A program made the position numbers and the translations under genes. A stretch of 32,035 nt of DNA from Flavobacteriales bacterium (GTDB lineage: Bacteria > Bacteroidota > Bacteroidia > UBA10329): positions 1-32,035 of the forward strand of contig JAIPBJ010000034.1 of the NCBI GenBank assembly GCA_021739625.1, in the 5' to 3' direction. The notes below the pieces were generated by a model that worked only from the letters and a program-made list of their open reading frames with translations, was not told where the DNA came from and did no database searches. The first letter of the stretch is position 1; every line of letters begins with the position of its first letter. Below, piece by piece: positions 1 through 32,035 of the stretch.

Positions 1-127
1 ACTGCATTACATGCTCCTTCCGGTCATCATACATGTTGCAGATGGAGCAAGTGCCTGCGTCATCAAATGTGAGCAGCGGATCGTCAGTGGAAGAAAGTAT
101 GCACCGGGTACAAGGTTGGACTGTCAT
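1..127 (-). CDS. N-acetyl sugar amidotransferase, WbpG/PseA-like (N-terminal part only)
   Basis: Only the first 42 codons lie in the window; the gene continues past base 1. The start reads MTVQPCTRCILSSTDD and is followed by a CSIC motif near residues 31-34, which gives the paired CxxC...CxxC pattern found at the N-terminus of WbpG/PseA-type amidotransferases. These enzymes use ammonia to turn an N-acetyl group of a nucleotide sugar into an acetamidino group during O-antigen, capsule or flagellin glycan synthesis. The ATG at 127 overlaps the TGA of the HisF-like gene in an ATGA junction, so the two are probably translationally coupled. The HisH and HisF partners that supply ammonia to this family lie directly upstream, which is strong context. 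The sugar substrate cannot be told from this fragment. Confidence 0.85.
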   Translation of the reverse strand, partial: MTVQPCTRCILSSTDDPLLTFDDAGTCSICNMYDDRKEHVMQ

Positions 128-873
128 ATTTCGACCGCTCTATCAGGATAGTTGATCAGCACCGCCCTCAGTTTTCCGTAATAAACGAACATGGATGAGG
201 CTGCAATTCCTTGAATGCCCATGTTCTTGGCGCGGACAAGGTCTTCTTGTCCAGAGGCACCGCCAAGCACTATTATCGGCACAGTCACATGGTGCATGAT
301 GGTCTCCACCGCCTCCAGATCATAGCCCTGATATGTGCCGTCATGATCTATGAGATGCACGAGAAGTTCGCCAGCACCCGAATCCACCGACTGGCGTGCT
401 GCCTGCTCTATGGTCAGTCCTGTGTCAATGGTCCCACTGTGGGTGTACACCCTGTATGCGCCTGTCTGCACATCCTTTCTCACATCCAGACTGACCACCA
501 CTGATGAGCAGCCAAGCTCCTTTGCCACCTCATTTACAAGTGTTGGGTTGGTGAAGGCCGCAGAATTCAGACTGACCTTTTCGTATCCATAGGAGATGAC
601 GTGCGCGCAGTCGGCCACACTGTTCAGGCCACCACCGTAACCCAATGGGAAGAATGCCTCTTCGGCCAGTTCCCGTAGCAATCTGTGAGGCACCGGTTCG
701 TGGTTCAAAGAGGATCTGAAGGCCATGACGAAAAGTTCGTTCACGCCTTTTTCGTTGAATATGTGCACTGCGTTCAGCGGGTCGCCCACATACGCAGGGT
801 CGGAGAAACGGACGGTCTTGTAAAGACCGTTGCCCATGATGCCCAAGACAGGTATGATGCGGCTCTCAAGCAT
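124..873 (-). CDS. hisF: HisF-like ammonia-channel subunit for acetamidino-sugar synthesis (HisF2/WbuZ type)
   Basis: A 249-residue TIM-barrel protein of the HisF family (RIIPVL near residue 5, YVGDP near 28-32, YGGG near 79, LGGA in the C-terminal half). In histidine biosynthesis HisF makes imidazole glycerol phosphate. This copy has Gly at position 11, where true HisF has a catalytic Asp, while Asp130 is kept (SLDVRKD); that fits the HisF2/WbuZ branch, which relays ammonia from HisH to a WbpG-type amidotransferase. Position 51, normally Asp in an LDI motif, is Ala (VMAF). The gene overlaps the end of the glycosyltransferase-HisH gene by 8 bases and the WbpG start by 4, so the three proteins are likely made together. 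A role in histidine synthesis is unlikely because no other his gene is present. Confidence 0.88.
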   Translation of the reverse strand: MLESRIIPVLGIMGNGLYKTVRFSDPAYVGDPLNAVHIFNEKGVNELFVMAFRSSLNHEPVPHRLLRELAEEAFFPLGYGGGLNSVADCAHVISYGYEKVSLNSAAFTNPTLVNEVAKELGCSSVVVSLDVRKDVQTGAYRVYTHSGTIDTGLTIEQAARQSVDSGAGELLVHLIDHDGTYQGYDLEAVETIMHHVTVPIIVLGGASGQEDLVRAKNMGIQGIAASSMFVYYGKLRAVLINYPDRAVEI

Positions 874-2827
874 CTTGCAATGAAGCTTTCGGTTCGGTGA
901 CGATCAGTTGTGTGAACAGCTCTTTACCAAAATGGTGACTTTTCTCCGGGTGGAACTGAAATCCCCACACGTTCCCCTGTCTCACTGCAGAAACAAACGG
1001 AACTCCGTAGTGCGAAGTAAGCAATACGGTCGAAGCATCGGTGGGCTTGGCATGAAACGAATGAGTGAAATAGAACCGCATTGGCTGCTTCCAGAAGGTA
1101 TTCGTCCCTTGGGGGCCGGCCTCTACCATGTTCCAGCCCATGTGAGGCACATTCAATGGCCGTCCAAGACCGTCCTTGGATGGGAAACGGACCACATTGC
1201 CTTTAATCAACCCAAGTCCATTGCTCGTACCTTCCTCACTGCGGTCAAAAAGCAGTTGCATGCCCAGACATATACCTATGAGCTGCCCACCACATACCAC
1301 ATAGCGATGTATCGCCTCGCTGAACCCAGCAGCATCAAGCCGCTTCATGCCTTCGTCAAAAGCACCCACCCCGGGCAGGATGATCGAGCTGTATCGACTG
1401 ATCAGTCTCGGGTCTGCAACTGCTTCCGAACGGATGCCGGCACTATGCAACATGTTCTGCACGGCTGCCACATTGCCCAGCCCGGTCTGAATAATGCCGA
1501 CCGTGGGTCTATCAGCATCACCACGTTTCATTATAGGGTCTTCAGCATCCTTGCCCGAAAGCAAGCGGGCAAACTTCTCATAATTGTCTGTGGCATTGAA
1601 GCAGGTCTCCTGAATGATCTTGGAAGATGCGCGCATGGCCACCACTTCATTCTCTTCCAACGCAAAGAACCTATCGATCAAGGCATGAACCCCTTCAGGG
1701 CTGTTGTCTTTGATGATGAACCCATTGCGGCCATCGATGACTATTTCGGGCACACCACCCACATTAGGGCCAATGATCGGTATGCCGAACGCGGCACATT
1801 CCATCATGGATACCGGTATGCCTTCGTAATGGCTCACATTTATCAGCACATCTGGGGCAACGACTTGAATGCGTTCCATCACTTCATGAAGAGGAAGAAA
1901 GCCATGGAAATGCACTTTAAGGTTTGGCATGCCATCAAGGAGTTCAGCGGCCATTTTTTTCACATCGCTCTCATAGGCAACATCACCTCCGGCCCCGACA
2001 TGATGCCACTCCAGCACTGGGCCTCTCCAAAGCGCCAACGCTCGTATCAGTGTTTCCAGATTCTTCACTGGCACAATGCCAGAGAGAGATAGGATTTTTT
2101 TTGGTGTGTTCCCTTGGAACGGAATGGGATTCTGTTCGGCAACGCCCAATCTGTGAAGCGCAAACCGATGTGAATAGCGTGGATATCGTTCCCACAGATA
2201 ACGCCTGCCATGCTCCGAGATGCAGCAGATACAGTTCGCGTGTTGAAAGATCTTATTGCGAAATGGGAGATAATTGAACGGATGCCGCTCTGCGTACAGG
2301 TCTGCGCCATGAACCCTTGTGTAGAAGAACTCGATGATCCCCTGTCTTTTCCACTCTGCCAGCATGTACGCCTCGCCAATGTTCCAATAGGTATACCAAA
2401 CATAGTTGGCTGGATCATCACCAATCGAATTCAATGTCGCGAGCAATTCCTGACCAACTCTATGGGCATGTTCCTTATAGGCAAGGGCGGTTTTGAAGGT
2501 CAGTAGATTAAGAGGCGAGCCAAGTATTCGCAGGTCACGCCTTGTCTCACTGAAGAGTGTGACGATGAACTGTCTAACAAGAATGTAGAGCTTACTTATG
2601 GTCGTAATCTCAGTATGTTTCAAAGTGAGTAATCTCACCCCTGTAGGTACCTCAAAAAGTGCTGGTTGATCACTGTGTTTAGTGATCAGTACGATCTCTT
2701 CAAAATGGCCCACAAGATGCTTCAGTTCCTCATGGAAGAACGGCTCGCCCATGCTGAAGGGATATCCCTCAAGCATCACAGCAAGCTTTCGGGGTCTTGT
2801 TGGGGCCGTATCGTTTCTCCGTAGCAT
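866..2827 (-). CDS. GT4 glycosyltransferase fused to a HisH-type glutamine amidotransferase
   Basis: A single 653-codon frame holds two domains. Residues about 1-430 are a GT-B glycosyltransferase of family GT4: donor-binding region with GGVPEI and an E-x7-E pair at Glu335/Glu343 (EGIPVSMME). Residues about 433-653 are a complete class I glutamine amidotransferase like HisH: ILPGVGAF oxyanion region, nucleophile Cys at about residue 520 (GICLGMQ), and the His/Glu pair in FQFHPEKS. HisH frees ammonia from glutamine for the HisF-like protein encoded next. Known HisH2/WbuY proteins stand alone, so the fusion is unusual. At the joint (about 1529-1533) a TAATG stop/start lies one frame off, suggesting two ancestral genes joined by a one-base shift, or a sequence error. 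ATG at 2827 is preferred; a TTG at 2836 is also in frame. Confidence 0.85.
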   Translation of the reverse strand: MLRRNDTAPTRPRKLAVMLEGYPFSMGEPFFHEELKHLVGHFEEIVLITKHSDQPALFEVPTGVRLLTLKHTEITTISKLYILVRQFIVTLFSETRRDLRILGSPLNLLTFKTALAYKEHAHRVGQELLATLNSIGDDPANYVWYTYWNIGEAYMLAEWKRQGIIEFFYTRVHGADLYAERHPFNYLPFRNKIFQHANCICCISEHGRRYLWERYPRYSHRFALHRLGVAEQNPIPFQGNTPKKILSLSGIVPVKNLETLIRALALWRGPVLEWHHVGAGGDVAYESDVKKMAAELLDGMPNLKVHFHGFLPLHEVMERIQVVAPDVLINVSHYEGIPVSMMECAAFGIPIIGPNVGGVPEIVIDGRNGFIIKDNSPEGVHALIDRFFALEENEVVAMRASSKIIQETCFNATDNYEKFARLLSGKDAEDPIMKRGDADRPTVGIIQTGLGNVAAVQNMLHSAGIRSEAVADPRLISRYSSIILPGVGAFDEGMKRLDAAGFSEAIHRYVVCGGQLIGICLGMQLLFDRSEEGTSNGLGLIKGNVVRFPSKDGLGRPLNVPHMGWNMVEAGPQGTNTFWKQPMRFYFTHSFHAKPTDASTVLLTSHYGVPFVSAVRQGNVWGFQFHPEKSHHFGKELFTQLIVTEPKASLQDA

Positions 2828-2846
2828 CTTGATCAAAAATCAATCG

Positions 2847-4004
2847 TCAGTGACCTATGCTTGAATACAGGTGGAACAGCCTATTCACATAGTTCTGAAT
2901 ATCGTATTTCGAAGCCAATGCTTTCGCACAGGAACTCATCTGTTTCCATGTCGGAACACTTGCGACCTGAGCTACATGTTCAGCAAAAATAGGTGCATCA
3001 GCTTCTGAGATGAGAAATCCATTTGCTCCATTTTCGATCAGACCCCTGTTTCCCTTGCCATCAAGTGCGACCACTGGGAGTCCGGCAGCCATGGCCTCCA
3101 ACAATACAAGGCCGAAGGGTTCGTAGGTGGCGCTGTGAACATAGATATGACTTGTCCACAACAGCTGTTCAATGTGATTGACATTGCCAGGGAAGTGAAC
3201 ATGCTCCGCAAGTCCCATCTCCAAGGACCTTTGAATCAATGCAGCCCTGAGCGGGCCATCACCAGCAAGTGTCAATGTCGCGTCAAGGCCATCGCGTCTT
3301 AAGATATCAAGCACATCAAGAAGAAAGCCCTGATTCTTTTTTTGAACGAAAGATCCAATGTTGATCAGTTTGATCTTCGTGCCGGCCTGCGGTTGGCATG
3401 CGGCATCTGCCGAGAACCGAAGGAAGTCAATCGCATTGGGAAGGAGTTGGATTTTCTTCGCAAGATTTTCGGGCAGGTTGTTCTTGAAAAATTGCTCCGT
3501 GTCAGCGCTGATGGCGATGAAATTGTTACCGCATCGGGCATACTGCCTTATCATGAATGCCCGCTCATAGGATTCTGTGATCCGTTTTCGACTTGCCGTT
3601 TCGTTCCACTGAAGTTTCTTGAACTGCGGCATGTTGTCGTGGCAATGGGTGAAATACCGCACTCCGTACTGAATGTTGAAGCGGGTCATCATCTCGGCTT
3701 CGAACAGATGGGAGTGGATCACATCCGGTCTGAAATCATGCAGGAAGGCGTTCCATTCTTCCAAATCGACCTGCCATTTTCCGAGAATGGAAGGCACAAC
3801 TTTCGAATTTACGGTCACAGGCCTAATATCAGGATATTCTTCGGCATAGTCATGGATGTTCCTCATGGTGACCAACGCCACCTCTACCTCCGGCAGACGG
3901 TCAAGGCTTCGCACCATGTCCAGACACAGACGTTCGGCACCGCCCTTGCTCAGCGAGGGTATGACATGCACAACACGCAGTTTCTTCAGCGGTTTTATCT
4001 GCAT
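2847..4004 (-). CDS. GT4-family glycosyltransferase
   Basis: A 385-residue GT-B glycosyltransferase. The N-terminal half begins RVVHVIPSLSKGGAERL, the usual opening of GT4 enzymes with the glycine-rich acceptor-side loop. The C-terminal half has NIGSFVQKKNQ, AGDGPLR and the E-x7-E donor-phosphate motif at Glu295/Glu303 (EPFGLVLLE). It would add one sugar from a nucleotide-sugar donor to a growing lipid-linked glycan at the cytoplasmic face of the inner membrane. It lies 19 bases upstream of the glycosyltransferase-HisH gene and 50 bases downstream of the GT2 gene, in one minus-strand run. No signal peptide or membrane segment is seen. Donor and acceptor cannot be assigned from sequence alone. 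Confidence 0.92.
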   Translation of the reverse strand: MQIKPLKKLRVVHVIPSLSKGGAERLCLDMVRSLDRLPEVEVALVTMRNIHDYAEEYPDIRPVTVNSKVVPSILGKWQVDLEEWNAFLHDFRPDVIHSHLFEAEMMTRFNIQYGVRYFTHCHDNMPQFKKLQWNETASRKRITESYERAFMIRQYARCGNNFIAISADTEQFFKNNLPENLAKKIQLLPNAIDFLRFSADAACQPQAGTKIKLINIGSFVQKKNQGFLLDVLDILRRDGLDATLTLAGDGPLRAALIQRSLEMGLAEHVHFPGNVNHIEQLLWTSHIYVHSATYEPFGLVLLEAMAAGLPVVALDGKGNRGLIENGANGFLISEADAPIFAEHVAQVASVPTWKQMSSCAKALASKYDIQNYVNRLFHLYSSIGH

Positions 4005-4054
4005 ACGGTCAATTCAGTCTCGGAATCCTTTGGAAATGCATTTGGAATCATGGT

Positions 4055-5005
4055 TCAATTTGCATTTCGCGATCTTGCTTTTCGGGCATTCCACCAAGTT
4101 CCGAATCCCGGGACCATCATTAGAATAAAGAAGCCCTTGGCCTTGGTGTGCATGTGATCAGGAGCGGTGAACAACGACCACATAACGGTTCCCAATGCCT
4201 TGAGACTGTCATTGTTCGCTGCATGATATTCGGCCATTCGGAACCGTACATCGCTCAGCAGATGTCTTTTCGTCCTACGGCTCAGGGCCGATGAGAAAGG
4301 GGTCCTGAAAAATTTCAGAAGGCCATCATGCCGTTTGAATGCTGCCGTGGTGGCACGGTTCACGGAGTTGCCGTCATGCACACGATACAGTATCATGCAT
4401 TCGGGCATGAGAATAACAGGATGCTTGGTTGCGATGCTGCACCAAAGCACGGAATCTTCCACCATCACAATGTCTGTACGGAACTGGAATTCTGTGAGAA
4501 TATCCTTGTGGATGCAGGCCCTTGACGGTGAGACAGGATGTGTGAAAAGCCATTCGGCCACATTGCCCGAAATGGCAGGTACAGCTACCGGTGTCGCTTC
4601 GGAACCATCCCAGATGCAGAAGCTCGAAATTATCAATGCCTTCGGGTCGCCATTGGATAAGATGAATGCGTTGAGGCGGTCAAGATATTGTTGCAGATAG
4701 CGGTCATCGCTGTCAAGGAAGCAGATGTACTGTCCTTTGGAATGGCGGATTCCGTTGTTCCTTGCCGCACTTCGTTCCGCGTTCGGCTGATGAACATATC
4801 TGATGCGTGGGTCATCGCACGCAATTTGCTTCACCACCTGCCGCGTGTGATCCGTGCTGCCGTCATCCACGATGATGCACTCCCAGTCTTCAAAAGACTG
4901 TGCCTGCACCGAAGCAATGGTCTCCTTCAGGAGTTCGGCCCGGTTATACGCTGGAATGACAATGGAGAATCGAGGGCTCAAGTGGCGATGGCGTGGCCCA
5001 AACAT
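4055..5005 (-). CDS. GT2-family glycosyltransferase
   Basis: A 316-residue GT-A glycosyltransferase of family 2. The nucleotide-binding start FSIVIPAYNR is followed by IIVDDGSTD and the metal-binding FLDSDD, all in the expected order within the first 110 residues. The frame stays open upstream to 5065, into the carbonic anhydrase gene, but the ATG at 5005 places the GT2 core 12 residues from the N-terminus, as in the family, and leaves a 19-base gap to the carbonic anhydrase stop, so it is chosen. The C-terminal half is of the loosely conserved type seen in capsule and O-antigen transferases, with no clear membrane helix. With its two GT4 neighbours it probably assembles a repeat unit carrying the acetamidino sugar. 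Confidence 0.9.
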   Translation of the reverse strand: MFGPRHRHLSPRFSIVIPAYNRAELLKETIASVQAQSFEDWECIIVDDGSTDHTRQVVKQIACDDPRIRYVHQPNAERSAARNNGIRHSKGQYICFLDSDDRYLQQYLDRLNAFILSNGDPKALIISSFCIWDGSEATPVAVPAISGNVAEWLFTHPVSPSRACIHKDILTEFQFRTDIVMVEDSVLWCSIATKHPVILMPECMILYRVHDGNSVNRATTAAFKRHDGLLKFFRTPFSSALSRRTKRHLLSDVRFRMAEYHAANNDSLKALGTVMWSLFTAPDHMHTKAKGFFILMMVPGFGTWWNARKARSRNAN

Positions 5006-5024
5006 ACGCAGAACGCAGCATTGC

Positions 5025-5687
5025 TTAGCCGAAATTGAGCTGATAGACCTTTGCGAGGTCGTCATCAGAATGTACGTTCACCCCTAGATCTTTGATGAGA
5101 CCTGTGCCCACGCCATAGACCCAACCATGCAGATTCAATTCTTGCCCTCGGTTCCAAGCGGCCTGCACTATGGAGGTCTTGGCAAGGTCGAGCACCTGTT
5201 CCTTCACATTGAGCTCCACAAATTTGTCGAAACGTTCTTCTTCGTCCGTTATGCTGTCCAGTTCTTTCTGGTGGAAACGATAGACGTCCTTCAGATGGCG
5301 GATCCAATTGTCGATCAGACCAATGGACCTGTTGCTCATTGCGGCCTGCACACCCCCGCAGCCATAGTGACCGCACACGATAACATGGCTCACCTTGAGC
5401 ACATTGACCGCATAGTCAAGCACGCTCAGCATGTTCATGTCGGTGTGGATCACCATATTGGCAATGTTCCGGTGAACGAACACTTCGCCTGGCTGTGCCC
5501 CGATGATCTCGTTGGCAGGAACCCGGCTGTCTGCACACCCGATCCACAGCACCGGTGGTTGCTGACCCCTTGCCAGTTTGGCGAAATACTCTCTGTCAAT
5601 GGCAAGTTTGTCCTCGACCCATTTCCGGTTGTTGTCAATCAGATCCTTATAGAAATCCTGTCCCATGTTGTTTGAACTCATGTTCAT
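5025..5687 (-). CDS. Beta-class carbonic anhydrase
   Basis: A 220-residue beta-carbonic anhydrase, which interconverts CO2 and bicarbonate in the cytoplasm using zinc. The zinc ligands and active-site dyad are all present: Cys51, Asp53 and Arg55 in CADSRV, then His107 and Cys110 in CGHYGCGG. Length and motif spacing match bacterial beta-carbonic anhydrases. The gene begins 12 bases after the end of the SulP transporter gene, so the two are probably co-transcribed. The pairing suggests that imported bicarbonate is balanced with CO2 for carboxylation or pH control. A second ATG two codons in (5681) is an equally possible start. It is followed 19 bases later by the GT2 gene; whether transcription runs on into the polysaccharide genes is unknown. 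Confidence 0.95.
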   Translation of the reverse strand: MNMSSNNMGQDFYKDLIDNNRKWVEDKLAIDREYFAKLARGQQPPVLWIGCADSRVPANEIIGAQPGEVFVHRNIANMVIHTDMNMLSVLDYAVNVLKVSHVIVCGHYGCGGVQAAMSNRSIGLIDNWIRHLKDVYRFHQKELDSITDEEERFDKFVELNVKEQVLDLAKTSIVQAAWNRGQELNLHGWVYGVGTGLIKDLGVNVHSDDDLAKVYQLNFG

Positions 5688-5699
5688 TTTATTGGTTAA

Positions 5700-7280
5700 T
5701 CATTGACCGGTCATGTATTCCGTGGATTCGATGCCTATGGTGCCTACGGTGATGTTGCGGGGCGGGGCCGTGTGTTTCTTGAAATTCTGAATGACCTCAA
5801 GCACATCATAGTTGATGCTCACACAGTTCGACCCGTCAACGACCACAATGGAATACTCTGGAAGACGCTCAAGTATCCTCTGAATACTTCCTTTGTTCAG
5901 GAAGGTCACTTCTTCGGAGAGGGTGAGAACCGTGACATCCTCGCCATTATCGTTCTGTTCAATATGCCGATGGTAACTGTGCTTGAGATTCTGGAGGAGA
6001 ATGAAATAGATGGCCACAGCCATTCCTAAACCGATACCTCTCAGCAGGTCTGTGAGCAGAATGGCCACCACTGTGACAATGAACGGGATGAACTGTTCGC
6101 GGCCCATGCCATACATGCCCTTGTAAAGTGAGAATTTTGAGAGTTTGTATCCGACCATGAGCAGGATGCTGGCCAAGGCCGCGAGCGGGATGTGGTTGAG
6201 CAGTGCAGGTATGAGTATGGCCGATGATAGGAGTAGGAATCCGTGAAAAATGGCTGATATCTTGGTCCTGCCACCTGAATTGATATTGGCAGAGCTGCGC
6301 ACGATCACCTGTGTGAGAGGCAGACCACCGATGAGGCCCGCTACCATATTGCCCACGCCTTGGGCCTTCAGTTCGCGGTCTGTGTCGGTGCTGCGCCTCT
6401 GCGGGTCGAGTTTGTCGGTCGCTTCCACTGACAATAGTGTTTCCAAGCTGGCGACAACGGCCAATGTCACCGCCACCACGTAAACGTCAGGATTGGTGAT
6501 GGCCGAAAAATCAGGCATCTTGAAGAAACTGATGAAATCACCGGGCGAGCCTGCCACGGGCAGTTGCACCAGATGTTTCCCTGTCATGTACAGATCCGGG
6601 GCAAACGCACTGAAGGCAAGGTTGAGCAATGTGCCAACAACGACAACGAAAAGTGCACCGGGCAGAAAACGGAACAGTGTGATGCGCTGCATGAAAGGGC
6701 GTTCGAACAGCAGCAGCAATGCCAAGGAAACAGCCGATATGATGATGGCACCAAGGCTGCTGTATCGGAATGCATTATAGATCTCCGTGAAGGTGTTCTG
6801 GCCATCACTCTGAACAAAATCGAGGTCTCCAATGAAATCCTCGTCATAGCCCAAGGCATGTGGGATCTCTTTCATGATGAGGATCAGACCTATGGCGGCC
6901 AACATTCCCTTGATCACTGATGAAGGGAAATAGTAGGCCACTACGCCAGCCTTGAGGAATCCAGCGGTGAACTGGAGCATGCCTGCCAGCACCACGGCCA
7001 AAAGGAATGCCTCGAAACTTCCCAGAGTCTCCAATGCCGTGAGCACGATGACCACCAGCCCTGCCGCAGGCCCTGACACTCCAAGTGCAGACCCGCTCAG
7101 TGCCGCCACAACGATGCCTCCTACAAAACCGGCAATGATGCCTGAGAACATCAGCCCGGGGTCGTTGGTCGAAGCAATGGCCACACCGAGGCACAGCGGC
7201 AGTGCCACCAGATAGACCACCAGACCTGCGGGCAGGTCATATTTCAAATGTTTGAAAAGGTCTTTGAAAGAGTTGGTCAT
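5700..7280 (-). CDS. SulP-family anion (probably bicarbonate) transporter with STAS domain
   Basis: A 526-residue membrane transporter. It starts MTNSFKDLFKHLKYDLPAG, then has many hydrophobic segments typical of the SulP fold, including the LVALPLCLGVAIAS and GLIGGLPLTQVIVRSSANINSG regions, and ends in a STAS domain (about residues 445-526). SulP proteins carry bicarbonate, sulfate or other anions. Pairing with a beta-carbonic anhydrase points to bicarbonate, as in BicA-like systems, but the substrate is inferred. The ATG at 7280 is chosen over one at 7328: the shorter form begins at the family's conserved N-terminus, and a Bacteroidota-type -7 element lies between the two, so the upstream ATG would probably not be transcribed. 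Confidence 0.92.
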   Translation of the reverse strand: MTNSFKDLFKHLKYDLPAGLVVYLVALPLCLGVAIASTNDPGLMFSGIIAGFVGGIVVAALSGSALGVSGPAAGLVVIVLTALETLGSFEAFLLAVVLAGMLQFTAGFLKAGVVAYYFPSSVIKGMLAAIGLILIMKEIPHALGYDEDFIGDLDFVQSDGQNTFTEIYNAFRYSSLGAIIISAVSLALLLLFERPFMQRITLFRFLPGALFVVVVGTLLNLAFSAFAPDLYMTGKHLVQLPVAGSPGDFISFFKMPDFSAITNPDVYVVAVTLAVVASLETLLSVEATDKLDPQRRSTDTDRELKAQGVGNMVAGLIGGLPLTQVIVRSSANINSGGRTKISAIFHGFLLLSSAILIPALLNHIPLAALASILLMVGYKLSKFSLYKGMYGMGREQFIPFIVTVVAILLTDLLRGIGLGMAVAIYFILLQNLKHSYHRHIEQNDNGEDVTVLTLSEEVTFLNKGSIQRILERLPEYSIVVVDGSNCVSINYDVLEVIQNFKKHTAPPRNITVGTIGIESTEYMTGQ

Positions 7281-7300
7281 GGGCTGTCTCTGGCGGGGCG

Positions 7301-7308
7301 CAAAGATC
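7301..7308 (-). promoter_or_regulatory. Predicted -7 promoter element of the SulP-carbonic anhydrase operon
   Basis: On the minus strand the sequence is GATCTTTG, seven of eight bases of the Bacteroidota consensus TAnnTTTG once the two free positions are counted. Its last base is 20 bases upstream of the ATG at 7280, the same spacing as in several other genes here. A TTTA about 23 bases further upstream is a weak -33 candidate. Confidence 0.4.
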
Positions 7309-7354
7309 GTAGGCTCCTCCCGCGGCATCCTTAAACATGCATTAGAACGTGCTC

Positions 7355-8701
7355 TCAGTGCGGGAACCGCAGGCGGAACGTGGTGTTCCCACCGTCTGAT
7401 GACACCTGTACGTGACCACCGTGCAGATCCACAATGCGTTTGACCAATGGCAGTCCGATGCCGAAGCCAGGTACCACACGGGCATTCTCAGACCGGAAGA
7501 ACGGAATGAACAGATTTTCCATATCAGAGGATGGAATACCTATTCCGCTGTCCGATACACTGACTTCGACCGAGTCATGAAGGCCCGTGACCTGCAAATG
7601 CGGATCGCAAGAAGAGAACTTCAATGCGTTATCGATCAGGTTGGAAATGGCGATGCGCAGCATCTGCTCATTGCCCCGAATGTTCAATTGCGTCCATCTT
7701 CCGGGCCGCAGATCGAATCGGATCTTTCGACCAGGATGTGTGAGACCGTAATCCTTCACCAGTGCTGTCGCCAATTGGCCGATGTCAACAGTGTTCATCC
7801 ACGGTCCGTCTGACGAATAGCTGGTCTCTGCAAGATGGAGCAGGCGCAGCGTGAGATTGTTGAGACGTTGGGCCTCGTGATCGATCACACGCATGGCCTC
7901 ACGGTACTCCTCGTTGCTGCGCTCACGCTGAAGTGTCACATCGATCTCACCGATGATGGCGGTGAGCGGATTTTTCAGTTCGTGAGATGCGTTGCTGATG
8001 AAATTCTGCTGGATCTTCCGGGCCGTGACCATGTGATCCATCAATTGGTTGTAGGCATGGGCCAGTTCCCATATCTCATCACGTTGTTCAGGCTCATTGA
8101 GGCGTTCGTTCAGGTTTCCGTTGCCTGCCTTGGTCATGTGCTCTGCCATTCTGCGGAATGGGTTGAGGGCATAGCCCGCATACCAGAGGCCGAGCGAATA
8201 GACCAGCACCATGTATATGATAGCAAGGGCCATGAGGGTGTTGCGGAGGTCTGTCAGATTCTTGATGATGACCTCATTCTCGGCAGCTACGAAAACAAGG
8301 AAATCACCGTCATTGTCATGTTCAAGCACACCTACTGTTGCCAGTTCATTGCTATCGTGGCAGTAGGCCTCGCCCGATTCCATCACACGTTTCACAAATG
8401 TGCTGTCGATGAAGTCCGGCAGTGGGGCGCCAGCGTTCAGTTCTTCAACATGAACGACAAACTCCTGTTCGCCCTTGAGGGAACGCAGATGCTCGGTCCG
8501 CACCTTGTTGAGCACTTCGCGGCTCAGTTCATCGGCCTTGAGGTGGGTGCGGACGGCAATGTCCACCCGGTCTCTCAGTTTGGTGTGAAACTCCCTTCGC
8601 TCATAATTGAGTGAATGGAGATACACATAGCCGAGAATGAGCAGCAGCACCCCGGTGGTGATGAGCGAAAAGGTGAGTGCGATCCTATGCTTTAGCCTCA
8701 T
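7355..8701 (-). CDS. Two-component sensor histidine kinase (HAMP, HisKA, HATPase)
   Basis: A 448-residue inner-membrane sensor kinase. One membrane helix lies at about residues 8-28 and a second at about 154-177, enclosing a periplasmic sensor region of about 125 residues. A HAMP linker follows (about 178-230), then the H-box with phospho-accepting His240 (SNASHELKNPL), the N-box (SNLIDNALKFS) and the ATP-binding glycine boxes (DSGIGI and GFGIGLPL). It would autophosphorylate and pass the phosphate to the response regulator encoded directly upstream, with which it overlaps by 17 bases. The sensed signal is unknown; the sensor region has no motif I recognise. Neither neighbouring operon is an obvious target, so the regulon cannot be inferred. 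Confidence 0.95.
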   Translation of the reverse strand: MRLKHRIALTFSLITTGVLLLILGYVYLHSLNYERREFHTKLRDRVDIAVRTHLKADELSREVLNKVRTEHLRSLKGEQEFVVHVEELNAGAPLPDFIDSTFVKRVMESGEAYCHDSNELATVGVLEHDNDGDFLVFVAAENEVIIKNLTDLRNTLMALAIIYMVLVYSLGLWYAGYALNPFRRMAEHMTKAGNGNLNERLNEPEQRDEIWELAHAYNQLMDHMVTARKIQQNFISNASHELKNPLTAIIGEIDVTLQRERSNEEYREAMRVIDHEAQRLNNLTLRLLHLAETSYSSDGPWMNTVDIGQLATALVKDYGLTHPGRKIRFDLRPGRWTQLNIRGNEQMLRIAISNLIDNALKFSSCDPHLQVTGLHDSVEVSVSDSGIGIPSSDMENLFIPFFRSENARVVPGFGIGLPLVKRIVDLHGGHVQVSSDGGNTTFRLRFPH

Positions 8702-9380
8702 CTGGCTCTTTCAATATGTAGCCGAGCCCAACCCTTGTCTGCACGATGCGCGGATGGCCGAACTGCTCAAGTTTGCCCCGTAGATAGTTCATGTACACGT
8801 CAACTATGTTGGTGCCCACATCGAAATTGATACCCCATACCACCTCCAACATGCGGTCGCGGGTGAGCAGCACACGCGGATTCTGAAGGAAGAACTCCAG
8901 CAGCTTGTATTCCTTGGCAGTGAGTGACACGGGCCGGCCATCGAGACTCACCTCGCCCGTGTCACGGTCAAGTTTCACATGCATGAATTCCAAGGAGCCT
9001 GTCGAAGGCACATGCATGTTGTACCTGCGCTTGAGGGCGTTCATCCGTGCGATCAGCTCCTCCATTCTGAAGGGCTTGGCGAGATAATCGTCTGCGCCCG
9101 TGTTCAATCCTTTCACCACCTGCTCGGTGGCGCTGAGGGCTGTGAGCATGATGATGGGCACCTCTGACCGCAGCACTTTGCGGATGTACTCGCTCACTTC
9201 GTGGCCATTCTTGCCGGGCATGATCACGTCCAGCAGCAGCATGTCATAATCCTGTTTCTCAAAGCGGTCCAGACAGCTCTGTCCATCATGCACCACATCC
9301 ACCTCGAATCCGTTCTCGGTCAGTCCCCTACGGATGAAACTGGCCACGTTGACCTCGTCCTCACAGATGAGCACTTTCAT
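8685..9380 (-). CDS. OmpR/PhoB-family response regulator
   Basis: A 231-residue response regulator. The receiver domain has the acidic pocket (CEDE at residues 6-9), phospho-acceptor Asp51 (LLLDVIMPG) and the conserved Lys in DDYLAKPF. The C-terminal half is a winged-helix DNA-binding domain of the OmpR type, ending in the usual RGVGYxL-like segment (here RVGLGYILK). It is the first gene of the operon, and the kinase start overlaps its end by 17 bases. Its start faces the exonuclease III gene across a short divergent intergenic region with a predicted promoter for each gene. Regulation of its own operon is common in this family but no operator repeats were recognised. Confidence 0.96.
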   Translation of the reverse strand: MKVLICEDEVNVASFIRRGLTENGFEVDVVHDGQSCLDRFEKQDYDMLLLDVIMPGKNGHEVSEYIRKVLRSEVPIIMLTALSATEQVVKGLNTGADDYLAKPFRMEELIARMNALKRRYNMHVPSTGSLEFMHVKLDRDTGEVSLDGRPVSLTAKEYKLLEFFLQNPRVLLTRDRMLEVVWGINFDVGTNIVDVYMNYLRGKLEQFGHPRIVQTRVGLGYILKEPDEAKA

Positions 9381-9402
9381 GGAATGTGTGTGATTGAAGA
9401 TG

Positions 9403-9410
9403 CGAAAGTA
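9403..9410 (-). promoter_or_regulatory. Predicted -7 promoter element of the two-component operon
   Basis: Minus-strand TACTTTCG differs by one base from TAnnTTTG and ends 22 bases upstream of the response regulator ATG at 9380. No convincing -33 element was found at the usual distance. Confidence 0.45.
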
Positions 9411-9443
9411 GCTGTAGCGTGTCGCGTGCCGATTAAAGGGCTG

Positions 9444-9475
9444 TTAGATTGGCCCGACCGTGTTCTATACTTTTG
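9444..9475 (+). promoter_or_regulatory. Predicted promoter of the exonuclease III gene
   Basis: A perfect TAnnTTTG (TACTTTTG) lies at 9468-9475, with TTAG 20 bases upstream (9444-9447) as a partial -33 match. Transcription would begin at about 9480-9483, which is downstream of the ATG at 9460 and upstream of the GTG at 9493. The promoter thus decides in favour of the GTG start. Confidence 0.5.
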
Positions 9476-9492
9476 GCAGCAAACCATCACTC

Positions 9493-10257
9493 GTGAAAAT
9501 CATCTCATTCAACGTCAACGGCATTCGCGCAGCGGCCAAAAAGGATCTGCTTGGCAGCATTGCCCGCATGAACCCCGACATCATCGGATTTCAGGAGACC
9601 AAGGCCACGCCCGAACAGGTGCGCGAGACCCTCTTCGGAATAGGAGACTATGAACTCCGTGCGCACTCGGCTGAGCGCCCCGGATACAGCGGCACGGCCA
9701 TTCTTTCCAGAACAGCGCCTCATAGTGTGCAGTTCGGTATCGGGGTGGATGAGCACGACCACGAAGGCCGCGTCATCACAGCAGAATACGCTGACTTCTT
9801 TCTTGTCAATGTCTATGTGCCCAACTCAGGGAACGAACTGGTGCGGCTGGACTACCGCGAAACGTGGGATGTGGCACTCCTAAGCTACATCAAAGGACTG
9901 GAGTTTTTGAAACCGGTCATTCTCATTGGCGACATGAATGTGGCCCACCGCCCCATCGACATCAAGAACGCGCAGGCCAACTACAACAAGACCTCGGGCT
10001 ACACCCAGCGCGAGATCGATGGCATGGACCGCTATTTGGCCGCTGGTCTGGTTGACACCTTCCGTCATAAGCATCCCGAAGAGGTGAAATACTCGTGGTG
10101 GAGCTATCGCATGGATGCCCGCCAGCGCAACATCGGGTGGCGCATAGACTATATTCTGGTGTCGCAAAGCCTGCTGCCGAGGGTGAAGGAGGCTTTCATC
10201 CTGAACGAGGTCGAGGGATCGGACCATTGCCCGGTAGGGATCGTGCTGGCCGATTGA
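9493..10257 (+). CDS. xth: Exodeoxyribonuclease III (ExoA/XthA family AP endonuclease)
   Basis: A 254-residue DNA-repair nuclease that cuts abasic sites and removes 3' blocking groups. The exonuclease-endonuclease-phosphatase motifs are all present: VNGIRAA at the N-terminus, metal-binding Glu in FQETK, IGDMNVAH (Asp/Asn), WRIDYIL, and the catalytic SDHCPVG near the C-terminus. The GTG at 9493 gives the family's usual opening (M)KIISFNVNGIR. An in-frame ATG at 9460 would add 11 residues with no family counterpart and lies upstream of the predicted transcription start. The gene stands alone on the plus strand, divergent from the two-component operon and convergent with the RluF gene 36 bases away. 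Confidence 0.95.
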   Translation: MKIISFNVNGIRAAAKKDLLGSIARMNPDIIGFQETKATPEQVRETLFGIGDYELRAHSAERPGYSGTAILSRTAPHSVQFGIGVDEHDHEGRVITAEYADFFLVNVYVPNSGNELVRLDYRETWDVALLSYIKGLEFLKPVILIGDMNVAHRPIDIKNAQANYNKTSGYTQREIDGMDRYLAAGLVDTFRHKHPEEVKYSWWSYRMDARQRNIGWRIDYILVSQSLLPRVKEAFILNEVEGSDHCPVGIVLAD

Positions 10258-10261
10258 ATGC

Positions 10262-10288
10262 GGAAAGCCTCGTCAGATACAGCTTTCC
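10262..10288. terminator. Inverted repeat between convergent xth and rluF genes
   Basis: GGAAAGC at 10262-10268 pairs perfectly with GCTTTCC at 10282-10288 across a 13-base loop. It sits in the 36-base gap between the two convergent stop codons, where a two-way terminator would be expected. There is no U-tract on either strand, so function is uncertain. Confidence 0.35.
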
Positions 10289-10293
10289 AGATG

Positions 10294-11022
10294 TCAGAAG
10301 GTCTTGGATGAATCTGCGATGAGGCGGTTCAGTTCGTTGAGTTCTGCTTCGGTCAGGTGCCGCCATTTGCCCACCGGCACATCCAACGGGATGTTCATTA
10401 TGCGCACCCGTTTCAAGGCCAGTACATCATAGCCGAGGTATTCGCACATTCTGCGGATCTGCCGGTTGAGGCCCTGCGTGAGGACGATGCGGAAGGTGAA
10501 CCGCCCGGTCTGCTCCACCTTGCATTTGCGGGTGACGGTGTCGAGGATGGGGATACCATTGCCCATCTTCTCTACAAAATCGTTGGTCACAGGGCGGTTG
10601 ACGGTGACGAGGTATTCCTTCTCGTGGTTGTTCCGCGCCCGTAGGATCTTGTTGATGATGTCGCCATCGCTGGTGAGCAGGATGAGTCCCTCGCTGGGCT
10701 TGTCGAGCCGCCCGATGGGGAAGATGCGCTTCGGGTAATTGATATAGTCGATGATGTTGTCCTTCTCCACGTTCGTGTCCGTGGTGCAGACGATGCCCAC
10801 AGGCTTGTTGAAGGCGATGTAGGTGTGCTGCTCTTTGGGCGGGGAGATGCGTCTGCCGTCCACGCGCACCTCGTCACCCACGCTGATCTTTGTTCCCAGC
10901 TCGGGCACTTTGCCGTTGATGGTGACGCGGCCAGCGTCAATCAGGCGGTCGGCCTCCCTGCGCGAGCAGAACCCTGCCTCGGTGAGGTACTTATTGATGC
11001 GCACGGCCTGTTGTTCGTTCAT
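10294..11022 (-). CDS. rluF: 23S rRNA pseudouridine synthase, RluF type
   Basis: A 242-residue pseudouridine synthase of the RsuA/RluB/E/F group. An S4 RNA-binding domain occupies about residues 8-55 (INKYLTEAGFCSRREADRLI). The catalytic domain carries the nucleophile Asp107 in GRLDKPSEGL, followed by LLTSDG, and LTQGLNRQIRRMCEYLG near the C-terminus, wording typical of RluF. RluF modifies U2604 (E. coli numbering) in 23S rRNA; the exact site here is inferred from family. It lies 35 bases downstream of the potassium channel gene on the same strand and may share its transcript. No promoter element was seen in the 35-base gap. Confidence 0.93.
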   Translation of the reverse strand: MNEQQAVRINKYLTEAGFCSRREADRLIDAGRVTINGKVPELGTKISVGDEVRVDGRRISPPKEQHTYIAFNKPVGIVCTTDTNVEKDNIIDYINYPKRIFPIGRLDKPSEGLILLTSDGDIINKILRARNNHEKEYLVTVNRPVTNDFVEKMGNGIPILDTVTRKCKVEQTGRFTFRIVLTQGLNRQIRRMCEYLGYDVLALKRVRIMNIPLDVPVGKWRHLTEAELNELNRLIADSSKTF

Positions 11023-11057
11023 GTGCGGCCTATGGATGATCCGTATTCCAAGCCAGA

Positions 11058-11387
11058 TCAGTCGTGGTCATGCCTGTGGCCTTTGCTCTTGGACCTTGAC
11101 GATCGGTAATGGATGTAAAGCGTGTTGATGAAGTTCAGGATGATCCCGATTCCGATGATGATGTAGAAGATGGTGAAGACCTTGCCGGCATCGGTCTTGG
11201 GGGCAATGTCGCCATAGCCGATGGTGGTGAGCGTGATGATCGAAAAATAGATGCTGTCCAACCAGCTCCAGCCCTCGATATAATGGTAGGACGCACTGCC
11301 AAAGCAAATGACCGCAGAAGTGGTCAGCAGCAGCTCGCGGTATTCGGGGTTTCGCAGGAATGCGGCTATGGTGCGGAAGAAGTTCAT
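11058..11387 (-). CDS. Two-helix potassium channel (ion_trans_2 family)
   Basis: A 109-residue small potassium channel subunit. Two membrane helices (about residues 17-35 and 69-92) flank a pore loop with the selectivity filter TTIGYGD at about residues 54-60. Such subunits assemble as tetramers in the inner membrane. There is no C-terminal RCK or cyclic-nucleotide domain, only a short basic and histidine-rich tail (SKGHRHDHD). The frame is open upstream through the 21-bp repeats to 11978, but ATG 11387 is chosen: it gives a compact family-like N-terminus and has a promoter element 19 bases upstream. The upstream extension is low-complexity repeat translation and probably not protein. Confidence 0.88.
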   Translation of the reverse strand: MNFFRTIAAFLRNPEYRELLLTTSAVICFGSASYHYIEGWSWLDSIYFSIITLTTIGYGDIAPKTDAGKVFTIFYIIIGIGIILNFINTLYIHYRSSRSKSKGHRHDHD

Positions 11388-11406
11388 GGGGTGGAAGGTG
11401 AGACCG

Positions 11407-11414
11407 CAATGATA
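11407..11414 (-). promoter_or_regulatory. Predicted -7 promoter element of the potassium channel gene
   Basis: Minus-strand TATCATTG differs from TAnnTTTG at one base. It ends 19 bases before the ATG at 11387, matching the spacing of other predicted promoters in the window. No clear -33 element was found. Confidence 0.35.
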
Positions 11415-11457
11415 GGGAGAAGAACCCTGAATATGGCCGGTCATGATCCGATGATCC

Positions 11458-11515
11458 TGCCCATCTGTGTCGCTTCCATCGGTCGGGAGGTTGATTCTCA
11501 AGATAACGCCTTTCA
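11458..11515 (-). repeat. Dispersed repeat, copy A (about 58 bp)
   Basis: This stretch matches 12391-12448 in the same orientation at roughly 70% identity, with mostly G/A and C/T differences and one gap. In copy B it covers the region just upstream of, and the first codons of, the decayed antitoxin. Copy A keeps the matching ATG (codons METTQ in B, MEATQ in A), but after that the sequence diverges and a stop follows within a dozen codons. Confidence 0.55.
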
Positions 11516-11697
11516 TCGGCAACCCCGCCCTGTCCCTTTCGGTCTGCGCTCCTTTCGCCCTCCATGTTCTGTGAATGCTGAGACTGTCACCCCTCATCCT
11601 GCTGCTGATCACGGCCTCCGCGACCTTGTCGGAACTGGGGCAGGGGGCTGTGCGAGACTGACGGAAGTGCGCAACTGAAGGAAGGGAATGTGCAACC

Positions 11698-11970
11698 TTG
11701 AGCGTCAACCTATCGACCGTGAGCGTTGACCTATCGACCGTGAGCGTTGACCTATCAGCCGTGAGCGTTGACCTATCGGCCGTGAGCGTTGACCTATCAG
11801 CCGTGAGCGTCAACCTATCAGCTGTGAGCGTAGACCTATCAGCCGTGAGCGTTGACCTATCAGCCGTGAGCGTCAACCTATCGACCGTGAGCGTCAACCT
11901 ATCGACCGTGAGCGTCAACCTATCAGCCGTGAGTGGTAATCTATCGACCGTGAGTGGTCGTCTGGTGACC
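11698..11970. repeat. 21-bp tandem array, 13 units
   Basis: Thirteen head-to-tail units of exactly 21 bp with no spacers. On the plus strand a typical unit starts GTGAGC, continues with GTTGAC or GTCAAC, then CTATC and ends AGCC or GACC. Units 1-11 are close copies; units 12-13 are degenerate. On the left, CAAC-containing segments at 11672 and 11693 keep the 21-base spacing, so the array fades out on both sides. Variants are double transitions (TG to CA, GA to AG). The unit length is two turns of B-DNA and also seven codons, so both strands stay open in one frame. No protein function is claimed. Confidence 0.95.
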
Positions 11971-12049
11971 ATTGGCACCTAAGTTCCAGATAGGCGGAAA
12001 ATGCGTGCAGCCCTTGGTGGGCAAGGCTTTGAGGGGAAAATCCGTGAGG

Positions 12050-12067
12050 CTGACTGCTGACAGTCAG
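12050..12067 (-). terminator. Hairpin after the toxin remnant
   Basis: CTGACTG at 12050-12056 pairs perfectly with CAGTCAG at 12061-12067 over a 4-base loop. On the minus strand it lies 9 bases after the stop of the toxin stub, and a short T-run (ATTTTCC) follows about 8 bases later. It is probably the old terminator of the toxin-antitoxin operon. Confidence 0.45.
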
Positions 12068-12076
12068 GGGGAGACC

Positions 12077-12196
12077 TTAGAAGTCAGCTCTCCCGCGCCA
12101 GCTCTTCGGATTCCTACTGAAATGAAGGATGGTGATGACAAAGCACCTTGCCGCTTCCGTCTCCCTTATCACAGACAATTGACCCGTTCTGTTCAA
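12077..12196 (-). pseudogene. Remnant of a RelE/ParE-family toxin (C-terminal end only)
   Basis: About 38 codons remain. They end in FVITILHFSRNPKSWRGR plus a few residues, which matches the usual C-terminus of RelE/ParE toxins (a beta-strand, then H-x-SRxPxxW-x-R). Full toxins have about 95 residues, so the first 55-60 are missing. The stub begins at the antitoxin stop with only a TTG available and no promoter of its own. Its place, directly after the antitoxin on the same strand, is the normal order in RelE/ParE modules of this kind. The reading is based on a short stretch, but the neighbouring antitoxin supports it. Confidence 0.6.
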
Positions 12197-12407
12197 GACA
12201 GGTACTTCATACGGATTTCCGACCAAGGACGTGATTCCGAAGTGCCAGCGTCAACCTTTGCCATGCGCTCGGCTACGATGCGGAGGTGCTTCTCTGGCAC
12301 GGTCTGGGTGGCCTGCTCATCCGCAATGTCCTCCCACAGGCCAGCACTATGTCCAGCTTGTCCTTGCTGCTGAGTTTGCGCAATCGGTCTATCTGTGTGG
12401 TTTCCAT
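12193..12407 (-). pseudogene. Frameshifted addiction-module antitoxin (TIGR02574-like)
   Basis: From the ATG at 12407 the frame reads METTQIDRLRKLSSKDKLDI, then VLA, and breaks at about 12340. One base later in a new frame it continues LWEDIADEQ...VPEKHLRIVAERMAKV...RPWSEIRMKYLS and stops at 12193. Joined, this is a protein of about 71 residues with the layout of the putative addiction-module component family: an N-terminal helix, LWxxIA, then P-x-H-x6-ER and a W-x-E-I/V end. Restoring one base in the GC/CTG stretch near 12340 repairs the whole frame. With the toxin stub next to it, decay is more likely than a sequencing error, but the latter cannot be excluded. Confidence 0.65.
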
Positions 12408-12448
12408 CGTTCGGGAAATTAATTTTCAATGGTAATGTCTTTGCGGGC
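12391..12448 (-). repeat. Dispersed repeat, copy B (about 58 bp)
   Basis: The partner of 11458-11515. On the minus strand it runs from about 40 bases upstream of the decayed antitoxin ATG through its first five or six codons, so the shared segment could be the antitoxin's leader and regulatory region, duplicated or captured elsewhere. Confidence 0.55.
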
Positions 12449-12548
12449 TGCAAACATGACCAGCAGCGGATGTCAGTGCTACCGATCCCTCACCCGCAGG
12501 ACCGATAAACCGACTATTCTCAATTTTCCATGTTCTCTTTACCTTCTT

Positions 12549-14630
12549 CTACAGCCCCAGTATCTTCCCAATATCCCAGATGCTCATGAAGAATGGGGAG
12601 AAGCGGTTGCGTTTGACCTGCTGCTCCTCGCGGTTCCAGAAATGGAGGTCGTGGACGGGCATCAGATAGCCATACTGATAGGAGGTGAAACTGTGCCTGC
12701 GCTGGAAGAGCCATTCCTTGTCATACCTGTACATCGATTCCTGCTCGCGCACCAGCGGAACGGTGGCAAGGCGGATGGCCGCTGCCTCGCTTAGCATTGC
12801 TTCCATCTGCTGCTCCTCTCCTTTTGAATGGGCCACCATGGCGCGCACGGTAAGCATCCGGTGCCTCGCCCTTTCGGTGGTCACCTGCAGGCCCAGCAGG
12901 TATTCGCGCAGCAACTGCTTTTGCAGCTCATCCGCCAAAGGCAGATGGATGGCGGCCAACCTTTCATTCAATGCCTTGCTCCGCGCAATGAACCGCTCGA
13001 ACTGCGGCAGATTCGTGTTCTCAATATTGTTGACGACCGAGTCGGTGGCCTCGTTGCGCAGCCATTTGAAGGTGTAATCGGGCCTTGGATGGAACTGCTT
13101 GCGGAACAGGGAGAGCTCATCAGTGATTGTCTGTGCGCATAGGAACTGGAGGAGGTTCTCCGCGATCAAGGACTGCTTTTGGAGTTCCAACTGGCTGCTG
13201 AGGATCTCATTCACATCGGCTCCAAGCCCGATCTCCTTCACCCAGTCGAGTGGGGCAGGGGCGACCTCTTTGCCGTTGACCGTCTTTTTCCAGCTCCAGC
13301 GGGCAATGCTCCAATCGACTGTCCAATAGCCCCATTCCCAGCCACTGCTGAAGGTGAGATGGTTGGGCACACCTTCGCGCTCGCAGAGGAGGATGTCGCT
13401 CAACCGCCCGCTGAGGTAGGGCATGAGCAGCATAGGCACCGAGTTGTCGTAGGTGATCCAGTAGGCCGATTCGGGGTAGAACCACACCTCGCGCACCGCG
13501 TTCTCCTTGCGCATGTCGCGGTGGATGTGGTGGAAGTTGTCGTTCTCATAGACAGGCGCGATGCTGTCCTCCAGGCTGTACATCATCACGGTGTGGATGC
13601 CCACGCCACGGTAGAGGTCGATGCTGTCCGATGCGCTGAACACGTCCGCCTGCACCCCTACCATGTTCTCCTCGCTCACCACGTGCTTGCGCCCCATGAT
13701 GTTGCAGCCATAGCGGTTGCGTGCCGTGGCGATAAGCGTTTTCTTCAAGCGGGTCTTCAGCTTGTCCTTGCCGCCCACGAACTCAGCCGTGTTGAACTCC
13801 ACGTTCATGAAATCCCAATCGGCATAGAACAGCCGGGCCATGTTGCGTTCCATCTGCGTCTCCTTGCTGCGCCAGCTTTTCGGCCAATTCTTGTAGAGCT
13901 GGTAGGTGCGCTGCTGGATCATGTGGAGCGAGAGGTCGATGCCGGCCATGATGCCGCGCTCGTGCGAATAATCGACCATGCGCTTGGCGTGGGGCTGCCA
14001 TTGCTTCATGTCGAGTGTGCGGAGGAGGCAGAACTCCCAGTAGTTCTGGCGGTTGCGGGCCAGCCAGTCGATGTATGCCTTCACGTCCGGCCATGCATTG
14101 GGACGGTCGGGGTTGTGCAGTTGTTCGGTCAGTTCCAGCGGGTGCTGCGTGTGGAGGTGGAAGCCCTTCTTGTTGAAACGGGGCAGGGAGGAATAGTCCA
14201 ACGTCCCGGGCCACCGCAACGAATCCGGATAAACAGTCTGACGGGCATGGATGAATTTGAATCCCAGCACGTGGTCCATCAGCCCATAAAGCCCGAAGGC
14301 GAGCCCGTGCATGGAGGGCCCGGTGGAGGTGTAATCGGGATAGCTGCCCGCCCATCGGTAGCCATGGTCGGGGTAATGCACCATGAACACGCTGTCGCGT
14401 AGGACGGTGCTGCCGAGCGGGATGGTGTCCACATCCTTGAGCACGAACCGGAGCGTGACCTTTTTCCAGTCCGACCGAGGGGTCAACAGCAGGGTGTCGG
14501 CATCCGAGATGGCATGGTTGAGGACGATGGCGTGGGGCGCATTGCCCTCAGGGGTGATGAAAGTGACCTGTGCCTGTGCCCAGACACTGATGCAGCAGAA
14601 AAGAAAAAGAAAGACGTTGAAACCTGCCAA
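12549..14630 (-). CDS. Large secreted protein of unknown family, possible TIM-barrel glycosidase relative
   Basis: A 693-residue protein with a hydrophobic N-terminus ending SVWAQAQ, a likely signal peptide cut near residue 20. Residues about 105-125 (GLAFGLYGLMDHVLGFKFI) resemble the small domain that precedes the barrel in families GH20 and GH67, and the following FHLHTQ...YIDWLARNRQNYWEF resembles the first strands and helices of such a barrel. No catalytic pair could be fixed, so a glycosidase role is only suggested. The only start after the methyltransferase stop is a TTG at 14630, three codons past that TGA and in the same frame; the resulting signal peptide lacks the usual Lys/Arg. The true start is therefore uncertain. 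The family is not one I recognise. Confidence 0.7.
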   Translation of the reverse strand: MAGFNVFLFLFCCISVWAQAQVTFITPEGNAPHAIVLNHAISDADTLLLTPRSDWKKVTLRFVLKDVDTIPLGSTVLRDSVFMVHYPDHGYRWAGSYPDYTSTGPSMHGLAFGLYGLMDHVLGFKFIHARQTVYPDSLRWPGTLDYSSLPRFNKKGFHLHTQHPLELTEQLHNPDRPNAWPDVKAYIDWLARNRQNYWEFCLLRTLDMKQWQPHAKRMVDYSHERGIMAGIDLSLHMIQQRTYQLYKNWPKSWRSKETQMERNMARLFYADWDFMNVEFNTAEFVGGKDKLKTRLKKTLIATARNRYGCNIMGRKHVVSEENMVGVQADVFSASDSIDLYRGVGIHTVMMYSLEDSIAPVYENDNFHHIHRDMRKENAVREVWFYPESAYWITYDNSVPMLLMPYLSGRLSDILLCEREGVPNHLTFSSGWEWGYWTVDWSIARWSWKKTVNGKEVAPAPLDWVKEIGLGADVNEILSSQLELQKQSLIAENLLQFLCAQTITDELSLFRKQFHPRPDYTFKWLRNEATDSVVNNIENTNLPQFERFIARSKALNERLAAIHLPLADELQKQLLREYLLGLQVTTERARHRMLTVRAMVAHSKGEEQQMEAMLSEAAAIRLATVPLVREQESMYRYDKEWLFQRRHSFTSYQYGYLMPVHDLHFWNREEQQVKRNRFSPFFMSIWDIGKILGL

Positions 14631-14639
14631 TTGAAGGAA

Positions 14640-15749
14640 TCAGAATTTTTCCATAAGGAACAGATACTCCAGATACTTGCCGTCACTGGTCACCCATTCA
14701 TTGGTCCACCGCATGTTGCCCATCACGTTCTTCTTGTAATCTATCTCGATGGCCTTGACGAGTTTCCCGCCTGAATTGAGGATGTCGTAAAGCTCCTCCT
14801 TGGTAGCACGACCACCTGAGCTGTATGAGAGCAGAATGTAGTTCGCATCCGTCTCATTGATGAGTCTTCGGATGGCCTGCATGGCGATGAAACTACCATT
14901 TTCGTCCTTTCTGAACTCCTCGAACACTGATGCGGCCACACTGTCACGCGAGTCCTCCCGTCTGTTGACCTTTCCGAACAGTTGCGGCCAGTCGTTGAGG
15001 ATTACCGATGTCCAGATGTGATAGTAGGAGTTGTAGCGCACACGGCTGGGCGGCATCTTCTCATTGTTCGAGCCATAGGGCGGGTCGAAGTAGGCTAGAT
15101 CGAAGCTGCGTCCTCTTACCGTATCGAAAATGTCGCCCCTTATCACCTCGTTCTCCTGTTCATTGATAAAGAGTTTGGGCACTTTCAGCCGCAGGTCGTT
15201 GTATGATCTTGGCGACCAGTCGGCCAGATAGGCCGCATAATGGCCGAGGGTGCTGTCCACCGAGTCCAATGCCAGTATAAGGCTTGTCAGTGCCACGCAG
15301 CGTTCCACCTCATCCAGATTCAGACGGTCGATCTCATCACGTATGGCATCGAGCCGCATGGTGTTCTTCAGTTGAAAAGGCCGTTTCGCCTCATTCCCGA
15401 TGCTTCCATAATGTTCGGAGAACCAGCCCTCGTAGCCTTTCAGGCCATTCAGATGGTCAATGAGTTCCTGATACGCTGCCGGTTTCCGCCTGTTGAGCAC
15501 GTATGCTTTGGCCAAGGTCTCAGACCAGACCGAAATGTCACTTGATGTGGTATTAAATCCCAGTTTGGCGAACGCCTGCGATACTCTTGTTGAACCACTG
15601 AACCCGTCCAGGATGTTGGTCACGGGCAATTCAGACAGGACATCAACGATGTAGGGCAGTATCTTGAGCTTGGAACCCGCATACTTGATACCCTCGGTAT
15701 GGGGGGTCGCCAGTCTTGTGTTTCCGAAGAGGTCGAGGGTCGTGTTCAT
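14640..15749 (-). CDS. DNA adenine methyltransferase, D12 class (modification subunit)
   Basis: A 369-residue DNA N6-adenine methyltransferase of the Dam/D12 class. Motif I for S-adenosylmethionine binding is at residues 48-54 (DGFSGST), and the catalytic DPPY is at 222-225 (YFDPPYGSNN), an order typical of the alpha group. The conserved segments SLILALD, LGHYAAYL and SYSSGGRA also fit this class. Its start overlaps the end of the restriction-enzyme gene by four bases (ATGA), so both are made from one message, with the nuclease first. It would protect the host's own sites. The recognition sequence cannot be read from the protein. Confidence 0.93.
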   Translation of the reverse strand: MNTTLDLFGNTRLATPHTEGIKYAGSKLKILPYIVDVLSELPVTNILDGFSGSTRVSQAFAKLGFNTTSSDISVWSETLAKAYVLNRRKPAAYQELIDHLNGLKGYEGWFSEHYGSIGNEAKRPFQLKNTMRLDAIRDEIDRLNLDEVERCVALTSLILALDSVDSTLGHYAAYLADWSPRSYNDLRLKVPKLFINEQENEVIRGDIFDTVRGRSFDLAYFDPPYGSNNEKMPPSRVRYNSYYHIWTSVILNDWPQLFGKVNRREDSRDSVAASVFEEFRKDENGSFIAMQAIRRLINETDANYILLSYSSGGRATKEELYDILNSGGKLVKAIEIDYKKNVMGNMRWTNEWVTSDGKYLEYLFLMEKF

Positions 15750-16609
15750 TGCTTCAACTTCAATCGGTCAATATCCTTCTGCAACAGGTAGTTGGCCTCT
15801 TCATGGCCTTTGGCTGTGGCATTGAGCGCGAGACTGAAAAGCTTGACCAATGCGTGGTTGTGCGAATAATCTATCCAACCGTTGGTGATGCTGTCGAAGT
15901 ATGGCAGGGCGTTCCGAGTGTGCGTCCAAAGCCCGCGTTGGAGCGCGTTGGCAGATGCCCCACCGTAGCGCACCTCACAGATGTAATTGTCCTGAGCATC
16001 GAGGAAGAGATAGATGGGGTGCTTTCTGCCTTTGCCCTGACTTCTTCCACTAAAACTCTCCCCTTTGCCGATGTAAATTATTCTCGCTGTCTGCGTCACG
16101 GCCTTCGCATGGTCGAAGATCATGATGTTGCACTGCTTCAATGCCTCATTGTAAATCAAAGGCATCACATTCACATTCAGAAAATCACCGAAGGCATCTG
16201 ACCCGAATATGGCCTTGATCTGCTTCCTGTCTGTGATGTCTTTTCCCTGCGATTCCAGATAGGGGAACATCTTCTGGTCGCTGTCTGTGGAGAGTTGCAA
16301 TGGCCCGTCACCGTAGGCTTTCAGGCTAACAGGGAACTGCGCCTTGCTCAGTTCGTTGATGATGACGATGTCCTCCTCCCGTTCCTTGGCCCTGAAAAGG
16401 TCCTTGCCCACATGGATGCTCTTGAAGTCATACATGAACTGATTGATGAACTCGGCAATTCCTATCTCGGCCAGATCACCGTGCGTCTTGTTGCCTATGA
16501 GCCGCATGGTGAAGATGTTGCTCAAGGTGTTCACCACCAGATGACGCTCCTTGCTCACCAGCAGTTTGAACCGCTGCTTAAAATCATCGTAGGGATTGAG
16601 GTTTGCCAT
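15746..16609 (-). CDS. Putative type II restriction endonuclease
   Basis: A 287-residue protein encoded just upstream of, and overlapping by 4 bases, a D12 adenine methyltransferase; this place is the main evidence for the call. I do not recognise the family. A plausible PD-(D/E)xK core can be drawn: Glu48 in a helix (THGDLAEIGIAEF), Asp80 at the end of an acidic stretch (EREED), then a hydrophobic strand and Ser95-Leu96-Lys97 (FPVSLKAYG). A Ser in place of the usual Asp/Glu before Lys is known in the Cfr10I/NgoMIV group, where a helix Glu takes over; the same swap is guessed here. ATG 16609 has a perfect -7 promoter element 39 bases upstream. Confidence 0.7.
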   Translation of the reverse strand: MANLNPYDDFKQRFKLLVSKERHLVVNTLSNIFTMRLIGNKTHGDLAEIGIAEFINQFMYDFKSIHVGKDLFRAKEREEDIVIINELSKAQFPVSLKAYGDGPLQLSTDSDQKMFPYLESQGKDITDRKQIKAIFGSDAFGDFLNVNVMPLIYNEALKQCNIMIFDHAKAVTQTARIIYIGKGESFSGRSQGKGRKHPIYLFLDAQDNYICEVRYGGASANALQRGLWTHTRNALPYFDSITNGWIDYSHNHALVKLFSLALNATAKGHEEANYLLQKDIDRLKLKQ

Positions 16610-16648
16610 GCGGGTACTGTGCGGTTGAGGTTATGGAGGAGCAGACCT

Positions 16649-16656
16649 CAAACATA
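16649..16656 (-). promoter_or_regulatory. Predicted -7 promoter element of the restriction-modification operon
   Basis: Minus-strand TATGTTTG is a perfect TAnnTTTG, 39 bases upstream of the endonuclease ATG. A TTTG at 16685-16682 lies 25 bases further upstream, somewhat beyond the usual 19-21. Confidence 0.5.
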
Positions 16657-16782
16657 GTTATTGTTGCGCCCTCGCCCAGTTCAAATTTGATACATGACCA
16701 CTCATCTCTGAACGAATTGGATTCGGATGGAATGCACTTTTGACCTATTTCAGATGCCTGACCGCCCCAACTTGTCTTTCCG

Positions 16783-16790
16783 CAACTTTG
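16783..16790 (+). promoter_or_regulatory. Possible -7 promoter element of the OstA-like gene
   Basis: CAACTTTG differs from TAnnTTTG at the first base and ends 21 bases before the ATG at 16812. No -33 element is apparent, so this rests on the -7 match and the recurring spacing. Confidence 0.3.
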
Positions 16791-16811
16791 CACGCCTGTT
16801 ATCATCCGCTG

Positions 16812-18341
16812 ATGTCGCTGTTCCGTGCCATGCTCTTGACGCTCGTTGCCATTCAGGCTGCAACATGCGTGGCATACGCGCAGGAGGCTGCCAAGAAGAA
16901 GCGAAGGATAGAGCTGCGCCATGCCGATGTGTTGGAGTATGATGAGTCGCTGGGGCAAAAGGCAAGGAGACTGCTGGGCAACGTGGCCTTTGAGCACGAG
17001 GGCGCGCTGATGTATTGCGACAGCGCCTATCTCTATGAGAACAACAGTCTCGATGCGTTCTCGAATGTGCGCATCAACAAGGGCGACAGCATCAAGCTGT
17101 TCTGCAAGAAATTGAACTACAACGGTGATATTGAACTGGCCAAGGCACGTGAGGCGGTGCGGATGGAAGACCGCAAGATGACCGTCATCAGCGAGGCGTT
17201 GGACTACGATATGGCCAAGGACCAGGCATGGTATCTCGACAATGGCACAGTGCTGAGTGCCGAGAACACGCTTACCAGTCGCATCGGCTATTACTTCAGC
17301 AAAATGGAGGAGGCCTTCTTCAAGGATGATGTGAAACTGGTGAACAGCCGATACACGCTGTGGGCCGACACGCTGCGCTACAACGCCCGCACCGAGGTGG
17401 CGTTCTTCCTCGGCCCCACCCGCATCGTGAGCAAGGAGAACACGGTGCTCTGCACGCGGGGCTGGTATGATACCGAGCGCGACATCTCTCAGTTCAGCCA
17501 TCGGCCCACCATGCTCAGCAAGGATCAGAGCATCACGGGCGACAGCATCTATTTCAACAAGAATTACGGTTTTGGCAAGGCCATCGGCAACGTGGAGGTG
17601 GCAGACACTTCGGAGAAGGTGCTGCTTACCGGAAGACTCGCCAAGTATTTCGAGAAAGGTTCCATGGTGCTGATGACCGACAGCGCGCTGATGGTGCAGG
17701 ACATGGGCGGTGATTCGCTGTACCTGCATGGCGACACGTTGCTGAGCATTGTGGACACGCTCTTGGACAGGCGCATCCTGTTCGCATTCCACCGCACCAA
17801 ATTCTTCAAGAGCGACATGCAAGGCAAGTGCGATTCGCTGGTCTATTCCTACGTGGACAGCACCATCCGCCTCTATGACGACCCTATCATCTGGAGCGAT
17901 GAGAATCAGCTCACATCAGACAGCACTTGGATTCAGATGCGCAATGGCAGGGCCGATAAGCTCTATATGAAACGCAACGCCATCATCATTTCTGAGGAGG
18001 ACTCTGTGCTGCGCTACTACAACCAGATCAAAGGCCGGGAGATGGTAGGCCATTTCAAGGACGGACGACTTCATCGTGTGGATGCCGAGGGCGATGCGGA
18101 GACCATCTATTTCGGCAGCGAGGAGGGCACCGAGGCCGAGAATGTGAACCGCGCCAAGAGCAGCAGACTCTATATCATCATCGAGTCGCAGAAGGTGAAG
18201 CAGATCACCTTCCTCAGTCAGCCCGATGCCACGCTCTTCCCCATCAAAGAGGTGAAGGCCGATGAGATGCGGTTGGAGGGTTTCCGTTGGCGCATAGCCG
18301 AAAGGCCGATGAAGGTGCCTGACATCTTCGTCTGGGAGTGA
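16812..18341 (+). CDS. OstA-like protein (LPS-transport periplasmic domain family)
   Basis: A 509-residue exported protein. The ATG at 16812 starts a signal peptide (MSLFRAMLLTLVAIQAA, cut near AYAQE). An ATG at 16740 is also in frame but places extra residues before the signal peptide and lies upstream of the possible promoter. The mature part has the repeating short beta-strand pattern of OstA/LptA proteins, with recurring phrases such as NVAFEHEGALMYCDSA, LNYNGD and GNVEVADTSEKVLLTG. In Gram-negative bacteria this fold bridges lipopolysaccharide across the periplasm; large OstA-like proteins are common in Bacteroidota, but their exact task is not settled. It is convergent with the cation transporter gene, with six bases between the stops. 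Confidence 0.88.
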   Translation: MSLFRAMLLTLVAIQAATCVAYAQEAAKKKRRIELRHADVLEYDESLGQKARRLLGNVAFEHEGALMYCDSAYLYENNSLDAFSNVRINKGDSIKLFCKKLNYNGDIELAKAREAVRMEDRKMTVISEALDYDMAKDQAWYLDNGTVLSAENTLTSRIGYYFSKMEEAFFKDDVKLVNSRYTLWADTLRYNARTEVAFFLGPTRIVSKENTVLCTRGWYDTERDISQFSHRPTMLSKDQSITGDSIYFNKNYGFGKAIGNVEVADTSEKVLLTGRLAKYFEKGSMVLMTDSALMVQDMGGDSLYLHGDTLLSIVDTLLDRRILFAFHRTKFFKSDMQGKCDSLVYSYVDSTIRLYDDPIIWSDENQLTSDSTWIQMRNGRADKLYMKRNAIIISEEDSVLRYYNQIKGREMVGHFKDGRLHRVDAEGDAETIYFGSEEGTEAENVNRAKSSRLYIIIESQKVKQITFLSQPDATLFPIKEVKADEMRLEGFRWRIAERPMKVPDIFVWE

Positions 18342-18347
18342 GTCCTC

Positions 18348-19334
18348 TCAATGCTTACGGTTGAGGGTCACATTGTCGAGGCCCCAATCCACGCGCTGCT
18401 CGAAGGGGCTGGTTCTCACAGGGCAATCTTTTACTGTGCAGATGCGGCAGGATGAGGGCAGGCAAGGGTCGGCATGCACGAACATCTCCAATCCTTCAGG
18501 ATGCTTGGCCGCGATGGTCTTCTCTATGAGGTCTATCTGGTCATGGGCCTGTTTCACCGTCAGATAGTGTGGCATGGTCACATGGCAGTCCACATGCACC
18601 AGTTTCCCGAATTTGATGACCCGCAGGTTGTGGAGGTCTATCCAGTGAGGGTTGCGCTGGTCCTCCAGCTCATCAATGATGCCCGCGATCAGCCCGAAGT
18701 CGGCCTCGTCCATGATGCCGGCCAATGATTTCCTGACCTCCCGGAATCCGGTCCATGCAATGAACACCCCGAATCCGATGGCGATCACCGCATCGAGCCA
18801 TAGCACGCCCGTGAGCATGACCACCGCAAGGCCGGTGACCAGTCCGAGCGAGGTATAGGCATCACTTTTCAGGTGCTTGCCACTGGCTATCATGGTAACT
18901 GAGAGGTAAGTCCTTCCGAAGCGCTCAGTGAACCATCCCAACAGGTAGTTCACCGCCCCGGCCGCTGCGGTGAGCCAGATTCCGATGTCGAGCGAAGTGA
19001 GTTCATAACTGGGTTGCAGCAGGTCGTGAACGGACTGATAGACAATGGCCGCACCGGCCAGCACGATGAGTGTTCCCTCCAGGCCAGCACTCAGAAATTC
19101 GATCTTACCATGTCCATAGGGGTGGTCGTAATCCCGGGGTTTGGCCGCCAGTATGAGGCTGTAGAGGGCAAAGGCCCCGGCCACCACATTGATGATGCTC
19201 TCCAGTGCATCGCTGAGGATGGCATTGGAACCCGTGATGCCGAATGCCGCGAATTTCACCGCCATGAGCACGGCACCTGCGCTTAGCGCGAACGCCTGGA
19301 ATCGGATATGTCTGTGGTCGCCCGGTGGCAGCAT
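18348..19334 (-). CDS. Cation diffusion facilitator (CDF) transporter
   Basis: A 328-residue metal-ion efflux protein. The N-terminal two thirds have about six membrane helices, with the metal-site segment SNAILSDALESIINVVAG in helix 2 and HPYGHGKIEFLSAGLEG after helix 3, both marks of the CDF family. A cytoplasmic domain follows, ending in a Cys-rich tail (CLPSSCRICTVKDCP) that may bind metal. CDF proteins export zinc, iron, manganese or similar ions in exchange for protons; the ion here is not assigned. ATG 19334 is preferred over ATG 19382 because the extra 16 residues are Arg- and Pro-rich and unlike the family. It is divergent from the ketopantoate-reductase-like gene. Confidence 0.92.
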   Translation of the reverse strand: MLPPGDHRHIRFQAFALSAGAVLMAVKFAAFGITGSNAILSDALESIINVVAGAFALYSLILAAKPRDYDHPYGHGKIEFLSAGLEGTLIVLAGAAIVYQSVHDLLQPSYELTSLDIGIWLTAAAGAVNYLLGWFTERFGRTYLSVTMIASGKHLKSDAYTSLGLVTGLAVVMLTGVLWLDAVIAIGFGVFIAWTGFREVRKSLAGIMDEADFGLIAGIIDELEDQRNPHWIDLHNLRVIKFGKLVHVDCHVTMPHYLTVKQAHDQIDLIEKTIAAKHPEGLEMFVHADPCLPSSCRICTVKDCPVRTSPFEQRVDWGLDNVTLNRKH

Positions 19335-19410
19335 GGCGGTCAAAGGTCGTGCGAATGGGCGTTGCCGGACCTGTCTTCGCATGATCCTTTTTCAGACCTT
19401 GTGCCTCACG

Positions 19411-20418
19411 ATGAAACACATTCTTTTCTATGGTTCTGGGGCAGTGAATCTTTCGCTGATCGGGTGGTTGGACAGAAAGGACCTGCGCATCACCGTGTTG
19501 GCACGGGAGGGATCAGCCACAGCCATCGGCAGTCACGGGGTGCGGGTCGAATGCCGTGGGCTGGTGTCAGTTGCGCGGCCCAAGGTGGTCACATCACTTT
19601 CGGATGCAGACCGTCCAGACCTGATCGTGATCGGGGTGAAAGCATACTCCCTCGATGAGGTGGTGTCGGACATCCTTGCCAACTATGACCGTGAGATGCC
19701 AGTGCTCTCTGTGCTCAACGGCATCCGCCATGTGGACTATCTGAGTTCCAAGTTCACCAATGCCTTTTTTGCCACCATCTGTTTCAATGCCTATCGCACA
19801 GAACCTTGGGCCGCAGTGGCCATGTCGCGCGGGCCATTGGTGTTCACATGGTCGCGTGCGGCAGACAAGCGCATCAGGCGTGCGACCTTCGACCTGCTGA
19901 AGGGCAGGGTGGAGGCCATGCAGGGTTCGGATGCTCAGGATGTGGCCTACAACAAGTTGATCGTGAACCTTGCCAATGCGCTGATGACCATGGTCGGTTT
20001 CCATGACCATCGCGACCGCGACATTGCCCAACTGCAGCACATCGCCTCGCGGGTCATGTGGGAAGGGGTGAAGGTGCTGAAGGCCAACGGGGTGAAAGAA
20101 CAGCGGATTCCGGGCCTGCCCACGTGGCGGATGTTGTGGATGGGACGTTATATGCCGCAGTTCATCACCGTGCCCATTTTCCGCAAGAAGATGGCCGCAT
20201 CGGCCATCAACAGCATGGCACAGGATGTTGAGCGTGGCTGCCAGACCGAACTGGAAGAGATCAACGGCCGCTTTCTTTCTCTGGCCGATAGGTCCAGCGT
20301 GCCGGTCCCATACAACCGGGCCGTCTATCAGATCTTCAAGGAATGGGTGGCATCGGCTGCCGGGCCGCTTTCTCCTGCCGAGGTGCTCTTGCGCATCAGA
20401 TCGGTGAGCTCCAAGTAG
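19411..20418 (+). CDS. Ketopantoate reductase-like oxidoreductase (ApbA/PanE family)
   Basis: A 335-residue NADPH-dependent reductase. It opens MKHILFYGSGAVNLSLIGWL, a Rossmann fold whose loop reads GSGAVN instead of the family's usual GxGxxG, then has IVIGVKAYSLDEVV and VLSVLNGI, which correspond to the family's VKxxQ and QNG regions but with changes (Tyr for the usual Thr/Gln; no Gln before NG). The C-terminal helical domain has YNKLIVNLANAL, matching the conserved Lys-x-x-x-Asn. PanE reduces ketopantoate for pantothenate and CoA synthesis. Because of the altered motifs the substrate may differ. The 3' end overlaps the convergent uridine kinase gene by 91 bases. Confidence 0.78.
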   Translation: MKHILFYGSGAVNLSLIGWLDRKDLRITVLAREGSATAIGSHGVRVECRGLVSVARPKVVTSLSDADRPDLIVIGVKAYSLDEVVSDILANYDREMPVLSVLNGIRHVDYLSSKFTNAFFATICFNAYRTEPWAAVAMSRGPLVFTWSRAADKRIRRATFDLLKGRVEAMQGSDAQDVAYNKLIVNLANALMTMVGFHDHRDRDIAQLQHIASRVMWEGVKVLKANGVKEQRIPGLPTWRMLWMGRYMPQFITVPIFRKKMAASAINSMAQDVERGCQTELEEINGRFLSLADRSSVPVPYNRAVYQIFKEWVASAAGPLSPAEVLLRIRSVSSK

Positions 20419-21032
20419 CGCAGGTGATTGCACAGCACCTGCAGTCCCTTGTCGTAGGTGATGTTGTTGGTGATGACCAGATGGGCCTCATCGCGATAGG
20501 GTTTCAGGAATTTCTTGTAGGATGGCAGCACATGGTTGTCCCACTGATAGCGCACTGTCGTCTCACTGTAGCCCCTTTCCAAGGCATCGCGCTGAATTCT
20601 GCGCTGGAGTTTGATTTCCTCCCTCACATCGAGATATACCCGTAGGTCGAGCAGGTCGCGGATCTCCTTGTAGTGGAATACGAAAAGCCCTTCGACCACG
20701 ATGATCGGGGCAGAATGCAGGGTCCGTGTTGCGGGCTCCACTGCGGGATTGTTGAAGTTGTATTCCTGCTTCGTAATGGGGTTGCCAGAGATCAGGGTCA
20801 GCACATCGCTGTGGAATGCACCGCGGTCAATGGACGTGGGAAGGTCGTAGTTCACCTCGCCCTGCTCATCGCGCTGCTGTTCATCTTTGGGACGGTAGTA
20901 ATTGTCCTGCGACACTACGCAGATGCTTCCCTCGGGCATGGCCAACTGCATCTCACGCAGGAACGAGGTCTTGCCAGAGGCACTGCCGCCCGCAATTCCC
21001 AACACATATCGGCCTGGATGGCGGTATCTCAT
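20328..21032 (-). CDS. udk: Uridine kinase family protein
   Basis: A 234-residue P-loop kinase. The Walker A motif GGSASGKTS is at residues 15-23, and VVSQDNYYRP, DLPTSIDRGAF and VVEGLFVFH follow in the order seen in uridine-cytidine kinases, which phosphorylate uridine to UMP in pyrimidine salvage. The last 22 residues or so (from MRKSTSAGES) have no clear family counterpart and are encoded in the 91 bases that overlap the convergent reductase gene. A perfect promoter -7 element ends only 8 bases before the ATG, which predicts a very short leader. It follows the L-2-hydroxyglutarate oxidase gene by 47 bases. Confidence 0.9.
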   Translation of the reverse strand: MRYRHPGRYVLGIAGGSASGKTSFLREMQLAMPEGSICVVSQDNYYRPKDEQQRDEQGEVNYDLPTSIDRGAFHSDVLTLISGNPITKQEYNFNNPAVEPATRTLHSAPIIVVEGLFVFHYKEIRDLLDLRVYLDVREEIKLQRRIQRDALERGYSETTVRYQWDNHVLPSYKKFLKPYRDEAHLVITNNITYDKGLQVLCNHLRYLELTDLMRKSTSAGESGPAADATHSLKI

Positions 21033-21040
21033 TCGGGCGG

Positions 21041-21048
21041 CAAATATA
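21041..21048 (-). promoter_or_regulatory. Predicted -7 promoter element of udk
   Basis: Minus-strand TATATTTG is a perfect TAnnTTTG. Only 8 bases separate it from the ATG at 21032, so the message may have almost no leader. No -33 element was found. Confidence 0.5.
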
Positions 21049-21079
21049 AAGGCCCAATGACGGGGCGCAGGGATCAGGA

Positions 21080-22309
21080 CTACATCGGATTCTGTCCGAA
21101 CCGTTCCATCGCCATTCTCCTGATCTCTTCACCGATGGAAAGGCTGGCCGTGGCGGCAGGGCTGGGCGCGTTGAGTACGTGGAGGGCATTTCCACGCTGC
21201 TCTATTCGGAAATCATCGATGGTCTCGCCATCGGACCCAAGGGCCATGGCGCGCACTCCTGCACGGCCAGGAACGAGGTCGTCCATGACGAGTGATGGCA
21301 CCAGACGTTGAAGCGTGTGCAGGAACAACCGTTTGCTGAATGCCCTCCGATATTCGTCCAACCCGAACCTCCAATGCTTGAAAAAGAGTTTCCAGGTTCC
21401 TTGGAATGCCAATGCCTCGGCCGTGTCGCGCAGGTTGAAGTCGGTCTTGCCATAGCCCTCGCGCTTGAAGGTGAACACCGCATTGGGGCCGCACTCCACG
21501 CTTCCGTCAGTCATTCTGGTGAAATGCACACCGAGGAAAGGGAATTCGGGATTCGGAACGGGATAGATCAGGTTGCGCACCTTGCCTTTGGCATGTTCGG
21601 CCAGTTCATAGTAATCGCCACGGAAACCAACGATGCGCATATCAAGGCTCAGGCCGTCCTGCATGGCCATCCTGTCCGACTGCAATCCTGAGCAGAACAC
21701 CGCATGACGGGCCTTGTAGGTTCCCTTCTCAGTACGTAGGCACTTGAGTTCTGCCTCATCATGGAAGGAGAACACCTTTTCGTTGAAGCGCACCTCGCTC
21801 CCGGGGTTGATGCCTTTGACCACCTCCAGCATCTTGGCCGTGGCGCCCACATAATCGATGATGCCGGTGTATGGCACCCAGATGCCTTTGATGCCGGTGC
21901 AGTGCGGCTCTATTTCGCTGATGCGCTCGGGGCCGATAAATTCAATATCGTTCAGACCGTTGGCCTTGCCGTTGGCGAACACCTTGTCCATCTGCGGAAG
22001 CTCGCGCGGGTCGGTGGCCACTATGATCTTGCCGCACACATCGTGCTTCACCCCGTGCTCCTTGGCAAAGGCGATGAGCATGTCCTTGCCCGCCACGCAG
22101 TTCTTGGCCTTGTAGGTTCCGGGCCTATAATAGATGCCTGAATGGATCACACCACTGTTGTGGCCCGTTTGGTGTGGGGCCGGCCGGTCTTCTTTCTCCA
22201 ACAGTAGGATCCTCAATTCAGGGTGTGCCTTCTGAATACTGTAGGCCGTGGCCGCACCTACGATGCCGCCCCCGATGATGCAGAAGTCAAAGATGTCCGG
22301 TTCGCGCAT
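21080..22309 (-). CDS. lhgO: L-2-hydroxyglutarate oxidase
   Basis: A 409-residue FAD-dependent oxidase. The dinucleotide-binding start FCIIGGGIVGAATAYSIQ is followed by LLLEKE and by HQTGHNSGVIHSGIYYRPGT, a signature of LhgO, then CGKIIVA and a C-terminal LVPGRAGVRA. The enzyme oxidises L-2-hydroxyglutarate, a side product of central metabolism, to 2-oxoglutarate. Length matches the family. It lies 12 bases after the DUF819 permease gene on the same strand. A promoter-like element overlaps the permease stop codon, so it may also be transcribed on its own. Whether the permease handles a related acid is only a guess from adjacency. Confidence 0.93.
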   Translation of the reverse strand: MREPDIFDFCIIGGGIVGAATAYSIQKAHPELRILLLEKEDRPAPHQTGHNSGVIHSGIYYRPGTYKAKNCVAGKDMLIAFAKEHGVKHDVCGKIIVATDPRELPQMDKVFANGKANGLNDIEFIGPERISEIEPHCTGIKGIWVPYTGIIDYVGATAKMLEVVKGINPGSEVRFNEKVFSFHDEAELKCLRTEKGTYKARHAVFCSGLQSDRMAMQDGLSLDMRIVGFRGDYYELAEHAKGKVRNLIYPVPNPEFPFLGVHFTRMTDGSVECGPNAVFTFKREGYGKTDFNLRDTAEALAFQGTWKLFFKHWRFGLDEYRRAFSKRLFLHTLQRLVPSLVMDDLVPGRAGVRAMALGSDGETIDDFRIEQRGNALHVLNAPSPAATASLSIGEEIRRMAMERFGQNPM

Positions 22310-22316
22310 GGGGACG

Positions 22317-22324
22317 CGAAATTA
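22317..22324 (-). promoter_or_regulatory. Possible -7 promoter element of lhgO
   Basis: Minus-strand TAATTTCG differs from TAnnTTTG at one base. Its first three bases are the stop codon TAA of the upstream permease, and it ends 7 bases before the lhgO ATG, implying a leader of only a few bases. Confidence 0.35.
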
Positions 22325-23479
22325 GTGGAACAGCAACCTGAACAGATTGGCGATTCCCAGCCCAAGATAATTGGCAATGGCATAGCCCACAAGCCCAGTG
22401 GTGAGGCCGCTCACCACAATGTCCTTGTTCTTGAGCACGCTGGCCACAGGGCCTATGAATGCGGGGCCGAAAATGCCTGCCACCGAAGTGATCAGCGCAG
22501 TGTCGGCATCCACCCTGAATATCCATGAGAGGAAGAAATGGAGAGAGATCGTTCCAAAAAGCACGCACGAAACATAGAAGAACATCAGCGGACTGCTCTG
22601 CAACAGATCACTGATGTTGCTCATGCTGCCGATGCCCAGACAGAAGATGAGCAGGAAGTACTCTCCGAACTCGTAGGTGCGCGGCAGATAGCGCACCCGT
22701 TTGAAGAACGATGCCGCTATGCTGAGCGTGGTCACCCCAAGAATGACATTGGGACCCGTGACCTGCCCATCGGCCACAAGCATCGAAAAACCGATGCTCA
22801 GGGCAAGAATGACCATTGAAAGCACAAACGCCATTGCCAGATATTTGGCAATGGTGCGCTTTCCGGAATCTTGCCGGTAGCGCTGATAGTGAAAGGTCTC
22901 CTCGCGGTCGGTCTCCTCCACCCGCACAAATGATGGCAGGAATTTCAGGGCTATCCGCTGCGCCACCGTGAGCAGAAGCAGCAGATAGATGCTACTGAGC
23001 ACAAGGTCGCAGGCATTCATGATGATGAAGGTTTCGTGGCCAGCGTTCAAAGCGGTGCCGATGGCGGAGAGGTTGGGAGTTCCGCCTGTATAGACCCCTA
23101 CCATCATGCCCGACAGTTTCCAGAACTCCAACCGGTCACCGTAATGTTTGAAGAAGAAAAAAGTGACCACGAATGAAGTGGTAAGAATGGAAACGACCGC
23201 CAGCGAGAACGAGAATACGGCCAGTTTGGCATAGCGCAGCCAGCTCATGAAATTGGTGGACAGCAGCATCAGCGAAATGGCCACTGGAATCGCCCCTTCA
23301 CCCAATTCTTGACTCACTTTCACATTTACCGGTGAATTGGGAAGATTGCCAGCCAGCAGCCCCAAGGCGTAGCACAGGATGACGGGGCCGATCATCCCCG
23401 CCATGCGGTTGCGTTTTGACAACTCAATGACCAGTGCGGGAAACACCAGCATTACAATCACCTGAAGCACTGCCGACAT
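22322..23479 (-). CDS. DUF819 family integral membrane protein
   Basis: A 385-residue inner-membrane protein with about ten or eleven hydrophobic segments. The wording VYTGGTPNLSAIGTAL in the middle and the tail SVAGIFGPAFIGPVASVLKN match the DUF819 (YjcL-like) family, which resembles two-fold symmetric secondary transporters. Substrate unknown. The frame is open to 23638, but ATG 23479 begins the first membrane helix (MSAVLQVIVMLVFPALV) and has a promoter element 17 bases upstream, so the extra 53 residues are rejected. It is first in a likely operon with lhgO and divergent from the 3-hydroxybutyryl-CoA dehydrogenase gene. Confidence 0.87.
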   Translation of the reverse strand: MSAVLQVIVMLVFPALVIELSKRNRMAGMIGPVILCYALGLLAGNLPNSPVNVKVSQELGEGAIPVAISLMLLSTNFMSWLRYAKLAVFSFSLAVVSILTTSFVVTFFFFKHYGDRLEFWKLSGMMVGVYTGGTPNLSAIGTALNAGHETFIIMNACDLVLSSIYLLLLLTVAQRIALKFLPSFVRVEETDREETFHYQRYRQDSGKRTIAKYLAMAFVLSMVILALSIGFSMLVADGQVTGPNVILGVTTLSIAASFFKRVRYLPRTYEFGEYFLLIFCLGIGSMSNISDLLQSSPLMFFYVSCVLFGTISLHFFLSWIFRVDADTALITSVAGIFGPAFIGPVASVLKNKDIVVSGLTTGLVGYAIANYLGLGIANLFRLLFH

Positions 23480-23496
23480 GAGATCTCTTGACCGCT

Positions 23497-23504
23497 CAAA
23501 GTAA
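23497..23504 (-). promoter_or_regulatory. Predicted -7 promoter element of the DUF819 gene
   Basis: Minus-strand TTACTTTG has one mismatch to TAnnTTTG and ends 17 bases before the ATG at 23479. A 7-bp inverted repeat (GCAATCG at 23506, CGATTGC at 23549) lies immediately upstream and could be an operator. Confidence 0.4.
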
Positions 23505-23641
23505 AGCAATCGACAGCAAAATGACGGTTTTGGAATGGATGCTTGCAACGATTGCATTCTGCCGTGTCTACCAATGGAATATGACAGGCCGAATCGTTGG
23601 AGTGGCCATTCCCTGTCATCAATTTCCCGACCGCTCACGGT

Positions 23642-23649
23642 TATATTCG
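23642..23649 (+). promoter_or_regulatory. Predicted -7 promoter element of the 3-hydroxybutyryl-CoA dehydrogenase gene
   Basis: TATATTCG has one mismatch to TAnnTTTG and ends 20 bases before the ATG at 23670. An AGGAG directly abuts the ATG, too close for a normal ribosome-binding site. Confidence 0.4.
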
Positions 23650-23669
23650 CGGCCCTAAATCAATAGGAG

Positions 23670-24557
23670 ATGAAGAATATCACAGTGATAGGGGCCGGAA
23701 CAATGGGCAATGGCATCGCCCACGTTTTTGCACAGAGCGGCTACACCGTTGCCTTGGCAGACGTTTCGCAAGCATCGTTGGACAAAGGCATCGCCACCAT
23801 TGGCAAGAACCTCGACCGCCAAGTGGCCAAGGGCAGTCTCACCCAGGAACAGAAGGAGGCGACCCTCGCCAACCTCACCGCCTATACCAGTGTGGCCGAT
23901 GCTGCCAAGCATGCCGACCTCGTGGTGGAGGCCGCCACCGAGAACATCACACTGAAGCTCAAGATATTCGCCCAACTCGAAGAGGTCTGCCCCGCGCATA
24001 CCATTCTGGCCACAAACACCTCGTCCATCTCCATCACGCAGATTGCTGCTGTCACCAAGCGGGCCGACAAGGTCATTGGCATGCATTTCATGAACCCCGT
24101 TCCGGTGATGAAACTGGTGGAGGTCATCCGAGGCTATAGCACCTCGCAGGAGACCCTTGACCTGATCTTCGACCTGTCGCGAAAACTGGGGAAAGTGCCA
24201 GTGGAGGCCAACGACTATCCCGGCTTCGTGGCCAACCGCATCCTGATGCCGATGATCAACGAGGCCATCGAAACGCTCTATCACGGTGTGGCAGGTGTGG
24301 AAGAGATAGACACCGTGATGATGCTCGGCATGTCGCACCCCATGGGTCCGCTGCATCTGGCCGATTTCATCGGGCTCGATGTTGTATTGAGCGTGTGCCG
24401 TGTGCTTCACGAAGGGCTTGGAAATCCGAAATACGCCCCATGCCCACTGCTGGTGAACATGGTGGCCGCAGGCAACCTCGGGGCCAAGTCCGGGCAGGGT
24501 TTCTATACCTACACGCCCGGAAGCAAGGACAAGGTGGTGAGCGGTTATTTCCTGTAA
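23670..24557 (+). CDS. 3-hydroxybutyryl-CoA dehydrogenase
   Basis: A 295-residue NAD(P)-dependent 3-hydroxyacyl-CoA dehydrogenase. The Rossmann loop VIGAGTMGNGIA is at residues 5-16, ATNTSSISI and GMHFMNPVPVMKLVEVI carry the catalytic Ser/His region, and DYPGFVANRILMPMINEAI is the family signature at the start of the C-terminal helical domain. It interconverts 3-hydroxybutyryl-CoA and acetoacetyl-CoA in fatty-acid breakdown or butyrate-type metabolism. Length matches the stand-alone (Hbd/PaaH-like) form rather than the FadB fusion. It is a single gene; the divergent neighbour is the DUF819 permease. Confidence 0.95.
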   Translation: MKNITVIGAGTMGNGIAHVFAQSGYTVALADVSQASLDKGIATIGKNLDRQVAKGSLTQEQKEATLANLTAYTSVADAAKHADLVVEAATENITLKLKIFAQLEEVCPAHTILATNTSSISITQIAAVTKRADKVIGMHFMNPVPVMKLVEVIRGYSTSQETLDLIFDLSRKLGKVPVEANDYPGFVANRILMPMINEAIETLYHGVAGVEEIDTVMMLGMSHPMGPLHLADFIGLDVVLSVCRVLHEGLGNPKYAPCPLLVNMVAAGNLGAKSGQGFYTYTPGSKDKVVSGYFL

Positions 24558-24634
24558 GGACAGGATAGGTCTGAACGCAGCGACTTTCGTAACAGAAGAA
24601 TACTGCAATAGGTCCACTGAATGAATGCCGATAC

Positions 24635-24665
24635 TTGGCAGTGATGACCTGTGCGTTATAGTTTG
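24635..24665 (+). promoter_or_regulatory. Predicted promoter of the SDR epimerase gene
   Basis: TTG at 24635-24637 is followed after 19 bases by TATAGTTTG (24657-24665), a -7 element with one extra base. The ATG at 24701 is 35 bases downstream. The two-part spacing fits the Bacteroidota promoter. A weaker GTTCTTTG at 24672-24679 is an alternative. Confidence 0.4.
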
Positions 24666-24700
24666 AATGCGGTTCTTTGGCATTTCAACGCAGCTGGAAC

Positions 24701-25552
24701 ATGAAGGTCGCTATTACTGGCTCTTCCGGATTCATCGGGTCGCAACTGACGGGTTTTTTCATAGCAAGGGGCGACACTGTCGTTATGATGCAGCGTCAGG
24801 CGCCCAAGGATGCCCTAAGGGGGGCAACGTTCGTGCAATTCGACCTCCGTTCTCCGAAGATGCCCGAGCATCAAGCGTTGGACGCGGTCATTCACTGCGC
24901 AGTGATGCATTACTCACCAAAGGACCGCGATGCCGGGGAAGTCAACATCAGCGCGACACTCGCGTTGCGTGATCTTTGCCGGTCGCATGGCATCCCGTTC
25001 ATTTTCCTGAGCACCATGTCGGCACACGCGGAGGCCGAATCGGTCTATGGGCGTCATAAGTTCAGATTGGAGCAGATGTTGGATGCTCCTAATGAGACCG
25101 TATTGAAACTCGGTCTCGTGGTGGGTGCAGCGGGCGGACTTTTTCAGCGCATCAGCAGAACCATCGGAAAATCACCATTGGTGCCCTTGGTGGACGGGGG
25201 AATGCAGCCTGTCCAGACCATTGCCATTGAAGATGTCTGCATGGTGGTGGCCAAAGTGGTGGATGAAAGGATCTGCGGCCAACTGATGGTCGCTTCTGAA
25301 GAGGTGATCACTTTGCGACAACTATATCAGCAGATTGCACGCAGCAAGAGCCTCAATCCGTTTTTCCTGTCGCTTCCTTACGCACTTTTCAATGCGGTCT
25401 TTTCAATACTTGCCATTTTGCCGCTGCCGTTGCCAATTTCCAAAGAGAATCTACTGGGCCTCAAACACCTGAGAAGTTTCGATACGGCAAGCGACCTTCA
25501 TCGCTTGGGTGTCAGGATTCGCCCGTTGGATGACGTACTGCGATCGCTCTGA
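24701..25552 (+). CDS. NAD-dependent epimerase/dehydratase (extended SDR)
   Basis: A 283-residue extended short-chain dehydrogenase. It starts MKVAITGSSGFIGSQL, with the GxxGxxG nucleotide-binding loop at residues 7-13. The catalytic Ser lies in FLSTMSAH and the Tyr-x-x-x-Lys in VYGRHK. The C-terminal third is less conserved and includes a hydrophobic stretch (FNAVFSILAILPLPLPI), like some NAD-dependent epimerases that act on lipid-linked or polyprenyl sugars. Substrate not assigned. ATG 24701 puts the Rossmann loop at the family's usual place; an ATG at 24677 is in frame but adds eight residues before it. It is convergent with the TPR membrane protein gene, with nine bases between stops. Confidence 0.88.
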   Translation: MKVAITGSSGFIGSQLTGFFIARGDTVVMMQRQAPKDALRGATFVQFDLRSPKMPEHQALDAVIHCAVMHYSPKDRDAGEVNISATLALRDLCRSHGIPFIFLSTMSAHAEAESVYGRHKFRLEQMLDAPNETVLKLGLVVGAAGGLFQRISRTIGKSPLVPLVDGGMQPVQTIAIEDVCMVVAKVVDERICGQLMVASEEVITLRQLYQQIARSKSLNPFFLSLPYALFNAVFSILAILPLPLPISKENLLGLKHLRSFDTASDLHRLGVRIRPLDDVLRSL

Positions 25553-25561
25553 CCCCAGATC

Positions 25562-27508
25562 TCAACTGCCAAGTTCTTTTTTCGCCCAGTTGAGATTGTT
25601 CCGCGCCAGTTGATGGTCGGGGCGTATGGCAAGCGCCTTTTCACAGGCCGCGATTCCCAGCTTCCATTGACCCATTGCGTTGTGGGCAGAGCAGATGTTG
25701 TTCCAGGCATCGGCATAGTCAGGCCGGAGCTCCAATGCCCGTTCACATGCTTTGATGCAATCTTCAAACCGCTCGCTCCTGTATAGCTGCAGGCTCAGAT
25801 TGAGATAGTTCTCAGGTGTTGGATCATTGCCCGCCAGACGTTCGGCCTGTTGCAGAAGTGTTCCTGTCGAAGCTTCCATCAGCCCCAGAAGTCCACGTGC
25901 ATATTCATGGGCGGGACTCAGCCTGAGTGCCTCTTTCGCGTAAAATTCTGCTTCAGAGAGTCTGTTGTTGTCATAAAGCCATTTGGCGTAGAAGTAGTGA
26001 CAGTCAGGATAGCCGGGACCCTTTTCCAAAGCGGTGCGATAGAGTTGTTCGGCCTCCTGCACGTGGCCAAGTGCATTCTGTGCAGAGGCCATATTGACAT
26101 AGAGGTATGGATGATTGCGATAATTCGTGCTCAGTGCCTTCCTGTAGTATCTCATGGCCGTTTCGATGTCGCCCTGTCGCATAAGGGCCAGCCCGTAGTT
26201 CATCAGGCCGCGGCCGTTCTTCGGGCTTTTGATGGTCACATCGAGCCAAAGAGAATCGCTCGTGTGCCAGATCCTGTTGCGCTGAACAACCCCGAATGTG
26301 TGAGCGCCATAAAGCAGGGCAATGGCCAGCAGGGCAATGTTCCGCCAATAATTGAATTGACGCGGCCCGGCTTCCATTCTTGCATAGAACCATCTTGCAA
26401 TGGCCCATGTCAGGGCCAGCGTGAGGCCAACGAACGGAAAGAACATGCGGTGATCGTTGGTGACCTCACTGAGAGGAATAATGCTGCTGGTGGGAATCAG
26501 AGCGAACAGGAACCATAGCAGTCCGAATGCTATTGGTCGTCCACCTTCTGTTCGCGATGAACGGACGATGACAAGGCCAATGGCAACAAGGAATATGACC
26601 CCAAAGAAGAACCGACTGTCGGCCATCGTGTCCAACGGTTCCCAATCGCTATCGGCACTCAGGCCCACGGGAACAAAGAAGAGCCAGAAATATCGAAGAA
26701 TGACGAACGGTTGGGTGATGGCGTAGTTGAAGGCCGAGTTTCCGCCCGGAACCCATGTGTCAGGAGTCATGCGCTGGGTGAACATGAAAAGTCCCAGGCA
26801 GACCGCTGTGGCGGGTAAGGCCCATTTCAGCAGAAGCGGCCAATTTTTCGGATGCAGCGATCCCGATACATCCTTCTTCAGATCGAAGAGAGCGAAATAT
26901 GCCAACATGATGGGCAGGTACATGACTGCGGGCTGTTTGATCAGAATGCCGGCCGCCACGGGCAAAAGGCCAAGGTGTCGTTTCCATCCCCCGGCCTTGG
27001 CGAAGATCAGCAGTCCTGCGACCACCGGCACAGTACTCAGCACGTCCGACCGGGCGGAGATGTAATTGATGGTCTCGGCATTGACCGTGTGAAGCATGTA
27101 AAGTCCAACGGCAAAAAGCGCAGTCCAAGGGTTGAGCGCGTGGCGTGCGGCCCTGTCCATGATGTGGAGGAACAGGAAGAACATGAGCACTCCTTGAAGC
27201 ATGAACCAGAGAAACGTGCTGAGATGAAAGTGGAACGTGTCTTCCAGTCGGCCCGCCAACCAATGGTCAACAGCAAATGATAGCGTCAGCAATGGCCGAT
27301 AGCCCTGATTGGTGGGCAGCGAACTGTGAGTGGTCCCATCGGTGAAATAGGTCTTCCAAAGACTCAGGTCCTTGATGGCCGCGTTGTTCTGTATGACGTG
27401 CGAGTCATCGAAATGGAACGCGTTATGGAAATGGTTCCAGTAGGCTACAGTCACCAGAAATGCCAGCGCCAGTGCAGCCGGCATCAGATTCAGCGATCTC
27501 ACTTTCAT
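25562..27508 (-). CDS. TMTC-like membrane protein with C-terminal TPR repeats
   Basis: A 648-residue protein. The first 400 residues hold about ten membrane helices. The first periplasmic loop has HFDDSHVI, an acidic pair typical of GT-C glycosyltransferases, and the middle segment near FAWLFF-like PFVILRYFWLFFVPVGLS resembles the TMTC family's DUF1736 region. From about residue 430 there are at least five tetratricopeptide repeats (for example NYGLALMRQGDIETAMRYY and AWNNICSAHNAMGQW). Relatives in animals are O-mannosyltransferases; in bacteria the function is open. The ATG at 27508 shares a base with the folP stop (TGATG), so translation is probably coupled. A longer start at 27556 would lie inside folP and is rejected. 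Confidence 0.85.
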   Translation of the reverse strand: MKVRSLNLMPAALALAFLVTVAYWNHFHNAFHFDDSHVIQNNAAIKDLSLWKTYFTDGTTHSSLPTNQGYRPLLTLSFAVDHWLAGRLEDTFHFHLSTFLWFMLQGVLMFFLFLHIMDRAARHALNPWTALFAVGLYMLHTVNAETINYISARSDVLSTVPVVAGLLIFAKAGGWKRHLGLLPVAAGILIKQPAVMYLPIMLAYFALFDLKKDVSGSLHPKNWPLLLKWALPATAVCLGLFMFTQRMTPDTWVPGGNSAFNYAITQPFVILRYFWLFFVPVGLSADSDWEPLDTMADSRFFFGVIFLVAIGLVIVRSSRTEGGRPIAFGLLWFLFALIPTSSIIPLSEVTNDHRMFFPFVGLTLALTWAIARWFYARMEAGPRQFNYWRNIALLAIALLYGAHTFGVVQRNRIWHTSDSLWLDVTIKSPKNGRGLMNYGLALMRQGDIETAMRYYRKALSTNYRNHPYLYVNMASAQNALGHVQEAEQLYRTALEKGPGYPDCHYFYAKWLYDNNRLSEAEFYAKEALRLSPAHEYARGLLGLMEASTGTLLQQAERLAGNDPTPENYLNLSLQLYRSERFEDCIKACERALELRPDYADAWNNICSAHNAMGQWKLGIAACEKALAIRPDHQLARNNLNWAKKELGS

Positions 27509-28383
27509 CAACTGCGAAAATAGGGAACAGGCGATTGCGAATGCCCGGCAGACCACATGCTCAGATGCAGCCTGACCGCCTCGACCGCCTCTTTCACATC
27601 ATGGACACGTAGAATGTCGGCCCCACGTTCCAAAAGCATGGCGTGGAGGGCCGTGGTTCCGTTCAGGGCCGTCTCTGGGGTGGTGCCGATGACCTTATTG
27701 ACCATGCTTTTCCTTGAGACTCCCACCAGAACAGGATGGCCGAACAGGCCCAGCTCAGGCAGATCTCGGGCAAGTTCATAATTCTGTGCAAGGGTCTTTC
27801 CGAATCCGAATCCCGGATCGAGGATGATGTCCCGAATTCCTTTGGCCTTCAGCATCTCGATCCTGTTGGAGAAGAACCGCAGGATCTCTGGAAGTATCGG
27901 CCCTTCTATAAGATGCTGCTGCATGGTCTGTGGATTGCCTCGCATGTGCATGCAGATATACGGTGCATTGTAGCGGGCAGCAGTGATCGGGAGGTCGGTG
28001 TCAATTTCCCCTCCCGATATGTCGTTGACAATGTCGGCACCTGCGCCCAAGGCGGCCTCTGCAACTGTGCTGCGGAAAGTGTCGATGGAAAGATAGGCCG
28101 ATGGGAATTCCGTTCGGATGGCATTTAAGGAGGGAAGCAGGCGCTCCAATTCCTCTTTTGCTGAAATATGCACTGCACCGGGTCGGCTGCTGTATGCGCC
28201 AAGGTCAAGAATATCGGCCCCATCAATCAACATCTGTCCCGCCTTTTCCGTGGCCCGGACAGGGCTGTTGACAGCCCCGCCATCAAAGAAACTGTCGGGC
28301 GTGAGGTTCAGGATGCCCATCACTAACGGGCGTTCCATCACCAGCATCCGACCACCACAGTTGAGGGTCTGTTTCCTTTCCAA
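27508..28383 (-). CDS. folP: Dihydropteroate synthase
   Basis: A TIM-barrel enzyme that joins p-aminobenzoate to dihydropterin pyrophosphate in folate synthesis. All family motifs are present: VMGILNLTPDSFFDGG, DLGAYSSRPGA, SIDTF, VNDISGG, ILDPGFGFGKT, LVGVSRKSM and the final RVHDV. The start is uncertain because no ATG precedes the conserved NCGGRM. A TTG at 28383 gives 291 residues, with a short N-terminus like relatives and clear of the palindrome; a TTG at 28407 would give 299. The gene is divergent from the DUF1599 gene and overlaps the next gene by one base. Confidence 0.95.
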   Translation of the reverse strand: MERKQTLNCGGRMLVMERPLVMGILNLTPDSFFDGGAVNSPVRATEKAGQMLIDGADILDLGAYSSRPGAVHISAKEELERLLPSLNAIRTEFPSAYLSIDTFRSTVAEAALGAGADIVNDISGGEIDTDLPITAARYNAPYICMHMRGNPQTMQQHLIEGPILPEILRFFSNRIEMLKAKGIRDIILDPGFGFGKTLAQNYELARDLPELGLFGHPVLVGVSRKSMVNKVIGTTPETALNGTTALHAMLLERGADILRVHDVKEAVEAVRLHLSMWSAGHSQSPVPYFRS

Positions 28384-28384
28384 T

Positions 28385-28424
28385 GGAGTAATTTTGTCCG
28401 ATTCCAAATGGCCGAAATTACTCC
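28385..28424. promoter_or_regulatory. Palindromic folP/DUF1599 promoter region with face-to-face -7 elements
   Basis: GGAGTAATTTTGTCC (28385-28399) pairs with the reverse complement of 28410-28424, GGAGTAATTTCGGCC, at 13 of 15 positions across a 10-base centre. Each arm holds a -7 element: TAATTTTG at 28389-28396 (plus strand, perfect) and TAATTTCG at 28420-28413 (minus strand, one mismatch). Both would start transcription inside the centre, pointing towards each other and then past each other. The palindrome could also be an operator. Confidence 0.55.
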
Positions 28425-28434
28425 CGTCAGACTA

Positions 28435-28974
28435 ATGCCAGATACTGGCGAACAATACGACCGTGCAGCGGCCGAATGTTTCAATGTGTTCACACGCAAG
28501 ATGAAGGACTACGGGCCTTCTTGGCGCATTCTTCGGCCATCCAGTATAACCGACCAGCTGTTCATCAAGGCCAACCGCATCCGCAGTCTGGAAGAGAAGG
28601 GCGAAAGCAGGGTAGGAGAGGGCATCCGTCCCGAATATGTTGGACTGGTGAACTACTCCATCATGGGCCTCATTCAGTTGGAGCTGGGTGCTGCCAACGA
28701 ACCTGACCTCGCCACCGAGGATGCCCAACAATTCTATCAGCGCCATCTTGCCGAATCAAAGGCACTGATGGAGCGGAAGAACCACGACTATGGAGAGGCT
28801 TGGCGCGATATGCGCCTAAAATCCCTTACAGACCTCATTCTGGTCAAGATCCATCGCATCCGTCAGATAGAGGATAATGAAGGAAGAACTGAGATATCTG
28901 AGGGCATTGATGCCAACCTGCATGACATGGTGAACTACGCCATTTTCGCGCTCATCAAACTGGGGGAGGAATAA
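28435..28974 (+). CDS. DUF1599 domain-containing protein
   Basis: A 179-residue protein made of two copies of the same roughly 75-residue unit. Copy one has KMKDYGPSWRILRPSSITDQ, then IKANRIR and LVNYSIMGLIQLE; copy two has RKNHDYGEAWRDMRLKSLTD, then VKIHRIR and MVNYAIFALIKLG. This is the DUF1599 family (also called nucleotide modification associated domain 1), mostly helical, of unknown function; a link to nucleotides has been proposed from gene context. ATG 28435 gives the family-like start MPDTGEQYDRA and lies outside the palindromic promoter; ATG 28408 is in frame but inside it. The DUF1599-BT_3928 pairing is, as far as I know, common in Bacteroidota. Confidence 0.88.
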   Translation: MPDTGEQYDRAAAECFNVFTRKMKDYGPSWRILRPSSITDQLFIKANRIRSLEEKGESRVGEGIRPEYVGLVNYSIMGLIQLELGAANEPDLATEDAQQFYQRHLAESKALMERKNHDYGEAWRDMRLKSLTDLILVKIHRIRQIEDNEGRTEISEGIDANLHDMVNYAIFALIKLGEE

Positions 28975-29016
28975 CCCCTTTTTTGCAATTGAATTTACGA
29001 CCTACCGATTCCCGAC

Positions 29017-30315
29017 ATGAAGAACATACTGAATATCCTGACCGATTTCGCCCGATATGCCGTGGGCATACTGTTCATCTTCTCTGGCATTGTGAAGGCC
29101 AATGATCCATTGGGTTTCAGTTACAAATTGGAGGAGTATTTCGAGGAATTCGCGAAATTGGGCGAGTATGTGGGATTTCTCGAACCCTTCTTCCATGTCT
29201 GCAAGGACTATGCTTTGCCGCAGGCCATCTTCATTGTCATTCTCGAAGTGGTGCTGGGCGTGGCCATACTCGTGCGTTTCAAGGTGAAGATTGTGAGCTG
29301 GCTGATGTTGCTTCTCATCCTGTTCTTCACGGTGCTCACATTCGCATCGGCCTATTTCGGCATCGTCAAGACTTGTGGCTGCTTCGGTGACGCCATCCCA
29401 CTCACTGCCTGGCAGAGCTTCTACAAAGACCTTGTGCTGTTGGTGTTGATACTTGTGATCTTCTTCAGGCAGAAGGCCATTGCTCTCAGTGAGACCGGTA
29501 TCAACGACTTTGTGCTGGCGGCCATCGGGCTGCTCGTGATGCTCAAAATGAGCCATGGGTTGGACTGGTATTTCCCATTCAACTTCACGTTGGTGGTCTT
29601 TGGACTTTTCTTTGGGATAAGGTTGGTCGAGCACATCAAGGCACCCATGTATGTCACAGGGCTGTCCTTCGTTGCCATGTCGTTCTTCTCGTTCTACACC
29701 TACAGCTATCTGCCCGTCAAGGACTTTCTTGCCTATGCCGAGGGCAAGAGCATCACAGAGGGGATGCAGGGCGTGCCCGACAAGCTGAAGTATTTCTATG
29801 TGCTGAAGAACAAATCAACAGGTGAGCTGGAGGAGTTTGAGAAATTCCCCGAGAATTATCAGGAAAAATATGAGTACGTGGAGGCACGCACCGAAGTCAT
29901 AGAGAAAGGTGTGGAGCCCGCCATCCTTGACTTCTCCATAATGACGGCCGATGGCGAGGATCTTACGGACGATTTTCTGACCAGCGACACTTTCACTTTT
30001 CTATGGATAAGCTACGACCTCGATCAGGCGCTGCTACAGGTGCAACCGAGAGCAAACGAGCTTGCAAAGTCCATTCAGGAGGATGGATACCGTTTTGTGG
30101 GCATTACGGCCAGCTTGCCCGACAAGGCACTGGCCTTCACTCAGGCACACAACGCACCATTCAGTTTTCTTTTCTGCGACCAGATAGTGCTCAAGACCAT
30201 CATGCGGTCCAACCCGGGGCTGATGCTCATCCGCGAGGGAGTAGTCATCGGAAAATGGCACGCCAACGACCTGCCGAGCATCGATCAGCTCCGTGCAGAC
30301 TACCTCAAGAAGTGA
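29017..30315 (+). CDS. DoxX-type membrane protein with thioredoxin-like C-terminus (BT_3928 family)
   Basis: A 432-residue protein. The N-terminal 150 residues are a four-helix DoxX/MauE-like membrane domain, starting ARYAVGILFIFSGIVKANDP and containing KTCGCFGDAIPL, whose paired Cys could be redox-active. More hydrophobic segments follow to about residue 230, then a periplasmic thioredoxin/AhpC-like domain (from AILDFSIMTADGE to the end). This domain has no CxxC, so it cannot be an ordinary disulfide reductase. The layout is that of BT_3928-type proteins of Bacteroidota, of unknown function. It begins 42 bases after the DUF1599 gene and is probably co-transcribed. Confidence 0.88.
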   Translation: MKNILNILTDFARYAVGILFIFSGIVKANDPLGFSYKLEEYFEEFAKLGEYVGFLEPFFHVCKDYALPQAIFIVILEVVLGVAILVRFKVKIVSWLMLLLILFFTVLTFASAYFGIVKTCGCFGDAIPLTAWQSFYKDLVLLVLILVIFFRQKAIALSETGINDFVLAAIGLLVMLKMSHGLDWYFPFNFTLVVFGLFFGIRLVEHIKAPMYVTGLSFVAMSFFSFYTYSYLPVKDFLAYAEGKSITEGMQGVPDKLKYFYVLKNKSTGELEEFEKFPENYQEKYEYVEARTEVIEKGVEPAILDFSIMTADGEDLTDDFLTSDTFTFLWISYDLDQALLQVQPRANELAKSIQEDGYRFVGITASLPDKALAFTQAHNAPFSFLFCDQIVLKTIMRSNPGLMLIREGVVIGKWHANDLPSIDQLRADYLKK

Positions 30316-30372
30316 GGCGCTGATGACCCATCTTTCTGATACGACACGGCCTGACCGATCAGCAGCATAGAA

Positions 30373-31314
30373 TTGGGCAAGCTAAAACAGGCGGTTCTTG
30401 ATTTCGTCCGAGAGGATTTCAACGTGTCCTTCTATGGTGGCACATTGCTGCTGCTCGCCTTGGCGGTGACCATCAACTACAGCCCGCTGATTGATATTCA
30501 GTGGGTTTCTGGAACCCATGGAAGGTGGGAATGGCTGTTGCATTATGTATTGCTCTATGGTGGACTTTATTATGCCACTGCGCTTCTCGGTGCCAGAGGC
30601 AGCAAGGTCGAGTATCTGAGCAATCGGTGGTTCTGGGCACTCAGTTCAACTTTTATTCTGATTGCCATTCTGCCGAAGGTCAACTTCTTGCAATTTGTCA
30701 ATATCAGGGAGCACGGGGAGTGGAGTGGTGCCGAAAAGCTATTTGTTCACAAGTGCCAGTTCTTCTTCCATCAGTTCGTGCTCACGGCCACCTTTCTGGT
30801 TGCGCTGAAATGGGCATTGGCAAAATGGATGCCCCTCGACCTTGGTCTGCGCTGGGATTGGAATAAGGTGAGACCCTATTTCCTCATCCTGCTCATGGTG
30901 AGTCCCTTGATGGTGGCCGCCTCCTTTCTGCCCGATTTTCAGCAGGCATATCCCCAATACAAGCCATGGTTCCGCAATGAACTGGCCTTCGGGCTTTCAA
31001 ATGCGCTACGGTCGGCAGTGTTCACATCAAGCTATTCCTCAGGATTCGTTGCCGTGGAGATGCTCTTCAGAGGGGCTTTGGCATTGGGCATGTTCCGTAT
31101 CATGGGCACCAGGGCGGTGTTGCCCATGGCAGCGTTCTACTGTGCATTTCATTTTGGAAAACCGATGGGCGAGGCCATCGCCTCTATACTCGGAAGCTAT
31201 CTGCTCGGTGTGCTTGCCATTCATGGACGTTCCATTGCTGGCGGGATAATCGTTCATCTGGGCGTGGCCATGCTCATGGAGCTGATGGGCCATCTGCAAC
31301 ATGCATTGCGATGA
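30373..31314 (+). CDS. CPBP-family (CAAX protease/bacteriocin-processing-like) membrane protein
   Basis: A 313-residue protein with about seven hydrophobic segments. Near the C-terminus it carries the three CPBP motifs in order: VEMLFRGAL (residues 228-236), FYCAFHFGKP with His260, and HLGVAM. In active family members the first motif is EExxxR; here the first Glu is Val228 and only Glu229 and Arg233 remain. Family members include intramembrane proteases such as Rce1, so this one may be inactive or work differently. The start is a TTG at 30373; an in-frame stop lies 21 bases upstream and no ATG is available nearby. It follows the BT_3928-type gene by 57 bases. Confidence 0.78.
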   Translation: MGKLKQAVLDFVREDFNVSFYGGTLLLLALAVTINYSPLIDIQWVSGTHGRWEWLLHYVLLYGGLYYATALLGARGSKVEYLSNRWFWALSSTFILIAILPKVNFLQFVNIREHGEWSGAEKLFVHKCQFFFHQFVLTATFLVALKWALAKWMPLDLGLRWDWNKVRPYFLILLMVSPLMVAASFLPDFQQAYPQYKPWFRNELAFGLSNALRSAVFTSSYSSGFVAVEMLFRGALALGMFRIMGTRAVLPMAAFYCAFHFGKPMGEAIASILGSYLLGVLAIHGRSIAGGIIVHLGVAMLMELMGHLQHALR

Positions 31315-31351
31315 TGCGGTGTTTCAAAACTATTATGCCCATTTTCGCGGC

Positions 31352-31798
31352 ATGGATAGAAAGACCATCATCATCATTGTTTTTGCGGGGAGCTTTCTCC
31401 TGATGCAGCTCATTCCCAGAAAACACTCAAATCCTGAAGTGAACCCGGTGGAGGAGTTCTCACCCGACCGGTCTGTGACAGAGTTGGCTTTGTTGCAATC
31501 GGCCTGTTTCGACTGTCATAGCAACGAGACCGTCTATCCATGGTATTCCTATGTGCAGCCCATTGCCCTCTGGTTGGACCACCACGTGCAAGAGGGCAGG
31601 GAGGAACTGAACTTCTCCACCTGGCATACCCTTCCCATGGACAAGCAGGCACACAAGCTGGAGGAATGTTCAGAAATGGTGGAGTCGAAGGAGATGCCGT
31701 TGAGCAGTTTTACTTGGACACACCCTGAAGCAAGGCTTTCGGCAGCAGAGCGGCAGCAGATCGTGGACTGGTTCAACAGGTTGAGGTCCGAGTATTGA
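31352..31798 (+). CDS. Membrane-anchored haem-binding domain protein (cytochrome c-like)
   Basis: A 148-residue protein. It begins MDRKTIIIIVFAGSFLLMQL, a single N-terminal membrane anchor or signal, followed by a domain with one CxxCH haem-attachment site (SACFDCHSNET, near residues 51-61) and the adjoining YPWYSYVQPIALWLDHHV. This is the pattern of the Bacteroidota haem-binding domain family. It would carry a covalent c-type haem in the periplasm; an electron-transfer or sensing role is possible but not shown. Later Met residues near the C-terminus could supply the second iron ligand. ATG 31352 is chosen over a start at 31301 that lies inside the preceding gene. Confidence 0.87.
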   Translation: MDRKTIIIIVFAGSFLLMQLIPRKHSNPEVNPVEEFSPDRSVTELALLQSACFDCHSNETVYPWYSYVQPIALWLDHHVQEGREELNFSTWHTLPMDKQAHKLEECSEMVESKEMPLSSFTWTHPEARLSAAERQQIVDWFNRLRSEY

Positions 31799-31815
31799 CT
31801 TCTGTTTCCATTTTG

Positions 31816-31823
31816 CTACTTTG
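31816..31823 (+). promoter_or_regulatory. Possible -7 promoter element of the NhaC-like gene
   Basis: CTACTTTG resembles TAnnTTTG (two mismatches; TA-C-TTTG with a one-base shorter gap) and ends 17 bases before the ATG at 31841, the usual spacing in this window. Confidence 0.3.
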
Positions 31824-31840
31824 GCCCGATAGACCCACCC

Positions 31841-32035
31841 ATGACAGAAAGGCCACTTTCCATTGCCGCATCTCTTGCTCCCATCATCATACTCATTGCA
31901 CTGCTGGGGATCAATGTGCTGCTCTTTGGTGATAATGCACTCGGAGGGGCCAATCAGGTGGCACTGCTTCTGGCCGGTGGAATGGCCGCCATCATAGCCA
32001 TGTGGCACGGCCACCGATGGCAGAAGCTTTTCGAT
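31841..32035 (+). CDS. NhaC-type Na+/H+ antiporter (N-terminal part only)
   Basis: The first 65 codons are present and the gene runs off the window. The translation starts MTERPLSIAASLAPIIILIA, continues LLGINVLLFGDNALGGANQV, then has a second hydrophobic helix and ends WHGHRWQKLFD. The phrase NVLLFGDxALxGxNQ between the first two helices, followed by a small-residue helix and a W-K-x-hydrophobic ending, is the usual N-terminus of the NhaC antiporter family. These proteins exchange sodium for protons across the inner membrane. The call rests on a short stretch; another member of the ion-transporter superfamily is possible. Confidence 0.75.
   Translation, partial: MTERPLSIAASLAPIIILIALLGINVLLFGDNALGGANQVALLLAGGMAAIIAMWHGHRWQKLFD

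Follow-up and report, generated by a model that had tools for sequence, protein, structure and literature searches.

The window analysed here, a stretch of 32,035 nucleotides that is the entire contig C37 of a draft genome (G000), encodes a true fusion protein in which a GT4 glycosyltransferase and a HisH2-type glutaminase are joined in one chain, with the catalytic residues of both domains intact. Acetamidino sugars decorate O-antigens and flagella. The coordination of the acetamidino modification with glycan assembly is little known, which is why fusions of this kind matter. Judging from the sequences compared below, the protein is probably a bifunctional enzyme of an acetamidino-sugar surface glycan, in which the covalent link tethers the GT4 in the amidination complex. 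In the best reading of these comparisons, glycosyltransferases have been joined recurrently to the HisH2-HisF2-WbuX machinery, similar joins having arisen elsewhere.

Domain architecture of the fusion

The fusion gene occupies a minus-strand frame (2836-866) that is stop-free throughout and ends at a TGA (866), giving 656 aa from a TTG at 2836 or 653 aa from the ATG at 2827 (table 1). An earlier sequence-only reading had proposed that a single open frame joins a GT4 enzyme to a HisH-type amidotransferase with its residues intact, and the stop-free frame, the Pfam and TIGR01855 matches and the motif positions bear this out. On the transferase side, Glycos_transf_1 matches residues 243-395 (E 4.6e-22, Pfam) and the E-x7-E pair is present (Glu338/Glu346); no curated glycosyltransferase subfamily reached its cut-off for this domain. 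On the glutaminase side, the HisH family TIGR01855 matches residues 446-645 with 193.9 bits (cut-off 105.4), covering profile positions 1-196 of 198, and the triad is kept as Cys523 (1268-1270), His629 (950-952) and Glu631 (944-946). When solved structures (PDB) were searched with the fusion, the HisH domain was matched (1kxj/1gpw, E 2e-30) and the glycosyltransferase part was weakly matched. In the plasmid and phage collections, no record covered 80% of the fusion query.

Table 1. Positions of the fusion gene, its parts and its operon neighbours in the window.
Feature	Coordinates	Strand	Basis or remark
GT2 glycosyltransferase	4055..5065	-	relatives with GT4-HisH-GT4 genes have a similar GT2 in front of them
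Second GT4 glycosyltransferase of the operon	2847..4004	-	Pfam, NCBIfam
GT4::HisH2 fusion gene	866..2827	-	frame and family matches; TTG start at 2836 possible
GT4 glycosyltransferase domain	1550..2827	-	residues ~4-429; Pfam PF00534, E 4.6e-22; Glu338/Glu346
Interdomain linker	1502..1549	-	residues ~430-445; alignment and joint codons
TAATG	1529..1533	-	ATG in frame (Met436), TAA one base out of frame
HisH2 class-I glutaminase domain	869..1501	-	TIGR01855; Cys523, His629, Glu631; solved HisH structures
HisF2-type (AglZ/HisF2) synthase subunit	124..873	-	NF038364; forms a clade only with HisF2 proteins of fused loci (100)
N-acetyl sugar amidotransferase (WbuX/WbpG/PseA family), 5' part	1..127	-	tetracysteine CTRC...GTCSIC

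Operon and genomic context

The operon runs in the order GT2, GT4, GT4::HisH2, HisF2 and WbuX. The HisF2 start overlaps the end of the fusion gene by 8 nt, and the WbuX start at 127 overlaps the HisF2 gene as ATGA. The best family for HisF2 is NF038364, at 282.9 bits (under the equivalog cut-off of 310). The WbuX gene is split by the contig break, its remainder beginning contig C132; since 58 nt at the ends of the two contigs are identical (window 1-58, L077 1-58), we take C37 and C132 to join within this gene. Its C132 part scores 260.9 bits against TIGR03573 (cut-off 203.2), and SGGxDS and CxxC-xn-[GN]xCxxC, the family marks of the amidotransferase (PMC10607449), are both present.

The histidine-pathway HisH of this genome is a separate 194-aa gene that follows hisB on contig C89. 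The fused copy, which lies outside the histidine operon, is therefore the HisH2 paralogue. The separate hisB-hisH pair also rules out the fused HisH as a replacement for the histidine enzyme.

Elsewhere in the window, a carbonic anhydrase gene adjoins a SulP-type transporter gene (5025-7328), and the two are likely a bicarbonate uptake pair. At 14640-16609, PADLOC matched a type II methyltransferase with 487.6 bits and, next to it, a type II restriction enzyme with 380.3 bits, which together form a restriction-modification pair; the frames that flank the pair (12549-14630 and 16584-17822) had no PADLOC or Pfam match.

The same fusion in a second family

Relatives were sought in a sample of the class with the full-length fusion as query, and other phyla were sampled by one scan of genome contigs. 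The same architecture, which the sequence-only reading had proposed to look for in related genomes, was found in another family of the class (f28): in five genomes of genus g28, GT4 and HisH lie in one stop-free frame with 40-43% identity to the fusion from residues 10-15 to residues 643-651. Two of these proteins have the two-domain form (G273 and G250, 664-aa frames) and three have a GT4-HisH-GT4 form in frames of 1,080-1,118 aa (G110, G295 and G035). A sixth g28 case (G357) is cut by the contig end before the HisH start. The catalytic motifs are intact in all fused copies, and HisF2 and then WbuX follow the fusion in all five g28 loci. The three-domain proteins, of about 1,070-1,115 aa (L062:7896-11084, L063:7613-10804 and L050:8689-11895), carry E-x7-E in both of their GT4 domains.

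Phylogenies of the parts agree with the shared architecture. The fused GT4s, including that of the window, form one clade (support 100/100), and the window HisH is sister to the HisH of the two-domain g28 proteins (97/94; 97/99 in a wider tree). A single clade for the HisH domains of all six GT4::HisH2 proteins is not rejected (p-AU 0.68). In the trees of HisF2 (100) and WbuX (98), the genes of the window and of the other fused loci group to the exclusion of all others, and the module therefore has one history. Taken together, the shared fusion, the HisH sister grouping and the HisF2 and WbuX clades indicate that the fusion predates a lineage split or a transfer.

When 395 genomes of the class were searched with HisH alone, 113 HisH2-like places were found, ~105 of them in frames of 197-276 aa; in this sample HisH2 is thus usually free-standing, as had been stated at the outset. 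The other eight lie in frames of more than 600 aa, six being GT4::HisH2 and two (G122 and G181) a different protein described below. Members of the window's GT4 family also occur unfused. In more distant families, a GT4 is a close or overlapping separate neighbour of HisH2 (G049 and G080), and in G056 and G078 it closely adjoins or overlaps WbuX. A genome of the window's own genus (G006) has a near GT4 that stands alone: no HisH was found behind it in the 363 nt left on the contig, the frame that follows being methyltransferase-like and on the opposite strand, and an unfused HisH2-HisF2-WbuX set lies at another locus of the same genome. No acetamidino genes were found in the stretch read around this near GT4 or around distant GT4 homologues (G003-G005, G007 and G008). 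The GT4 family is therefore general rather than specific to the pathway, which counts against the reading of the fusion proposed below.

The joint between the domains

The joint carries a TAATG at 1533-1529 just as the sequence-only reading had described it, with the ATG in the fused frame and the TAA one base off. From this motif, the same reading had drawn three possible accounts of the architecture: a recent frameshift, an assembly error of one base, or internal initiation at the ATG. The motif alone is weak evidence, because stop/start signatures are common at internal ATGs of this window. That is, among 187 in-frame internal ATGs of the window's minus-strand genes, four have TA before them and up to 70 show an out-of-frame TAATG, TGATG or ATGA signature. 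In the g28 relatives the linker is short and of similar length, its sequence is variable and differs between lineages, and the start codon is not conserved. The TAATG is best read as chance or as a relic.

A recent one-base frameshift or assembly error, which would have joined separate genes in this genome only, is highly improbable. The out-of-frame TAATG would fit it, as would the nearness of a contig end in a draft genome of 179 contigs, but five other assemblies carry the same fusion, ~40-43% identical over the full length, and the partner genes beside it belong to one lineage with the window's. Moreover, homologous residues run to ~429 and resume from 446, which leaves ~45 nt for a shift, and no homopolymer longer than 3 occurs in those ~45 nt. 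The pattern named at the outset as telling against a standing fusion, in which close relatives would have GT4 and HisH as two genes overlapping at a TAATG, was not seen for this GT4-HisH pair. The fusions conserved in relatives rule out a frameshift or an assembly error as the source of the architecture.

Internal initiation at the ATG at 1531, by which a free HisH2 would be made beside the fusion, is also quite improbable, if less so. An in-frame ATG does stand at the joint behind an out-of-frame TAA; however, a comparison of joint codons showed that all five g28 fusions lack an ATG there, which speaks against internal initiation as a conserved feature, and no clear Shine-Dalgarno sequence lies upstream of the window's ATG (GAAGACCCTATA). 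Bacteroidota rely little on such sites.

Other glycosyltransferases joined to the machinery

Fusions to a second part of the machinery were found in the window's own GT4 family. Five GT4::WbuX proteins of 797-818 aa, with both motif sets intact, occur in family f4 (G093, G011 and G057) and in genus g112 of f28 (G172 and G376). Their loci are L014:364-2781, L019:382-2781, L022:1489-3879, L065:364-2817 and L066:400-2811.

In the remaining two long HisH2 frames (G122 and G181, family f45), HisH2 is fused to a different N-terminal protein of ~445 aa, which is glycosyltransferase-like. Two of six homologues of this protein are weakly similar to the BFO_1060 family of glycosyltransferases; the protein itself had no Pfam match and nothing convincing among solved structures (PDB). 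Both f45 fusion genes (L084:6688-8691 and L085:6782-8791) adjoin a gene for a NeuB-like synthase. In two further genomes of the same genus (G152 and G235) the protein has a gene of its own, whose TGA shares an ATGA with the HisH2 start codon. A glycosyltransferase-like protein and HisH2 are likewise separate, with an ATGA overlap, in G291 (f52), and G068 has a longer overlap. That the eight HisH fusions arose only once is not rejected by the tree alone (p-AU 0.124); we hold the f45 fusion to be independent because its N-terminal domain is unrelated and its sister genomes are unfused.

Proposed function

In the function that we propose, the C-terminal HisH2 domain would hydrolyse glutamine while docked on HisF2, the product of the next gene, by analogy with imidazole glycerol phosphate (IGP) synthase. 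The ammonia would then be handed via HisF2 to WbuX, which is expected to convert an N-acetyl group of the sugar into an acetamidino group, and the N-terminal GT4 would add this modified sugar, or the one next to it, to the lipid-linked glycan as it grows. Being covalent, the link could keep the transferase in the amidination complex and fix a 1:1 stoichiometry, and it may confine the use of glutamine to where the modified sugar is made, transferred or consumed. A working complex of transferase and amidination enzymes seems the best explanation because glycosyltransferases are repeatedly joined to the glutaminase or to the amidotransferase. The earlier suggestion that the fusion ties ammonia release to the transferase is a reasonable reading; the recent frameshift offered as its cause is not supported.

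In the main rival, the fusion, though real and functional, would bring only co-expression of genes that were already translationally coupled, the domains acting as if free, with no channelling or tethering. Unfused pairs with a stop/start overlap are indeed common (e.g. G152, G235 and G291), the linkers are short, variable and lineage-specific, and most HisH2 (~105/113) are free-standing. Yet the fusion has been kept over a large divergence and extended to a three-domain form, and at least three combinations of a machinery gene and a glycosyltransferase exist (GT4::HisH2, GT4::WbuX and the other GT-like::HisH2). On balance, we regard co-expression alone as unlikely, though well ahead of the accounts built on the TAATG, and prefer the tethered, bifunctional protein.

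A broader proposal can be put forward tentatively. Amidination may take place in a physical complex with a glycosyltransferase, and its substrate might be the lipid-linked glycan, or the sugar at the moment of transfer, rather than the free sugar nucleotide; this complex may have been made covalent repeatedly, as GT4::HisH2, GT4::HisH2::GT4, GT4::WbuX and the second GT-like::HisH2. That glycosyltransferases are naturally fused to two distinct parts of the machinery points to a complex that includes the transferase, and names a probable transferase of the modified sugar. As single-chain proteins, the fusions also lend themselves to testing the substrate, the order of steps and the transfer of ammonia.

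Comparison with known systems

HisH2 and HisF2 have been noted in Bacteroidota away from the histidine operon (PMC8305728), and WbuX, HisF2 and HisH are separate genes in a Sphingomonas polysaccharide locus (PMC11340318). Surprisingly little is known of the structural and functional properties of the amidotransferase, according to a crystal-structure paper (PMC10607449). The open-access literature gave no description of a GT::HisH or GT::WbuX fusion (subscription journals and sequence-database annotations were outside the search).

The locus resembles the HisH2/HisF2/WbpG (WbuY/WbuZ/WbuX) system in that a HisH2 domain, HisF2 and WbuX are encoded together and in this order among glycosyltransferases; its WbuX has the SGGxDS and tetracysteine motifs. 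In those systems as described, HisH2 is free-standing, whereas here a glycosyltransferase carries it as its C-terminal half. As in GT4 glycosyltransferases of bacterial polysaccharide loci, the Glycos_transf_1 domain has E-x7-E and sits in an operon with other glycosyltransferases; unlike them, it carries a glutaminase domain; in relatives, WbuX or a second GT4 is attached. With IGP synthase (HisH-HisF), the protein shares a class-I glutaminase that has an (alpha/beta)8 HisF partner, but the pathway is another one and the GT4 stands N-terminal to HisH instead of HisH being fused to HisF. Covalent joining has a precedent in the fused HIS7/HisHF of eukaryotes and a few prokaryotes, and HisHF fusions have been described (PMC8305728, PMC11237513). 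The fused HisH2 thus departs from the usual form of a free-standing subunit, and its membership of the enzyme family is unaffected.
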